Origin: Ectothiorhodospiraceae bacterium 2226
GTDB taxonomy: Bacteria > Pseudomonadota > Gammaproteobacteria > GCA-013348725
Assembly (NCBI GenBank): GCA_013348725.1
Contig: CP054689.1
Location: forward strand, 2,476,501 to 2,540,500
Reading direction: 5' to 3'
DNA length: 64,000 nucleotides
Shown here: positions 1-64,000 of the stretch, in pieces
How positions within the stretch are numbered: position 1 is the first letter of the stretch
Layout of the letters: the number at the start of each line of letters is the position of its first letter
Position numbers and translations under genes: made by a program
The notes under the pieces: generated by a model
Database searches by the model: none
What the model was told of the DNA's origin: nothing
What the model saw: only the letters and a program-made list of their open reading frames with translations

Positions 1-430
1 TCTGCGCCAACTCGGCCGCCTGGGCGCGGATACGCGCTTCCTGTCCCCGCAGCTCGGGTGTGAACTCCTCGCCGAAGTCCTCCGCCTCGTACAACGGGCG
101 GATCTCGATCTCAGCCTCGGTGCCCGGCATCGGATTGGGACAGCGCTTCACCCACTCGATGGCCTCGTCCATGGACTTCACGTCCCACAGCCAATAGCCG
201 GCGATCAGCTCCTTGGTCTCGGGGAACGGTCCGTCCACGACCAGGCGCTGGTCGCCCGCGAAGCGCACCCGCGCCCCCTTGCTGCTCGGCTGCAGCCCCT
301 CGCCCGCGAGCAGGATGCCGGCCTTGGCCAGTTCTTCGTTGTACTGGCCCATCGCCGCCAGCAGCTCTTCGCTCGGCAGCTTGCCGGCCTCCGAGTCCTC
401 GCTGGCCTTTACGATGATCATGAATCGCAT
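1..430 (-). CDS. YCII-related (DGPF-type) domain protein, C-terminus outside window
   Basis: The reading frame starts at an ATG at 430 and runs off the window edge, giving 143 visible residues. The protein begins MRFMIIVKASEDSEAG and contains VDGPFPETKELIAGYW, the characteristic DGPF-type motif of YCII-related proteins, followed by an EAIEWVKRCPNP segment. Members are small alpha-beta barrel proteins of unclear enzymatic role that often sit beside ECF sigma factors; no sigma factor is visible on this side. A GGAGA sequence lies just upstream of the chosen ATG. The family call is firm; the function is not known. Confidence 0.85.
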   Translation of the reverse strand, partial: MRFMIIVKASEDSEAGKLPSEELLAAMGQYNEELAKAGILLAGEGLQPSSKGARVRFAGDQRLVVDGPFPETKELIAGYWLWDVKSMDEAIEWVKRCPNPMPGTEAEIEIRPLYEAEDFGEEFTPELRGQEARIRAQAAELAQ

Positions 431-514
431 GGTCGTCTCTCCGTTGGATGAAGTGTTCACCTTACAGTCGCACGAGCGGGGCGGAAATCGACAGGCGGCT
501 CGAACCCTCGCGAT

Positions 515-534
515 GGGCGGGGGTGGGGGTAGGG
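515..534 (+). other. G-rich tract with G-quadruplex pattern
   Basis: Four runs of three or more G, separated by single bases (C, T and TA), lie in the 209-base gap between the YCII gene and the next minus-strand gene. This fits the usual intramolecular G-quadruplex pattern. The G-rich strand is the non-template strand for rightward transcription only; both neighbouring genes read leftward. No other feature was seen in 431-639. Confidence 0.5.
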
Positions 535-639
535 TGATCGGGGAGCGTAGCCGGCGGCGCGGCGCAGCCATCGACCCGGCAGCCATGACAGCCTGCGGTA
601 GGGCACCAAGCCGCCGGGCGCTGCCTCACCAGAGTCCAC

Positions 640-909
640 TCAGTCGTCGTAAGGCTGATCTGAGCGTGGTGCATTCGGCAACTGCTGATCCAAAGACTGC
701 CGGTATCTGATGCACCCGCGCATGAACTGCGGCCACTCCGGCACGATCGGGAGCCGATCGGTCTTCTCCGGCAGCAAACCCCATAAGGCGGGATGGTGCC
801 AGCACAGCTCGTGCAGGGTGCTATCGCGATGCTCTCGGATACCTTGTCGCAGCTTTCGGGCTTCCGCGAGGAGTTCTTCGCGGCTCATCTGGTCGAGGTC
901 CTCGTCCAT
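640..909 (-). CDS. Small conserved hypothetical protein (89 aa)
   Basis: The 89-residue product starts MDEDLDQMSREELLAEARKL, has a helical N-terminal half, then a Trp/His-rich centre (HELCWHHPALWGLLPEK) and WPQFMRGCIRYRQSLD. I recognise this pattern as a widespread small protein of unknown function found among accessory genes. The ATG at 909 is preferred because GGGAGG sits 6 bases before it; a GTG start five codons earlier would place that ribosome-binding sequence inside the gene. It lies on the same strand as the surrounding accessory genes. Confidence 0.7.
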   Translation of the reverse strand: MDEDLDQMSREELLAEARKLRQGIREHRDSTLHELCWHHPALWGLLPEKTDRLPIVPEWPQFMRGCIRYRQSLDQQLPNAPRSDQPYDD

Positions 910-1023
910 GTCGGCCTCCCGCACAAGGTTCGTGGTGGAGCGAGTGTCTGAGAGCAGAGCTTAGAGCGAGCGCTGGTTTAGCGCGATGTGGTGGGGCTCG
1001 TGAGGATCATGATGTCGGCGCAA

Positions 1024-1880
1024 GTGCTCAATGCAGCGCCGTCGCGTCGCCGCAGCACTTCTTGAACTTCCTGCCGGAGCCGCAGGGGCAGGGGTCGTTG
1101 CGGCCCACCTTCGGTTCCTCGCGGCGATAGGTCTCGATGCGCGCCCGTGCGGCCGCCTCCCTAAGTGGCACGAAGTAGTCGCACAAGCTGTCCAGCGCCG
1201 CCTCGATCGCCGCCGGCGCCTCGGCGGGCGCGCGTGCCTTGAGTGACGCCACGTCATGCACGGTCTCTAGGTCCTCGGACTCGGCGTGGGTGATGATGGG
1301 CTCGAGCATCTCGGGTGACTCTTCCAGTAGCGCCGACCACCAAGGTTCGCCGAACACATCCACCGCCAGCATGAACCCGCCGCACCAAAGGTCCACCAGG
1401 GTAAGATCCTGCTCGTCGTTGCCGACGAAAAGCGGGTCGGCTTGGCCCTCGATTACCGCCGCAGCCACGTCGGTGTAGTGGCGCATGATGAGTTCCAGTA
1501 CCGCCTGCGCCTGCTCCTGACTGTCGAACTCGGGCCGCGCCTCGCCCTCGTCCATGTCCCATACCCAGGGAAGCCATTCGCTCGGTGGAATCAGGTCGGG
1601 ATTCAGCGCGCGAGCGCGGTCAGGTAGCCGTCCAGCGTCGACAGCGGCATGGCGGACTCGGGCACGGTGTCGGAGAGCAGGACTCGTCGAGGCGATTCAG
1701 CTCTTCGTCGGAGAGCGGGGTGAGGGCATGGGTTCTCTCGCTACCTAGGGGCGCTATGAGGCGCACCGAGCCGCCAGGGTAGATTCCTTCGGGCGCGGCG
1801 GCAAGCGGCCGCGCTTTACGCGCTCACGAGAGATGAACACGCGAGTCAGAGCAGGATAGAAAATAAATCCATCCCCTTCT
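1024..1880. repeat. Direct repeat copy 1 (YecA/SEC-C gene plus leader)
   Basis: This stretch is repeated 2370 bases further on at about 3394-4255. Bases 1048-1423 are identical to 3418-3793 over 376 bases. The rest, including the 5' end of the gene and about 150 bases upstream, is still clearly homologous but has substitutions and indels. The ends are approximate. Confidence 0.85.
1028..1729 (-). pseudogene. YecA/UPF0149-like SEC-C protein, copy 1, 5' end broken by indels
   Basis: Compared with the intact copy at 3398-4105, the 5' part has a 2-base insertion near 1610, a 1-base deletion near 1681 and a 7-base deletion near 1721. The expected start codon (1727-1729) is therefore out of frame with the body. 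The remaining open frame (175 residues from an internal ATG at 1555) keeps the central YecA-like region and the C-terminal SEC-C motif [20 protein letters not shown]. The family is a small metal-binding protein group of poorly known role. A shortened product from an internal start is possible, but there is no good sign of one. Confidence 0.8.
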
Positions 1881-1917
1881 CGCTACTACGTTCCCTCTCT
1901 TTGCTAAACGCGGCGGT

Positions 1918-1992
1918 CTATCGAAGTCCCAAAAACCCCAGGATGACCAGAACGATGACGATAAGCCCAACTATGTAGATGATGTTGTTCAT
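1918..1992 (-). CDS. 24-residue single-pass membrane peptide
   Basis: This short gene encodes MNNIIYIVGLIVIVLVILGF plus LGLR: one hydrophobic segment flanked by two Asn at the N-terminus and a terminal Arg. The start is supported by a very strong ribosome-binding sequence, GGAGGAAGG, seven bases before the ATG. A longer frame through the same stop exists, but its N-terminal part is low-complexity and lacks such a signal. I recognise similar peptides of the form MNNIxYIVGxxVIVLxILxFxGLR in other proteobacteria; their function is unknown. Confidence 0.7.
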   Translation of the reverse strand: MNNIIYIVGLIVIVLVILGFLGLR

Positions 1993-2199
1993 GAAACCTT
2001 CCTCCGGGCTGGCAAAGCGACCGGCTAAGTATAGGAAAGCAATACGCCCTTCGCCGAGGTCAAGCAGCCCGTTTGCCGCCACTTCACCGTCCGCGCGGCC
2101 GCAGGCGTCGAGGAGGGCGGGCTTTTGCCGGCGAGGTCGCGGAAGAAGAACGCTGGGGGTGGGGCTGCGGTTCTCCGCAGGCACTAAGGCGGCTCATCC

Positions 2200-2667
2200 C
2201 TACGGTTTGCACACGGTCCACTGACCTGGCGCTCCGTAACGCGGGTTGCCGGGGAGGATCACGAGTAGGACAAGCGCGCCCAGGACGAGCAGAACGGCCT
2301 CATCCTGAATCGCGCCTACCGTACCGCCGCCGACTACAAGCCAGAAAGCCACCGTCCACCACCCGGACGCATTGATGTCGTGAAATCGCATGATGAGGGG
2401 CGGGGACCAAAGGAGTAGCAGCACGAGTTACGCGTACTCCATGCTCCAACGGGCGATATGAGGAAACGTCTGCGTGAGCGGAGGGACCGCGAAGTAGAGC
2501 GCGTAGGTCACCGTTAGATACGTGCCAAAGAAAGCGGCCGCGAACCACGCGCGCCCGATTCTCCCTAGGCGCGGGATTCGCGGAAGCCAGTGGGGATGTC
2601 CGTTATCGCGAGTCGCATCGGGGCCTTGGGCTAAGCGAGTTTGATCGCTGCTGGATGCGCCGCGCAC
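2200..2667 (-). pseudogene. DUF805 membrane protein interrupted by an in-frame stop
   Basis: Read through, the frame shows the DUF805 signature: GRIGRAWF near the N-terminus, hydrophobic segments, RFHDINASGWW in the middle, another hydrophobic stretch and the C-terminal PGNPRYG. A TAA at 2428-2430 splits it in the same frame, with no shift, after the residues SMEYA. The downstream half could restart at a GTG two codons later, but that would lose the first membrane segment. A single nonsense mutation or a sequencing error explains it. The 5' end is uncertain; 2667 is a GTG. The gene follows the GNAT gene by 4 bases. Confidence 0.65.
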
Positions 2668-2671
2668 CCCG

Positions 2672-3241
2672 CTAGGCCGCCGGCTCCGAAGCAGCAGCGG
2701 AAGTGGCGGCCGAATCGCGTGATGCGTTTGCGCGCTTTTGCAGGACTACGAGATCCAGCGTTCCGTTGCGCGGCGTGCCGACACCGCTATCGATCGGGTA
2801 AGGGAGCCGCTGGCCGGAATCTTCATATCCCCTACGGATATAGAACTGGATCAGCTCCGTTCTCGCCCCCACCACGATCAGCACGAAGCGTTCCGCGCCT
2901 AGCGATGAGGCGGCGTATGACTCCGCTTCGGCCAGCATTGCGCTCCCCAGCCCGCCGGCCTGGATGCTCGGCTCGATGGCGAGCATGCCGATAGTGGCAT
3001 CAGCGCCCGTTCGGTCGATCTGGACGCATGCCACGAGCCTGTCGTCGCGTAGACCTACCAAGACCACCGAAGAGCCGAGCAGCTTCTCGACCTGTCGCGA
3101 ACTGGTTCTGTCGCCGCTGACAATGCGGGATTCGTGTGTCCAGCCCTCGGCGCCAGCTTGCGGGCGATAGGCGGCGTTCACCAGCCGCGCAATCTCGGCG
3201 GCATCGGCGGCGGTTGCTTTGCGGTATGTCAGGCGGTTCAT
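2672..3241 (-). CDS. GNAT family N-acetyltransferase
   Basis: The 189-residue protein starts MNRLTYRKATAADAAEIARL, the typical beginning of a GNAT acetyltransferase, and has IGMLAIEPSIQAGGLGSAML as the acetyl-CoA pyrophosphate-binding region (Q/RxxGxG/A-like), followed by FYIRRGYEDSG near the C-terminus. It should transfer an acetyl group from acetyl-CoA to an unknown amine. ATG 3241 is chosen because GGGAGGAG lies 11 bases upstream; the extension to 3367 is not GNAT-like. The C-terminal 20 residues are Ala/Ser-rich and probably disordered. Confidence 0.85.
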   Translation of the reverse strand: MNRLTYRKATAADAAEIARLVNAAYRPQAGAEGWTHESRIVSGDRTSSRQVEKLLGSSVVLVGLRDDRLVACVQIDRTGADATIGMLAIEPSIQAGGLGSAMLAEAESYAASSLGAERFVLIVVGARTELIQFYIRRGYEDSGQRLPYPIDSGVGTPRNGTLDLVVLQKRANASRDSAATSAAASEPAA

Positions 3242-3393
3242 GGTTCGACAAGCTCCTCCCGCGACGCGGTCGCGCGTGCGCCCGCTAGAAGGTATTCGGA
3301 AATGTTCGCCATCGGCAAGTGGGGAGCTTCGCCAACCAAGAATGCCTTCAAGACGGGATTCCTGCACAAGTGCGCGTTGAGCGGGGCGCGTGA

Positions 3394-4255
3394 GCGCTCA
3401 ATGCAGCGGGGGCGCGCCGCCGCAGCACTTCTTGAACTTCCTGCCGGAGCCGCAGGGGCAGGGGTCGTTGCGGCCCACCTTCGGTTCCTCGCGGCGATAG
3501 GTCTCGATGCGCGCCCGTGCGGCCGCCTCCCTAAGTGGCACGAAGTAGTCGCACAAGCTGTCCAGCGCCGCCTCGATCGCCGCCGGCGCCTCGGCGGGCG
3601 CGCGTGCCTTGAGTGACGCCACGTCATGCACGGTCTCTAGGTCCTCGGACTCGGCGTGGGTGATGATGGGCTCGAGCATCTCGGGTGACTCTTCCAGTAG
3701 CGCCGACCACCAAGGTTCGCCGAACACATCCACCGCCAGCATGAACCCGCCGCACCAAAGGTCCACCAGGGTAAGATCCTGCTCGTCGTTGCCCACGAAA
3801 AGCGGGTCGACCTGACCCTCCATGACCGCCGCGTTGACGTCGGCGTAGTGGCGCATGATGAGTTCCAGAATCGCCTGTGCCTGCTCCTGGGTTTCGAACT
3901 CGGGCCGCGCCTCGCCCTCGTCCATGTCCCATACCCAGGGAAGCCATTCGCTCGGCGGGATCAGGTCGGGATTCAGCGCGAGCGCGGTGAGGTAGCCGTC
4001 CAGCGTCGAAAGCGGCATGGCGGACTCGGGCACGGTGTCGGCGAGCAGGAACTCGTCGAGGCGATTCAACTCTTCGTCGGAGAGCGGGGTGGAGAGTGAG
4101 GGCATGGGCTTTCTCGCTACCTAGGGGTGCTATGACTCGAATCGAGCAGCCAGGGTAGAGCCCTTCGGTCGCGGCGGCAAGTCGCCGCTCTTTACCCGCT
4201 CACGAGAGGCGAACGCGGGACTCGGAGCAGCATGGAAAATGAATCCGTCTCCTGT
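3394..4255. repeat. Direct repeat copy 2 (YecA/SEC-C gene plus leader)
   Basis: This is the partner of the repeat at about 1024-1880. It contains the intact version of the gene and a homologous leader that includes the shared CCTAGGGG sequence just upstream of the start. The perfectly conserved block is 3418-3793. Confidence 0.85.
3398..4105 (-). CDS. YecA/UPF0149 family protein with C-terminal SEC-C motif, copy 2 (intact)
   Basis: The 235-residue protein has an N-terminal YecA-like helical domain (starting [20 protein letters not shown], with [20 protein letters not shown]) and ends in a SEC-C zinc-binding motif, [24 protein letters not shown] modules bind zinc and are also found at the end of SecA. 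YecA-family proteins have been linked to ribosomes or protein quality control, but no fixed role can be given here. A degenerate second copy lies 2.4 kb downstream at 1028-1729. Confidence 0.9.
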
Positions 4256-4355
4256 TCGTGGTCCCGATCCAGCAGCCCCTGAGCTGCGCCGCTCGCCTGG
4301 TCGCAGGAGCTAGGAGCGCCGTTTCCGGACGCGGCCCGGCAAGCCAGAGGGCTTC

Positions 4356-4605
4356 CTATTCCAGTAGTATGACGATCCGCTCATTCTTCTTGTGATCCTC
4401 GACTTCGATGAGCGTACCTTCTACCTCCGGCGACGAGGCGAGCTTGACGATTTCATCGACGTCGATCCCCTGCTCGGCGAGTACGGCGGTGGCGGCACGG
4501 GGGGATGAAGTGCGCGGCGACCTTCAGGGCGCGCGTAGGAATGGTGATCGTGGTCTCCGGGCTGGACTCGTTACCCTTGAACACCTTGATCTTCAGGTTC
4601 TGCAT
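4356..4605 (-). pseudogene. Small conserved hypothetical gene with a 1-base frameshift in a C tract
   Basis: From the ATG at 4605 the frame reads MQNLKIKVFKGNESSPETTI and on to LKVAAHFIP, then fails. One base removed from the six-C run at about 4499-4504 restores a frame that continues through AATAVLAEQGIDVDEIVKLA and SPEVEGTLIEVEDHKKNERI to the TAG at 4356. The restored product is about 82 residues, has no membrane segment and looks like a known family of short soluble hypothetical proteins. The shift sits in a homopolymer, so a sequencing error or slippage is as likely as real decay. Confidence 0.65.
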
Positions 4606-5012
4606 GGCCTTACTATCCTTGAACGCGTGAGAAAGTATGTCTACTCACCGAATCACGTAGTTGGCCTGACGAAGGAAGCCAACGTCTCGTCGCTCCAACC
4701 CTCGCAGAACTCGGGATCATCCGAAACCCGGGTCTGTCCCCGATTATCCATTTCATTGCCGGCGCTGCGGTATAAGGTACTGTACTACTCAAGCCAACAG
4801 TAACTAGACGGAAAAGGTCCGTGTTCAAACACGGAAAATCTCCGTATATGACGAGCAGCGTGGGTGCACGCAGACCCATCCGCTTCGCACTTAACCGGCG
4901 ATACTTTCTTGCAGAACTGGGGCGTTTCCCAACGTGTCATGCAATCTTCCCCGCGTGTTATACGGACGTCGGCCTCCATATTGGTGATAGACGGCCAAGG
5001 CTACCGCGAACA
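4606..5012. other. 407-base gap, less GC-rich than its surroundings
   Basis: No convincing gene was found on either strand; the short open frames lack recognisable domains or ribosome-binding sites. On the minus strand a possible promoter for the frameshifted small gene is TTGGCT, 17 bases, TATACC, in about 4770-4798. A perfect 8-base inverted repeat lies at 4818-4835. Confidence 0.5.
4818..4835. promoter_or_regulatory. 8-base perfect inverted repeat, operator-like
   Basis: TCCGTGTT and its complement AACACGGA are separated by two bases. With such a short spacer it looks more like a dimeric protein-binding site than an RNA hairpin. No regulator gene lies beside it, and its owner is unknown. 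Confidence 0.35.
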
Positions 5013-6395
5013 CTATTGCTCGGACACCGCCTCACGGCCCACCCGCACCTTATGGTGCTGAAAATACTCCCGCTGCAACGCCGCAGCCACCCCCGCCAAT
5101 AGTATCAACGCCAACAGGTTCGGCAACGCCATCAACAGATTCATGATGTCCGCGATATTCCACACCAGCGCGAGCGGGACGCTGGCACCAACCCACACCA
5201 GCAGGGCGAACACGATGCGGTAGGGCAGCACGGCGCGCTCGCCGAACAGGAACCGCGCGGAGCGGTCGCCGTAGTAAGACCAGGCGATGGTGGTGGAGAA
5301 GGCGAACAGGGTGAGGCCGCCGCCGACGATCCAGGCGCCGGGGGCGCCGAGCACGCTGCTGAAGGCGTGCGCGGTGAGCGAGGCGCCCATGGCTTCTTCG
5401 GGGCGGGTGAGCATGGCGCCGGTGACGACGATGACGAGGCCGGTGAGGGTGCACACGATGAGCGTGTCGATGAAGGGCTCCATCATGGCGACCAGGCCCT
5501 CGCGCGCGGGTTCCTTGGTGCGCGCGGCGGCGTGGGCGATGGCGGAGGAGCCGAGGCCCGCCTCGTTGGAGAACAGGCCGCGCGCGACGCCCCAGCGGAT
5601 GGCCTCGCCGACGGCGGCGCCGCCCACGGCCCAGGGGTTGAGGGCGTAGGTGAAGATGGTGGCGAGCGCGGCGGGGATCTCGGCGGCGTGCAGGAACAGC
5701 ACGATCAGGGCGCCGAGCATGTACAGCAGGGCCATGAACGGCACCAGGATGGACGCCACGCGCGCGATGCGGCGTACGCCGCCGAGGATCACCATGGCGA
5801 CCAGCGTGGCCATGACCAGGCCCACCGCCCAGCCGTAGCCGCGCAGCTCGGGCCAGATGTAGGTGAGGCCGTCCACCACGGAGTTGGCCTGCACCATGTT
5901 GCCGATGCCGAACGCGGCGATGAGCGCGAACACGGCGAACAGGGCGGCCATGCGCGGCATGTTGAGGCCGTGCAGCAGGGTGTACATGGGGCCGCCCGAG
6001 ACGGTGCCGTCGGGGGCGATCTCGCGAAAGCGCAGGGAGAGGGTGCTTTCGGTGAACTTGGTGGCCATGCCGAAGAAGGCCGTGACCCACATCCAGAACA
6101 GCGCGCCCGGGCCGCCCAAGGCGATGGCGGTGGCCACGCCGGCGATGTTGCCGGTACCGATGGTGGCGGACAGGGCGGTGGACAGGGCCTGGAAGTGGGT
6201 GACCTCGCCGGGGTGGCCGGGGTCGGCGTGCTTGCCCCACACCAGCTCGGCGCCGTGGCGGAAGCCGCGGAGCTGGATGGCGCGGGTGCGGATGGTGAGG
6301 TACAGCCCCGCGCCGAGCAGCAGGGCGAGGGTGAGGTAGTTGCCCCACAGGATGCCGGACAGCCAGCCGGTCCACTCGGTGAGCGTTTCGATCAT
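5013..6395 (-). CDS. Sodium:alanine/glycine symporter (AGCS family)
   Basis: The 460-residue integral membrane protein has about eleven hydrophobic segments. The family hallmark is present near the N-terminal third: ALSATIGTGNIAGVATAIAL followed by GGPGALFWMW. Also visible are FRHGAELVWGKHADPGHPGE in the first loop and the GLFSNEAGLGSSAIAHAAA region typical of AgcS/AlsT transporters. It should import alanine or glycine with Na+, which fits a neighbourhood rich in Na+-linked transport. Length is normal for the family. It is probably transcribed alone; the upstream gap is G-rich and contains hairpins. Confidence 0.93.
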   Translation of the reverse strand: MIETLTEWTGWLSGILWGNYLTLALLLGAGLYLTIRTRAIQLRGFRHGAELVWGKHADPGHPGEVTHFQALSTALSATIGTGNIAGVATAIALGGPGALFWMWVTAFFGMATKFTESTLSLRFREIAPDGTVSGGPMYTLLHGLNMPRMAALFAVFALIAAFGIGNMVQANSVVDGLTYIWPELRGYGWAVGLVMATLVAMVILGGVRRIARVASILVPFMALLYMLGALIVLFLHAAEIPAALATIFTYALNPWAVGGAAVGEAIRWGVARGLFSNEAGLGSSAIAHAAARTKEPAREGLVAMMEPFIDTLIVCTLTGLVIVVTGAMLTRPEEAMGASLTAHAFSSVLGAPGAWIVGGGLTLFAFSTTIAWSYYGDRSARFLFGERAVLPYRIVFALLVWVGASVPLALVWNIADIMNLLMALPNLLALILLAGVAAALQREYFQHHKVRVGREAVSEQ

Positions 6396-6481
6396 GCGGT
6401 CTGTGCCTTGTTATTCGGTTGGCGGGGGACGGCTTGGGGGAGCGTATCGGATGGGGGGGTGGGGGACAAGAGACGGGGGAT

Positions 6482-6502
6482 GGGTTGGTGGGCGGGGGTG
6501 GG
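6482..6502 (+). other. G-quadruplex pattern upstream of the AGCS gene
   Basis: Four G runs (3, 3, 5 and 3) with loops TTGGT, C and T lie within a wider G-rich stretch at about 6419-6502. For the leftward AGCS gene the G-rich strand is the template strand. Confidence 0.45.
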
Positions 6503-6539
6503 CCGGCAGGCGTTGAAGGCTTGGTGCGACTTCGGTCGC

Positions 6540-6624
6540 TCATGGCGCGATGCGCTGCGCTTATGGCGCCCTACGGTGCGGGGTAGGTGCGGGGTAGGGC
6601 GCAATAACCGAAGGGCATTGCGCC
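6540..6624. repeat. REP-like intergenic element with hairpins
   Basis: The gap between the AGCS gene and the protease gene contains an 11-base unit (GGTGCGGGGTA) repeated in tandem at 6575-6596. It also has a perfect inverted repeat, GGCGCAAT at 6598-6605 with ATTGCGCC at 6617-6624. A related GGCGC...GGCGCC hairpin lies just before it at about 6544-6570. The composition and layout resemble REP-type repeats of high-GC proteobacteria. The rest of 6396-6671 shows nothing else. Confidence 0.5.
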
Positions 6625-6671
6625 GGAGGGTGCTGACGGTGCGGTGCGTTCGGGACGGGCGCGTACATGCG

Positions 6672-7178
6672 TCAATGCTGGCGCAGGGTGAGGGTGTCGC
6701 CGCGCTGGGTGAGTTCGAGCTCGCGCAGAAAGCTCATGCCGAGCAGCACCAGGTCGGAGTGGGGGTTGATGGAGGCGCGCACGTTGCGCACTTCGATGTC
6801 GCCGATCTGCACGCGCTCGAGCACCGTGGCGTAGGTGGTGACCATACCGCTGGCGGTCTGTGTGGGCACGGCATGGCCGCGGCGCAGGCCGAGCTCGCGT
6901 GCCAGCGGTTCGGGGATGGAGACGACCGTGGCGCCGGTGTCGACCAGCAGGTCGACGGGACGGCCGTTGAGTTGCCCGGTTACCACGTAGTGGCCGCTGC
7001 GGTTGCGCTGCAGGACCACCTCGCGCATGCCGTCGGCGTACTGCAGGCTCTCGACCTGTTGGTTGGGGTTGTACTGGCGCTCCAGCATGCCGTCGAAGTA
7101 GACGGTGAGCAGGCCGAGGGCAATCACGATGCCCGCGACCATCATGATCTTGCCGAGGGCGGAGGGGAGTTGGCTCAT
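6672..7178 (-). CDS. Membrane-anchored retropepsin-like aspartic protease (clan AA, TIGR02281-type)
   Basis: The 168-residue protein has one N-terminal transmembrane segment (about residues 10-28) and then a single retropepsin-like domain. The catalytic motif is LLVDTGATVVSIP (Asp-Thr-Gly), followed by the hydrophobic-hydrophobic-Gly motif VLLGMSFLREL near the C-terminus. One such domain is half a pepsin, so the enzyme should act as a dimer, facing the periplasm. ATG 7178 is chosen because the anchor begins there; the upstream part of the open frame overlaps the P-type ATPase gene and is not protease-like. The substrate is unknown. Confidence 0.87.
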   Translation of the reverse strand: MSQLPSALGKIMMVAGIVIALGLLTVYFDGMLERQYNPNQQVESLQYADGMREVVLQRNRSGHYVVTGQLNGRPVDLLVDTGATVVSIPEPLARELGLRRGHAVPTQTASGMVTTYATVLERVQIGDIEVRNVRASINPHSDLVLLGMSFLRELELTQRGDTLTLRQH

Positions 7179-7218
7179 GCGTGCATTATACCGAGCGTGA
7201 GACCGGGCTCCCCGGCGA

Positions 7219-9945
7219 TCAGCCGCGTGCGGGGCGGCGCCCGCGCGGCGCGGCGCGAGCGCGCAACCCACGCACCACGGCCTTCTCCAGTTCCACCAGC
7301 ACGAACACCGCGACGCCGAAGCCAATCAGCAGCAGCCAGTCCTCGGCGGGCAGGGGCTCGATGCCGAACAGCGTGACCATGAACGGGGCGTAGGTGAAGG
7401 TGAGCTGCAGCGCCACGGTGGCGGCGACGGCATAGAGCACGTAGCGATTACCGCGCAAGCCTTCCCAGGTGAACGAGGGTGCGCTGACGTAGCGCACGCT
7501 GAACAGGTAGAACACCTGGCCCATGACCAGGGTGTTCACCGCCATGGCGCGCGCCGCCTCGAGCCCGGCGGTGGCCTCCTTCCACAGGAACAGGCTGAAG
7601 GTGCCCGCCACCAGCAGCACCGACACGAAGCCGATACGCCAGATCAGGTAGGGCGACAACAAGGGCGCGCGCGGGTCGCGCGGGGGGCGGCGCATGATGT
7701 CCGACTCCGGCGGCTCGAAGGCGAGCGCGAGCGCGAGGGTGACGGCGGTGACCATGTTCACCCACAGGATCTGCGCGGGGGTCGTGGGCATGACCACCCC
7801 CAGCAGCACCGCGGCGAGCACCACCAGCGCCTGGCCGCCGTTGGTGGGCAGGATGAACAGGATCGCCTTGCGGATGTTCTCGTAGACCGTGCGCCCTTCC
7901 TCCACGGCGTGCGCGATGGAGGCGAAATTGTCGTCGGTGAGCACCATCTCGGCGGCCTCCTTGGTCACCTCGGTGCCCTTGATGCCCATGGCGATGCCGA
8001 TATTCGCGCGTTTGAGGGCGGGTGCGTCATTCACGCCGTCGCCGGTCATGGCCACGACCTCGCCACGCGCCTGCAGCGCGCGCACCAGGCGCAGCTTGTG
8101 TTCGGGCGAGGTGCGCGCGAATACATCGTGCTCCTGCGCCTTCGCCTCCAGCGCTTGGTCGTCCAGCGCCTCGAGGTCGCGGCCGGTGAGGGCGGTGCCG
8201 GTGGCGCCGATGTTCATGCGCGCGCCGATGGCGCTGGCGGTGAGGGCGTGGTCGCCGGTGATCATCTTCACGCGGATGCCCGCGCTCTGGCAGTCGCGCA
8301 CCGCGGCGACGGCCTCCTGGCGCGGCGGGTCCATCATGCCGCACAGGCCGAGCAGCACCAGCTCGTCCTCCACGTCGGCGAAGTCCACCGTCGTCATGTG
8401 CTCGGCGCGCCGCTTGTAGGCGATGGCGAGCACGCGCTGCCCTTCGCTGGCAAAGTCGTCCACGGCGCTATGCCAGTGCGCCGCGTCCAGCGGCGCCTCG
8501 CCTTCAGGCGTGCGCTGGAGCGCGCACATGGCGATGACCTTCTCGGGCGCGCCCTTGAGGTAGATGACGCCGTGTCCCTCGTGGTCGTGGTGCAGCGTGG
8601 CCATGAACTGGTGCTGCGATTCGAAGGGGATGGCGTCCACGCGCGGCCAGCGGCCATGCTCCTCGTCGCGGTCGTAGCCGCCCTTGAGCGCCAGAGAGAG
8701 CAGGGCGCCCTCGGTGGGGTCGCCGTGCAGGCGCACCTCGGAGCCGTGGGTGTCGAGCCTGGCGTCGTTGCACAGCAGCGCCGCGCGTAACAGCTCCATG
8801 AGATCGGCGTCCTGCTCGGGGTCGATCTCCGCGCCGGCGTGCACGAACGCGCCCACGCCGGTGTAGCCCTCGCCGGTCACGCCATAGCGGCGCGTGGCGA
8901 GCGCCACGCACTGCACCGACATCTCGTTGCGCGTGAGCGTGCCGGTCTTGTCGGAGCAGATCACCGTCACCGAACCCAGCGTCTCGACCGCCGGCAGGCG
9001 GCGGATGATGGCGTGGCGGTGTGCCATGCGCTGCACGCCGATGGCGAGCGTGATGGTCATGATGGCGGGTAGCCCCTCGGGGATGGCGGCCACGGCGAGG
9101 CCTACGGCGATGAGGAACATCTCCGCCGGGGCGTAGTCGCGCGCGTACCAGCCAAACAGGAAGGTCAGCGCGGCGAACACCACGATAAAGGCGCTGAGGT
9201 AGTGCCCGAAGCGCGCCATCTGCTGCGTGAGCGGGGTCTGCAGCGTGCGGATGTCGGCGAGCATGGCGCTGATGCGCCCGATCTCGGTCTCGGCGCCGGT
9301 GCCGACCACCACACCGCGGCCCACGCCGTGCACCACCAGGGTGCTGGAGAAGGCCATGTTGAGGCGGTCGCCCACCACGGCGTCCGCGGCCACCGCCTCG
9401 ACGTCCTTCTCCACCGCCTCGGACTCGCCGGTGAGCACGGCCTCCTCGATGCGCAGGTCGCGCTCACGCAGCAGGCGCAGGTCGGCGGGCACCTTGTCGC
9501 CCGACTGCAGCAGCACGATGTCGCCGGGCACCAGTTCGGTGGCGGCGATCTGCCGGCGGTGGCCGTCGCGCAGCACCACGGCCTGCGGCGAGAGCATGTG
9601 GCGTATGGCCTCCAGCGCGCGCTCGGCCTTGCCCTCCTGGATGAAACCGATGAGGGTGTTGATGATCACCACGGCGGCGATCACGGCGGTGTCGAGCCAG
9701 TGCGCGAGCAGGCCGGTGATGACCGCCGCGACCATGAGCAGGTAGATGATGACGTTGTTGAACTGGCTGAGGAAGCGGCGCAAGGGGCCGCGACGGCCGG
9801 CGTCGGGCAGGCGGTTCGGCCCGTACTGCGCGAGGCGCGCCTGGGCCTCCTCGGAAGTCAGGCCGTGCTCGTCGCTCTCCAGCGCGCGGGTGACTTCTTG
9901 CACGCTGAGCGCGTGCCAGTGGCGGTGCTCGTCGTTGTTCTGCAT
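7219..9945 (-). CDS. Cation-transporting P-type ATPase (P2 type, Ca2+/Na+-ATPase-like)
   Basis: This 908-residue pump has all P-type ATPase landmarks. The N-terminal cation ATPase domain is followed by the actuator motif TGES, the phosphorylation motif DKTGTLT (Asp332), the hinge MTGDGVNDAPALKRANIGIA, and six C-terminal membrane segments. PEGLP in the fourth membrane helix points to the P2A/P2B group rather than heavy-metal pumps, and there is no N-terminal metal-binding domain. Ca2+ is the usual inference, but Na+ or K+ transport is also known among bacterial members, which would suit this region. It lies 40 bases upstream of the protease gene. Confidence 0.9.
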   Translation of the reverse strand: MQNNDEHRHWHALSVQEVTRALESDEHGLTSEEAQARLAQYGPNRLPDAGRRGPLRRFLSQFNNVIIYLLMVAAVITGLLAHWLDTAVIAAVVIINTLIGFIQEGKAERALEAIRHMLSPQAVVLRDGHRRQIAATELVPGDIVLLQSGDKVPADLRLLRERDLRIEEAVLTGESEAVEKDVEAVAADAVVGDRLNMAFSSTLVVHGVGRGVVVGTGAETEIGRISAMLADIRTLQTPLTQQMARFGHYLSAFIVVFAALTFLFGWYARDYAPAEMFLIAVGLAVAAIPEGLPAIMTITLAIGVQRMAHRHAIIRRLPAVETLGSVTVICSDKTGTLTRNEMSVQCVALATRRYGVTGEGYTGVGAFVHAGAEIDPEQDADLMELLRAALLCNDARLDTHGSEVRLHGDPTEGALLSLALKGGYDRDEEHGRWPRVDAIPFESQHQFMATLHHDHEGHGVIYLKGAPEKVIAMCALQRTPEGEAPLDAAHWHSAVDDFASEGQRVLAIAYKRRAEHMTTVDFADVEDELVLLGLCGMMDPPRQEAVAAVRDCQSAGIRVKMITGDHALTASAIGARMNIGATGTALTGRDLEALDDQALEAKAQEHDVFARTSPEHKLRLVRALQARGEVVAMTGDGVNDAPALKRANIGIAMGIKGTEVTKEAAEMVLTDDNFASIAHAVEEGRTVYENIRKAILFILPTNGGQALVVLAAVLLGVVMPTTPAQILWVNMVTAVTLALALAFEPPESDIMRRPPRDPRAPLLSPYLIWRIGFVSVLLVAGTFSLFLWKEATAGLEAARAMAVNTLVMGQVFYLFSVRYVSAPSFTWEGLRGNRYVLYAVAATVALQLTFTYAPFMVTLFGIEPLPAEDWLLLIGFGVAVFVLVELEKAVVRGLRARAAPRGRRPARG

Positions 9946-9977
9946 TTTTCTGATGCCGTCTCCTGCGTGCGCATTGT

Positions 9978-11639
9978 CTACGGTCGAGCGAGGCTCGGCG
10001 TCGCGTGGTTCGCGAGCTCGGCGGCGGCGCGCTCGGCCGCGTCGCGGTAGGGCATGAACACGCGGTCGGCGCCGGCGAGGCGCAAGGCCTCGGCGGCGGC
10101 CTCCCCGTGCGCCGCCACGCCCAGCCGGCCCGGGAAGCCATGGCTACGCAGCGAGTCTAGTAGGGCCAAGTTGACGTCGCGGTCGGGCAGGGTGCTGACC
10201 ACCCAGCGGGCGCTGCCCAGCGGCAGGGTGGCGGGAAACTCGGGGTCCTCCGCGTCGCCGTAGCGCGCCGTCTGGCCCTGCGCGTTCCATTCCTGCACGG
10301 CTTGTGGATCGAAGTCGACGCCCAGCACGCGCAGCCCGCGCGCCTGCAGCTCGCTCGCGAGGCGGCCGCCATAGCGTCCGAGCCCAAACACGATCACGTC
10401 GACGACGTCGGTGGGCGCGGTCGTGTCTTTGCCCTGTTCGCGGTACGGGACCTTGCGCTCGAACACCCGCAGCCAAGGCGCCAAGCGCTCGTACAGCGGG
10501 TGGGAGTACAGAATCATGTAGGTCGACAGGCCGATGGTTATCAGCCCTACCAGTGTCACTAGGCCCACGGTATCGGGGTCGATATGGCCCAACGTGAGCC
10601 CGAGTGCGACCAGAATGAGCGAGAACTCGCTGATCTGCGCGACCGTCAGCCCGGCCAGGAAGCCGGTGCGCCGGCGGTAGCCCATGGCGCCCATGATCAC
10701 CATTACGATCAGCGGATTGCCGATCAGCACGAAGGCCGATAGCACGATCGCCGGGCCGACATGCGCGCCGAGGGTCGCCATATCGAGCTCGGCGCCGAGC
10801 AGGATGAAGAAGAACAGCAGCAGGAAGTCGCGCAGGCTCACCAGGCGCGAGCCAATGGCCTCGCGAAACGGCGTGGAGGCCAGCGCCACGCCGGCGAGGA
10901 AGGCGCCCACCTCGCGACTGAACCCCATCCATTCGCCGGCGGCCGCCAGCGCCACGGCGAAGGTGACCGCCGCGAGCACCAGCAACTCCTGGGAGCGGGC
11001 GAGGTGCGGGAGCACGCGCGGCAGTACCCAGCGGATCAACACGCCCACGAACACCAGCAACAGGGCGCCCTTGACCGCCACCATGCCCATCTCAGCGCCC
11101 AGGTTATCGGCGGCGCCGCCGACCGCGAACGCCGACAGGCCGATCATCACCAGCACCACCACCAGGTCCTGGACGATCAGGAAGCCGAGCGCGATGCGCC
11201 CGTGCAGCGCGTCCACCTCGCGTTTGTCGGACAGCAGCTTGACGATGATGATGGTGCTGGAGAAGGTCAGCGCCACCGCCACGTACAGCGCCGGCAGCCA
11301 GTGCATGCCGAGTACCAGGGCGAGAAAGAAGCCGACCACCGAAGTGAACAGCACCTGGCCGAGGCCGGTGGCGAGCGCCACGGGCCCCATGGTGCGGATG
11401 AGGTGGAGGTCGAGCTTGAGGCCGACCACGAACAGCAGCAGGGCAATGCCGATCTCGGCGAGCAGTTCGAGCGGCTCGCTAGAGTGGACCCAGCCGAGTA
11501 CCGCCGGCCCCGCGAGGATGCCCACGACGATGAACGCCACCACGAGCGGTTGCTTCAGCCGGGTGGCGATCGCGCCCACCACGGCGGCCAACAGCAGCAA
11601 GGCCGCGAACTGCTCGAACACGTTGTCGAAGGGGGACAT
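9978..11639 (-). CDS. CPA2 family cation/proton antiporter with TrkA-N domain (KefB/YbaL-like)
   Basis: The 553-residue protein has an N-terminal Na+/H+ exchanger domain of about twelve membrane helices (residues 1-390). A C-terminal Rossmann TrkA-N regulatory domain begins near residue 412 with the nucleotide-binding motif VFGLGRYGGRLASEL and an acidic end of the second strand (GVDFD). Such proteins exchange K+ (or Na+) for H+ under nucleotide control. It resembles YbaL/KefB but lacks enough specific features to choose a substrate. It reads in the same direction as the Mrp operon that ends 98 bases upstream. Confidence 0.88.
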   Translation of the reverse strand: MSPFDNVFEQFAALLLLAAVVGAIATRLKQPLVVAFIVVGILAGPAVLGWVHSSEPLELLAEIGIALLLFVVGLKLDLHLIRTMGPVALATGLGQVLFTSVVGFFLALVLGMHWLPALYVAVALTFSSTIIIVKLLSDKREVDALHGRIALGFLIVQDLVVVLVMIGLSAFAVGGAADNLGAEMGMVAVKGALLLVFVGVLIRWVLPRVLPHLARSQELLVLAAVTFAVALAAAGEWMGFSREVGAFLAGVALASTPFREAIGSRLVSLRDFLLLFFFILLGAELDMATLGAHVGPAIVLSAFVLIGNPLIVMVIMGAMGYRRRTGFLAGLTVAQISEFSLILVALGLTLGHIDPDTVGLVTLVGLITIGLSTYMILYSHPLYERLAPWLRVFERKVPYREQGKDTTAPTDVVDVIVFGLGRYGGRLASELQARGLRVLGVDFDPQAVQEWNAQGQTARYGDAEDPEFPATLPLGSARWVVSTLPDRDVNLALLDSLRSHGFPGRLGVAAHGEAAAEALRLAGADRVFMPYRDAAERAAAELANHATPSLARP

Positions 11640-11737
11640 CGGGCTCCTAAGGCCGACCGGCCGTCTCTTGTTGTTCTATGAGTGCCGATAGCATCGCACA
11701 GCCCGGCTGCGTCGGGCACGTGCCGGAGCAGCCGCCG

Positions 11738-12070
11738 CTATTTGGAACGGTCCCAGCGCGTCTGGGGCTTTTCGCCCAACTGGCGCACGCGCAGGTGCAG
11801 CGCGGCCTTGGCCAGCAGGTGCGCGCTGATCGGCGCCGTGATGAACAGGAACAGGGTGATGAGCAGCTCGTGCAGGCTCAGGCCCACTTCGCGCGCCGTG
11901 AAGTACACCGCCGAGGCCAGCATCAGCCCGCCCACGCCGAGCGTGGTGGCCTTGGTGGGCCCGTGCAGGCGCATGAAGAAGTCCGGCAGGCGGGCGAGGC
12001 CGATGGAGCCGATGAGGGCGAACGCAGCCCCGACCAAGAGGAAGAAGGAGATGAGGATTTCGACGATCAT
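11738..12070 (-). CDS. mrpG: Mrp antiporter subunit G, operon 1
   Basis: This 110-residue protein has three membrane helices and the MrpG/PhaG signature GSIGLARLPDFFMRLHGPTK followed by ATTLGVGGLML. It is the last gene of the six-gene Mrp operon and follows mrpF by 10 bases. MrpG is a small accessory subunit needed for assembly or stability of the hetero-oligomeric Na+/H+ antiporter. The C-terminal 25 residues are charged and cytoplasmic. The paralogue in operon 2 is at 17724-18101. Confidence 0.93.
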   Translation of the reverse strand: MIVEILISFFLLVGAAFALIGSIGLARLPDFFMRLHGPTKATTLGVGGLMLASAVYFTAREVGLSLHELLITLFLFITAPISAHLLAKAALHLRVRQLGEKPQTRWDRSK

Positions 12071-12080
12071 CCGGCGGCCC

Positions 12081-12350
12081 TCACTCGACGATGTCGCCGC
12101 GCAGGGCGTACTTACACAGCGCCACCGTGCCCACGAAACCCATGAGGGCGATCAGCACCGCCGCCTCGAAGTAGGCGGTGCTGTGCAGAAAGATCCCGAG
12201 CATCACCAGCAGCGCGATGGTGTTGATGTACATGGTATCCAGCGCCAGGATGCGGTCGGGCAGGTCCGGGCCGCGCACCAGGGACCAGAGGTTCAGCACC
12301 AGCGCCACGGTCATCATGGCGAAGGCAATGGGCATGGCGATCGCTAGCAT
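12081..12350 (-). CDS. mrpF: Mrp antiporter subunit F, operon 1
   Basis: The 89-residue three-helix protein contains LVRGPDLPDRILALDTMYIN, the conserved RGP-x-x-DR-x-x-A-x-D motif of MrpF/PhaF. Its start overlaps the end of mrpE by 7 bases, consistent with translational coupling. MrpF is an accessory membrane subunit of the complex. Confidence 0.94.
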   Translation of the reverse strand: MLAIAMPIAFAMMTVALVLNLWSLVRGPDLPDRILALDTMYINTIALLVMLGIFLHSTAYFEAAVLIALMGFVGTVALCKYALRGDIVE

Positions 12351-12835
12351 CCGAAGCTCTCCATGAGGGGCGCCTCATAGCGCGTCTTGATCTGGCGCAC
12401 CAGCCTATCCACGTCCTCCACGTCCAGCGCGTGGACGAGGAGGGCGCTGCGGTCGGGCGCGACGTCCGAGGACACCGTGCCCGGCGTGAGCGAGATGGTG
12501 CTGGCCAGCAGGGTGATGGTGAACTCGTCGCGCGTGTCCAGCGGCACGGTGACGAAGGCCGGGCGCAGGCGCCGGGTCGGCCCGAGGATCAGGCGCGCGA
12601 CGTTCAAGTTGGCGATGACGATGTCCCACAGCACGACGGCCACGAAGCGGGTCAGTGCGAGCGGGCTGCGCACGTGCGGGCGGTCGGGCCAGAAACGGTG
12701 CGTGAGCATGGGCAGCAGTACGCCGAAGATTACCGCCAACACGATGTGGCCTGGCTCGATGTTGTTGACCAGCAGCAGCCAGACCACGATGAGCACTGCG
12801 GTCAGCAGGGGATGGGGCAGCAGACGGTGCATCAT
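12344..12835 (-). CDS. mrpE: Mrp antiporter subunit E, operon 1
   Basis: The 163-residue MrpE/PhaE protein has two N-terminal membrane helices and then a cytoplasmic domain with LPLDTRDEF-like and STISLTPGTVSSDV motifs (here VPLDTRDEFTITLLASTISL), typical of the family. The start overlaps the mrpD stop (ATGA arrangement). Family proteins are needed for full antiporter activity in alkaliphiles. Confidence 0.94.
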   Translation of the reverse strand: MMHRLLPHPLLTAVLIVVWLLLVNNIEPGHIVLAVIFGVLLPMLTHRFWPDRPHVRSPLALTRFVAVVLWDIVIANLNVARLILGPTRRLRPAFVTVPLDTRDEFTITLLASTISLTPGTVSSDVAPDRSALLVHALDVEDVDRLVRQIKTRYEAPLMESFGC

Positions 12836-14361
12836 GGTGTGACCTCCCGCGGCACGTCGCCCACCACGGCGTCGGTGCGCAGCACGCTGTGGACGTAATG
12901 GCCGGGCGCGCTGAGCTGCGCGGCGGTGGCCTGCGCGTAGGCCGTGACCGGCCCGCCGAACACGACCAGCAGCGGGCTCGCCGCGAGCAGCGCGATCACC
13001 GGCAGCAGCGCCCCCCAGCCCGCGCGCGGCGCCTCAACGCTGCCGCGCGTCTTCCAGAACACCACGCTGCCCGCGCGACTGAGCGCCACCAGGCCGAGCA
13101 GGCTGCTGAGCAGGACCACCGCCCAGACCCATCCCACTTGCGCCTCGCCGCGGGCGGCGTGCAGGATCATGAACTTGCCCAGGAAGCCGCTGAGCGGCGG
13201 CATGCCGACCAGCGCCACCGCACCGATGAAGAACAGTCCGCCGAGCAGCAGCGGTTGGCGCAGCTCCGGGAGGGGGGCGAGGCGATCGTCGCCCCGCTGC
13301 CGGGCGATGACATCCACCAGCAGGAACATCGCCGCGGTGACCAGCGTGGTGTGGACCAGGTAGACCAGGGCCGCGGCCATGGACAGCGTGGTGAACAGCC
13401 CCGCGGCAGTCAGCAGCATGCCGACCGAGACCACCACCATATAGGCCACCAGACGGCGCAGCCCGCGTGCGGCCAGGGCCCCGATCATGCCGAGCATCAG
13501 CGTGGCGAGGCCGAGCGGCAGCAGCCAGTCGGTCAACACGTTGGCCGCCCCGCCCGCGCCCTCGCCGAAGATGAGGGTGTACACCCGCACGATGGCGTAC
13601 ACGCCCACCTTGGTCATGATGGCGAACAGCGCGGCGACCGGCGCGGTGGTGTTGCTGTAGGCCGCCGGCAGCCAGAAGTAGAGCGGCAGCAGGGCGGCCT
13701 TGAGCGCGAACACCACGAACAGCAGCAGGGCCCCGGTACGCAGCAGGCCCGCCTGCTCGGCCGGGGCCTGGGCGACGCGCACCGCCAGGTCCGCCATGTT
13801 CAGCGTGCCGGTCAGCCCGTACAGGATGCCGACCGCGATCAGGAACAAGGCCGAGCCCGCGAGGTTGAGCACCACATAGTGCAGCCCGGCGCGCGTGCGG
13901 CTTGCGCCGCCGCCGTGCAACAGCAGGCCGTAGGAGGCGATTAGCAGGATTTCGAAGAATACGAACAGGTTGAACAGGTCGCCGGTGAGGAAGGCGCCGT
14001 TCAGGCCCGCGAGCTGCAACTGGAACAGCGGGTGGAAGTTGCGCCCCAGGGCATCGGTGCCGCGTAGTGCATACCACAGCGTGAACACGGCCACCACGGC
14101 GGTGAGCAGCACCATCAGTGCGCTGAGCCGATCCAGTACCAGCACGATGCCGAACGGCGGCGGCCAGTTGCCGAGCACGTATACGCCGTAGCTGCCGTCC
14201 GCCGCCTGGATCAGCAGCAGCACGCTGACGGCGAGCAGGGCGACCGCGCTGGCGAAGCCCACCGCGCGCTGCCAAGCGAGCCCGGCGCGCGCGACCAGCA
14301 GCATGAGCACGCCCGCCATCAGCGGGAGCAGGAAGGGGGCGATGATCCAATGGTTGATCAT
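12832..14361 (-). CDS. mrpD: Mrp antiporter subunit D, operon 1 (proton-translocating)
   Basis: This 509-residue protein is of the NADH-quinone oxidoreductase NuoL/M/N-like antiporter type with about fourteen helices. The conserved charged residues of the ion path are visible: the Glu in LFVFFEILLIASYGLLL, the Lys in FALKAALLPLYFWLPAAY and the Lys in FAIMTKVGVYAI. It overlaps both neighbours: its ATG overlaps the mrpC stop and its stop overlaps the mrpE start. MrpA and MrpD are the two subunits thought to carry ions. Confidence 0.95.
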   Translation of the reverse strand: MINHWIIAPFLLPLMAGVLMLLVARAGLAWQRAVGFASAVALLAVSVLLLIQAADGSYGVYVLGNWPPPFGIVLVLDRLSALMVLLTAVVAVFTLWYALRGTDALGRNFHPLFQLQLAGLNGAFLTGDLFNLFVFFEILLIASYGLLLHGGGASRTRAGLHYVVLNLAGSALFLIAVGILYGLTGTLNMADLAVRVAQAPAEQAGLLRTGALLLFVVFALKAALLPLYFWLPAAYSNTTAPVAALFAIMTKVGVYAIVRVYTLIFGEGAGGAANVLTDWLLPLGLATLMLGMIGALAARGLRRLVAYMVVVSVGMLLTAAGLFTTLSMAAALVYLVHTTLVTAAMFLLVDVIARQRGDDRLAPLPELRQPLLLGGLFFIGAVALVGMPPLSGFLGKFMILHAARGEAQVGWVWAVVLLSSLLGLVALSRAGSVVFWKTRGSVEAPRAGWGALLPVIALLAASPLLVVFGGPVTAYAQATAAQLSAPGHYVHSVLRTDAVVGDVPREVTP

Positions 14362-14717
14362 GAGCGCGGCGCCTCCTCGTCAGCGGCCGGCGGCTGGGCC
14401 GGCCCGTCCACGTGGTCCGAGCCGAGTTCGCCGCGCGCGCGCAACGCGAGCATCACCACGAAGGCGATCATGCCGAAGCCGATCACGATGGCGGTGAGCA
14501 CCAGCGCCTGCGGCAGCGGGTCGGCGTAGCCGGGCGCCTGCGGATCGATCACCGCGGGCATGCCGGTGGTGAGCCGCCCCATCACGAACAGGAACAGGTT
14601 GGCGGCATAGCCGAGCAAGGCGATGCCGAGGATCACGGGGTAGGTGCGCGCGCGCAGCACGAGGTAGATCCCCCCCGCGACCAGCACACCGATGACGATG
14701 GCGACCAGCAGCTCCAT
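14358..14717 (-). CDS. mrpC: Mrp antiporter subunit C, operon 1
   Basis: The 119-residue protein is homologous to NuoK, with three membrane helices and the MrpC motifs VILGIALLGYAANLFLFVMG and [20 protein letters not shown]. The start at 14717 is chosen because [20 protein letters not shown] is the expected N-terminus and its ATG overlaps the mrpAB stop codon. A longer open frame upstream is only the shadow of mrpAB. The hydrophilic C-terminal tail is Asp/Pro-rich. Confidence 0.94.
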   Translation of the reverse strand: MELLVAIVIGVLVAGGIYLVLRARTYPVILGIALLGYAANLFLFVMGRLTTGMPAVIDPQAPGYADPLPQALVLTAIVIGFGMIAFVVMLALRARGELGSDHVDGPAQPPAADEEAPRS

Positions 14718-17524
14718 CACGCGGCCTCCTTGGAACGGCCGGGGCTGGGCATGGCACCGCTCGCCTTGCCCAAATTGGCGAGGATCAGCATCACCGCGCC
14801 CACCACGGTGAGGTACACGCCGAGGTCGAACACGAGCGCCGTGGCGAGCTCGAACTTGCCGACCACCGGCAGGGTGAAATAGTCGAACGACGTGGTCAGG
14901 AACGGATAGCCGAAGTACCAGCTCCCGAGGCCGGTGAGCGCGGCGATCAACAGCCCCCAGCCGATGACGGGGTGATAGTCGACGGGCATGCGCGCCTGCG
15001 TCCACTGCACGCCGTTGGCGAGGTACTGCAGAATCAGCGCCACGGCGGTGATCAGGCCGGCGATGAAGCCGCCGCCCGGCAGGTTGTGCCCGCGCAGGAA
15101 GATGTAGATCGACACCAGCAGCGCGAGCGGCAGCAGCGGTCGTACGATCATGGCCAGGATCATGGGATGGCGGTCGGGCGACCAGGCGCGGCCATAGGGA
15201 TCGCGGCCCGGCAGCGGCAGGTGCAGGCGATCGAGCAGGGCGTAGATGCCCAGCGCGGCGATGCCCAGCACGGCGATCTCACCCAGCGTGTCGAAGCCGC
15301 GGAAGTCCACCAGGATCACGTTCACCACGTTGGTGCCCCCGCCGCCCGGCACGGACTGGGCCAGGAAGTAGTCGGCGATGGTCTGGTAGGGGTGGGTGAG
15401 CACGGCATAGGCGAGCGCCGCGACGCCCGCGCCGCCGGCCAGTGCCAGGACGCCGTCCCGCCCCTTGCGCAGCGCGGAGGACTCGGCGGGCGTCTGTTGC
15501 GGCAGGAAGTACAGCGCGAGCAGCAGCAGCACGATGGTCACGATCTCGACCGACAACTGGGTGAGCGCGAGGTCGGGGGCGGAGAAGCGCACGAACACCA
15601 GCGCCATGATCAGGCCCACGACGCTGACGGCGATGAGGGCGGCGAGGCGCCGCCGGTGCCAGATCACCGTCAGCGCCACGCCCGCGATCAGGATCAGCGC
15701 CGCCACCAGGCTCACCGGGTCCAGCGGCGTGCCGTTCATGGTGCCGAACAGGCTCGGCTGGCCGTACACCGCCGCCCAGCCCGCGGCGAGCCCCGCGATC
15801 ACCAGCAGGGCGAGGTAACGCTGCAGCGAGCCGTTCTCCAGGGCCCCGGTCAGCCAGCGCGCGAAGTGCACCACCACGTGCACCAACGCCTCGAACAGCG
15901 CCTTGGCCTCGAAGCGTGGCAGCAGCGTCTCGTGGGCGTAGAACACCCGACGCCGCGCGAGGTAGACGAGGACACCGCCGAGCAGCGCGAGGATGCTCAT
16001 CATCAAGGCGGTGTTGAAGCCGTGCCACACCATGAGGCTGTATTCCGGCAGCGGCTGGCCCCACAGCACCGACTGCGCCGCCACCGCGAGCATTGGGCCG
16101 ACGACGAGCGCGGGCAGGATGCCCACCAGCACGCACAGCGCGACCAGGATCTCCACCGGGATCTTCATCCAGCGCGGCGGCTCGTGCGGCTTCTTGGGCA
16201 GATCCACCGGTTCAGGGCCGAAGAACACGTCGTGGATGAAGCGCAGCGAGTAGGCCACCGAGAACACGCCCGCGAGCGTGGCGGCAGCGGGCAGCAGCCA
16301 GTACACGTTCTCCAGCGGCACGACATGCAGGGTCTCCTCGAAGAACATCTCCTTGGAAAGGAAGCCGTTCAGCAGCGGCACGCCCGCCATGGCCGCGGCC
16401 GCGACCATGGCCAAGGTGGCCGTGTGCGGCATGTACTTCCACAGCCCGCTCAGGCGACGCATGTCGCGCGTGCCGGCCTCGTGGTCGATGATGCCGGCCG
16501 CCATGAACAGCGAGGCTTTGAACGTGGCGTGGTTGATGATGTGGAACACCCCCGCCACGGCCGACAGCGGCGTGCCGATGCCGAACAGCAGGGTGATCAG
16601 GCCCAGGTGGCTGATGGTCGAGTAGGCCAGCAGCCCCTTGAGGTCGTGCTTGAACAGCGCCATGTACGCGGCGAAGACCAAGGTCACGGCGCCCGCACCG
16701 CCCACGAGGTAGAACCACAGATCCGGGCCCGACAGCACCGGGAACAGGCGCGCCAGCAGGAACACACCGGCCTTCACCATGGTGGCCGAGTGCAGATAGG
16801 CGCTGACCGGGGTGGGCGCCGCCATGGCGTGCGGCAGCCAGAAGTGGAACGGGAACTGCGCCGACTTGGTGAACGCGCCCAGCAGGATCAGCACCAGCAG
16901 CACCGGGTAGAGCGCGTGCGCCTGCACCACCTCCGCCGACTCCAGCACCACCGACAGCTCGAAGCTGCCGGCGACATAGCCCAGCAGCAGGATGCCCGCC
17001 AGCATGGCCAGCCCGCCGCCGCCGGTGATGGCGAGCGCCATGCGCGCGCCCTGACGCGCGTCGGAGCGATGGCGCCAGTAGCCGATCAGCAGGAAGGAAC
17101 TGAGGCTGGTCAGCTCCCAGAACATCAGCAGCAGGATCAGGTTGTCGGACAGCACGATGCCCAGCATCGAGCCCATGAACAGCAGCATGTAGGCGTAGAA
17201 ACGCCCCATCGGGTCGCTGTCGGACAGGTAGTAGCGCGCATACAGGATGATCAGCAGGCCGATGCCCAGGATCAGCAGGGCGAACAAGAAGCCCAGGCCG
17301 TCCAGGCGGAAGGTGAAGTTGATGCCGAGTTGCGGCATCCACTCCCAACCGACGCGCACCGTTTCGCCGGCGAACACCGTGGGGGCCATCTGCAACAGCA
17401 GCAGCAGCGCCAACGCAGTCACGAGGCCGGCGCCCCATGCGCTGGCGTTCTTGCCGTGGCGGATCAGGACAGGGGGCAACACGGCGCCCGCAAAGGGCAG
17501 CAATGGGATCAGGGCTAGGGTCAT
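14717..17524 (-). CDS. mrpA: Fused Mrp antiporter subunits A and B, operon 1
   Basis: This 935-residue protein starts with a NuoL-like MrpA domain with the key Glu137 in [18 protein letters not shown] and the lysines of [20 protein letters not shown] and [15 protein letters not shown]. It continues through the MrpA C-terminal extension ([20 protein letters not shown]) and then, from about residue 785, a complete MrpB domain ([40 protein letters not shown]). Fused AB proteins occur in six-gene (group 2, Pha-like) Mrp operons. It is the first gene of operon 1, and 199 bases separate it from operon 2. Confidence 0.95.
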
Positions 17525-17596
17525 TCGTTGAACTGTCCGTCTTGTTCTGGGCGCGGCCCGGCCTGGTGGAGACAGGCCGGCGCCGGGCGGAGGGGC

Positions 17597-17619
17597 GCGC
17601 GCTCCCGCGAGGAGCGCGC
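17597..17619. terminator. GC-rich hairpin between the two Mrp operons
   Basis: GCGCGCTCC at 17597-17605 pairs perfectly with GGAGCGCGC at 17611-17619 around a 5-base loop. A second perfect 7-base hairpin (CGGCCTG/CAGGCCG) lies nearby at about 17560-17580. There is no T run, so it is not a classical intrinsic terminator, but it lies right where transcription of operon 2 should end and operon 1 begin. Confidence 0.4.
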
Positions 17620-17723
17620 TGCCGCGACCGAGCGCGAATCCTACATCAAGAGAGGGGCCAAGACCTAGTGCGGCGGGGCGAGTAAGCTGGCGCGCGCGGC
17701 GGCCGGTTCAGAGGTATTCCGTC

Positions 17724-18101
17724 TCAGTGGCCGCCGCTGTCCTTCTCGCGGCCGCCGTGCAGGGTGTGGCTGTGGATGTCATAGCGGCCCTGGAGTTCGT
17801 CCTTGACCGAGTGCTCCCACAGCGGCACGCCGACCACGTACGCCGCCCGCCCGACCATATGGGCGGCAATGGGCGCGGTGAGCACGATGAAGGCGACGAT
17901 GGCCACCGCGCGCGCCACCACCTCGCCCTCGGCGAAGTAGATGGCGAGCGCGCTGACCATCAGCCCCGCGCCGAGGGCGCCGGCCTTGGTGGCGGCGTGC
18001 ATGCGCGTCAGCAGGTCGGGCATGCGCAGCAGGCCCACGGCCGCGAGCAACATCAGCGAAGCGCCGAGCAGCAGGAGCACGGCCGTGATCCACTCACTCA
18101 T
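17724..18101 (-). CDS. mrpG: Mrp antiporter subunit G, operon 2
   Basis: The 125-residue protein has three membrane helices and the MrpG motif LLAAVGLLRMPDLLTRMHAA followed by TKAGALGAGLM. It ends with a hydrophilic His-rich tail (HSHTLHGGREKDSGGH) that is absent from the operon 1 copy. It is the last gene of the seven-gene operon; its start overlaps the mrpF stop by 8 bases. Confidence 0.93.
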   Translation of the reverse strand: MSEWITAVLLLLGASLMLLAAVGLLRMPDLLTRMHAATKAGALGAGLMVSALAIYFAEGEVVARAVAIVAFIVLTAPIAAHMVGRAAYVVGVPLWEHSVKDELQGRYDIHSHTLHGGREKDSGGH

Positions 18102-18366
18102 CGCGCGGCCCTCCCTTCTCGATGTAGCGGGCGAAGCCGATGGCGGCGAGGAACGAGGTCAGGGCAAGCACGATCGCCACATCCAGAAAGGCCGGCACGC
18201 CCGTGGCGACCGTGTAGACGGCGATGACGCCCACGGTGAGCAGGGCCACCAGCTCCAAGGCTATCACCCGGTCCGGCAGGCTGGGGCCGCGCATGAGGCG
18301 CACGAACGTGAGCACCAGGGCGATGCCGAGGATGACGTAGGCGGCGTTGATCGCGAAGTTGAGCAT
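18094..18366 (-). CDS. mrpF: Mrp antiporter subunit F, operon 2
   Basis: The 90-residue three-helix MrpF protein has the family motif RLMRGPSLPDRVIALELVAL. ATG 18366 matches the family N-terminus and lies 11 bases after the mrpE stop. A longer frame through the same stop extends into mrpE in another frame and is not real. Confidence 0.94.
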   Translation of the reverse strand: MLNFAINAAYVILGIALVLTFVRLMRGPSLPDRVIALELVALLTVGVIAVYTVATGVPAFLDVAIVLALTSFLAAIGFARYIEKGGPRDE

Positions 18367-18377
18367 GGACGGCCTCC

Positions 18378-18851
18378 TCAGCGCATGAGTTGCAGGACCC
18401 GGCGTTCGAGGTCCTTGAGTTCCGCGCGCAAGCGCTGTTCGTCGTCGAGGTACATGAGGTGGATGTACAGCGTGCGCCGGTCGCTGGACACGTCCAGGCT
18501 GAGCGCGCCGGGCGTGACGGTGATCAGGTTGGCCAACGCAGTGATCTCCGCGTCGGTATGGGCATCCAGCGGCAGGGCGATCACCCCGGGGCGCATGTAG
18601 TGGGTCGGCGTGAGCACGTCGTAGGCCACGCGCATATTCGACTTGGTCAGGTCCCAGATAAAGAACAGGGTGAAGCGCACCGCCTGCGGGACCTTGGCGA
18701 AGTACGCGGCAAAGATGGGGTTGCGGCCGTGGGTTACGCGCAACACGAAGTAGGCCACGACGAAGCCCCACACCAGGTTGGCGGCGGTGAGACTGCCGGT
18801 GAGGATCACCCAGGCGAGCGCCAGCGTGAGGTTCCAGGCGAAAGCGATCAT
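18378..18851 (-). CDS. mrpE: Mrp antiporter subunit E, operon 2
   Basis: The 157-residue MrpE protein has two N-terminal helices, then [14 protein letters not shown] and [20 protein letters not shown] followed by [11 protein letters not shown], the conserved cytoplasmic part. The start at 18851 overlaps the mrpD stop (ATGA). The much longer open frame that ends at the same stop is the antisense-frame shadow of mrpD joined to this gene. Confidence 0.94.
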
Positions 18852-20341
18852 GGCGCGCCTCCCAGCACGGCCGTCACATACAGTTCGGGGTTCAACAGCT
18901 GTTCGGCGGCGGCCAGCGCGAGCGCGTACACGGGCTGCGCATTCAGACCGATGAACAGCGTGATGCCCGCCAAGCCCACGATCGGCGTATACAGCAGCGC
19001 GAGCTGGGCGCCCCCCGGTAAGGGACGCGCCGGGGCATCCTCGGGCGGGGCCTTCCAGAACGCCTCCTGCCAGATCTTGGTCATGGAGTAGAGCGTGAGC
19101 AGCCCCACCAGCAGGGCCACGCCGACGATGGTCCAGGCGCCGGCCTCGATGCCCGCGCGGATGAGGATGAATTTGGCGAAGAAGCCCGACAAGGGCGGCA
19201 TGCCCGCCAGCGACAGCGCGGAGATCAGGAACAGCAGCGCCAGCCAGGGCGAGTGGCGGTACAGCCCGCCCAGGCCCTTCAAGCCGTACGCGCCGCGCAA
19301 CTGGTAGGCGACGCCCGCCACCAGGAACAGATTCGTCTTCACGATGATGTGGTGGATGATGTAGAACACTCCGCCCAGCACCGCCAGCGGCGTCAGCAGC
19401 GCAATGCCCATGATCATGTAGCCGATCTGGCTCACGATGTGGAACGAGAGGATGCGCCGGAAGTCGAACTGCGCCGCCGCGCCCAGCACGCCCGTCAGCA
19501 TGGTGAAGCCGGCGACCCACAGCAGGATGGTGTGGGTGTAGCCGACGTCCTGGGTGAAGATCAGCGAGAAGAAGCGGAAGATCACGTACACGCCGACCTT
19601 GGTCAGCAGGCCCGCGAACAGCGCCGCCACGGCGATGGGGGCGGTGTGGTACGAGGCCGGCAGCCAGAAGAACAAGGGGAACACTGCCGCCTTGATGCCG
19701 AAGGAGATCATGAACAGCAGGCCGATCACGGTGACCAGGCCGCTCTGATCGGTGTTGGCGAGCTTCACCGCGAGGTCGGCCATGTTGAGCGTGCCCGCCA
19801 GGCCGTACAGCAACCCGATGGCCGTGAGCAGGATGGCCGAGGAGATCAGGTTGATGGTGACGTATTTGATCGCGCCCTCCATCTGGGCGCGCTCGCCGCC
19901 GAGGGTGAGCAGTGCGAAGGAGGCGATCAGCATCACCTCGAACCACACGAACAGGTTGAACACGTCGCCGGTGAGGAACGCGCCGCAAATGCCGGCCATC
20001 AGCATGTGCAGCAGCGGGTAGTAGCCGAAGCGCTCGTGCCCCGCGCTCATGCTGGCCAGCGAGTAGATGGCGATGGCGAAGGCCGTGATGCCCGCCAGCA
20101 GCACCATGATGGCGGCCAACAGGTCGCTCACCAGCACGATGCCGAAGGGCGCCGGCCAGTCGCCCACCGCCTGCACCAGAATGCCCTCGGCGCGCGTGGC
20201 CGCCAGCAGCCATACCGCGCTCGCGAGCAGCGCGCCGGTGCCCAGCACGCCGATCCACCGCTGCGCGGCGCGCGAGCGCCACAGCAGCAGCGACAGGGCG
20301 CCGCTCACCAGCGGGATGACGATGGGCAGGGCGACTTCCAT
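18848..20341 (-). CDS. mrpD: Mrp antiporter subunit D, operon 2 (proton-translocating)
   Basis: The 497-residue NuoL/M/N-like protein shows the expected ion-path residues: the Glu in [20 protein letters not shown], the Lys in [20 protein letters not shown] and the Lys in [18 protein letters not shown]. It starts one base after the mrpC stop and overlaps mrpE. It is clearly related to, but well diverged from, the operon 1 MrpD, so the two operons are not a recent duplication. Confidence 0.95.
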
Positions 20342-20342
20342 G

Positions 20343-20690
20343 TCAGGCGTCGGTGCTCTTCATCCGGTCGAGGTCGTCGGTCTGGACCACCTCGTAGGCG
20401 CGGTGGATGAGCACCACGGCGAAGGCCAGCACGCCGAAGGCGATCACGATGGCGGTGAGCACCAGCGCCTGCGGCAGCGGGTCGGCCACCGCCCCCACGG
20501 GCCGCAGCGCGCCCTCGGGGACCAGTGGCGGGGCGGCGCGCGTGAGTCCCGCCGCGGTGAAGATGAGCAGGTTGGCCGCGTTGCTGAGCAGGATCAGCCC
20601 GATGACGATCTTCACGATGCTGCGCCGCAGCAGCATGTAGATGGCGGCGGCATACAGCGCGCCCACCACCAGGGCCAGCAAGGGTTCCAT
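20343..20690 (-). CDS. mrpC: Mrp antiporter subunit C, operon 2
   Basis: This 115-residue NuoK-like protein has three helices with [20 protein letters not shown] and [20 protein letters not shown]. It begins one base after the mrpB stop. The C-terminal tail ([15 protein letters not shown]) is hydrophilic. Confidence 0.94.
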
Positions 20691-20691
20691 G

Positions 20692-21138
20692 TCAGTCCTC
20701 CGTGTCCATTGGAGGCCGTTCCTCGGCCTCGGCCAGGGTCAGCACGATGGTCATCACCGCGCCCAGCACCACCAGGTACACCCCGATATCGAAAATGAGC
20801 ACGCTCGACAGCTTTACCTCGCCGAACAGCGGCAGGTGGAGCGCGGCCCACTGCGCGGTGAGAAAGGGCTGCGCGCGCGCCAGCATGCCGAGCACGCCCG
20901 ATAGCACGGCCAGCAGCAGCCCTGCGCCCATCATCACGCGCGGGTCGATGCGCAGCGCCGCACGCCCCGCGGCCGGGCTGAAGGTGAACACGTACAGCGC
21001 GAAACCGCCCGCGCCCACCAGCCCGCCGATGAAGCCGCCGCCCGGCAGGTCGTGCCCGCGCAGCAGCAGAAACACCGAGAACAGGATCAGCAGCGGCAGC
21101 AGAATCCGGGCGGCGGTGGAGAGGATCAGCGAACTCAT
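20692..21138 (-). CDS. mrpB: Mrp antiporter subunit B, operon 2 (separate gene)
   Basis: The 148-residue MrpB/MnhB protein starts [20 protein letters not shown] and has [20 protein letters not shown] and [20 protein letters not shown]. In operon 1 the same domain is the C-terminal end of the fused MrpAB; here it is a separate gene whose ATG overlaps the mrpA stop. A longer open frame upstream belongs to the mrpA shadow. Confidence 0.94.
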
Positions 21139-23435
21139 CGACGGTCCTCCGCCTTGAGCTTGATCATGGCGTACACGCCGATGGCCGCGAGCGCCAAGAC
21201 GAAGATTTCGCCCAGGGTGTCGAGGGCGCGGAAGTCCACCAGGATCACGTTCACGATGTTGCGCCCGTGGGCGAGGTCCACGCTGTGCGCGATGAAGTAC
21301 TGCGAGATGGGGTCGTGGAATTGCACGTCGATGGTCGCCATGAGCAGCACGGTGAACAGCCCGCCCACCAGCACCGCCACGCTGGCGTCGAGGGCGCGCG
21401 CGCCGCGGCCCGAGCGGTTGCTGAAGCCCGGCAGCCGAAATAGCACCAGTACCAGCAGCAGCACCGTGAGGGTCTCCACCAGCACCTGGGTGATGCCGAG
21501 GTCCGGGGCGCTGTACAAGACGAACATCAGCGCCACGCCGAAGCCCACCACGCCCAGCGAGGCCACCGCGCCCAGCCGCGACCGCGTGCCGGCGGCGAAC
21601 ATGGCGCCCGCGACGATCAACGCCGCGACGATGACGTCGATCAGGAACCACCCGGTGAAGTTGAACAGCACCCGCGGCTCGCCGCGCGTCAGCATCGTGT
21701 AGCCCACCACCGTTACCAAGGTAAGCAGGATGGTGATGAGGTAGCGGCGCAGGTAGCCGTTCTGGAGCACGCGCGACTGCCACTCGGCGGTCGCCACCAT
21801 GCTTTGCATGAGGAGGTCGTAGCCGCGCTCGGGGCCGTAGGCGGCGGCCGCACGGTTCATCCAGACGGTGCGCCCGCGCAGCGCGTCCCAGCCGACGTAG
21901 AACGCCGCGCCCGCCGCAATGCTGAGCGCGCTAAGCGCGAGCGGCCAGTCGAATCCGTGCCACAGCGTGAGGTGGATCTCCAGCGGCACGCCGTACACCG
22001 CTGACACGGCGGCCGCCACCAGCCCGCGCTCGGCCACGAAGGGCAGCAGCCCCAAGGCGAGGCCTGCGGCGGCCAGCAGCGCCGAGCCGATCCACATGGG
22101 CAGCGGCGCCTCGTGCGGGTGCTGCGGTGTCGGCTTGAGCGCACCGAAGAAGGGCCGTAGGGCGACCACCGCGCCCAGCGCCACGCCGAGCATGGCCGTG
22201 AGCACGGTGAACACGGTGAGCAATCCACCAAAGTAGGGGGCACCGAGCACCGCTTCGAACAGCATCTCTTTGGCGATGAAGCCGAACAGGGGGGCGATGC
22301 CGGCCATGGACAGCGCGGCCAGGATGGCGGTGGTGGCGGTGATCGGCATGGCATGGCGCAGGCCGCCCAGACGCGTGATGTCCTTGATCCCGGTGCCGTG
22401 ATCCACTGCACCCGCCACCAGGAACAGCGCCGCCTTGTACAGCGCGTGCGCGAGCAGGAACGTCATGGCCGCGGTGATGGCATACGGGGTGCCGATGCCG
22501 ATCAGCAGCGTCAGCGTGCCGAGCGCCATGACGGTGGTGTAGGCCAGCAGGCGCTTGAATTCCGTGCTGCGGTAGGCGAGCACCATACCGAGCAGCATGG
22601 TGATGCCGCCCACCAGCGGCAGGATCGTCTCCCACGCGGGCGTGCCGCCCAGGCCCGGATGTAGGCGTGCGAGCAGGTAGATCCCGGCCTTCACCATGGT
22701 CGCCGAGTGCAGGTAGGCGCTCACCGGGGTGGGCGCCGCCATCGCGTTCGGCAGCCAGAAGTGGAACGGGAACTGGGCCGACTTGGTGAACGCGCCGCCG
22801 AGCAGCAGGAGCAGGGCGAGCAGATACCAAGGATGCTCGCGCAGCACCTCGCCCTGCGTGAGGATCTGCGACAGCTCCCAACTGCCGCTCATCAGCGCCA
22901 GCACCACGAAGCCCGCCAGCAGCGCCATGCCGCCCGCCACCGTCACGATCAGGCCCTGGAGCGCGCAATAGCGCGCCCGGGCGTCCTCGTGGTTGTAGCC
23001 GATGAGCAGGTAGGAGGTGATGCTGGTCAGTTCCCAAAACACGAACAGCGCGATCAGGTTGTCCGACAGCACCAAGCCGAGCATGGAGGCCATGAAGGCC
23101 AGGATGAAGACGTAGAAGCGCGCCAGGTCGCGGTCGCCGCGCAGGTACTCGCCCGCGTACAGCACGATGAACGTGCCGATCACGCTGATCAGCAGCGCGA
23201 ACAGCAGGCTCAGCCCGTCGATGAGGAACGACAGGTGGATGTCCAGGCCGGGCACCCACGGATACACGCGCACCATCTGCGCGCCCGCTATCACCGCCGG
23301 TAGGTGGCTCGCGAAGTACACCGCGAGCGCAGCCGGCAGCAGCGCGAGCAGCCAGTGAACCCGCCCGCCGAGGCGTGCATGCAGCCAGGGCGCGGCGGCG
23401 GCCAGCAGGAAACCTGACAAAACCGCTAGAAGCAT
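21135..23435 (-). CDS. mrpA: Mrp antiporter subunit A, operon 2
   Basis: The 766-residue MrpA protein has the NuoL-like part with Glu135 in [20 protein letters not shown], the [20 protein letters not shown] and [15 protein letters not shown] motifs, and the C-terminal extension ([40 protein letters not shown]). It stops before the MrpB region, which is a separate gene. Start 23435 matches the family N-terminus ([20 protein letters not shown]). It is the first gene of the seven-gene operon and is divergent from nhaP2 across a 320-base region. Confidence 0.95.
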
Positions 23436-23645
23436 GAGTGGGCGACAGTCCTTTCGCGTTGTTTTTCCACGGGGCGCGGGGCGAGCGAATCGCCGCGCGT
23501 CGGGGCGGACCCGCGGGCCGAGCCCCGCCGGGACCGATCGCGCGCCCGGACGTTGCCCGTTGGTGCCTGAAGGCGGACGCGTGGAACCGCGGCGGTGAGC
23601 GTTCAACGCACGCGGGGCCGCGCACGCGGCGCGGACCGGACTTTC

Positions 23646-23675
23646 ATTTTAGCCAAGCGGTTGATCGTGCGCCAA
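23646..23675 (-). promoter_or_regulatory. Possible promoter for Mrp operon 2
   Basis: On the minus strand TTGGCG (23670-23675) and TAAAAT (23646-23651) are 18 bases apart, a fair sigma-70-type pair in an otherwise very GC-rich gap. It would give a leader of about 200 bases. The 320-base region 23436-23755 between mrpA and nhaP2 contains no gene I can support. Confidence 0.35.
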
Positions 23676-23755
23676 ACCGGCCGCCCCCCGTTTGCTATGC
23701 TAGCGCCTCCCGCTGCCGCCCCGGCGGCATGGCGAAAGACGCGCTGAACCCTCGT

Positions 23756-25474
23756 ATGGATTTCTCGAACCAGATTATTTTGATCGCCGGCCTGTTGCTG
23801 CTGCTCAGCGTGTTCGCGACCGTTCTGTCCGCGCGCGTGGGTGCGCCGCTGCTGTTGGTGTTTCTGGTGCTCGGCATGCTGGTGGGCGAGGAGGGGCCCG
23901 GCGGCGTTTTGTTCGACGACATCCAGCTCGCGCATCTGGTCGGCAGCCTCGCGCTCGCGGTGATCCTGTTCGACGGCGGGCTGCGCACCGAGGCCGCCAG
24001 TTTCCGGGTCGGACTGCGTCCGGCGGTGACGCTAGCGACCCTGGGCGTCGTCCTCACGGCGGCGCTGACGGGGGCATTCGCGACCTGGGTCTTCGATCTC
24101 CATTGGATCGAGGGCCTGCTGATCGGCGCCATCGTCGGTTCCACCGATGCCGCCGCGGTGTTCTCCCTGCTGCACGCGAACAACCTCGAGCTCAAGCAGC
24201 GCGTGGCTTCCACGCTGGAGATCGAGTCGGGCAGCAACGACCCGATGGCCATCTTCCTCACCATTGCGCTGGTGGAGATTCTCGCCGCTGGCGGCGCGCG
24301 GTTGGACTGGAGCCTGGCGCAGACCTTTGCGCTGCAGATGGGCGTGGGCGCGCTCGCCGGCTTGGGCGGCGGCTGGCTGCTCAGCCGGCTGATCAACCGC
24401 ATTGTGCTGCTGCCGGGGCTGTACCCCATTCTCGCACTGGCGGGCGGCCTGGTGATCTTCGGTGTCGCCGCGGTTCTGGAGGGCAGCGGCTTTCTGGCCG
24501 CCTACCTCGCCGGCCTAGTCGTGGGCAACCGCCGCCTGCAGGGCGGTCAGAACATCCGCCGCTTCCACGACGGGATCGCCTGGTTGGCTCAGATCGGGAT
24601 GTTCCTCATCCTGGGCCTGCTGGTGACGCCGTCGGAGCTCTTGCCCATCGCGCCGCAGGCACTGCTGCTCGCCGCGGCGCTGATTCTAGTGGCGCGGCCG
24701 CTGGCGGTGGTGTTGTGCCTGCTGCCGTTTCGCTTTCCCTGGCGCGAGCACGTGTTCATCTCCTGGGTCGGCCTGCGCGGGGCCGTACCCATCATTCTCG
24801 GCATATTCCCGCTGCTGGCCGGACTGGAAGGGGCGCAAGGCTACTTCAACGCCGCCTTCTTCGTGGTGCTCGTCTCGCTCCTGGTGCAGGGCTGGACGGT
24901 GGCGCCCGCGGCACGCCTGCTCGGCCTGGAGGTGCCGCCGCGCACCGGCGTGGTACAGCGCGTGGAGCTGGACATACCCGGGCAGCAGGATCTGGAACTG
25001 GTGGGCTATCGCTTGGAGCGCGACAGCCCGGTGGTGCAGCGCGACGTGCCGCGTGCCGCCCTGCCGGAGGGGGTGCAGCTCGCCTCGGTGGTGCGCGGCG
25101 GGCGCCCGCTGCCGACCTGCGATCTTGCCTCGCTAACGGAGGGGGATTTCGTTTATCTGCTGGCCACGCCGGAGAATGTGGCGGCGCTCGACCGTTTGTT
25201 CGGCGCGGCGGCGGCGCCCCCGCGCCTGGAGGAGCGCCAGTTCTTCGGCGACTTCGTGCTCGACGGCGAGGCGCGTATGGCCGACGTGGCGATGATGTAC
25301 GGTCTGGCTCAGGCGCCCGATATGGCGGCATCCAGCCTGTCGGAATACTTGTCCGGACACCTCAAGGCACGGCCCGTGGTAGGCGACCGCCTGCGCCTCG
25401 GGCACGTGGAGTTCGTGGTGCGCGAGGTGGAAGGTGGGCGGATCCGCAAGGTCGGCCTGAAGATCGTGCGCTAG
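23756..25474 (+). CDS. nhaP2: K+/H+ antiporter, NhaP2/CvrA type (CPA1)
   Basis: The 572-residue protein has an N-terminal Na+/H+ exchanger domain with LVFLVLGMLVGEEGPGG, LALAVILFDGGLRTEA, GLLIGAIVGSTDAAAVFSLL and LEIESGSNDPMAIFLTIALV. A TrkA-C (RCK) domain (about residues 395-475) and a CorC/HlyC-type C-terminal domain follow. The layout and length match E. coli NhaP2/CvrA. The start MDFSNQIILIAGLLLLLSVF is preferred; an ATG nine codons earlier is possible. It is divergent from Mrp operon 2, a sensible partner for shared control of cytoplasmic cations and pH. Confidence 0.92.
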   Translation: MDFSNQIILIAGLLLLLSVFATVLSARVGAPLLLVFLVLGMLVGEEGPGGVLFDDIQLAHLVGSLALAVILFDGGLRTEAASFRVGLRPAVTLATLGVVLTAALTGAFATWVFDLHWIEGLLIGAIVGSTDAAAVFSLLHANNLELKQRVASTLEIESGSNDPMAIFLTIALVEILAAGGARLDWSLAQTFALQMGVGALAGLGGGWLLSRLINRIVLLPGLYPILALAGGLVIFGVAAVLEGSGFLAAYLAGLVVGNRRLQGGQNIRRFHDGIAWLAQIGMFLILGLLVTPSELLPIAPQALLLAAALILVARPLAVVLCLLPFRFPWREHVFISWVGLRGAVPIILGIFPLLAGLEGAQGYFNAAFFVVLVSLLVQGWTVAPAARLLGLEVPPRTGVVQRVELDIPGQQDLELVGYRLERDSPVVQRDVPRAALPEGVQLASVVRGGRPLPTCDLASLTEGDFVYLLATPENVAALDRLFGAAAAPPRLEERQFFGDFVLDGEARMADVAMMYGLAQAPDMAASSLSEYLSGHLKARPVVGDRLRLGHVEFVVREVEGGRIRKVGLKIVR

Positions 25475-25544
25475 GGAGGCGCTGATTCATTCATAGCTTC
25501 CCGCGGCACAGAGAAATTCGGGCTTTCAGACCTTAGCCGGCGGC

Positions 25545-25573
25545 GCCGCGCCCGGACCTGCGCCGGGCGCGGC
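25545..25573. terminator. Strong GC hairpin between nhaP2 and sodC
   Basis: GCCGCGCCCGG at 25545-25555 pairs perfectly with CCGGGCGCGGC at 25563-25573 around a 7-base loop. It lies between two convergent genes. No T run follows on either strand, so it may act as a barrier with Rho or simply protect the 3' ends. The stretch just before it (25484-25530) carries fragments of the repeat family described at 47932-48111. Confidence 0.45.
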
Positions 25574-25645
25574 GCGAGACCACGGCAGAGAGCGCTTGGC
25601 GGTTCCTGTTTCGTCCCGTGGTGGCCCGCCGGGCCCGTCCCGACG

Positions 25646-26182
25646 TCAGTCAGCCGCCGCGATCACCCCGCAGGCGATGCGGGCGCCGCCGCCGCCCAGG
25701 GGTTCAGGCTCGTCCGCGTAGTTGTCGCCGCCTTCGTGGATTACCAACGAGTGCCCGCGCACCGCCTCGAGGCGCAGACGCGGCGAGATCACCGGCACTT
25801 TGGCCACGCCTTCCTCGTTGACCACCAACACGGGCAAGTCGCCCGCATGCCCGACGTCGGCGGCCGGTCCGGCGTGGACGTTGGTGTTCAAAGGATCGAG
25901 GTGGCCGCCCGCGGCCTTCGCGGCGCCGTTGTCCCCGCCCTCGGGATCGATGGCGCCGCAGTCCGGGAATTGGTGTACGTGGAAGCCGCGCGTGCCGGGC
26001 GGCAAGTCGCGAATATCGGGCGCCACCACCAGCCCCCAGTCGCTGTTCTGCAGCGTGACGGTGCCGATCTGCTCCTCGACCCCTTGGTCGCTGACCCGGT
26101 GGATGTCCACCGTCACCGACTCGGCCTGCACCGCGCCCGCCGCGAGCAATGCGCCACACGCGATTCCCAATAAACGCCTCAT
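25646..26182 (-). CDS. sodC: Cu/Zn superoxide dismutase, periplasmic
   Basis: The 178-residue protein has a clear Sec signal peptide (MRRLLGIACGALLAAGAVQA) and then the Cu/Zn-SOD fold. Copper and zinc ligands are visible in GFHVHQFPDCG (two His and the disulfide Cys), GGHLDP, HAGDLP with the zinc-binding Asp, and SLVIHEGGDNY. The second disulfide Cys lies in GARIACGVI at the C-terminus. It disproportionates superoxide in the periplasm. It stands alone, with the DsrE-like gene upstream on the same strand. Confidence 0.95.
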   Translation of the reverse strand: MRRLLGIACGALLAAGAVQAESVTVDIHRVSDQGVEEQIGTVTLQNSDWGLVVAPDIRDLPPGTRGFHVHQFPDCGAIDPEGGDNGAAKAAGGHLDPLNTNVHAGPAADVGHAGDLPVLVVNEEGVAKVPVISPRLRLEAVRGHSLVIHEGGDNYADEPEPLGGGGARIACGVIAAAD

Positions 26183-26255
26183 CAGACACCTCCTTGTGTA
26201 TGAGCCTAGAACATCAAAGTGTTGCGGCCGCAGGGCAGGGCGTCAAACCGGGGCC

Positions 26256-26726
26256 TTAGCGCATGTAGGCGAAGCCCTCGTGTTGCAGGCGGACGATCTC
26301 GGCGTCGGCCATCGGCACCCACGTCACGAAGCCGTGGATGTCCTCGGGCTCATAGCCCGCCATGCGCGCCGCCGCCCCGCATAGGCGAAACTCCACCACG
26401 TCCCCCACGGACAGGCTTTGCGCGCGGCGCATCAGCTCTTCGTGTTCGGCAAAATTCTGCCGCGCGAAGTAGTGGATCTCCTGCCCATGCAGGACCAGCA
26501 CAATGCGGTGGTCGAAAGGGTCCGCCTCGTTGAGCACGCTGAGAAAGCTCGCGCGATCCAGCACGCCTTCCATGGCCTGGGGCGAGCCCACCGCCACGTC
26601 GTACACCACCTTCTGCTTGGCGTATTCGGGTTCGACCACCTGGGCAGAGCCCCAAGGCGCGTCCGCGGCCGCCGCGGTGGCCGCGCCAATCGACAGGGAT
26701 AAGAACACCATCGCAATTCGGAACAT
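26256..26726 (-). CDS. Periplasmic DsrE/DsrF-like family protein
   Basis: The 156-residue product begins with a signal peptide (MFRIAMVFLSLSIGAATAAA) and has a DsrE-like fold pattern: KVVYDVAVGSPQAMEGVLDR, HRIVLVLHGQEIHYFARQNF and VVEFRLCGAAARMAGYEPED, the last with a single Cys in the usual active-site position. Secreted members of this family are common in sulfur-handling and other proteobacteria; a sulfur-carrier role is possible but unproven here. Start 26726 is supported by AAGGAGAGG just upstream. Confidence 0.8.
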   Translation of the reverse strand: MFRIAMVFLSLSIGAATAAAADAPWGSAQVVEPEYAKQKVVYDVAVGSPQAMEGVLDRASFLSVLNEADPFDHRIVLVLHGQEIHYFARQNFAEHEELMRRAQSLSVGDVVEFRLCGAAARMAGYEPEDIHGFVTWVPMADAEIVRLQHEGFAYMR

Positions 26727-26818
26727 GACCTCTCCTTGGCGGCCGTGCTGCAATAGCAGCGCTTCGCCGCGGTTTGTTGCATCATTGCTTCTATAGTATT
26801 GGCGCGAAGGAGGAAGGG

Positions 26819-27055
26819 GTGGAATATCGGCAAGATGTCTCACGGGAGCCGGAGAGGCGCCGGCCGACCTTCTGGCAGGTGTTGCATAGCGTGCTGGCCG
26901 CCATGTTCGGCGTGCAGAGCGAGAAGAACCGGGCGCGCGACATGACCCATGGGCGGCCGGTCGACTATATCGTGGTCGGCCTGCTGGCGACGGTCGTCTT
27001 CGTGTTGCTGATCGCGGGCATCGTGCAGCTGGTGCTGCACCTGGCCGGCCGATGA
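26819..27055 (+). CDS. DUF2970 family membrane protein
   Basis: The 78-residue product contains FWQVLHSVLAAMFGVQSEKN followed by RARDMTHGRP, the DUF2970 signature, and one C-terminal transmembrane helix. The GTG at 26819 is chosen as start because AAGGAGGAA lies directly before it; the upstream ATG at 26774 has no such signal. Its stop overlaps the ampD start by 4 bases, so the two are translationally coupled. The function of DUF2970 is unknown. Confidence 0.82.
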   Translation: MEYRQDVSREPERRRPTFWQVLHSVLAAMFGVQSEKNRARDMTHGRPVDYIVVGLLATVVFVLLIAGIVQLVLHLAGR

Positions 27056-27666
27056 GCCGCGCGGGCATTCAGCGCGAGCGCACCACGCCCGGCGAGGCGC
27101 TCGCGGTCGACCCGGTCAGCGGGCTGATTCCCGCGGCGCGCTTGTGCCTCTCGCCGAACTGCGACGAGCGGCCCGCCGGCGTGGCGATCGATCTGCTGGT
27201 GGTGCACGGCATCAGTCTGCCGCCGCTGGAGTTCGGCGGCCCATGGATCGACGCCCTGTTTACCAACACCTTGCCGGCCGGCGAGCACCCCTTCTTCGCC
27301 GAGGTGGCCGCGCTACGTGTCTCCGCGCATGCCCTGATCCGCCGCGACGGCGAGTTGGTGCAGTACGTACCCTTGCACCGGCGTGCCTGGCACGCCGGCG
27401 TCTCCTGCCACGGCGGCCGGGAGCGCTGCAACGACTACTCTATCGGCGTGGAACTGGAGGGCGGGGACCAAATCCCCTATACCGATGCGCAATACGCGGT
27501 GTTGGCGCGCCTCGCGCGGGGCATCATGCGGGCGTATCCGGACATCACCCCCGCGCGCATCGTCGGGCACTGCGACATCGCCCCGGGACGCAAGACCGAC
27601 CCCGGTCCGGCCTTCGAGTGGGACCGTCTGCGGCGCGCTGTCTCCCCACCGGGCGATACAGTATGA
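27052..27666 (+). CDS. ampD: 1,6-anhydro-N-acetylmuramyl-L-alanine amidase AmpD
   Basis: The 204-residue cytoplasmic zinc amidase has the first metal His in LLVVHGISLPPLEFGG, the catalytic Glu in SIGVELEGGDQIPYTDAQY, and the second His, Lys and Asp in VGHCDIAPGRKTDPGPAFEW. It cleaves the stem peptide from anhydro-muropeptides in cell-wall recycling, and in many gammaproteobacteria it lowers the AmpR inducer. It lies between the DUF2970 gene, which overlaps it, and ampE. No ampR or ampC is present in the window. Confidence 0.95.
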   Translation: MSRAGIQRERTTPGEALAVDPVSGLIPAARLCLSPNCDERPAGVAIDLLVVHGISLPPLEFGGPWIDALFTNTLPAGEHPFFAEVAALRVSAHALIRRDGELVQYVPLHRRAWHAGVSCHGGRERCNDYSIGVELEGGDQIPYTDAQYAVLARLARGIMRAYPDITPARIVGHCDIAPGRKTDPGPAFEWDRLRRAVSPPGDTV

Positions 27667-27779
27667 TGATTTGACAGGCGCCGGCGTGCCGCGGCGCGAC
27701 TTGCCGGCGGCGGCCGGGTCGCCCGCCGGCGTCGTGAGCACGCGCGTCAGCGGCCCCTGATCACGGAAGGAAAAGAACA

Positions 27780-28628
27780 ATGTACCTGGTCGCAATCGTC
27801 ATTTCGCTGGTGGTCGAGTGGTTGTTCGTCTCGCTCGAGAGTCTGCGGCGTACCGACTGGCTGCGCATCTGGCACGACCGGTTGCGCGCCCATGTCCCCG
27901 AACGCTGGTGGAACACCCCGCTCGGCCCGCTGGTGGTGGCCATCCCGCCGCTCGCACTGATTGCGATCGTGTTCGGCCTGCTGTCTGCCGTCTGGGGTCT
28001 GCTCGGCTTCCTGTTCGCGGTGGCGGTGCTGTTGTACAGCCTGGGCCCGCGCAACCTCCACGCCGACGTGGAGCGCTACCTGAGTGCCCGCGAGGCGGCC
28101 GACGACAACGAGTCGCGCTGGTACGCCAGCCAGATGGTCAGCGCGCCGCTGCCCGAAACCATGCCCGCCCTGGACGTGGCGGTGGAGCGCGCCGTGTTCG
28201 TGCAGGCGCACGAGCGGTTGTTCGGCGTGATCTTCTGGTTTCTGGTGCTCGGCCCGGTGGGCGCCTTGCTGTACCGCATTGCCGCGGTGTTGCGCGCGCA
28301 GGATACCGCGACGCCGGGCAACCCCGGCTTTACCGAATCGGTGCGTCACCTGCACGCCATCCTGGCGTGGGTGCCGGCCCGCTTGTGCCTGATCGGCTAC
28401 GCCCTGGCCGGTAACTTCGTGGACGCCATGGCGCGTCTGCGGGAGGTCAACCACACCTGGGCCGACGGCAGCGAGCGCGTGCTGACCGAGGGCGGGCGCG
28501 CCGCGTTGCGGGCCGATGCCCCGGCCGACCAGACCGCGGTCGCGGAGGCGTTCGACCTGGTCAAGCGCACCCTGTTCGTGTGGCTGGTGGTGATCGCGCT
28601 GTTGGTGCTGGCACGCGTCGTGCCTTAG
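27780..28628 (+). CDS. ampE: AmpE-like inner membrane protein
   Basis: The 282-residue protein has about four membrane helices and the AmpE features WNTPLGPLVVAIPPLALIAI, LYSLGPRNLHADVERYLSAR and VFVQAHERLFGVIFWFLVLG. It follows ampD in the usual order after 113 bases and has GGAAGGA before its start. AmpE is proposed to sense or help process cell-wall recycling signals, but its biochemical role is still unclear. Confidence 0.92.
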   Translation: MYLVAIVISLVVEWLFVSLESLRRTDWLRIWHDRLRAHVPERWWNTPLGPLVVAIPPLALIAIVFGLLSAVWGLLGFLFAVAVLLYSLGPRNLHADVERYLSAREAADDNESRWYASQMVSAPLPETMPALDVAVERAVFVQAHERLFGVIFWFLVLGPVGALLYRIAAVLRAQDTATPGNPGFTESVRHLHAILAWVPARLCLIGYALAGNFVDAMARLREVNHTWADGSERVLTEGGRAALRADAPADQTAVAEAFDLVKRTLFVWLVVIALLVLARVVP

Positions 28629-28746
28629 TCGTGCTCTGAATCCCATCCAGGATGTTCATCGCATGAATCCTGGATGAATCCATCCTGGATTCCCCAGGGA
28701 CGAGATGTGAAAAGCGTGGGCCGTCGGCGGCACATCCCTGTGCCGC
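28629..28746. repeat. Multi-hairpin composite intergenic repeat, locus 1
   Basis: The gap after ampE contains several short palindromic modules: CATCCAGGATG near 28645, a run of ATCCTGGAT/ATCCAGGAT-type units to 28692, AAAAGCGTGG near 28710, and a perfect hairpin GCGGCACA (28727-28734), TCCC, TGTGCCGC (28739-28746). The same modules recur at 47932-48111 in another order. It may also serve as a 3'-end structure for ampE. Confidence 0.65.
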
Positions 28747-28779
28747 GTGCTATTCGGCCTTTGTGATCGGAGTATCTCC

Positions 28780-29391
28780 ATGCGTGAAGACACGGTGGTG
28801 GACCTGCTGCGCCACGGCGAGCCGGTGGGCGGGCGGCGCTACCGCGGCCAGACCGACGACCCCCTCAGCGAGAAGGGCTGGGCGCAGATGTGGGCGGCGG
28901 TGGGCGCGGCCTGTCCGTGGACTGCGATCGTCACCTCGCCGCTCAGCCGCTGCCGTGCCTTCGCCGAGGCGCTGGCCGAGCGTCACGGTCGCGAGGTACA
29001 CCTGGAGCCGCGCTTTCAGGAGATCGCCTTCGGGGAGTGGGAAGGGCGCACCAGCGCCGAGCTCACCCGCGACGATCCGCACCGCCTGCTGCGCTTCTGG
29101 GACGCCCCCGAGGCACATCGACCGCCGGGGGCCGAGCCGCTGGCGGATTTCGAGCGGCGCGTGGTGGCGGCCTGGGAGGAGGTGCTGCGTCGCTTCCAGG
29201 GCCGACACGTGTTGGTGGTCGGTCACGCAGGCATGATGCGCATGGTGGTGCGCCACGCGCTCGACATGCCGCGCGAGCGCTTGTTTCGCCTGCAGATCCC
29301 GAACGCCGGCCTGACGCGCATCCGGGTGCGCGAGGGCGGCGGCGTGCGGCTGCCGACGGTCGAGTTCCACGCCCGCCTCACGCTCACCTGA
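28780..29391 (+). CDS. Histidine phosphatase family protein
   Basis: The 203-residue protein has the branch-1 histidine phosphatase catalytic motif LLRHGEP near residue 9 with RYRGQTDDPLSEKG, VTSPLSRCRAFAEAL, the acid/base Glu region FQEIAFGEWEG and the second His in VVGHAGMMRMVVRHAL. The architecture suits CobC-type alpha-ribazole phosphatases or GpmB-like enzymes. No cobalamin genes are nearby, so the substrate is left open. ATG 28780 is preferred because GGAG lies 8 bases before it. Confidence 0.88.
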   Translation: MREDTVVDLLRHGEPVGGRRYRGQTDDPLSEKGWAQMWAAVGAACPWTAIVTSPLSRCRAFAEALAERHGREVHLEPRFQEIAFGEWEGRTSAELTRDDPHRLLRFWDAPEAHRPPGAEPLADFERRVVAAWEEVLRRFQGRHVLVVGHAGMMRMVVRHALDMPRERLFRLQIPNAGLTRIRVREGGGVRLPTVEFHARLTLT

Positions 29392-29551
29392 GCCTGCCCT
29401 GGACGCCGGCGGGAGGCCGTCGCACCTGCCGGGCCCTGGCGGGCGTATTCGCCATGGCTTAAATTGAACTATCTGCAGCGGGCCGTGCCGACGGGTACGC
29501 GCGCCGCGCCACTCGGCATACCCCGCACACCTCGACAGGAAGACACGCCCC

Positions 29552-32251
29552 ATGCTCGATCGCAGCGGCCAGACGCCCCAGCCCGCCACCATCCACCTCA
29601 AGGACTACCAGCCGCCCGCCTACCTGGTCGACGCGGTGGACCTGCATTTCGCGCTGGATGAGCAATGCACCACCGCGACCGCGCGGCTCGCGCTGCGCCG
29701 TAACCCGGCGCGCGCGGACGCCCCGCCGCTGCGGCTGGACGGGCAGGACCTCGAACTGGTCTCACTGCGCCTGGACGGGCGCGCGCTCGCGCCGCACGAG
29801 TACCGCGTGGAGGAGGAGGCGCTGGAGATCCCGGCGGCGCCCGAGCAGTGCACGCTCGAGGTGGTGACGCGCACGCGCCCGGCCGAGAACACCGCCCTGG
29901 AGGGGTTGTACGCCTCGGGCGGCAACCTCTGTACCCAGTGCGAGGCGGAGGGCTTTCGCCGCATCACCTATTACCCGGACCGACCCGACGTGATGGCGCG
30001 TTATACCGTGACCCTCAGCGCCGAGCGCGCGCGGTATCCGGTGCTGCTCGCCAACGGCAACCTGGTCGCCCAGGGCGAGGAGCGGGACGGTACCCACTGG
30101 GCACGCTGGGAAGACCCCTTCCCTAAGCCCAGCTACCTGTTCGCGTTGGTGGCGGGCGACCTGGTGCGCATCGAGGACCGCTATACCACCGCCTCGGGGC
30201 GGGAGGTCGCGCTGCACATCTACGTGCAGGCCCATAATGCCGACAAGTGCGAGCACGCCATGGCGTCGCTCAAACAGGCCATGCGCTGGGACGAGGAGGT
30301 GTTCGGGCGCGAGTACGACCTCGACGTGTACATGATCGTCGCGGTCGACGACTTCAATATGGGCGCCATGGAGAACAAGGGGCTCAACATCTTCAACTCC
30401 AAATACGTGCTCGCGCGCCCCGACACCGCCACCGATCGCGACTACGAAGGCATCCAGGGCGTGATCGGCCACGAGTACTTTCACAACTGGAGCGGTAACC
30501 GCGTGACCTGCCGCGACTGGTTCCAGTTGAGCCTCAAGGAAGGCCTGACCGTATTCCGCGACCAGCAGTTCAGCGGCGACATGAACTCACGCGCGGTCAA
30601 ACGTATCGACGACGTGACGCTGCTGCGCACCCACCAGTTCGCCGAGGACGCGGGCCCGATGGCGCATCCGGTGCGTCCGCAGTCGTACATCGAGATCAAC
30701 AACTTCTACACCGTGACGGTGTACGAGAAGGGCGCCGAGGTGGTGCGCATGATCCACACTCTGCTCGGCCCGGAGCGCTTTCGCCGCGGCATGGATCTGT
30801 ACTTCGAGCGCCACGACGGCCAGGCGGTCACCACCGACGACTTCGTGCAGGCCATGCAGGACGCGAGTGAGGTGGACTTGAGCCAGTTCCGACGCTGGTA
30901 CGACCAGGCCGGTACGCCGGTGCTGCGCGTGCAAGGGGCGTACGACGCCCCAGCGCGGCGCTACACGCTCGCGGTCGAGCAGCACACGCCGCCGACGCCG
31001 GACCAGCCCGACAAGCAGCCGCTGCACATCCCGCTCGCGCTCGGTTTGGTCGGACCCGACGGGCAGGACCTGCCGTTGCGGCTGCAGGGCGAGGCGGCGG
31101 GGCAGGGTACCCGGCGCGTGGTGGACGTGCGCGCGGCGCGCGAGACCTTCGTGTTCGAGGACGTACCGGCCGAGCCCATTCCTTCCCTGCTGCGCGGCTA
31201 CTCCGCGCCGGTACGGCTGGACTACGACTACACCGACGAGGCGCTGGCCTTCCTGCTCGCGCATGACAGTGATCCCTTCGCGCGCTGGGAGGCGGGCCAG
31301 CAGCTCGCGGTGCGGTTGATCATGGCGCGCGTGGTGGCGCCGCAGGCGCAGGACGGCGCCGAGGTGCTGGCCGCCGCCTACGGGCGGCTGCTGGAGGACA
31401 GCGCGGCCGACCCCGCGTTCGCCGCCCGCGCGCTGGCGCTGCCCTCGGAGGAGTATCTCGCGCAGCTCATCCCCTACCGCGACCTCGAGCATGTCGATCC
31501 CGAGGCACTGCACGGGGCGCGCCACGCAGTGAAGCTCGCGCTGGCCACCGCCCTCGCCGAACGCTGGCAGGCGGTGTACGAGGCATGCGGCGCCACCGGC
31601 CCCTATCGCTACGTCGCCGCCGACGCGGGACAGCGCAGCCTGCGGGCGCAGTGCCTGAGCTACCTGGTGGCGCGCGGCGGGCGCGACGGGGTGACGCTGG
31701 CCTGGCGCCAGTTCCGTGAGGCGGACAACATGACCGACAGCCTAGCGGCGCTCGCGCAGCTGGTGCATACCGAGGCCCCCGAGCGTGACCAGGCGCTGGC
31801 GGCGTTCTATGCGCGTTGGCAGGACGACAGCCTGGTGCTGGACAAGTGGTTTGCACTGCAGGCGGGCTCCGAGCGGCCGGACACGCTTGCGCAGGTACGC
31901 GCGCTACTCGAACATCCGGCCTTCAGCCTGCGCAATCCCAACAAGGTGCGCGCCCTGATCGGCACCTTCTGCCATCGCAACCCGCTGCGCTTCCACGACG
32001 TGTCGGGCGAAGGGTATGCCTTCCTGCGCGAGCAGGTGCTGCAGCTTGCGCCGCGCAATCCCCAGGTGGCCGCGCGCCTGGTGAGCGCGTTCAACCAATG
32101 GCGGCACTACGACGCGCCGCGCCAAGCCCTGATGCGCGCCGAGTTGGAGCGTATCCTCAGTGCGCCGGCGCTGCCCAAGGATGTGCATGAAATCGCCGGC
32201 AAGGCGCTGGGGAACGGGGCCGGAGACGCCGGGGCCGGTTCAAGTTCTTGA
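29552..32251 (+). CDS. pepN: Aminopeptidase N
   Basis: The 899-residue M1-family metallopeptidase has the exopeptidase motif GAMEN at residue 271. The zinc motif HEYFHNWSGN starts at His307 (ligands His307, His311 and Glu330 in KEGLTVFRD), and the CRDWFQLSLKEGLTVFRDQQ block is typical of proteobacterial PepN. Length is close to the E. coli enzyme (870). It removes N-terminal residues from peptides in the cytoplasm. It appears monocistronic. An AGGAAG sequence lies about 10 bases before the ATG. Confidence 0.96.
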   Translation: MLDRSGQTPQPATIHLKDYQPPAYLVDAVDLHFALDEQCTTATARLALRRNPARADAPPLRLDGQDLELVSLRLDGRALAPHEYRVEEEALEIPAAPEQCTLEVVTRTRPAENTALEGLYASGGNLCTQCEAEGFRRITYYPDRPDVMARYTVTLSAERARYPVLLANGNLVAQGEERDGTHWARWEDPFPKPSYLFALVAGDLVRIEDRYTTASGREVALHIYVQAHNADKCEHAMASLKQAMRWDEEVFGREYDLDVYMIVAVDDFNMGAMENKGLNIFNSKYVLARPDTATDRDYEGIQGVIGHEYFHNWSGNRVTCRDWFQLSLKEGLTVFRDQQFSGDMNSRAVKRIDDVTLLRTHQFAEDAGPMAHPVRPQSYIEINNFYTVTVYEKGAEVVRMIHTLLGPERFRRGMDLYFERHDGQAVTTDDFVQAMQDASEVDLSQFRRWYDQAGTPVLRVQGAYDAPARRYTLAVEQHTPPTPDQPDKQPLHIPLALGLVGPDGQDLPLRLQGEAAGQGTRRVVDVRAARETFVFEDVPAEPIPSLLRGYSAPVRLDYDYTDEALAFLLAHDSDPFARWEAGQQLAVRLIMARVVAPQAQDGAEVLAAAYGRLLEDSAADPAFAARALALPSEEYLAQLIPYRDLEHVDPEALHGARHAVKLALATALAERWQAVYEACGATGPYRYVAADAGQRSLRAQCLSYLVARGGRDGVTLAWRQFREADNMTDSLAALAQLVHTEAPERDQALAAFYARWQDDSLVLDKWFALQAGSERPDTLAQVRALLEHPAFSLRNPNKVRALIGTFCHRNPLRFHDVSGEGYAFLREQVLQLAPRNPQVAARLVSAFNQWRHYDAPRQALMRAELERILSAPALPKDVHEIAGKALGNGAGDAGAGSSS

Positions 32252-32471
32252 CGCTTACGCACAACGGGCGCGGCGCCGCGCAGGCGCCGACGCGGAATTC
32301 CGTCACTTAGCGTTGCGTTCCGCGTGGAATTGTATAAGTTATTGATTTATAAAAATCCGCACCGCTGACTATTTTTTAGACAGCGCCGCACCGGGCGCGG
32401 GCCGACAGGAGCTTGCGGCGACTGGACCCAGTTCTTCCACACAGTTATCCACAGTTTTTGTGGATAAGCAT
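32252..32471. other. AT-rich gap with two inverted DnaA boxes
   Basis: Between the convergent pepN and Na/Pi genes lies an unusually AT-rich core (about 32328-32382, with AATTGTATAAG, TTATTGATTTATAAAAATCC and a six-T run). It is followed by TTATCCACA at 32445-32453 and its exact complement TGTGGATAA at 32459-32467, five bases apart. Both match the DnaA-box consensus perfectly. A weaker box-like TTACGCACA lies near 32258-32266. No gene is present. Confidence 0.6.
32445..32467. promoter_or_regulatory. Inverted pair of consensus DnaA boxes
   Basis: TTATCCACA and TGTGGATAA flank a GTTTT spacer. As RNA this would form a 9-base, mostly A-U stem next to both 3' ends, so a terminator role cannot be excluded, but the exact match of both arms to the DnaA recognition sequence is notable. 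Confidence 0.55.
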
Positions 32472-34121
32472 CTACTTCTGCTCCGCCCGTTTGGACACGG
32501 CTTCGTCGGGCGCGTCGGCCCGCAGCTCGCGCTCAAAGGCGACCAGCTGGCGCGCCGCCTTGACGGACTGGTCGAGCAGGCGGCGAATGGCGCTCAGTTC
32601 ATCGAGCTGGGCCACCATGAGGCGCAGGTGCACGCGACCGCCGGCGCCCTCGCGCAGCACCGCCGCCTTGAGTTGCTGGTACTGCTCCAGAACCGGGTGT
32701 TCGTCCAGGCCCGCGTCCGGCTCGCGCTCGAGCCGCGCACACGCCTCCACCAGCTGCACGGCCTGGTCACGCCACTCGGCCAGCGCCCGGCGTAGTTCGG
32801 GTGGCAGCGGTGCGCCCCCGGCCTGCTGGCGCGCGCCCAGCGCGTCGAGGGCGGCGCGCGCGGCGTTCAGGTGATACCGGCTGATGCGCAAGGCAAGCGG
32901 CAGCGCCTCCTGCAGCCGCGTCGGCAGATTGGCGCTCCGCACTCCTAGCGTGAAATCCCCAACCGCAGTGACCAACTCCTCGAGGGCGCGCATATCGCGC
33001 CCGGTCGATTCGTCGCCGCTGCGTTCCGCCCGGAGGGTCGCCAGCGTGATGCGCCGGGCGAGGTCGCCCACGCGGCGCAGTTCCTGGCCCAGGGCCTCCA
33101 TCGCGAGCGCTGGGGTCTCGGTCAAGGTGTGATCGAGGTAGCGCGGTCGCGCCTCGTCCTCCTCCGCCGCACGGAAGCGTTGCTCCAGAAAGGTGACCAG
33201 GCGCGGTGTGAGCGGCCACATCACCGACACGCCGAGCAGCTTGATCAGGGTGTGGAACACCGCGAGCGAGATCACCGACCCGGCGCCGGCACCCAGCCCT
33301 TGCGCGAGGGCGTCGGCCAGCCCCAGGAGCAGCGGCAGGAGCAGCAGCGCGAGCGTGCCGCCCACCACGTTGAACAGCACGTGGGCGCTGGCGGCGCGGC
33401 GCGCGTTGGAGGTCGCGCCGATGGCGGCGAAGGCGGCCGTGGAGGTGGTGCCGAGGTCGGCGCCGATGATCACCGCGGCGGCGGCGGGCGTGGAGATCAG
33501 GCCGCCGGCGGCCGCCGTGAGCGTGATGGCCAGGGTGGCGCTGGACGACTGGGTGCTGAGGGTGATCAGGAAGCCCGCCGCCACGAAAGCGAGCAGCTGC
33601 AACGGCCCGGCGGCCGTCCAACCCTCGAGCGGGATCTCCGTCGCGCCGAAGGCGTTCTTGAGTACCTCGATGCCGAGCAGAAACACGCCCAGCCCCGCGA
33701 TCGCCTCCCCCAACGCGCCGGTGCGCGGTTGCCCACCGGCCACGCGCAGCAGCATGCCGAGGGCGATGGCGGGCATCGCGAGCAACTGCAGGTCCAGCCT
33801 CACCCCCGCCGAGGCCACGATCCAACTGGTCACCGTGGTGCCGACGTTGGCGCCGTAGATCACGCCCACCGCCTGCAACAAACTCATGAGACCGGCGTTC
33901 ACAAAGCCGATGGTGGCGAAGATGACCGCGCTCGAGGACTGCACCAGCGCCGTGAACAGGGCGCCGGTGGCCAGCCCGCGCAGCGGCCGCGAGGTGGAGC
34001 GGGCCAGGATGGTGCGCAGCGCCGGGCCGGCCGCGACCTGCAGCCCGCCCGTCATCAGTTTCATGCCCAACAGGAACAGGCCCAGCCCTCCGGCGAACTG
34101 GACCAAGCCCCATATGCTCAT
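32472..34121 (-). CDS. Na/Pi cotransporter family protein with PhoU-like domain
   Basis: The 549-residue protein has the duplicated Na/Pi (NptA/YjbB) transport repeat: GLGLFLLGMKLMTGGLQ and the first QSSSA motif (TALVQSSSAVIFATIGFVNA, GANVGTTVTSW), then the second repeat with STQSSSATLAITLTAAAGGL and GADLGTTSTAAFAAIGA. The C-terminal 200 residues form a helical PhoU-like region. It probably carries phosphate out of or into the cell with Na+. AAGGAG sits 6 bases before the ATG. Regulation is not visible; no pho box was recognised. Confidence 0.9.
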   Translation of the reverse strand: MSIWGLVQFAGGLGLFLLGMKLMTGGLQVAAGPALRTILARSTSRPLRGLATGALFTALVQSSSAVIFATIGFVNAGLMSLLQAVGVIYGANVGTTVTSWIVASAGVRLDLQLLAMPAIALGMLLRVAGGQPRTGALGEAIAGLGVFLLGIEVLKNAFGATEIPLEGWTAAGPLQLLAFVAAGFLITLSTQSSSATLAITLTAAAGGLISTPAAAAVIIGADLGTTSTAAFAAIGATSNARRAASAHVLFNVVGGTLALLLLPLLLGLADALAQGLGAGAGSVISLAVFHTLIKLLGVSVMWPLTPRLVTFLEQRFRAAEEDEARPRYLDHTLTETPALAMEALGQELRRVGDLARRITLATLRAERSGDESTGRDMRALEELVTAVGDFTLGVRSANLPTRLQEALPLALRISRYHLNAARAALDALGARQQAGGAPLPPELRRALAEWRDQAVQLVEACARLEREPDAGLDEHPVLEQYQQLKAAVLREGAGGRVHLRLMVAQLDELSAIRRLLDQSVKAARQLVAFERELRADAPDEAVSKRAEQK

Positions 34122-34464
34122 GCTAGCTCCTTGTTAATGCGCGGGTTGCGCCCGTGCGCGCGGGCCATGCCCGGACGTACGTCGCCGGCCGGCACAGTGT
34201 ACGCTGACCAGGCGCCCGCAGGCTGACGCGTCCCCGCGACCATCGGCCAGACGGCGGGGCGATGCGGCGCTCGTGCTCTTCGTTGTGCCCGCTCTGAAAG
34301 GTGCAGAATGGACTTGTTCATGCCGCGCTGCGGCCTGGGCTCCGCCTTCGGTAAGCGGAGCAGCCGTTGGTCGAGGACCGACAGCGCCCCTCGCCACGGT
34401 CGCTGCGCGTGGTCCGCGCGGTCCGGCATGGATTTTCAGACCTTATACCAGCCTTGGAGGCCCG
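34122..34464. other. 343-base divergent gap before corA
   Basis: This gap lies between the starts of the Na/Pi gene (leftward) and corA (rightward). Open frames here extend corA or antisense sequence without recognisable domains. A TTCAGACCTT sequence at about 34437-34446 matches a piece of the intergenic repeat family. No clear promoter pair was identified. Confidence 0.5.
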
Positions 34465-35532
34465 ATGGCTTACTTCGACAAGCGCTACCATGCACCGGGC
34501 ACCGCGCCCGGGACGCTCGATACGCCGGCGGGCTCGGCCTACTTCACTTTGCACCTCACCGACTACAGCGCCGAGCGCTTCGAGGAGCAGCACGACGTGC
34601 CGATGGAGGCCGCACGGGCCTACCTCGCCCACGATACGGTGACCTGGGTCCACGTGCAGGGCACGCCGGACGCCGAACTGCTCACGCAGCTCGGGGAATT
34701 GTTCGATCTGCACCCGCTGGCCTTGGAGGATGTGCGCAACAGCGGCCAGCGCGCCAAGGCCGAGGTGAACGGCGACCAGGTGTTCGTGATCCTCAACCAG
34801 CCTCTGCCGACCGGGGCGGGGATGGGCGCGGCGCAGCTCAGCCTGTTCATGGGCGCCGGCTACGTGGTCAGTTTCCACAACGGGCCCGAGGATCCCTTCG
34901 AGCCGGTGCGCAAACGCCTGCGCGCCAGCGGCGGGCGGTTTCGTGCCCGCGGCGCGGATTACCTGCTCTACGCGCTGCTCGACCTGATCATCGACCAGGG
35001 CTTTCCCTTGCTGGAGGCGTACGGCGAGCGGCTTGACGCCCTGGAGGATGAACTGCTCGAGCAGCCGAGCGTCTCCTGTCTCGGCGAGCTGCACGCCGTG
35101 CGCCGCGACCTGTTGGCCTTGCGGCGGATCTATTGGCCGCAGCGCGAGGTGCTGATCGCGCTGCTGCGAGAGGAGGTGCCGGCCTTCGGTGAGGCCGTGG
35201 ACCCCTACCTGCGCGATTGCCAGGATCACCTGCTGCAGATCATGGAGTGGATCGACGCCTACCGCGAGGTCGCCGCCGGGCTGCTCGAGCTGTACCTCTC
35301 GAGCGCGAGCCATCGCTCCTCGGAGAGCCTGCGCTGGTTGACCATCATCGCGACGCTGTTCATACCGCCTACATTTATCGTGGGCCTGTACGGGATGAAC
35401 TTCGATCCCGCCGTCAGCCCGTGGAACATGCCGGAGCTGCAGGCCTACTTCGGTTATCCCGCCGTGCTGCTCTTCATCGCGTCGGTTTTCGGCGTGATGC
35501 TGTGGCTGTTCCGGCGCAAGAAGTGGTTCTGA
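34465..35532 (+). CDS. corA: Magnesium/cobalt transporter CorA
   Basis: The 355-residue CorA-superfamily (2-TM-GxN) protein has a large N-terminal cytoplasmic domain, two C-terminal membrane helices and the selectivity motif GMN within GLYGMNFDPAVSPWNMPE. The basic tail RRKKWF closes it. It forms a pentameric channel for Mg2+, Co2+ or possibly Zn2+ (some relatives are ZntB). ATG 34465 is supported by GGAGG 5 bases upstream. The secreted MRJP-like gene follows after 18 bases, so the two may be co-transcribed. Confidence 0.9.
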   Translation: MAYFDKRYHAPGTAPGTLDTPAGSAYFTLHLTDYSAERFEEQHDVPMEAARAYLAHDTVTWVHVQGTPDAELLTQLGELFDLHPLALEDVRNSGQRAKAEVNGDQVFVILNQPLPTGAGMGAAQLSLFMGAGYVVSFHNGPEDPFEPVRKRLRASGGRFRARGADYLLYALLDLIIDQGFPLLEAYGERLDALEDELLEQPSVSCLGELHAVRRDLLALRRIYWPQREVLIALLREEVPAFGEAVDPYLRDCQDHLLQIMEWIDAYREVAAGLLELYLSSASHRSSESLRWLTIIATLFIPPTFIVGLYGMNFDPAVSPWNMPELQAYFGYPAVLLFIASVFGVMLWLFRRKKWF

Positions 35533-35550
35533 ACAAAGAGAGGTAACGGC

Positions 35551-36645
35551 ATGAGACAGGTAGTGCTCGCCCTGGGGCTGGTGGTCGCGCTGGTCGTCCC
35601 GCTGGGCGCCGCGCAGGCGGCCGAACTCGAACGCTGGGCCGAGGTGGACGTGGCGCCCGGCAACATCACCGTCAGCGAGCGCGGCCATGTCTTGATCAGT
35701 CTGCACCAGTTCTTCGAACCCAACGTGCGGGTGGCCGAGGTGGCGGCGGACGGTCGCCTGACGCCGTTTCCCAATCCGCTGTGGGCGCGCGGCGTGAGCC
35801 AGGCCGGCGAGGGCGTCGATACCGTGCTCGGCATCCAGGCGGCCGGCGATCTGGTGTGGATGCTCGACAACGGCATGCGCGGCGGCCAGACCCCGCGGCT
35901 GGTCGCCTGGGACCTCGAGCGTGACGCGCTCGCGCACGCCATCGAGCTGCCGCCGCCCGCCACGGTGGAGGGCAGCTTCGTCAACGACCTCGCGGTCGAT
36001 GTGGAGGCGGGTTACGTCTACATCGCGGACCCCGCCGGCGGCTCGGATGCGGCGCTGATCGCGGTGGAGATCGAGACCGGGGAGGCGCGGCGGCTGTTGC
36101 AGGGGCACGCGAGCGTGGTGCCCGAGGACGTGGATCTCCTGATCGAAGGCGAGCCGGTGCAGGTCCGCCGCCCCGACGGGTCGCTGCAGCGCCCGCGGGT
36201 GGGGGTGAACCCCATCGCGCTCGATGCCGACGGGGAGTGGGTCTACTTCGGGCCCATGCACGGCCTGAGCCTGTACCGCGTGCGGGCCGCGGACCTGCGC
36301 GACACGGGGCTGGACGACGAGGCACTGGCAGAGCGTGTGGAGCGTTACGCCGACAAGCCGATCAGCGATGGGATCTCGATCGACACCGCGGGCAACATCT
36401 ACGTCACCGACCTCGCCGGTTCCGCCATCGGCGTGATCGACGCGCAGCGCCGCTACCGGGTGCTCGCCGCCGACGCGCGCCTGCTCTGGCCGGACGCGCT
36501 CAGCTACGCCCCCGACGGCCACATGTACGTGGTGGCTAACCAACTGCACCGTTCGGCGCGCCTGAACGCGGGCGAGGATGTCAGCGAACCGCCGTTCGCC
36601 ATCTTCCGGTTCCGGCCGCTGGCCGAGGGGATGGTGGGACGATAA
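35551..36645 (+). CDS. Secreted major royal jelly protein (MRJP/yellow)-like beta-propeller
   Basis: The 364-residue protein has a Sec signal peptide ending near AAQA (residues 1-23). The rest resembles bacterial MRJP/yellow proteins: LERWAEVDVAPGNITVSERG, LVWMLDNGMRGGQTPRLVAW, SFVNDLAVDVEAGYVYIADP, and near the end the paired SDGISIDTAGNIYVTDLAGS and WPDALSYAPDGHMYVVANQL. These proteins form six-bladed propellers; in insects some act as dopachrome-converting enzymes, while bacterial roles are unknown. AGAGAGG lies before the ATG. Confidence 0.83.
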   Translation: MRQVVLALGLVVALVVPLGAAQAAELERWAEVDVAPGNITVSERGHVLISLHQFFEPNVRVAEVAADGRLTPFPNPLWARGVSQAGEGVDTVLGIQAAGDLVWMLDNGMRGGQTPRLVAWDLERDALAHAIELPPPATVEGSFVNDLAVDVEAGYVYIADPAGGSDAALIAVEIETGEARRLLQGHASVVPEDVDLLIEGEPVQVRRPDGSLQRPRVGVNPIALDADGEWVYFGPMHGLSLYRVRAADLRDTGLDDEALAERVERYADKPISDGISIDTAGNIYVTDLAGSAIGVIDAQRRYRVLAADARLLWPDALSYAPDGHMYVVANQLHRSARLNAGEDVSEPPFAIFRFRPLAEGMVGR

Positions 36646-36656
36646 GGCGCCGCGCC

Positions 36657-37508
36657 TCAATCCAGCGCCGTCGGCGTCGATGCCTCGCCGAGGTGTTGGG
36701 TGAGGAAGGCGTCGAGGCCGCGCAGGTAGTCTCTCTCACTATCCAAGAACCCCGTGTTGTGGCTGCCGCGCAGGGTGAGCAGCGCCTTGGGGTCGGGCGC
36801 GGCGGCGTACAGCCGCGCGCCGTGGCGATGCGGGATGATCTCGTCATCGCGGCTGTGGACCACCAATACCGGCGTGCGCGCGTCGCGCACGTACTCGAGC
36901 GTGGGATAGTGCAGGCGCGCGAGCAGGCGCACGGGCAGGAAGGGGTAGAGCTCGGCGCCGAGCTCCGGTGCGCTGGTGAAGCCCGACTCCAGGATGAGGG
37001 CCCCGGCGTCGGTGCGCGTTGCCGCCCAGGCGGCGAGCGCCGCCCCCAGCGAGCGCCCGAACAGCACGATCTCCGGCGGCTCCAGACCGCGCGTTTCCAG
37101 CGCGTAGCGCAGCACGGCGGCGGCGTCGCGGTGCAGGCCCGTCTCGCTGGGCCGCCCCTCGCTGCGGCCATAGCCGCGGTAGTCGAACAGCAGGACCGAC
37201 AGCCCCAGGCGGTGGAACTGGCGCAGCGAAGGCAGGCGGTGAGAGATGTTGCCGGCGTTGCCGTGAAAGAAGATCAGCGTGGCACGCGCCTCGGGATGCG
37301 GGACGAACCAGCCGTGCAGTAGAACGTCGTCGTCGGTCAGGATGTGCAGGGGCTCGTAGGCGAGCCCGATGTCCTCGGGCGTGGCAACGAGCGCCCGCCC
37401 CGGCATATCCGGCAGGTGCATCAGGCGGCTCTGGCCGAGATAGGCGGCCAGCATGAGCAGGCCGTAAGCAAGCCCTAACAGCAATGCTAAGGTCAACAGC
37501 ATGCGCAT
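36657..37508 (-). CDS. Membrane-anchored alpha/beta hydrolase (Bem46/YfhR-like)
   Basis: The 283-residue protein has one N-terminal hydrophobic anchor (residues 3-25) and an alpha/beta hydrolase domain. It has the oxyanion sequence FFHGNAGNISHR, the nucleophile elbow LFGRSLGAALAAW (Ser), the Asp in VVHSRDDEIIPHRHG and the His in LRGSHNTGF. This arrangement matches the Bem46/YfhR group, whose natural substrates are unknown. Its start codon overlaps, on the opposite strand, the ATG of the next gene. Confidence 0.87.
   Translation of the reverse strand: MRMLLTLALLLGLAYGLLMLAAYLGQSRLMHLPDMPGRALVATPEDIGLAYEPLHILTDDDVLLHGWFVPHPEARATLIFFHGNAGNISHRLPSLRQFHRLGLSVLLFDYRGYGRSEGRPSETGLHRDAAAVLRYALETRGLEPPEIVLFGRSLGAALAAWAATRTDAGALILESGFTSAPELGAELYPFLPVRLLARLHYPTLEYVRDARTPVLVVHSRDDEIIPHRHGARLYAAAPDPKALLTLRGSHNTGFLDSERDYLRGLDAFLTQHLGEASTPTALD
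37501..37508. promoter_or_regulatory. Palindromic ATGCGCAT providing start codons on both strands
   Basis: The eight bases are self-complementary, so the ATG at 37501 (rightward) and the ATG ending at 37508 (leftward) overlap head to head. If both starts are right, the two genes share no intergenic space at all. The leftward start is well supported by its protein N-terminus; the rightward one is less certain. Confidence 0.4.
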
Positions 37509-38700
37509 CGTTCGACTCTCTACCGTTTTGCTGCCCTGGCATTCCGCCGCGCCGGCTCGTGGTGATTTTCAGCCTATCACGGCGGCCCGCGTTTGGTGGT
37601 CCCTGGTGCTGCTGGTCGTGCTCGGGCTGCTGGGCGGCTGCGCAGCGATCGAACGCAACTACGAGGCGGCGCTGCTGCTCGGCGATCTACGCGCGGGCGA
37701 TGGGCCGAGCCGGCTCAAGGATCGTGCGCCGGAGCCCGTGCGGGAGACGGTCGGCTACGAGGCCTATGGGCGCACGTTCGTCGCTGACGTCTATCAGCCG
37801 GGCGAGCCGGCACGCGCGGTGCTCATGTTGATGCACGGGTTCAGCGAGGAGGGCAAGGACGACCCGCGCCTGACGGCGGTTGCGAGCACCTTCGCGCGCG
37901 CGCGCTTTACCGTGGTGGTGCCGGACATCGAGAGCCTGCGGCGCTTCGAGGTGCGGGTGGATAACGTGGAGGACGTGCTCGCGGCCTTCCAGTACGCGCA
38001 GCGCGAGGGGCTCGTGGAGGGCAGGCCGCTGGGTGCCGCGGCATTCAGCTACGGCGTGGGGCCGGTGATGTTGGCGGCCCTGGAGCCTGACGCGCGCGAG
38101 CAGGTCGACTTCATGGTCGCCATCGGTGGGTATTACGACATCGTCGAGGCGCTGGGCTTCGTCACCACGGGCTGGTTTCGCGAAGACGGGGAGTGGGTGT
38201 ACCGCGAGCCGAACATTGCCGGCAAATGGCTGGTGCTGCCCGCCTATACCCATCGGCTGGAGGACGAGAATGACCGGCGCCTGCTGCGGGAGATCGCGGA
38301 GCGCAAGATGGCCGATCCTGAAGCCGACGTGGAGGACCTCGCGCAACAACTCGGGCCGGACGGGCGCGCCATGTACGACTTGACCGTGAATGAGGACCCG
38401 CAGCGCGTGACGGAGCTCGTGCGGAGGCTACCCGAGGACGTACGGGCGGAGCTGCGCGCGCTGGATCTCGCCAACGAGCCCCTGCAAGAGCTGCACGCGC
38501 GGCTGCTGTTGATACACGGCAGGGACGACGACATTGTGCCGCCCACGCATAGCATGGCGTTGGCCGAGGCGGTGGGCGATGAGCAGGCGGATCTGCGCTT
38601 GGTCGGCGGGCTGTACCATGTGGACATCGATCCGGGGCTGCGCGATGCGTGGCGGCTGTGGCGCGCCGCGGCGGCGCTACTGCGCCTGCGCGACGGCTGA
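37501..38700 (+). CDS. Probable lipoprotein alpha/beta hydrolase
   Basis: The 399-residue frame has a hydrophobic stretch ending in a lipobox-like LLGGC (Cys about residue 47), then an alpha/beta hydrolase domain with LMLMHGFSEEGKDDPR, an AFSYGVGPVMLAAL elbow (Ser), DDIVPPTHS (Asp) and LYHVDIDPG (His). A signal this far from the N-terminus suggests the true start lies later than 37501, although no ATG follows before the hydrophobic segment; a TTG at codon 10 is one choice. A middle insertion of about 100 residues is rich in charged helices. The substrate is unknown. Confidence 0.72.
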   Translation: MRIVRLSTVLLPWHSAAPARGDFQPITAARVWWSLVLLVVLGLLGGCAAIERNYEAALLLGDLRAGDGPSRLKDRAPEPVRETVGYEAYGRTFVADVYQPGEPARAVLMLMHGFSEEGKDDPRLTAVASTFARARFTVVVPDIESLRRFEVRVDNVEDVLAAFQYAQREGLVEGRPLGAAAFSYGVGPVMLAALEPDAREQVDFMVAIGGYYDIVEALGFVTTGWFREDGEWVYREPNIAGKWLVLPAYTHRLEDENDRRLLREIAERKMADPEADVEDLAQQLGPDGRAMYDLTVNEDPQRVTELVRRLPEDVRAELRALDLANEPLQELHARLLLIHGRDDDIVPPTHSMALAEAVGDEQADLRLVGGLYHVDIDPGLRDAWRLWRAAAALLRLRDG

Positions 38701-38712
38701 GGCGCAATGAAA

Positions 38713-38736
38713 GAAAGGCCCCTTGCGGGGCCTTTC
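38713..38736. terminator. Bidirectional intrinsic terminator
   Basis: GAAAGGCCCC pairs perfectly with GGGGCCTTTC around a TTGC loop. The A run on one side and T run on the other make it work in both directions, between the convergent hydrolase gene (ending 38700) and the outer-membrane protein gene (ending 38767). Confidence 0.85.
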
Positions 38737-38766
38737 GGTACCGATGTGCGCCTCCGGCGCCGGCTG

Positions 38767-39258
38767 TTACCGGAAGAAGTACACGAAGTTGGCCTGCAGC
38801 GAGTCGATGGTGTCGCGCTGTACGTACTCGCCGCGCAAATGCATCTGCGGCGTGAAGCGGTAGGCGGCGCCGAAGCCCCACAGCAGACCGTCGTCGTCGC
38901 CGAAGTCCGCACCCAGCCGGCCCAGCAGGTCGATGCGCTCGTTCAGGGCCCAGGCGCCGAGCGCGCTGGCCCATACGCCCTGGGCGCTGGTCGAGCCCAC
39001 ACCCGGCACGGGCGGATCGGGATCGAAGTCGCGGGTGTCCATGTAGCCGAGCTCGACGCCCGTGCGGATCTGGCCGAACGCGGCCAGGTTGTGCCCCACG
39101 AACACCTGCATGCCGAGCGAGTCGTCAAAGCCGCTGAGTTGGTTCAGGCTCAGGCCGGCACCGACCCACATGTTCTCCATGCCGGGCGGCGGTTGCTGCT
39201 GCGCGTAGGCCATCGTGGTGCCGAGACTGAGCGCGAGTGCCAGTGCTGTCTTCTTCAT
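38767..39258 (-). CDS. Outer membrane beta-barrel (porin-like) protein
   Basis: The 163-residue protein starts with a signal peptide cleaved near AYAQ (MKKTALALALSLGTTMAYAQ). The mature part has alternating hydrophobic/polar strands such as MWVGAGLSLNQLSG, IRTGVELGYMDTRDF, GFGAAYRFTPQMHLRGEYV, and ends LQANFVYFFR with a terminal aromatic/Arg typical of an OmpA-like or OprF-like eight-stranded barrel. GGAGGA lies 7 bases before ATG 39258. A TATACT box on the minus strand at 39353-39358 may belong to its promoter. Confidence 0.82.
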   Translation of the reverse strand: MKKTALALALSLGTTMAYAQQQPPPGMENMWVGAGLSLNQLSGFDDSLGMQVFVGHNLAAFGQIRTGVELGYMDTRDFDPDPPVPGVGSTSAQGVWASALGAWALNERIDLLGRLGADFGDDDGLLWGFGAAYRFTPQMHLRGEYVQRDTIDSLQANFVYFFR

Positions 39259-39592
39259 TACAAGTCCTCCGTGACTTTGTTGTTGATGCACACAACCGCG
39301 CCCGCCGCCTGGCTTCCTGCCTGGGGCAAGACTGCTCGGTTGCACTCCGAAAAGTATAGACAATGGCGGGCGTTACAGGCCGCCGACGTTGGCGGCGGGC
39401 CACTTCGCCGCCACTCGGAGGGGTGATGCGCGCACGCAACACTTTTAGGGAGTGCCGCGTTATCAGGGCCTTCCCGCCGTAGGGGGATGCGCCGGGAGGG
39501 GAGCTCCAGCCGTTGAGCACGGCGCATAGCGAGAACGCGCTGGTTGTGCCTTCAGGAGGCTGCGAAGCCGGAGGCCTCCGTTCAGATCCTAC
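39259..39592. other. 334-base gap between two minus-strand genes
   Basis: No gene is supported here. A minus-strand TATACT at 39353-39358 could be the -10 element for the outer-membrane protein gene, giving a leader of about 90 bases, but no good -35 element stands at the right distance. The stretch is moderately AT-rich around 39340-39365 only. Confidence 0.45.
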
Positions 39593-40399
39593 TCAAGCCA
39601 TCCGTGCGGCTTGGCGTGCCTCGGTCTGCTGCAAGATGAAGGGTCGCGAGACCCGGTGCAGCTCCAGTGGATGGTGGAAATTGATGGTGTGGGCGAGCCC
39701 GGGCAGCACGCGCAGTCGCGCGTCGGGAAGCAGGTCGACGATGCGTGACGCCCACTCGGCCGATACCACGGGATCGACGCTGCCGCGAACCACCAGCGTG
39801 GGTTGCCGTACCAGGGGCAGCCGCTGCTCGGGACGGTCGGCGAGCAGGTACTGGAAGGTGCGTCTGGCGCGCCCGAGACCCGCCTTCCAGTAGTCACGGG
39901 CGGGCATCAGGCCGAACGAGGGCTCGCGCGTCGCGTTCACCGCGAGGCGCGCGATCTGGCGCAGTGCCGAGCGTGCGCCCGGGTCGTCGGTGGGTCCCTG
40001 CAGAATCAGCGCGCGCACCTTGTCAGGATGGCGCACGGCCAGATGCAACATGATCTGACAGCCGAGCGAGTTGCCGAGCAGCACCGGGCGGTCCAGTGCC
40101 ATGGTGTCGATCCACTCCGCCAGTGCATCGGCCAGCTCCTCGAGGGTCAGCGCCTGCGGCGGCTTATCGCTGTCGCCGAAGCCGGGCAGGTCGGGCGCGT
40201 AGACGCGAAAGTCGCCGCGCATGACCTGCATGAGCGGCACCATGTACGCGCTGGAGATCACCAGGCCGTGCACCAGCACCACAGGCGGGTCGCTATGGCG
40301 CGCGTCGGTGTCGGCCACGCGCGCGTGCATGCGCCCGCGGCTGATGGTGCGCCACTCGGCGCGGATGCCGCTGTTCGGGTCTTGCTCGGGTGTCGCCAT
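39593..40399 (-). CDS. Alpha/beta hydrolase
   Basis: The 268-residue soluble protein has the oxyanion motif VVLVHGLVISSAYMVPLM, the nucleophile elbow VLLGNSLGCQIMLHLAVRHP (Ser), the Asp region LVVRGSVDPVVSAEWA and the His in PGLAHTINFHHPLE. The pattern fits the MhpC/BphD-like branch of alpha/beta hydrolases, but no aromatic-degradation genes are nearby. It has no signal peptide. It lies downstream of the four-gene operon starting at 42431, after a small hairpin at 40451-40467. Confidence 0.85.
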   Translation of the reverse strand: MATPEQDPNSGIRAEWRTISRGRMHARVADTDARHSDPPVVLVHGLVISSAYMVPLMQVMRGDFRVYAPDLPGFGDSDKPPQALTLEELADALAEWIDTMALDRPVLLGNSLGCQIMLHLAVRHPDKVRALILQGPTDDPGARSALRQIARLAVNATREPSFGLMPARDYWKAGLGRARRTFQYLLADRPEQRLPLVRQPTLVVRGSVDPVVSAEWASRIVDLLPDARLRVLPGLAHTINFHHPLELHRVSRPFILQQTEARQAARMA

Positions 40400-40450
40400 G
40401 GCGGTGCTCCAGCGCGTTGAAGACGGGCAGGACAGCCATTTTTCAATCTA

Positions 40451-40467
40451 CGGCTAAAGCGTAGCCG
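40451..40467 (-). terminator. Weak hairpin after the UPF0260 gene
   Basis: On the minus strand CGGCTA, CGCTT loop, TAGCCG forms a 6-base stem 38 bases after the UPF0260 stop codon. It is followed by an A-rich rather than T-rich stretch, so termination is only possible, not likely. Confidence 0.3.
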
Positions 40468-40504
40468 GGAAGAACGGATTCGCCGCGGGGGGCAGCGCGG
40501 TGGT

Positions 40505-40948
40505 TTAAGCGCGGAGGGGGAAGGCGTCCAGCACGTGGTCTTCGAGGTCGCCGGCGTCCCCTTCGGCGCACGCGTAGCCGCGCACCGAGATACCGGCCGC
40601 GTGCACGCTGTCGGGATCGCCGCTGCAGAGCGGGTGCCACGCCGGAAGATCCTGCCCACGCGCGAGGCGCCGGTAGGCGCAGCTGTCCGGCAGCCAGTTC
40701 GCGCTGCCGACCTCCTCGGGGCGCAGCGTGAGGCAGTCGGCGACCTGACGGCGGCGGTTCGGGTAGTCGGTGCAGCGGCAACTACCGATGTCGAGCAGTC
40801 GGCAGGCGACGTCGGTGTAGTACACCTCGCCGCTGTCCTCGTCTTCCAGCTTATGCAGGCAGCAGCGGCCGCAGCCGTCGCACAGCGACTCCCACTCGGC
40901 CGGCGTCATCTCGGCCAGGGTCTTGCGCCTCCAGAAGGGCTCAGACAT
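40505..40948 (-). CDS. UPF0260 (YcgN) cysteine-cluster protein
   Basis: The 147-residue protein starts [20 protein letters not shown] and has the cysteine cluster [17 protein letters not shown], further Cys in [19 protein letters not shown] and a late PLCSGD. This is the UPF0260/YcgN family (related to YkgJ), which probably binds zinc or an iron-sulfur cluster; its role is unknown. The start overlaps the DUF423 stop by 8 bases. It is the last gene of a compact four-gene operon. Confidence 0.9.
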
Positions 40949-41330
40949 CGGACAGGTCGGAGGGAAGCAGCACGCCGAGGGCCACCAGCAGCCAGGCCAT
41001 CAGAAAGGCGGTGCCGCCGATCGGGGCCACCGCGCCCCAGCCGGTCTCGCCGCTCAGCGCGAGGATGTACAGGCTGCCGCTGAACAGCACCACGCCGAAG
41101 GCCATGAGCCAGCCGGCCCAGGCGAGATAGAGGGTGGGGCGCTGTTTGTGCAGCGCGCCGATCAGGATCAATCCCAGGGCGTGCCACATGTGGTAGCGCA
41201 CGGCCGTTTCGAAGACCTCGGCATAGCCGAGGTCCAGCAGGCGCGACTCCAGGCCGTGGGCCGCGAAGGCCCCCATAGCGACGCCGAGCAGCGCCGCGAA
41301 GGCCCCCACCGAAACCAGTACGCGATCCAC
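40941..41330 (-). CDS. DUF423 (YgdD-like) membrane protein
   Basis: The 129-residue four-helix protein has [39 protein letters not shown] and [20 protein letters not shown] followed by [11 protein letters not shown], the DUF423 pattern. GTG 41330 is chosen: it begins one base after the upstream gene's stop codon and gives the normal family length, whereas the ATG at 41387 would overlap that gene by 56 bases. The function is unknown. Confidence 0.88.
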
Positions 41331-41331
41331 C

Positions 41332-42099
41332 TCAGGGATGCTCCGCCGCGATGGCGCGCAGGCGCGGAACCTCCAGCCCGGCGGCATCGGCGTGCATGAG
41401 CGCGCGCGTGAGCCGCGCCGGGGCGCTGCGGCCCATGCACTTGTGCTCGGGGTCGCCCTCGATGGCCTCCACCATGCCGGCGATGAGCCGTGCCCGGTCT
41501 AGCGTACGGCCGGTCAGCCCTTCTTGGATGTCGATCACCTCGTCGGCCACTTCGCGGGCCAGCGCATTGTGCTCGCGCCAGAGGGCGTCGACCGTGCCGC
41601 CGACCACCAGGCCGGCGATGTTCACGGTGAGGATGTAGACGTTCTTGCGGACCAATTCGTAGAGCATTTCGTCCGCGTCGTCGACGACGCGCGCGGGGAT
41701 GTCGATACGCGTCAGTGCGTTGCACAGCAGGTCTGCGTGCGGCCCGTAGACGGGCGAGGGCAGCAGCACCTTGACGTCCTGGCCCTTCTTCTTTTCGAAC
41801 CACACCGCGACGACCGTGGGGTCCGGCACCGCGTGACGCTCCCAGTCGCCCGGCAGCAGTTCGTTCTGCAGCAACGCCAGGCGCGTGCGCCAAGCGTCGG
41901 GCATGCTTTCGAGTACAGGGTGCAAGTCGTCCTCGGCGACGGCCACCAACACCAGCTTCGGACCGGGCGTCTCGCGCGCCGCGGCACCGAGGTCGATCTC
42001 GCGCGTCACCGGCATCACGGGATGCCCCGTGCGCAGCAGACCGCGCGCGAACACGCCGCCCATCTCGCCCAGACCGACGATGACGATGCTGTCTTTCAC
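41332..42099 (-). CDS. Rossmann-fold NAD(P)-binding oxidoreductase (ketopantoate reductase-like)
   Basis: The 255-residue protein begins MKDSIVIVGLGEMGGVFARG, a GxGxxG nucleotide-binding motif. An all-helical C-terminal domain (YELVRKNVYILTVNIAGLVV, VADEVIDIQEGLTGR, HKCMGRSAPARLTRAL) is like those of 6-phosphogluconate and ketopantoate reductases. The catalytic residues of ApbA/PanE are not all recognisable, so the substrate is open. The GTG at 42099 overlaps the DUF2322 stop (GTGA) and has GGAGGG upstream. The open frame that continues to 42420 is a shadow. Confidence 0.78.
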   Translation of the reverse strand: MKDSIVIVGLGEMGGVFARGLLRTGHPVMPVTREIDLGAAARETPGPKLVLVAVAEDDLHPVLESMPDAWRTRLALLQNELLPGDWERHAVPDPTVVAVWFEKKKGQDVKVLLPSPVYGPHADLLCNALTRIDIPARVVDDADEMLYELVRKNVYILTVNIAGLVVGGTVDALWREHNALAREVADEVIDIQEGLTGRTLDRARLIAGMVEAIEGDPEHKCMGRSAPARLTRALMHADAAGLEVPRLRAIAAEHP

Positions 42100-42431
42100 G
42101 CGGCACCCTCCGGCTTGCGGCGCGCGCGCACCGCGAGGTGCGTGCCGTCTTCGATTACGCGCAGCAGGCGGTCGATGTTGGGGTGACGTCCGGGGCTTTG
42201 GCGCGCCTCGTCGGCATATTCGGCGAACAGCTCCAGGCCTTTCTCCGCGGCCTGCGGTCCGATGCCGCCGAAGTCGAGCGCCAGCTTGTAGTAGACCGCC
42301 AGCGAACCGGCCTGCCCGGGAACGTTCTCGATGACGCCGACCGGCTCGTGACCGTCCGGCCCATAGAGTTCGATGCGCTCGAGCCGGTCCACCGCCGGCA
42401 ACTGCGCGAGGTTCTCGCAAAACGTCGGCAT
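42096..42431 (-). CDS. DUF2322 family protein
   Basis: The 111-residue soluble protein has IENVPGQAGSLAVYYKLALD, AAEKGLELFAEYADEARQ and GRHPNIDRLLRVIEDGTHLA, which match the small DUF2322 family. It is the first gene of the operon with the oxidoreductase, DUF423 and UPF0260 genes, all overlapping or nearly so. GGAGC precedes the ATG. The function is unknown. Confidence 0.8.
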   Translation of the reverse strand: MPTFCENLAQLPAVDRLERIELYGPDGHEPVGVIENVPGQAGSLAVYYKLALDFGGIGPQAAEKGLELFAEYADEARQSPGRHPNIDRLLRVIEDGTHLAVRARRKPEGAA

Positions 42432-42522
42432 TTAGCGTGCTCCACAGGTGAATCCCGTCATTCTACCTGATCTTACGGCGCGACGAAGCCCGCCCTGGGC
42501 GCCCGCGCGGGCGGCCGCGACT

Positions 42523-44064
42523 TCAGGGCAGGCGAGGCGCGATGCGTTGCGCCCGCGGCGGTGCGGGGCGATCCGGGCTCTCCCGTAGCCAGGCGATGAG
42601 GTCCGTCTGTAGCTCGCGGACGGCGCGCTCGCGTGCCTCGGGGGTGGCGCCGTCGCTGTCCCTGAGGATGCGCAGGATGAGCTTCCACTTGGGACCGCGC
42701 AGCGTGCGGGCGGCCTCGCCGAGCGAACGGGCCCCGCGCGCGAGGCCGGGCGCGGGCGCGTCGAAGTCCGACCAGCGCGGATGATCCATCGCCTTGCGCA
42801 AGGCGGGCGGCAGCTTGTCGGTGTAGGCGTGTGCCTCGCCGGCCTGCGCCGGGGTGACCGCCGCCTGACTGGCGTGGCCGCGATGTTCGAGGCCGGCCAC
42901 GAGTTGCAGGTTGCGGGTGGCGATCAGGCGCAGCACGGCCTCGCTCACCGCCAATGTGCGCAGGCCCTCGAACCTCTCGCGGTAGAGGTTGCGCAGCGGG
43001 CGCCGCGCGCCGACCACGGCGCCGCCCAGGATGCCGAGCAGTGTCGGCAGGCCGAACAGCGTGCCGAACGCGGCCACGTCGATGGCGGCACCGGCGCCGG
43101 CGCCGCCGGTGATCGGGCCGAGGGAGGCGAGGCCGTAGCGCTTCAGCGTGTCGGGGTCCAAGGGGTCGCGGCGCCAGCCACCGCCGTGCGCGTCGGCATA
43201 CTCGAAGTCCTCATGGACCCGCGCGCCGAGGATCTCCGGGCTGTAGTTGAAGGCCTTCAGGATCTCCACGGTGAGCCGGCGCTCGCGTTGGCGGGCGTAG
43301 GTCTCGAGGCGACCGGCCGCAGCGTCTAGGGCAGCGGCATCCTGGTGCGGCGCCTGCGCTTCGGCCGCGGCGAGATCGATCAAGGCCTCGGCCAGGGCGC
43401 GGGCCGCGGCCTGCAGACGCCAATCGGTCGCCTCGCTCCGCGCGCGGATCAGCCCATCCAGGGCGGCCTCGGCCGCGGGGAGCACCGCGCGCAGGGTGCG
43501 ATAGAGGCGCCGCTCCGAGGCCCAGTCGTAGACCACGGCGTCGAACGCCACCACGTTGTGCTGGCCGATCTCGGCCAGGCGCGCACGCCATTCGTCGGCG
43601 CGGCCCGGTTGCGCGGTGAAGTTCAACAGCGGCAGCAGCGGGCGGCCGCACAGGGCGAGGATGGCGATCTCGTCGAGGTATTTCTCCAGCACGGGTTCGC
43701 GCGCGTCGATGACGTACAGCGTCGCGTCGCTGAGCAGCACCTGGCGCAGCACCAGCGACTCCTGGGCGAAGCGCGCGTCGGCGCTCGCTACCACTTCCTC
43801 CACCACCGCGGGACGGTCGTGACGCCCCTGGATGCGCTGCTCGAGCAGTTCGTGCAACTGGGCGGAGTTCTCCAGCCCCGGCGTGTCGTAGACCGTGATG
43901 CGCAGTTGGTCGGTGTCGATCAAGCGCAGCGGCTCGATGCGCCGGGTGGTGGCGGGGGAGGGCGAGACGGCACCGAACTCGGCGGTGCGGCCCAGGGTGC
44001 GCAGCAGCGACGTCTTGCCGGTGTTGGTGTGGCCCGCCACGACCAGGTGGAGTTCTTGTGCCAT
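42523..44064 (-). CDS. DUF3482-type GTPase with glycine-zipper segment
   Basis: The 513-residue protein starts with a TRAFAC-type GTPase domain: G1 GHTNTGKTSLLRTL, an Arg/Thr-rich switch I, G3 VYDTPGLENSAQL. A long helical C-terminal half (DUF3482) follows. Around residues 305-350 a Gly/Ala-rich stretch (TGGAGAGAAIDVAAFGTLFG, then LPTLLGILGGAVVGA) looks like a membrane-inserting glycine zipper. The DUF2868 membrane protein gene lies immediately upstream, and the two families are usually found together. Their role is unknown; a dynamin-like or membrane-remodelling activity is one guess. Confidence 0.85.
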   Translation of the reverse strand: MAQELHLVVAGHTNTGKTSLLRTLGRTAEFGAVSPSPATTRRIEPLRLIDTDQLRITVYDTPGLENSAQLHELLEQRIQGRHDRPAVVEEVVASADARFAQESLVLRQVLLSDATLYVIDAREPVLEKYLDEIAILALCGRPLLPLLNFTAQPGRADEWRARLAEIGQHNVVAFDAVVYDWASERRLYRTLRAVLPAAEAALDGLIRARSEATDWRLQAAARALAEALIDLAAAEAQAPHQDAAALDAAAGRLETYARQRERRLTVEILKAFNYSPEILGARVHEDFEYADAHGGGWRRDPLDPDTLKRYGLASLGPITGGAGAGAAIDVAAFGTLFGLPTLLGILGGAVVGARRPLRNLYRERFEGLRTLAVSEAVLRLIATRNLQLVAGLEHRGHASQAAVTPAQAGEAHAYTDKLPPALRKAMDHPRWSDFDAPAPGLARGARSLGEAARTLRGPKWKLILRILRDSDGATPEARERAVRELQTDLIAWLRESPDRPAPPRAQRIAPRLP

Positions 44065-44141
44065 GGGGCTAGCAGCCTTGGCCCTGCCCGGCGCCGGACG
44101 GACCTAGTGAACGCGAGGGCGAGGCCGTGGTTCTCATGTGC

Positions 44142-45647
44142 TTAGCCTACACCGCTCTCGCGCAAGGCCTGCTCGAGCGCGGATTGATCCAGCGCCGCCA
44201 GGGCCTCCGTGTCCAGCACGCGCACCGCCTGCACGCCCGCCTTGCCGGCCGCGGTGCGCCAGTCGCGCTCGCGTTGCGCGAGGTCGATGCCGCGTGCCTG
44301 AGCCGCGGCCGACTCCGCCAGCACGAGCAACAGCGGCGCGCCCGCCGTCTCGCCGATGTCGACGAGCCGCACGGTGGCGCCGCGGTCGGGGCTGCGGGCC
44401 ATGGAGGCCACCGCAAGCACGAAGCGCGGCGGCGTGCTCAGGCTGCGCAGCCCCGCCAGCGCGGCGGCCATCTCGGCGCGCGTGCCGACGTGGCCCGCGT
44501 CGACCACGCGCCACTGCGCGCCCCGCGGCGGCCAGTGCCCCGCCTCGTCGAGTTCCAGACCCACCAGCACGAAGTAATCCCCGCGGCCGAGAGGCGCGCG
44601 GCGCGGGGCGCGCGCGGGCGCCGGAATCGTCGGGGCCGGGCCGGCGGGAGGCGCCGTCTCGGCCTGGCGCAGCGCGAGCAGTGCCTCCTGGAACAGGGCG
44701 TGCCCCTGGTCCAGGCGCAGCCGGCGCGCGACGCGCCACGCCTGCAGCAGGCACAGCAGCCCGAACGCCAGGCGCGGCAGCAGGGCGTACACCACCAGGG
44801 CGACGATCAGAAACTGCCCCCAGGCCATGCGCCCGGCGCCGGGCGCCTCGCCGCCCAGGCGGGTGGCCTCCAGCAGGGCGCGGTCGGGCGCGGGCAGGCC
44901 CAGCGCGTCGGGCAGCCAGCCGAGGCTCAGGATGAGCCGGGCCGCCGCGTCGTCCGCCAGGATGGTGGTGCCCCACACGAAGTCGTACTGCGCGACGCTG
45001 AGGCTGACCACGCTGTAGAGCAAGGCGCCCAGCGCGAACGCCAGCCACGCAGCGTGGGTGATGGCGCCCAGCACCCAGCGGTCGAGCCCGTCGCGGAACA
45101 GCACCTCTCGCAGCGCGGACACCGCCAGGCGGCGCTCGGTTTGCGCGGCGCGCTCTTGGAGCGAGAGTTGCGCGAGCCGCCGTGCCGATTGCGTGCCGAG
45201 CCACGCCAACGCGTGGCCGATCACGCCGCCCGTCAGCCAGTCGGCCCCGCCGCGCCTGCGCCCGGCCAGCGAGGCGGCGAGGAACACCAGCCAGAGCAGG
45301 AGCAGCGCGAGTTGCACCCCGATCAGGGCGACCATGGCCTCGACGATGTTGATGGTCGTGCCTGTGCGGGTGAGCACCGAGGCGGCCGTCGAGTAACCGC
45401 CTGCGAACACCACCACGAGCAGGACGATCAGGGTGAACTTCAGCCACCAACCGACGGCGGCGAGTGCGGCCCCGAAGCGCTCGGCGGCCGCGCTGTGGGC
45501 GACCCACTGCAGCAGGCGGTGCTCGTCGTCGCCGCGCGCCTCACGCGCGCGCCGTGCGCCCGCAGTGTCATCGAGCAGCAGGGCCCTGGCGTCCGGGTGG
45601 CGCCTTAGCGCTTCGGCGATCAGCAGGGCCTTGAGTCGACCGCTCAT
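44142..45647 (-). CDS. DUF2868 family integral membrane protein
   Basis: The 501-residue protein starts MSGRLKALLIAEALRRHPDA and has four or more membrane helices (about residues 62-86, 101-125, 180-205, 285-310). It ends in a soluble domain with FVLVGLELDEAGHWPPRGAQ and LVLAESAAAQARGIDLAQRE. This is the DUF2868 family, found next to DUF3482 GTPases. The start at 45647 is chosen because the upstream extension is low-complexity sequence antisense to uppP. It is 11 bases after uppP and 77 bases before the GTPase gene. Confidence 0.83.
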   Translation of the reverse strand: MSGRLKALLIAEALRRHPDARALLLDDTAGARRAREARGDDEHRLLQWVAHSAAAERFGAALAAVGWWLKFTLIVLLVVVFAGGYSTAASVLTRTGTTINIVEAMVALIGVQLALLLLWLVFLAASLAGRRRGGADWLTGGVIGHALAWLGTQSARRLAQLSLQERAAQTERRLAVSALREVLFRDGLDRWVLGAITHAAWLAFALGALLYSVVSLSVAQYDFVWGTTILADDAAARLILSLGWLPDALGLPAPDRALLEATRLGGEAPGAGRMAWGQFLIVALVVYALLPRLAFGLLCLLQAWRVARRLRLDQGHALFQEALLALRQAETAPPAGPAPTIPAPARAPRRAPLGRGDYFVLVGLELDEAGHWPPRGAQWRVVDAGHVGTRAEMAAALAGLRSLSTPPRFVLAVASMARSPDRGATVRLVDIGETAGAPLLLVLAESAAAQARGIDLAQRERDWRTAAGKAGVQAVRVLDTEALAALDQSALEQALRESGVG

Positions 45648-45658
45648 GACGCCCCGCG

Positions 45659-46468
45659 CTACGCCCCGTTCGGCCAGAACAGGTAGAGCAGCACCAGCCC
45701 CAGCACGATGCGGTAGGCCACGAAGGGCTGCATGCCGATGCGTTTGATGAAGGCGATGAAGTAGTAAATGGTGAGATAGGCGCTGATGCCGGCCACCACC
45801 GCGCCGATGAGCATGGCGCCCCACGGCACCGGTTCGCCGAGACGGATCAGGTGCACGGTCTCCAGTCCCCCCGCCAACACGATCACCGGGATGGACAGCA
45901 GGAACGAGAAACGGGCCGCGGCCTCCCGGCTCAGGCCGAGCAGCAGCGCGGCCGTGATGGTGATCCCCGAGCGCGAGGTGCCGGGAATCAGCGCCAGGGC
46001 CTGGGCGCAGCCGATGAACAGCATGTCCCAGACGCTCAGCGAGTGCTCGTTGCGTCCCGTGCGGTGGCGCCAGTCCGCCCAGCCGAGCAGCAGGCCGAAA
46101 CCGATCAAGGCCCAGGCCATGATGAGCGGCGAGCGCATGCCCTCGGCGATCACGTCACGGAAGGCGAGTCCGGCGAGGCCGACGGGAATGGTGCCGAGCA
46201 GCACCCACCAAGCGAGTTTCGCGTCGGGCGTGATCTCGCGGGTCACCAGCGAACGGGTCCAGTCGCGCGACATCGCGAGCAGTTCATGCCGAAAGTAGAA
46301 CACCACGGCGCTGAGCGTGCCCACATGCGTCGCCACGTCGAAGGCGAGCCCCTGGTCCTCCCACGCGGTCAGCACCGGCACCAGAATCAGGTGGGCGCTG
46401 CTCGAGATGGGCAGGAATTCGGTCAGCCCCTGCACGACGGCAAGGACCAGCGTCTGCAAAAGATCCAT
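45659..46468 (-). CDS. uppP: Undecaprenyl-diphosphate phosphatase UppP (BacA)
   Basis: The 269-residue membrane phosphatase has the two family signatures: VVQGLTEFLPISSSAHLIL near the N-terminus (catalytic Glu and Ser cluster) and ALIPGTSRSGITITAALLLG in the middle, with the catalytic Arg. It recycles the undecaprenyl-phosphate carrier used for peptidoglycan and other surface polymers and gives bacitracin resistance. It may head an operon with the DUF2868/DUF3482 genes. No clear ribosome-binding sequence precedes its ATG. Confidence 0.95.
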   Translation of the reverse strand: MDLLQTLVLAVVQGLTEFLPISSSAHLILVPVLTAWEDQGLAFDVATHVGTLSAVVFYFRHELLAMSRDWTRSLVTREITPDAKLAWWVLLGTIPVGLAGLAFRDVIAEGMRSPLIMAWALIGFGLLLGWADWRHRTGRNEHSLSVWDMLFIGCAQALALIPGTSRSGITITAALLLGLSREAAARFSFLLSIPVIVLAGGLETVHLIRLGEPVPWGAMLIGAVVAGISAYLTIYYFIAFIKRIGMQPFVAYRIVLGLVLLYLFWPNGA

Positions 46469-46500
46469 AGATAATTGTCGTTCTGTGTGTGCCTAGCCGG

Positions 46501-47850
46501 TCAGAGCAGCACCGCCGTGGCGATCGAGAAATAGATCAGAATGCCCACCACGTCCGCGATGGAGGTGATGAGCGGCGCACTGGCCGTGGCGGGGTCCAGG
46601 TTGAAGCGGCTCAGCAGGAAAGGTAGCAGGATGCCGATCATACTGCCGATGACGACCACCAGCATCATGGCGAGCGACACCACGATCGCGACGTCGGTGC
46701 CGCCGCGCCAGAACCCCAAGCCGAACACCACCACCGCCACCGTCGCGCCGAGCGCCAGGGCGACCCCGAACTCCTTGGCCCACAGCCTGAACCAATCGCG
46801 AGCCTCCACGTCGCCGGTGGCCAGTGCGCGCACCATCAGCGTCGCGGCCTGGGCGCCGGCGTTACCCCCGCTGGCAACGATCAGCGGCAGGAAGAACACC
46901 AGCACGATCACCGCTTCCAGGGTCGCTTCGAAATAGGCGAGGCCCGCGCCGCTGAAGATGTTCACGAAGGTGAGCAGGGTCAGCCAGCCGACGCGCTTGC
47001 GGTAGAGCAGGCTCGCCTTGGCGTCGCGCAGGCTGAGGTCGATGGTGCCGACGGCACCGATCTTGTGGAAGTCCTCGGTGGTCTCCTGTTCGGCGACGTC
47101 CATCACGTCGTCCACCGTCACCAGACCGAGCAGCACGCCGTGCTGGTCGATAACCGGCAGCGCCTCGAGGTCGTAGTGACGGATCAGCCGCACCGCTTCC
47201 TCGCGGTCCTGCCATGCACCGATACTGACGAAGTAGCCCGGCATGAGGTCCGAGACGTGCGCGTCCGGCTCGGTGAGGATGAACTGCTTGATCTTGATGG
47301 CGTCGAGCAGTTTGCCCTGGTCGTCGGTGACGAAGATGACGTTGACCGTCTCGCCCTTTTGGCTCTGGGCGCGGATATGCTCCAGGGCACGCGAGATGCT
47401 CCAGTCCGGATGTACCGCGACGTAGCGCGGCGTCATCAGGCGTCCGGCGCTTTGCTCCGGGTAACCGAGCAGCTTGAGCGCCTGCTTGACGTCGGCCGGC
47501 GTGAGCCACTTGAGCAGGCGCTCCACGCCCTCGGGCGGCAGACTCTCCAGCAGCGCCGTGCGGTCGTCGGGCAGCAGGTTGGTGAGGACGTGGCGGCCTT
47601 CGGCGTAGTTCAGGTGGTCGAGCAGCTCCACCTGGCCACCGATGTTCAGATAAGAGAACGTGGGTGCCCAGCGCTCGCGCGGCAGCAGGCGTAAGACGCG
47701 CAGGCGCGCGCCGACGTCCATCGCATCGAGTTGCTGCGCGATGTCCTGGACGTGCATCTGCTCGAGCGCGGCAGGGACCTCGTCCCAGCGGTCCTGCTCG
47801 ATCAGCGCCCCGAGGTTGACGGTCAGTTCGTCCGGCTTGTTCTGTTCCAT
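46501..47850 (-). CDS. mgtE: Magnesium transporter MgtE
   Basis: The 449-residue protein shows the complete MgtE layout: an N-terminal superhelical domain (residues 1-130), two CBS domains (about 130-255, with LMTPRYVAVHPDWSISRALE and LPVIDQHGVLLGLVTVDDVM) and five C-terminal membrane helices (RVGWLTLLTFVNIFSGAGLA, LIVASGGNAGAQAATLMVRA, LDPATASAPLITSIADVVGI). It is a Mg2+-gated Mg2+ channel. ATG 47850 is preferred over a TTG nine codons earlier. No Mg2+ riboswitch was recognised in its leader. Confidence 0.95.
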   Translation of the reverse strand: MEQNKPDELTVNLGALIEQDRWDEVPAALEQMHVQDIAQQLDAMDVGARLRVLRLLPRERWAPTFSYLNIGGQVELLDHLNYAEGRHVLTNLLPDDRTALLESLPPEGVERLLKWLTPADVKQALKLLGYPEQSAGRLMTPRYVAVHPDWSISRALEHIRAQSQKGETVNVIFVTDDQGKLLDAIKIKQFILTEPDAHVSDLMPGYFVSIGAWQDREEAVRLIRHYDLEALPVIDQHGVLLGLVTVDDVMDVAEQETTEDFHKIGAVGTIDLSLRDAKASLLYRKRVGWLTLLTFVNIFSGAGLAYFEATLEAVIVLVFFLPLIVASGGNAGAQAATLMVRALATGDVEARDWFRLWAKEFGVALALGATVAVVVFGLGFWRGGTDVAIVVSLAMMLVVVIGSMIGILLPFLLSRFNLDPATASAPLITSIADVVGILIYFSIATAVLL

Positions 47851-47931
47851 ATCCGTTCTCTCGCTGACGGATTCCAAGGCGCTGATCCGATCAGGCTACC
47901 GACACCGGTCATGACGCAAGCAGAGCAAAGC

Positions 47932-48111
47932 CCACGCTTTTCGCTGTGCGTGGTCTGAGCCATCCGGGATGGATGGATTCAGACCTTCCCGCGGCACATG
48001 GAAGTGCCGCCGTGATCAGCGGCCATAGGCCGTTGATCACGAAGCACAGTGAAAACCACGCTTTTCGCTGTGCGTGGTCTGAGCCATCCAGGACGGATGG
48101 ATTCAGACCTT
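47932..48111. repeat. Multi-hairpin composite intergenic repeat, locus 2, with 56-base direct repeats
   Basis: Two direct repeats (47932-47987 and 48056-48111) match at 54 of 56 positions; each contains a CACGC...GCGTG hairpin and CCATCC-GGATGG-type modules. Between them lie GCGGCAC (47991-47997) pairing with GTGCCGC (48004-48010), and a near-perfect long stem at 48012-48040 (GTGATCA...TGATCAC with GGCC inner arms). It sits in the mgtE leader region, between mgtE and the outer-membrane gene. Related modules occur at 28629-28746 and in fragments near 25484-25530. Confidence 0.7.
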
Positions 48112-48114
48112 CAA

Positions 48115-48798
48115 TCAGTACCGCACGGCAAAGCCTACGATGAACCAATGGTCTGCGTCATTGCGCAGGGTGCGCCCATAGCTGATGTCGAGGTGCTTGT
48201 CCGCGCCGGTGACGGGCAACGCACGCAGACCCAGCTGCGCGGCCCGCTCGCCGCGGTCGGTACCGTACACCTCCGCGATGCCATGCAGGTGCGCCGTCAG
48301 CGTGCGATCGATGCCGACGCCCCCGCGCACGGCACGTTGGCGCGGGCCCTCTCGCTGTTCGGTGGCGCCCAGGTTGAGGTGTGCGACGGTCGCGCCCTGC
48401 GCAAAGGGTATCGACACCGGCAGGTTGAGCACGTACTCGACGATGCGGTCCTCGGTCCGATCATGCACGGCCGCCGCACTGAGCGCCCAGCCCCAGCGCT
48501 GGTCGGTCAACTCGCGCCCCAGCCACTTGCCTTGCAGCATGTAGGCGCGCTGCCAGCCCTCTGCGCGTAGGAAGTCGCCTTTGAGGGTGAGCTCCAGGCT
48601 GCCTATGCTGCAGGCGGGTGCGGCGTTGATGGCGTAGTCGCCGCCCTCCAGGCGCGTGTACCAGGCCTCCAGTTGGCAGGTGCCGGGGTCGGCGATGGCC
48701 GCGTCGTCGATCTCGTAATGGCCGCCCGCGGCCCACAGGGGAGGAGTGACGAGTGCGCCGAGGATGAGGCCGAGTCGGCGCTTGTCGTTGTTGATCAT
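48115..48798 (-). CDS. Secreted or outer-membrane protein of unknown function
   Basis: The 227-residue protein has a signal peptide (about residues 1-23, ending near PPLWAAG). The body consists of alternating strands such as CQLEAWYTRLEGGDYAINAA, LELTLKGDFLRAEGWQ, VEYVLNLPVSIPFAQGATVA and ends WFIVGFAVRY, a typical outer-membrane barrel terminus with a final Tyr. Two Cys (PGTCQ and APACS) may form a periplasmic disulfide. I recognise no named family. AGGGGA precedes ATG 48798. Confidence 0.7.
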   Translation of the reverse strand: MINNDKRRLGLILGALVTPPLWAAGGHYEIDDAAIADPGTCQLEAWYTRLEGGDYAINAAPACSIGSLELTLKGDFLRAEGWQRAYMLQGKWLGRELTDQRWGWALSAAAVHDRTEDRIVEYVLNLPVSIPFAQGATVAHLNLGATEQREGPRQRAVRGGVGIDRTLTAHLHGIAEVYGTDRGERAAQLGLRALPVTGADKHLDISYGRTLRNDADHWFIVGFAVRY

Positions 48799-49226
48799 TG
48801 TCAGTCCCCTGGGTCGGCGTCATTCAGCGTCGCGTGCGCATCCCGGGACGGAGCATGACGACACACGACCGCCATGCACACTGCCTGTGCAGGTACGCAT
48901 TACGCAGATGTTTCGGCAAATTGGGCGCGCCTGCTTCTAGCGGCGTCGCACCAGGCTGTCGGTACGTGGGGTATTGCAGGATTATTTTGATGCAACCTGC
49001 CTGTCACCGCTCCCTGGGACAGGCACGGCGCGCGGTCGAGGACGGCCGACGACGGCTGGAAAAGGGGCGGGGATCAATCCACGTAACTACAACTGTCGGT
49101 ATCCAAGACTACTGGTCCTTTGCTTCGCAAGGCGCGCACAGCTTAGCCAGCCGTTTGAAAGGTGTCAAAACCCGCGTTGCGGCGCTTTGTCCGCGACGGC
49201 GTATCCTCGCGGGGGAGTGGTCTCGT
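48799..49226. other. 428-base gap without a supported gene
   Basis: An open frame crosses most of this gap on the plus strand, but it shows no domain, no ribosome-binding site and codon use unlike neighbouring genes. An imperfect CCTGTC...GACAGG hairpin lies near 49000. It separates the outer-membrane protein gene's start (leftward) from the end of the mscS gene. Confidence 0.5.
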
Positions 49227-49793
49227 CTAGAGGTCGCGCCGTGAGGCAGCCAGGGGCGCCGCGCCGGGACTCGCCGGCGCGGGCGTCGCCGGCGGCTGTT
49301 CGTCCTCCCCCAGCACGATGCTGTGCGTGAACAACACCGAGTTCGGGATCAGGATGCGCTGCGGGCCGCGCTGCAGGGTGGTGTAGCGCAGGTCGATGCC
49401 GGTGACGATGCCGTCGAAGCCCGCGACGTTGATGTACGCGCCGCGCCGGAACGGCTTGTAGATCAAGACCAGCACCCCGGCGAGCAGGTTCGACAGCGCG
49501 TCGCGCAGCGCAAAGCCCAACGCGAAGCCGGTGAGCCCGAGTCCGGCGATGAGCGCGGAGACGTTGATGCCGATGGTGCCTAACGCCGAGATGGCACCGA
49601 TCACGATCAGGCCGTACTTCATCGCCTGGCCGACCAGTTCGACCACGTCGCGCGCCGCCTGGTCGCCGCCGCGTCCGATGCGCGCGGTGATCCGGCACAC
49701 CGCCCAGCCGAAACCCCAGAATACCCCCAGTATCAGCAATCCCGCCCCGATGCGCGGCAACAGCCGCAGGGCGTCGTCGAGCAAGGCTTCCAC
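49227..49793 (-). CDS. Small-conductance mechanosensitive channel (MscS family)
   Basis: The 188-residue protein is a minimal MscS: two N-terminal membrane helices, then the conserved pore helix and beta domain (SALIAGLGLTGFALGFALRD, ALSNLLAGVLVLIYKPFRRG, VTGIDLRYTTLQRGPQRILI followed by PNSVLF), and a short Pro/Ala-rich tail in place of the usual large C-terminal domain. GTG 49793 is chosen because a G-rich ribosome-binding sequence (GGGGGGAG) precedes it. It opens under membrane tension to release solutes on osmotic downshock. It follows lplT by 68 bases and may be in the same transcript. Confidence 0.85.
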   Translation of the reverse strand: MEALLDDALRLLPRIGAGLLILGVFWGFGWAVCRITARIGRGGDQAARDVVELVGQAMKYGLIVIGAISALGTIGINVSALIAGLGLTGFALGFALRDALSNLLAGVLVLIYKPFRRGAYINVAGFDGIVTGIDLRYTTLQRGPQRILIPNSVLFTHSIVLGEDEQPPATPAPASPGAAPLAASRRDL

Positions 49794-49861
49794 CGCTCCC
49801 CCCGGGTTGGCGCCCGCACGCGGCGGGCAGCAGCACTCTGGGGAAAGTGTAGCCTTCCGTT

Positions 49862-51076
49862 TCAGTTGCTTGCATCGGCGCCCGGCGCCTCCCCGGGCAC
49901 CTCGTCCGCCGGCGCGTCCGCGGGCGCGGGGTCCGGCGGCAGCTGCATGGACACCAGAAACGTCGCCAGCAGCACCAGCAGCCCCACCACGGCGATGGCC
50001 CCCACCGGGTGCGCGCCTTGGCCCGCGGCGTAGGTGTACACGCCGACCGTTGTAAGCATGGCGAGGTTCTCGAAGAAGTTCTGCAGGGCCACGGCGCCGC
50101 CGCTGCCCACGGTGCGATGCCCGATCTCTTGCAGCGCGGCGTTGACCGGCACCATGAACAGGCCGCCGCAGACACCGATGTACACCAGCACCAAGTAGGC
50201 GGGGAGCAGGGCCTGCACCTGAGTGAGCGCGAGGATGCCCAGGCCCATGAGGTAGGCGGCCAGACGCGCGCGGCGCAGGCGCTCGATCGGGATGAGACGC
50301 GGCACGAGGATGGCGCCGATGACGATCCCGACGGCCAGCGCCAGGGTCAGCTCGGCAATGTCGGCCGCGCTCTGGGTGGCCAGCACCAGCGGCGCCCAAC
50401 TCACCAGCACCAGGCGCAGCACCGCGGCGGCGGCCCAGAACAGCCCTGAGCCCAGCATTACAAAGCGCGCGCGCTGGGAGGCGAACAGCGCGCGCATCAT
50501 GCGCCCGAAGTGACGCACGCCGCTCTGGGCCGCGTGCAGGGCCTGAGTGCGCGGGATCAACAGCGTCGCGGTGAGCGACAGGACGTAGCACGCGGCGGCC
50601 AGCAGCAGGGCGGCGGTGATGGAGCTGTCCGCCACGCGCGCACCCACCACCGTGCCGAGGATGATGGCGACGATGGTCGAGCCCTCGATCCAGCCGTTGG
50701 CTTGCACCAAGCGGGTGTGAGCCACCATCTCGGGGAGGATGCCGTACTTCGCCGGGCCGTACACGGCGGCGCCGACGCCGACCAGCGCGTAGGCGGCGAT
50801 CGGGTCCACGCCCGCCAGCATCAGGGCGACGCCCGCCCCCTTGAGCACGTTGCCGATCAGCAGCACCTGGGCCTTGGGGCGGCTGTCCGCGAACGCCCCC
50901 ACCCACGGCGCGAGCGCCACGAAGGCCACCAGGAAGGCCGCCTGCATGGCGGGTACGTACCACGGCGCGGTGTCCGCCGTGTGCAGCACCATCGCGATGG
51001 CGGTGAACAGGATCGCGTTGTCGGCGAAGGCCGTGAGGAACTGCGCCACGAGCAGCGCGTACACCCCGCGGTTCAT
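49862..51076 (-). CDS. lplT: Lysophospholipid transporter LplT (MFS)
   Basis: The 404-residue protein has twelve membrane helices and starts MNRGVYALLVAQFLTAFADN. ALAPWVGAFADSRPKAQVLL and AAVYGPAKYGILPEM are family-typical. The last 25 residues are Ala/Pro/Asp-rich. LplT flips 2-acyl-glycerophosphoethanolamine inward for re-acylation by Aas, whose gene overlaps it by 4 bases directly upstream. The gene pair and order match E. coli in function; there they are also adjacent. Confidence 0.93.
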   Translation of the reverse strand: MNRGVYALLVAQFLTAFADNAILFTAIAMVLHTADTAPWYVPAMQAAFLVAFVALAPWVGAFADSRPKAQVLLIGNVLKGAGVALMLAGVDPIAAYALVGVGAAVYGPAKYGILPEMVAHTRLVQANGWIEGSTIVAIILGTVVGARVADSSITAALLLAAACYVLSLTATLLIPRTQALHAAQSGVRHFGRMMRALFASQRARFVMLGSGLFWAAAAVLRLVLVSWAPLVLATQSAADIAELTLALAVGIVIGAILVPRLIPIERLRRARLAAYLMGLGILALTQVQALLPAYLVLVYIGVCGGLFMVPVNAALQEIGHRTVGSGGAVALQNFFENLAMLTTVGVYTYAAGQGAHPVGAIAVVGLLVLLATFLVSMQLPPDPAPADAPADEVPGEAPGADASN

Positions 51077-53223
51077 GCGACCGCCTCCTCGGCGAGCGTC
51101 TGGAGCTTGGCGTAGTCCGTCTTGCCGCTGCCGAGCACCGGGATGGTCGGTACCACGACCACGCGTTTGGGCACGTTGATCTCGCCCAGGCTGTCGCGCT
51201 GCGCCCGCGCCACGAGCTCGGCGCGCGCGGCATCGGGCTGGCTGGTGTAGAGCACCAGGCGCTCGCCCTTGTTCGCGTCGGGCACGCTCACCACCGCGTG
51301 CTGCGCCTGCGGCCAGGTGCGCGCGGCGAGTTCCTCGGCCGTGGTCAACGAGACCATCTCGCCGCCGATCTTGGCGAAGCGCTTGGCACGGCCGCGGATA
51401 TGGACGAAACCGCGTTCGTCGACGCTCACGATGTCGCCCAGGTCATACCAGCCGGGACCCTGCGCGGTGGCCGGCGGCACCAGCTCGCCCGGCCGCTCGG
51501 GCAGCAGGTGGCCGAGCATGACGTTGGGCCCGCGCACCGCGAGGCGCCCGCCCTCGCTCACGCCGGGTACCGGCTCCAGGCGCCACTCGATGCCGGGCAG
51601 CAGCCGGCCGGTGGAACCGGCGAGGAAATCCATGGGCGTGTTCATGCTGAGCACCGGGCTGGTCTCGGTTGCGCCGTAGCCCTCGAACACGCGGATGCCG
51701 AACTTCTCGGCCCACACGCGCCGCGTCTCATCCTGCAACTTCTCCGCGCCCGCGAACACGTAGCGAATGCTGTAGAAGTCGTAGGGATGGGCGTGGCGCG
51801 CGTAGCCCTTCAGGAAGGTGTTGGTGCCGAACAGCACCGTCGCGTTGATGTCGTAGGCCACCTCGGGGACGATGCGGTAGTGCAGCGGCGAGGGATAGAA
51901 GAAGGTGCGCATGCCGGACAGCAGCGGCAGCAGCGTGCCGGCCGTGAGGCCGAAGGAGTGGAACACGGGCAGGGCGTTCAGGATCACGTCCTGCGCACTG
52001 AAGGCGATGCGCGCGGCGATCTGCTCGCGGTTGGCGAGCAGATTGGCGTGCGAGAGCACCACCCCCTTGGGCGCGCCTTCGGAGCCGGACGTGAACAGCA
52101 CGACCGCGGGATCGTCCGGACGCGCGCGACGCTTGTGCCAGCGGGCGTGGTAGGGGAACAGCGCGGCACGCAGCTTGTCGAGCGGGTCGAGGCGCGCGGC
52201 GAGGTCTTCCAGATAGATGACGGTGGTGTGCGCCGCCAGCGCCTGCACCGCGGCGTCGAGCTTGGCCGCGGCGACGAAGCGCCGGGAGGTGTACACGACC
52301 TCAACGCGCGCGGTGCGGCAGGTGGAGGCGAGCGCGCGGGCGCCGAGGGTGTAGTTGAGCATGGCGGGCACGCGGCCCTGTATGTGCAGCGCGAAGAAGG
52401 CGACCGCGGCGGCGGTCGCATTGGGCAACATCAGGCCGACGGTGTCCCCCGGTCGGGCGTCGGGCGCCATCGCGCGGCCGAGAGCGTACGCGCGGGCGAG
52501 CACGGCGTTGTAGCTCAGCGGGCGGCGCTGGATGTCCTCCACCACGCGTTTGCGCCCGCCGTGCACGCGCCGGGCGTCCAGCAGCGCCTCGAGCAGCGTG
52601 CGGCGGTAGTCGGAACTGGCGAACATCATCTGGGTCATCACGTCCGCCAGCGCGGCGCCCGCGTGGTGGCGCCGCGCGCGGCCGCGCACCTCTTCCGGGA
52701 CCTCGAGGCGCACGGGCGGCTGGATGGCGAGGCGGATGCGCGGGAACCAGCGCAGCCGCACCCGCCCGCGCAGGCGCGAGAAGGGCGTGTACTGCGCGCC
52801 GTCGATACGCACCGGCAGCAAGGTCGCGCCGGACTTGTCGGCCACCATGCCGGTGCCGTCGTAGATCTTCATCAGCGAGCCGGTGACCGTGATGCGCCCC
52901 TCCGGAAAGATGACGGCGCGGCGGTCCTCCTGCAGATAGCGGATCAGCGCGCGGGTCGCGTAGGGGCTGGTGGGGTCCATGGGAAAGGCGTCGACTAGGC
53001 GGATCAGCGGGCGCAGCCACCAGCGTGCGGCGACGTGCGTGTTGACGGCGAAGGTGAGCCGGTCGGGGAGGAACACCGCGAGCAGCAGGGCGTCCAGGAA
53101 GGAGGTGTGATTGGCGACCACCAATACTCGCTTGCCCGCCGCGTGATAGTGCTCCATGCCGCTCAGTTCGACGCGGTAGAGGCGGGTCAGCAGTAGGCGC
53201 AACAGCCATTTGAGCGCATTCAT
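51073..53223 (-). CDS. aas: Bifunctional 2-acylglycerophosphoethanolamine acyltransferase/acyl-ACP synthetase Aas
   Basis: The 716-residue two-domain enzyme has an N-terminal PlsC-type acyltransferase with the motif NHTSFLDALL and the FPEGRITVTG block, and from about residue 200 an AMP-forming acyl-ACP synthetase domain (VVLFTSGSEGAPKGVVLSHA, FEGYGATETSPVLSMNTP, YDLGDIVSVDERGFVHIRGR). The size and layout match E. coli Aas. Together with LplT it repairs lysophospholipids at the inner membrane. GGGGGAA lies before the ATG, and the leader carries an 18-base tandem repeat. Confidence 0.95.
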   Translation of the reverse strand: MNALKWLLRLLLTRLYRVELSGMEHYHAAGKRVLVVANHTSFLDALLLAVFLPDRLTFAVNTHVAARWWLRPLIRLVDAFPMDPTSPYATRALIRYLQEDRRAVIFPEGRITVTGSLMKIYDGTGMVADKSGATLLPVRIDGAQYTPFSRLRGRVRLRWFPRIRLAIQPPVRLEVPEEVRGRARRHHAGAALADVMTQMMFASSDYRRTLLEALLDARRVHGGRKRVVEDIQRRPLSYNAVLARAYALGRAMAPDARPGDTVGLMLPNATAAAVAFFALHIQGRVPAMLNYTLGARALASTCRTARVEVVYTSRRFVAAAKLDAAVQALAAHTTVIYLEDLAARLDPLDKLRAALFPYHARWHKRRARPDDPAVVLFTSGSEGAPKGVVLSHANLLANREQIAARIAFSAQDVILNALPVFHSFGLTAGTLLPLLSGMRTFFYPSPLHYRIVPEVAYDINATVLFGTNTFLKGYARHAHPYDFYSIRYVFAGAEKLQDETRRVWAEKFGIRVFEGYGATETSPVLSMNTPMDFLAGSTGRLLPGIEWRLEPVPGVSEGGRLAVRGPNVMLGHLLPERPGELVPPATAQGPGWYDLGDIVSVDERGFVHIRGRAKRFAKIGGEMVSLTTAEELAARTWPQAQHAVVSVPDANKGERLVLYTSQPDAARAELVARAQRDSLGEINVPKRVVVVPTIPVLGSGKTDYAKLQTLAEEAVA

Positions 53224-53232
53224 CGGGAGTTC

Positions 53233-53273
53233 CCCCTTTTCTTGTTGTTGTACGGCTTCTCGTTGTTGTACGG
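53233..53273 (-). repeat. 18-base tandem repeat in the aas leader
   Basis: On the minus strand the unit CCGTACAACAACGAGAAG is followed by CCGTACAACAACAAGAAA (16 of 18 identical). The unit length is a multiple of three, and the frame following the tetR stop codon stays open across it. It lies between the tetR stop and the ribosome-binding site of aas. Confidence 0.6.
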
Positions 53274-53282
53274 CGGCGTCGA

Positions 53283-53882
53283 TCAGGCGCGCGCGGTGTA
53301 GCCGCGCAGATAGTTCGTTACCAGCGAGTCGATCAACTCATGCGCGGCCGGCGCGTCCGGCGTGTCGAGGCGCTCGGTCATGGCGAGCACGGTCACTCCA
53401 TGCACGCCGCTCCACAGGGCACGCGCCGCGGCGGCGAGTTCCTCGGCGGGGCGGTCCGGGCAAATGTCGCGCAGTAGCCGTTCCACGACGGCGAACATGC
53501 GCTCCACCTTGACCTGAAACCACGCGGGGCGCGGCGTCGGCAACGGGTGTTCGAACACAAGGCGCCACAGGGAGGCGTTGCGCCGCGCGAACTGCGCGTA
53601 CGCGCGGGCGAGCGCCAACAGGCGCGCGGCGGGGTCGCCCTCGCGTGCATCGACCTGCTGTAACGCCTGGTCGAGCGCATCCAAGGTGTCGGCGTTGATG
53701 TGCAGCACGAGGTCGTCGAGGTTATCGAAGACGAGGTAGAGGCTGCCGACGGTGTAGCCGATGGCCGCCGCCACCTTCCGCGTGGTGAGGGCTCGATAGC
53801 CGTGGTCGGCGACGATGCCCTTGGCCGCGGCGAGCGCCATGGCCTTGATCTCGTCCCGGGTGTGGTCACTGCGTCGTGCCAT
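53283..53882 (-). CDS. TetR/AcrR family regulator
   Basis: The 199-residue protein has an N-terminal helix-turn-helix (HTRDEIKAMALAAAKGIVAD, ALTTRKVAAAIGYTVGSLYL, where the recognition helix ends in GSLYLVFDNLDDLVLH) and a C-terminal dimer/ligand domain with the WHG-type feature LWSGVHGVTVLAMTERL. It lies upstream of aas-lplT in the same direction with 59 bases between, so it may control lysophospholipid repair as well as itself. Two matching palindromes in its promoter support self-regulation. The ligand is unknown. Confidence 0.9.
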   Translation of the reverse strand: MARRSDHTRDEIKAMALAAAKGIVADHGYRALTTRKVAAAIGYTVGSLYLVFDNLDDLVLHINADTLDALDQALQQVDAREGDPAARLLALARAYAQFARRNASLWRLVFEHPLPTPRPAWFQVKVERMFAVVERLLRDICPDRPAEELAAAARALWSGVHGVTVLAMTERLDTPDAPAAHELIDSLVTNYLRGYTARA

Positions 53883-53931
53883 AGGGTCCCACTTGTTCTT
53901 CTTGGCGCCGCTTCATGGTGAAGCGGGGAAA

Positions 53932-53976
53932 CTAAACGGTGTTCAGAATGCTAGCACTTAGTTGAACGGTGTTCAA
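53932..53976 (-). promoter_or_regulatory. tetR promoter with two operator palindromes
   Basis: On the minus strand TTGAAC (53971-53976) and TAGCAT (53948-53953) are exactly 17 bases apart. The first operator-like site, TTGAACGGTGTTCAA on the plus strand (53962-53976, a perfect 6-3-6 palindrome), covers the -35 element. A second, CTAAACGGTGTTCAG (53932-53946), lies just after the -10 element. The centres are 30 bases apart, three helical turns. This is a typical layout for repression by a dimeric TetR protein. Confidence 0.7.
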
Positions 53977-54038
53977 TAACTAGGAAAACAAGCCGGGGTC
54001 GGGCCCAGGGCGCGGAATCAGCGTGTTCCGCTAGTCGC

Positions 54039-56837
<2,799 letters not shown>

Positions 56838-56971
56838 GGTTTGCGAGGGGCGCGTGAGGGGCGCCGAGCGGCTGCAAGGGTGCGCATTATAACCGCAACC
56901 GGTTGAGGGTCCGCCACCCGGGGCGGCGCCGGCGCCAAGCGGCAAGCGTAACAACCCGTCATGTGGCGGGT

Positions 56972-58414
56972 TCAGCCGACCGCCCGCTGGTACAGTTCGA
57001 GGTAGTGTTGGGCGCTGTTCTGCCAGCTGTAGTCCTGCGCCATGGCGGTGGTGCGCACCCGCCCCCAGGCGCGCGCCTGCTCGGCGCGCAGCCGCAGCGC
57101 GCGGTCGATCGCCTCCTGGAAGCCCGCTGCGCTCGCCGCGTCGAACACGAAGCCGGTGGCTTCGCCCGCCTTTACCGCGGCGGGGGTTGCGTCGACCACC
57201 GTGTCGGCCAGCCCGCCGGTGCGGCGCACCACCGGCGGTGTGCCGTAACGCAGGCTGTAGATCTGGTTGAGGCCGCAGGGCTCGAAGCGCGAGGGCATCA
57301 GGAACAGGTCGGCGCCGGCCTCGATGAGGTGCGCGAACTGTTCGTCGTAGCCGATCTCTACCCCCACACGCCCAGGGTAGCGCTGGGCGGCGGCGCGCAG
57401 CGCCTCCTCGAAGGGCGGATGGCCGGTGCCGAGCACCGCGAGCTGCGCCTCGCGCGCCATCAGCCAGTCGATGCTCTCGAGCAACAGATCGACCCCTTTT
57501 TGTTCCACCAGCCGACTCACCATGCCGAGCAGTGCGGGCTTGCTCTCCTTGGCGAGGCCGAGCTTGGCCTGCAGCGCGCGCTTGTTGGCGGCCTTGTTGC
57601 GCAGGCTGCGCGCGTCGTAGGCGCGCGCGATGTGCGGGTCGTGCGCGGGGTCCCAAACGGCGTAGTCCACGCCGTTCAGGATGCCGACCAGCCGGTCGGC
57701 GCGGAAGTTGAGCAGCCCGTCGAGGCCGCAGCCGAACTCGGGGGTGCGGATCTCTTGCGCGTAGGTCGGGCTGACGGTGGTGATCCAGTCGGCGAACACC
57801 AGCCCGCCCTTGATGAAGGAGAACTGGTTGTAGAACTCCATGGCATGCATGGACCAAAGCTCGAAGGGCAGTTGCAGCGCCGCGAAGGTCTCCCACGGGA
57901 ACAGTCCGTGGTAGGCAAGGTTGTGCACCGTGAAGATGGTGGCCGGACGCTGCGGCTCGGGGGCGAGCAGCGCGGGCACCAGGCCGCTCTGCCAGTCGTT
58001 GCAATGCACCACGTCGGGATGCCAGCCGCCGATCCGTCCAAGTGCGGCGAGCGTCACCGCGCGCCCGAACACCGCAAAGCGCTGGGCGTTGTCCGGCCAG
58101 TCCACCCCGTCGGGACCGGCGTACGGTCCGCCGGGGCGGTCGTAATGATAGGGCGAGTCCACCAGCCACAGCCGCACGTCGTCCAAGCGTCCCTCCAGCA
58201 GGCGCACCGGTTCGGCCGATCCGGGCACCGTGAAGCTGGTGACCTCCTTCAACTCGCCGGCGCGCTCCACCGCCGCGCGGTAGGCGGGCATCATCAGCGT
58301 TACCTGCAGGCCGATCTGCTGCAACGCGCCCGGCAGGCTGCCGGCCACGTCACCGAGGCCGCCGGTCTTGATCAGGGGGTGCGCCTCACTGGTGGCGAAC
58401 AGGATGTCGTACAT
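56972..58414 (-). CDS. glgA: Glycogen synthase (ADP-glucose type)
   Basis: The 480-residue GT5 glycosyltransferase has the ADP-glucose-binding motif KTGGLGDVAGSLPGAL near residue 16, the HCNDWQSGLVPALLAPEPQR block, the middle LVEQKGVDLLLESIDWL and the acid/nucleotide-binding SRFEPCGLNQIYSLRYGTPP plus RRTGGLADTV. It elongates alpha-1,4-glucan. It is transcribed toward ppc, with 134 bases between, and is divergent from gnd. The branching enzyme gene glgB lies 4.5 kb away. Confidence 0.95.
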   Translation of the reverse strand: MYDILFATSEAHPLIKTGGLGDVAGSLPGALQQIGLQVTLMMPAYRAAVERAGELKEVTSFTVPGSAEPVRLLEGRLDDVRLWLVDSPYHYDRPGGPYAGPDGVDWPDNAQRFAVFGRAVTLAALGRIGGWHPDVVHCNDWQSGLVPALLAPEPQRPATIFTVHNLAYHGLFPWETFAALQLPFELWSMHAMEFYNQFSFIKGGLVFADWITTVSPTYAQEIRTPEFGCGLDGLLNFRADRLVGILNGVDYAVWDPAHDPHIARAYDARSLRNKAANKRALQAKLGLAKESKPALLGMVSRLVEQKGVDLLLESIDWLMAREAQLAVLGTGHPPFEEALRAAAQRYPGRVGVEIGYDEQFAHLIEAGADLFLMPSRFEPCGLNQIYSLRYGTPPVVRRTGGLADTVVDATPAAVKAGEATGFVFDAASAAGFQEAIDRALRLRAEQARAWGRVRTTAMAQDYSWQNSAQHYLELYQRAVG

Positions 58415-58604
58415 GCAGTTCCCTTTTTCATTCTTGCGACGTCCGTGACTCGCCGCGTTCTGGGGGCGACGCCGGCGGGACCCGCGCCCGGGCCCGACCG
58501 GCGGTTTGCGGGTCGGCGTAAAGTCTATACTGTAGCCCGACTCGCGCTACGCGTCCGCGCGCGCCGCGACTCGCATACGCATCACCTCGGGGGTACTCAA
58601 GCAC

Positions 58605-59513
58605 ATGAGATTGGCGTTGTTCGGGCTGGGCCGCATGGGGGCCAACATGGCGCGGCGGCTGCTGCGCGGCGGTATCGAAGTGGTCGGTTACAACCGTTCG
58701 CAGGAGATCGTCCAGCGGCTCGCGCAGGAGGACGGTATGCGCCCCGCGACGACCATGGAAGAGGCCGTGGCTCAGCTCGAGGCGCCGCGCATCGTGTGGT
58801 TGATGCTGCCGAGCGGCGAGCCCACCGCCCAGGCGCTGACGCGGCTCGGCGACCTGCTGGAGGCGGGCGACGTGGTGGTCGACGGCGGCAACTCGAACTA
58901 CCACCAGAGCCAACGCCATGCCGAGGCGCTCGCCGCGCGCGGCATCGGCTTCGTGGATGCCGGCACCTCCGGCGGGGTGTGGGGTCTGGACAAGGGCTAC
59001 TGCCTGATGGTGGGGGGCGAGGCGGCGCATGTGGAGCGGCTCACCCCGGCGCTCAAGGTGCTCGCGCCGGCGCCCGATCAGGGCTGGGGCCATGTCGGCC
59101 CCGCCGGCGCCGGGCACTTCGCGAAGATGATCCACAACGGGATCGAGTACGGCATGATGCAGGCCTTCGCCGAGGGCTTGTCGCTGATGCGCGGCAAGCG
59201 CGAATTCGATTACGATCTCGCCCAAGTCACCGAGATGTGGCGCCATGGCTCGGTGGTGCGCAGCTGGCTGCTCGACCTCACCGCGGAGGCGCTGGCGCAG
59301 GATCAGCAGCTGGCCGACGTCCAGCCATATGTGGCCGATTCCGGCGAGGGTCGCTGGACCGCCGTCGAGGCCGTGGACCAGGGGGTGGCGGCGCCCGTGA
59401 TGACGTTGGCGCTGCAGATGCGCTTTGCGAGTCAGGACGCCGAGGGTTACGGTAACCGCTTGTTGTCGATGATGCGCAACGCCTTCGGCGGTCACGTCGT
59501 CAAGCGCTCCTGA
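58605..59513 (+). CDS. gnd: 6-phosphogluconate dehydrogenase, short (YqeC/GndA-like) form
   Basis: The 302-residue protein starts [20 protein letters not shown] (GxGxxG Rossmann motif) and has [39 protein letters not shown] and the catalytic Lys/His-containing [20 protein letters not shown]. It lacks the long C-terminal helical extension of the 470-residue Gnd, as in the short decarboxylating form (TIGR00872), often NAD-dependent. It oxidatively decarboxylates 6-phosphogluconate to ribulose 5-phosphate. It leads a likely operon with zwf and pgi. Confidence 0.93.
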
Positions 59514-59568
59514 GCGGCGCCGCCGCGCTCCCGGTCCGCCCGCAACCCGTCTTCTCCAGGGAGTCAAC

Positions 59569-61098
59569 ATGCAGCCTATCGCGCAGCAGCAGTTCTCCAG
59601 CAAGGGACGCAACGTGACCGAGCCGTGTACGTTCGTGATCTTCGGCGCCACCGGCAACCTCGCGCAGAACAAGCTCCTGCCCGCCCTGTATCACCTGGAG
59701 GTGGCGGGGCGCCTGCCGCACGGCTTGGTGATCCTCGGGTTCGGGCGCCGCGACTGGGACCACGAGCAGTGGCGCGAGCAGGTCGCCGAGAGCATCGGCG
59801 GCAAGCTGCGCGGCGGTTGCGATCCGGCGCTGTTCGCGCGCTTCGCCGACCGCCTGTTTTTCTTTCGCGGCGACCTCGACAAGCCCGACGACTACACGCG
59901 CCTCGCGCGCGAGCTCGGCTCCACCTCCCATTACCCGGACAACACCGTGTTCTACATGGCGATCCGCCCGCAGGAGATCGGCCCGGTGGCGGATCAACTG
60001 GTGGCGGCAGGGCTCAATAGCGAGGACTCCGGTTGGAAGCGCCTGGTGGTCGAGAAGCCGTTCGGTTTCGACCTGGACAGCGCCGAGAGCCTGGACCGGC
60101 GCCTGCACCGCGACTTTCACGAAAACCAGATCTTTCGCATCGACCACTACCTCGGCAAGGGCACGGTGCAGAACGTGCTGGTGTTCCGCTTCGCCAACCT
60201 GATGATGGAACCGTTGTGGAACCGCAACTTCATCGACCACGTGCAGATCACGCACGCCGAGTCGCAGGGCATCTTCGGGCGCGCCGAGTATTACGAGGAC
60301 GCCGGTGCCCTGCGCGACATGATCCAGAGCCATTTGCTGCAGATGCTCACGCTAGTGGCGATGGAGCCGCCCGCCAACCTCGACGCCGAGTCGCTGCGCG
60401 ACGAGAAGGTCAAGGTGCTGAAGTCGATCCGCCCGATCCCGCCGAGCGCGGTGCACGCGCACGCCTTCCGCGCCCAATACCGACACGGCATGGTGGACGG
60501 CGAGAAGGTCGCCGGCTACATCGACGAGCACGGCGTCGCGCCCAACAGCACGACCGAGACCTACGCCGCGCTCAAGTTGTACGTCGACAACTGGCGCTGG
60601 CGCGGGGTGCCGTTCTACATCCGCACCGGCAAGCGCTTGAAGGCCAACAGTTCGATGATCTGCATCCGTTTCCGGCATCCGCCGCAACAGCTGTTTCGCG
60701 AGACGCAGCTCGAGCAGGTAAAGCCGAACTGGCTGCTGCTTGCCATCCAGCCCGAGGAGTGTCTGCGCGCCGAGTTGCAGGTGAAGCTGCCCGGGCTGGA
60801 GATGCGCACGCGCACCACCACACTGGACGCCACCATCGCCGGGGGCGAGCACGAGCGCCTGGATGCCTACGAGGCCTTGCTGCTCGACGTGGTGGAGGGC
60901 GACCGTTCCCTGTTTCTGCGCTATGACGAAGTGAACTGGGCGTGGCGCATCGTCGATCCGGTGCTGAAGGTGTGGTCGATGGAGCGCGATTACATCCACA
61001 CCTATCCGGCGGGGACCTGGGGGCCGGTGGAGAGCCAGCGCCTGTTCGACCACGAAGACCACGTGTGGCGCAATTCGATTCAACCCGAGGACGGGTAG
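59569..61098 (+). CDS. zwf: Glucose-6-phosphate 1-dehydrogenase
   Basis: The 509-residue enzyme has the coenzyme-binding start [20 protein letters not shown], the substrate and catalytic site [20 protein letters not shown] (Asp-His pair), and [20 protein letters not shown], all typical of G6PDH. AGGGAG precedes ATG 59569, 55 bases after gnd. It makes 6-phosphogluconolactone and reduced coenzyme. No pgl gene for the lactonase is visible in the window. Confidence 0.96.
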
Positions 61099-61170
61099 CG
61101 CGGACAGGCGCGGCCCGACAGGCGCGCTGCCAACACCTCTGTGGAGGCGCGCTGACAACACGGAGTAGCT

Positions 61171-62847
61171 ATGCACAATAACAATGACCGACCAGCCTCA
61201 CTGACGCAGCGACCCGCTTGGCAGGCCCTGCAGGACCACTACCGCGAGTTGTGCGAGATGCACATGCGCGAGCTCTTCGCGCGCGACCCGGAGCGGTTCG
61301 CGCGCTTCTCCCTGCGTCTGGACGACCTGCTGCTCGACTATTCCAAGAACCGCATCACCGAGCACACCCTGACCTTGTTGCTGCGCCTCGCCGAGGAGTG
61401 CGAACTGCCGCGCTGGGTCGAGCGCATGTTCGCGGGTGAGCGCATCAACACCACGGAGGATCGCGCGGTGCTGCACGTGGCGCTGCGCAACCGCGCCGGC
61501 ACGCCGATGCGGGTCGACGGCGAGGACGTGATGCCCGAGGTCAACGCCGTGCTGGCGCAGATGCGCCGGTTCTCGGAAGAGGTGCGCAGCGGCGCCTGGC
61601 GCGGCTACAGCGGCAAGGCGATCACCGACGTGGTGAACATCGGTATCGGCGGCTCCGACCTCGGCCCGGTGATGGTTACCGAGGCGCTCAAGCCCTATGC
61701 GCGTGCGGGGCTGCGCGCGCATTACGTCTCCAACGTGGACGGCAGCCATCTGGCCGATGTGCTCGAGGCGGTCGATCCCGAAACGACGCTGTTCATCGTC
61801 GCCTCCAAGACCTTCACCACCCAGGAGACGCTCGCCAACGCCGAGGCCGCCAAGGCGTGGCTGCTGCGCCACGCGCCGGAGGCCTCCAGCGTCGCCAAGC
61901 ACTTCGTGGCGCTGTCGACCAATGCCGAGGCGGTGCGTGCATTCGGCATCGACACGCGCAACATGTTCGCGTTCTGGGATTGGGTCGGGGGGCGCTACTC
62001 GCTGTGGTCGGCGATCGGCCTGTCCATCGCCGTCACGCTCGGCATGGACCACTTCGAGGACCTGCTCGCCGGCGCGCATGCCATGGACGAGCACTTTCGT
62101 CACGCGCCGCTGGAGCAGAACATGCCGGTCATCCTGGCGCTGCTCGGGGTCTGGTATCACAACTTCTTCGGCGCCCAGAGCCACGGGGTGTTTCCGTATA
62201 TTCAGCACCTGCACCGCTTGCCGGCCTATCTGCAGCAGGCCGACATGGAGAGCAACGGCAAGCGCGTGACCCGCGATGGACAGTATGTGGACTACACCAC
62301 AGGCCCGGTGCTGTGGGGCGAGCCGGGCACCAACGGCCAGCACGCCTTCTTCCAGTTGCTGCACCAGGGCACGCGCCTGGTGCCGGGGGATTTCATCGCC
62401 GCGTTGGATCCGCACCACGCCTTGCAAGAGCATCATGCCATCCTGCTCGCCAACTGTTTTGCGCAGACCGAGGCGCTGCTCAAGGGCAAGACCGAGGAGG
62501 AGGCGCGGCGCGAACTGGAGGCCGAGGGGCTGAGCGGCGCGGCGCTCGCGCGCCTGCTGCCGCACAAGGTGTTTCCCGGCAACCGCCCGACGAACACCCT
62601 GTTGTTCGACAAGCTCACGCCTTACGCGCTGGGCCGCCTGATCGCGCTCTATGAGCACAAGATCTTCGTGCAGGGGGTGATCTGGAACGTGAACTCCTAC
62701 GACCAGTGGGGCGTGGAACTCGGCAAGCAACTGGCCAAGCCCATCCTCGCGGAGTTGCGCGGCGCGGGGGGTGTCTCCGCCCACGACGGCTCCACGCACG
62801 CGCTCATCGAGTACACCCGCGCGCGCCGCGCACAGGAGCAGCCGTAA
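61171..62847 (+). CDS. pgi: Glucose-6-phosphate isomerase
   Basis: The 558-residue enzyme shows both PGI signatures: [20 protein letters not shown] and later [20 protein letters not shown], with [20 protein letters not shown], and near the C-terminus the catalytic Lys region [20 protein letters not shown]. Length is close to the E. coli enzyme (549). It interconverts glucose 6-phosphate and fructose 6-phosphate and links the zwf-gnd branch and glycogen synthesis to glycolysis. It follows zwf by 72 bases. Confidence 0.96.
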
Positions 62848-62872
62848 CCGCGCCAGACGACGCGCCCCGGGC

Positions 62873-64000
62873 CTACTCGCCGGTGTGCACGAACACCACC
62901 GCCGCGAGCGGCGGCAGGGTGATCTCCATGGAGTGTTCGCGCCCCATCCAGGGCACCGCGCTCGCCATCACGCCGCCGCCGTTACCCACGTCGCTGCCGC
63001 CGTAATGGGCCGAGTCGGTGTTCATCACCTCGCGGTAGAAGCCGGCGTGCGGCACGCCGATGCGATAACCTTTGCGGGGCAGGGGGGTGAAGTTGAGCGC
63101 GACCACGATGGTGGCGCCGTGCTCGTCCTTGCGCACGTAACTCAATGTCGACTGCGCGGTGTCGTGGCAGTCGATCCACTCGAAACCGCGCTCGTCGAAG
63201 TCCAGCCGGTGCAGCGCGGGCTGCTCGCGGTACAGGCGGTTCAGGTCCGCCACCAGGCGCTGGATGCCCTGGTGCTGCGGGCGCTCGAGCAACTCCCAGT
63301 CGAGCGCGCGGTCGTGGCTCCACTCGCGGCCCTGCGCGAACTCGCAGCCCATGAACAGCAGCTTCTTGCCCGGCTGGGTGTACAGGTAGGCGTACAGCAG
63401 GCGCAGGTTGGCAAAGCGCTGCCAGGGGTCGCCCGGCATCTTGTCGATCATGGAGCCTTTGCCGTGCACCACCTCGTCGTGCGAGAAGGGCAGCACGAAG
63501 TTCTCGGTGAAGGCGTACAGCAGCCCGAAGGTGAGCCGGTCGTGGTGGTACTGGCGGTGGATGGGGTCCTTGCTGATGTAGTTGAGCGTGTCGTGCATCC
63601 ACCCCATGTTCCACTTCATGCTGAAGCCGAGCCCGCCCAGCCACACCGGGCGCGACACCATGGGCCAGGCGGTGGACTCCTCGGCCACCACCAGCGCGCC
63701 GGGATGCAGCTGGTGCACCACCGTGTTCAATTCGCGCAGGAAGCTGATCGCCTCCAGGTTCTCGTTGCCGCCGTAGATATTGGGCAGCCAGTCGCCTTCC
63801 TCGCGTGAGTAATCGAGGTACAGCAGCGAGGCCACGGCGTCCACCCGCAGGCCGTCGAAGTGGAACTCCTCCAGCCAGTAAATGGCGTTGGAGAGCAGGA
63901 AGTTACGCACCTCGTTGCGCCCGTAGTTGAAGATCAGCGTGCCCCAGTCGCGGTGCTCGCCGCGGCGCGGATCCTCGTGCTCGTACAGCGCGCTGCCGTC
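62873..64000 (-). CDS. glgB: 1,4-alpha-glucan branching enzyme, C-terminal part (5' end outside window)
   Basis: 375 residues are visible. The GH13 catalytic sites are present: the nucleophile Asp in [20 protein letters not shown], the acid/base Glu in [16 protein letters not shown] and the third Asp in [16 protein letters not shown]. The C-terminal beta domain ends [16 protein letters not shown]. The branching-enzyme hallmark [15 protein letters not shown] follows the nucleophile. It forms alpha-1,6 branches in glycogen. It is convergent with pgi, with only 25 bases between them; the N-terminal domains lie beyond position 64000. Confidence 0.95.

Follow-up and report, generated by a model that had tools for sequence, protein, structure and literature searches.

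A conserved gene pair couples a DUF3482 GTPase to a DUF2868 membrane protein with a probable pseudo-GTPase domain

Results

Two adjacent genes at the locus

The window, the whole stretch of 64,000 nucleotides analyzed here, contains two adjacent genes on the minus strand, with uppP next to them.

42523..44064, minus strand: GTPase-DUF3482 gene, 513 aa (ORF, Pfam, AF2 model)
44142..45647, minus strand: DUF2868 membrane protein gene, 501 aa (Pfam, AF2)
45659..46468, minus strand: uppP, an upstream neighbour only, 11 nt from the DUF2868 gene and outside the conserved unit

ORF calling and Pfam confirmed both genes of the pair where a sequence-only reading of this DNA had placed them. The 513-residue protein passes the Pfam gathering cut-off for DUF3482 (PF11981, 160.1 bits, E = 1e-46, cut-off 29.2 bits) and that for MMR_HSR1 (41 bits, E = 2.3e-10, cut-off 21.9), and the 501-residue protein passes that for DUF2868 (PF11067, 173.2 bits, E = 1.3e-50, cut-off 26.8 bits). 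No promoter-like site turned up in a promoter scan of the locus, where terminator-like sites are about as frequent as expected by chance.

The GTPase subunit

The GTPase contains an N-terminal G domain and a glycine-rich stretch in its second half.

43450..44064, minus strand: G domain, Era/FeoB-like, residues 1-205 (structural comparison)
44011..44034, minus strand: G1/P-loop GHTNTGKT, residues 11-18 (sequence, family alignment)
43876..43887, minus strand: G3 motif DTPG, residues 60-63 (sequence, family alignment)
43609..43629, minus strand: non-canonical G4 region LLNFTAQ, without NKxD (alignments; W159 lies just downstream)
43021..43137, minus strand: glycine-rich, mildly hydrophobic hairpin, residues about 310-348, a candidate membrane insertion element (hydropathy; low model confidence)

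The G1 and G3 motifs were already recognized in the sequence-only reading, and both are present. The P-loop pattern GxxxxGK[ST] occurs in 113 of 115 GTPase rows, which count one genome twice; the remaining two rows read SHTN[IN]GKT, and the GTPases of family f107 have [SA]HTNxGKT. When a G4 motif [NT]KxD was looked for within 230 residues from the P-loop, it was found in none of the 113 rows having GxxxxGK[ST], and the usual sequence at its place is mostly hLNFx or hINxx. The guanine specificity of the GTPase is only putative, as this motif is absent. The missing canonical G4 had gone unmentioned in the earlier reading. W159 is invariant in the 11 GTPases aligned.

The best structural matches of the G domain are Era, IF2, and FeoB. 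The alignment to Era (3iev_A) covers 165 residues with a Z score of 14.7 and an rmsd of 4.1, and the Foldseek list includes 7c1o at E = 3.2e-5. Judged by G1, G3, and the G-domain fold, the protein is a TRAFAC/Era-like P-loop GTPase without a canonical G4, an assignment made from sequence and model. Era is the best structural match of this domain, but the C-terminal half of the protein is DUF3482, Pfam finds no RNA-binding domain, and the Era cut-offs of NCBIfam are missed by far (TIGR00436, 19.8 against 116.25 bits; NF000908, 23 against 237).

The glycine-rich stretch had been read as a glycine zipper able to insert into membranes. The stretch itself is present and may insert; its family-averaged hydropathy (1.1-1.4) is well under that of the transmembrane (TM) segments of DUF2868 (2.05-2.2) and AlphaFold is unsure there, with confidence below 50 across residues 315-355.

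The membrane subunit and its C-terminal domain

The DUF2868 protein was expected to be a multi-helix membrane protein, and four TM segments with positive-inside segments were found, which supports a membrane link of the pair. Both termini are predicted to be in the cytosol.

45372..45428, minus strand: TM1 core, residues 74-92 (hydropathy)
45279..45335, minus strand: TM2 core, residues 105-123 (hydropathy)
44994..45050, minus strand: TM3 core, residues 200-218 (hydropathy)
44754..44810, minus strand: TM4 core, residues 280-298 (hydropathy)
44145..44582, minus strand: C-terminal domain, residues 356-501, probably cytosolic, probable pseudo-GTPase (profile match, AF2 model, structure alignment)

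The soluble C-terminal domain did not appear in the sequence-only reading. Two short DUF2868 proteins (L040 and L156) were at one point thought to be without it, and the domain proved to be kept in both. In the AF2 model, these ~145 residues resemble a G domain without P-loop, alpha1, and beta2, and the pattern GxxxxGK[ST] is found in 0 of 113 DUF2868 rows. The full profile of the domain matches the partner G domain with a score of 37.2 (probability 80), and the predicted structural elements pair in order. The same profile scores 25.6 against Der-1, 17.6 against Der-2, and 15.1 against Era; its reversal scores 11.9, and 37.2 was reached by none of 200 block-shuffles (maximum 28.3) and none of 200 column-shuffles (maximum 22.1). 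In single-sequence tests, one profile placed the partner second among 16 matches from its own genome, with 17.6 where Der scored 19.2, and another placed it first. W463 is the sole invariant residue across the 19 DUF2868 domains aligned, and it aligns with W159 of the GTPase. In VIA-align, the domain matches EF-Tu with a Z score of 9.6, modestly higher than the 7-8 that the tool gives as usual without a clear relative, and the FeoB G domain with 9.2. Taken together, these observations suggest that the domain is probably a degenerate G domain related to that of the partner, minus the P-loop, helix alpha1, and strand beta2.

Several searches would also fit an ordinary alpha/beta domain of the Rossmann-like type, such as a receiver-like or B12-domain-like one, with no descent from a G domain, in which case the two proteins would cooperate in some way other than as GTPase and pseudo-GTPase. 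Foldseek with the DUF2868 model against the PDB returned nothing at E ≤ 0.001 and ranked a B12-binding domain protein first (E = 2.4e-2). When the PDB was searched with a sequence profile of the domain, four matches up to E = 10 were obtained, with no GTPase among them. Smaller alignments match weakly and unspecifically, with probability 21 in one set and 1-8 within subclades; in one subclade the score of Der-1, 23.8, lies between the two obtained with the partner family (24.5 and 22.3), and in family f107 the domain fails to match its cognate GTPase (score 14.7). We nevertheless consider this explanation unlikely, since the full-profile match exceeds the reversed, shuffled, and Der/Era controls, the tryptophan is shared by both domains, and named GTPases make up most of the 50 VIA-align rows, although these rows were taken from Foldseek's own list.

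Comparison with known systems

FeoB is an iron transporter consisting of a single active chain in which a G module is coupled to TM helices, and both subunits described here have its G domain among their best structural matches. In contrast to FeoB, the switch and the anchor are split in the present pair, and the anchored copy is probably degenerate. The YcjX/YcjF stress GTPase and the DO-GTPase systems likewise combine a GTPase with a membrane component. In Pfam, with E up to 0.1, DUF2868 matches no other GTPase-membrane family, and the GTPase matches none named for YcjX or YcjF. For DO-GTPases located near PSP genes, passages in PMC11237479 and PMC7159879 give a predicted role in membrane stress.

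Bacterial dynamin-like pairs (Cj-DLP1/2, LeoA with LeoBC) are described in passages of PMC4159319 and PMC6104087; in them, as here, GTPase genes adjoin and the partners are heterotypic, and the GTPase domain of LeoBC is predicted to carry a membrane anchor. The present pair might be a divergent system of this kind, whose GTP-driven assembly would bend, fuse, or cut the inner membrane. Pairing is what the available text of PMC6104087 reports for most dynamin-like genes, and the AF2 model shows long helices after the G domain of the GTPase. The GTPase also matches a LeoA model (E = 1.7e-5), IniA chains occur in its Foldseek list (E = 3.7e-4), IniA being described as dynamin-like, and there is a weak match to Dynamin_N (20.3 bits, E = 5.9e-4, below the Pfam cut-off of 27). 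However, the IniA alignments have rmsd values above 30, the closest structures to the active G domain are of the Era type, and [NT]KxD is absent. One partner here has four TM segments and no P-loop, and the pair is without a second active GTPase. We regard a dynamin-like system as quite unlikely.

Pseudo-GTPases are known from eukaryotes, where p190RhoGAP has a GTPase fold in a region named pseudoGTPase in the available source text; we claim no relationship to DUF2868. Among the matches listed in the pseudo-GTPase literature, none is by title a bacterial membrane-anchored pseudo-GTPase. The literature searched, with wider-scope searches included, contained no functional paper on the DUF3482/DUF2868 pair, and within it the description of the pair as undescribed holds.

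The two genes form a conserved module

DUF3482 exceeds its cut-off in 13 of 274 genomes in the class sample and in 36 of 398 in the phylum sample, which share four of the positive genomes. The same genomes carry DUF2868 above cut-off, adjacent to and upstream of the GTPase in the same order, and no genome in either sample has one family over cut-off without the other. These counts exclude sub-cut-off matches to DUF3482 (three genomes, L015-L017, in one sample and five genomes with only such matches in the other) and two to DUF2868. In six of these eight genomes, the DUF3482 match is limited to roughly positions 150-217 of the profile, which is its glycine-rich region. We note that in L017 the frame matched below cut-off starts like a lipoprotein. 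A scan of named genomes found both genes at 80 of 80 loci, with overlapping reading frames at 61 (start codons as chosen in the analysis). The two gene trees are congruent across 32 paired loci (r = 0.92, reached in 0 of 2000 permutations).

In one family, 9 of the 30 loci retrieved carry a natural fusion of the pair, and the two fused ORFs scanned exceed the Pfam cut-offs for both DUF3482 and DUF2868. The fused proteins keep the membrane part and the glycine zipper, and the P-loop and DTPG are missing. The idea that the DUF2868 C-terminal domain had replaced the G domain in them was rejected, as their alpha/beta domain is a degenerate G domain derived from the GTPase gene (probability 97). 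The DUF3482 GTPase and the DUF2868 protein are thus a module that is passed on as one unit and can also occur as a single polypeptide. Frequent separation of the genes had been named as evidence against a module, and the samples gave the opposite result; the sole exception seen is a GTPase without DUF2868 in Moraxella prophage records.

In one family, probably Pseudomonadaceae, the GTPase is near-core (128 of 148 genomes). It occurs in Pseudomonas and Neisseria, where the partner was seen as well, and in Moraxella. An IMG/VR search gave one weak match of 60 residues, and a plasmid search gave only two Neisseria records, both chromosome-sized. Weak PADLOC matches (LeoA, mad8, LeoBC), and the existence of GTPase-plus-TM conflict systems such as the DO-GTPases in passages of PMC7159879, could point to a conflict or anti-phage module akin to other GTPase-centred systems. 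The near-core status makes housekeeping likelier than defense, and no conserved third gene was found across 30 representative loci, so we consider a defense role very improbable. Apart from the pair itself and its antisense ORFs, the clusters present in at least 3 of these 30 loci comprise one in 10 loci, which is a superfamily effect of assorted ABC ATPases, and others in 3-5 loci.

The 11-nt spacing in this window suggests that uppP and the pair might form a three-gene unit for undecaprenyl phosphate recycling. Such a unit is hardly credible, being largely refuted by the lack of any uppP relative at each of 116 further loci (17 kb in median length; 114 with a separate GTPase, L154 with a fusion, L122 with neither, and L030 and L042 being the same gene), so that uppP was rejected as a third member.

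Discussion

Our analysis gives about an even chance that the pair is a two-subunit inner-membrane switch, with DUF2868 as the pseudo-GTPase anchor of the DUF3482 GTPase. Somewhat less securely, the four-TM DUF2868 protein may present its pseudo-G domain as a receptor. The GTP-loaded GTPase would then dock on DUF2868, G domain to pseudo-G domain, in a mode likened to that of paired GTPases. Docking would free the glycine-zipper hairpin to insert into the inner membrane, and hydrolysis would reset the GTPase. In the fused lineage, a covalent link may have taken over from GTP-controlled recruitment, which would have left the G domain free to lose its GTP-binding motifs. The role of the pair is likely constitutive membrane maintenance.

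More tentatively still, we propose that gene duplication gave rise to a membrane-anchored pseudo-GTPase that serves as a receptor dedicated to its catalytically competent sister. Insertion of the glycine-zipper hairpin into the inner membrane would be under the control of GTP switching, and fusion of the sisters in one lineage would have made the switch there nucleotide-independent.

Both Pfam families are still DUFs, even though the GTPase occurs in Pseudomonas, Neisseria, and Moraxella and is near-core in one family. The probable pseudo-GTPase domain on the membrane partner gives a specific receptor-and-switch hypothesis, for which the fused lineage without GTP-binding motifs is a natural built-in control. 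If the hypothesis is true, this lineage would be a natural experiment on the purpose that GTP had served.

Results

The GTPase and the DUF2868 membrane protein are encoded side by side in the window, and each family has a single match in this genome (one contig, 2.96 Mb).

Genes at the locus (window positions)
46501-47850, reverse strand: mgtE
45659-46468, reverse strand: uppP
44142-45647, reverse strand: DUF2868 membrane protein, 501 residues (Pfam DUF2868 173.2 bits, well above cut-off)
42523-44064, reverse strand: GTPase, 513 residues (Pfam DUF3482 160.1 bits, well above cut-off; MMR_HSR1 41 bits)
42096-42431, reverse strand: DUF2322 gene, downstream of the pair
41332-42099, reverse strand: ketopantoate-reductase-like gene, downstream of the pair, its protein divergent and below all family cut-offs

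DUF3482 is over cut-off in 13 of 274 genomes of a class sample and 36 of 398 of a phylum sample, and DUF2868 is found in those same 13 and 36, the phylum lists being matched by eye and the samples sharing four genomes, this one included. In both samples the genes lie on one contig and one strand, within about 2 kb, with DUF2868 upstream, and in genome G484 they form a single frame. The sequence-only reading took the pair as a module, and this is borne out, as frequent separation was looked for and not seen (both genes in 13/13 and 36/36 genomes). Both genes are also present in 80/80 loci from a contig scan of named genomes, which covers the best 80 of 531 relatives and consists almost entirely of Pseudomonas and Stutzerimonas. 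With start codons as we assigned them, 61 of the 80 loci have overlapping reading frames, 47 of them by 8 nt. The pair is present in Neisseria gonorrhoeae as well. The trees of 32 paired loci are congruent (r 0.92; 0 of 2000 permutations as high), which shows joint inheritance, a result that species phylogeny alone would also give. The same reading had added uppP as a third member, which we abandon: at E 1e-5 in phmmer, uppP, DUF2322 and the reductase have relatives in 0 of 116 loci and mgtE in 3, and no widely shared third gene is found across 30 representative loci.

Moraxella prophage records are an exception to the pairing. The GTPase is matched in 14 Moraxella catarrhalis records, including L123:4965-6365 (KR093656); querying the phage collection with the Neisseria DUF2868 recovers no DUF2868 from them. 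The partner gene may sit outside these records, and the prophage boundary may lie between the two genes or replace the partner. The small gene before the GTPase in L123 resembles a phage excisionase. The record of Pseudomonas phage Y10 (OQ572411, marked UNVERIFIED) includes a DUF2868-GTPase pair of bacterial type, which probably represents host sequence. NZ_CP119142 and NZ_CP119140, Neisseria gonorrhoeae records of 2.17 Mb filed as plasmids, are probably chromosomes. DUF3482 spans two frames at G909:C1:4326257-4327089, a possible frameshift.

The G domain of the GTPase has a confident predicted model, and its best structural matches, among many ties, are Era (Z 14.7, rmsd 4.1, 165 aligned), IF2 and FeoB. 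The G1 and G3 motifs read from the sequence hold across the members aligned: in a 115-row set (one genome counted twice), 113 rows contain GxxxxGK[ST] with D[TS]PG downstream, and the other two contain SHTN[IN]GKT and DTPG. [NT]KxD is found in none of the 113, the site being mostly hLNFx or hINxx. The G domain is followed by long helices and a glycine-rich stretch. This stretch, proposed earlier as a membrane-inserting glycine zipper, is confirmed as glycine-rich (residues 310-348); it may insert, but it is only mildly hydrophobic (1.1-1.4, family-averaged) and has low model confidence.

The partner is a multi-helix membrane protein, as first read, with transmembrane cores at residues 74-92, 105-123, 200-218 and 280-298. 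Successive non-membrane segments contain 11, 1, 11, 3 and 9 Lys plus Arg residues, so both termini are predicted to be inside. In the whole-protein model (mean pLDDT 74.2, pTM 0.60), residues 356-501 fold as beta-beta-alpha-beta-alpha-beta-alpha-beta-alpha, which as modelled is the G-domain order minus alpha1 and beta2. VIA-align, where Z of 7-8 is common even without a clear relative, matches this region to EF-Tu 2bvn_A (Z 9.6, rmsd 3.3, 133 aligned) and FeoB 2wjh_A (Z 9.2, rmsd 3.5, 129 aligned); Foldseek alone gives no match for the DUF2868 model at E <= 0.001.

A profile of this domain (42 rows) aligns with that of the partner G domain (29 rows) over 74 columns (probability 80, score 37.2), consistent with the predicted structural elements of both proteins.

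Aligned elements (DUF2868 residues, GTPase residues)
390-401, 97-111
409-415, 114-120
422-435, 126-137
439-445, 143-148
456-469, 155-165
474-479, about 172

The score of 37.2 compares with 11.9 for the reversed profile, 10.2 for the DUF3482 half, 14.7 for the transmembrane part, 25.6 and 17.6 for the two domains of Der (30 sequences) and 15.1 for Era (29 sequences), and is reached by 0/200 block-shuffled (best 28.3) and 0/200 column-shuffled (best 22.1) profiles. W463, the sole invariant residue in 19 aligned DUF2868 domains, aligns with W159, one of 26 invariant residues in 11 aligned G domains. As counter-evidence, the signal is weaker, unspecific or absent when sets are smaller, when single sequences are compared and in the taxonomic family f107, to which G484 belongs, and a PDB sequence search with the domain returns no GTPase. 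On balance, we consider it likely that the C-terminal domain of DUF2868 is homologous to the G domain of its partner.

A 720-residue protein joining the DUF2868 membrane part to DUF3482 is matched in 33 of 150 f107 genomes. Among 30 loci fetched from these 33 genomes (three left out), the two genes are fused in 9 and separate but adjacent in 21, one of the latter clipped by the locus edge; both Pfam families are over cut-off in the 2 fused frames scanned. The nine fusions differ widely (34-75% mutual identity) and therefore are not a single assembly error. A P-loop or DTPG is absent from the aligned protein in all nine (a lone GGKT in L253 lies upstream of it, at residue 42), whereas [SA]HTNxGKT and D-x-PG occur in all 20 separate f107 GTPases listed; covalent linkage is thus accompanied by loss of nucleotide-binding motifs. 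The fused alpha/beta domain matches the f107 GTPase profile (probability 97, E 3.9e-11) and not the f107 DUF2868 tail (score 11.4).

Discussion

A probably cytosolic, putatively degenerate G domain on a membrane protein, together with a soluble GTPase bearing a possibly membrane-active hairpin, suggests a receptor and a switch. GTP loading would favour docking of the GTPase on DUF2868, docking would commit the candidate hairpin to membrane insertion, and its release would follow hydrolysis. This scheme agrees with the fused lineage, in that GTP control could be lost once the two are tethered.

In literature searched by family name or accession, the parts seen give no tested function for DUF3482 or DUF2868; DUF3482 is named in 2 papers, DUF2868 in 3, PF11981 in 1 and PF11067 in none. 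One table row lists a DUF2868 protein among differentially expressed proteins of Thiodictyon syntrophicum (PMC6413534), PMC12864544 assigns the two domains to a pair of Pseudomonas aeruginosa hypothetical proteins, and a table in one paper gives DUF3482 as 'Ligand'.

DUF3482 is present in 128 of 148 genomes of family f160 (probably Pseudomonadaceae), and 18 of the 20 without it are from one genus, g555. This distribution suggests a resident gene that has been lost in particular clades rather than a mobile defence island. Our guess is a role in membrane maintenance. With no match in 18/18 sampled g555 genomes and a match in 128/130 of the rest, f160 offers a clean comparison for natural loss.
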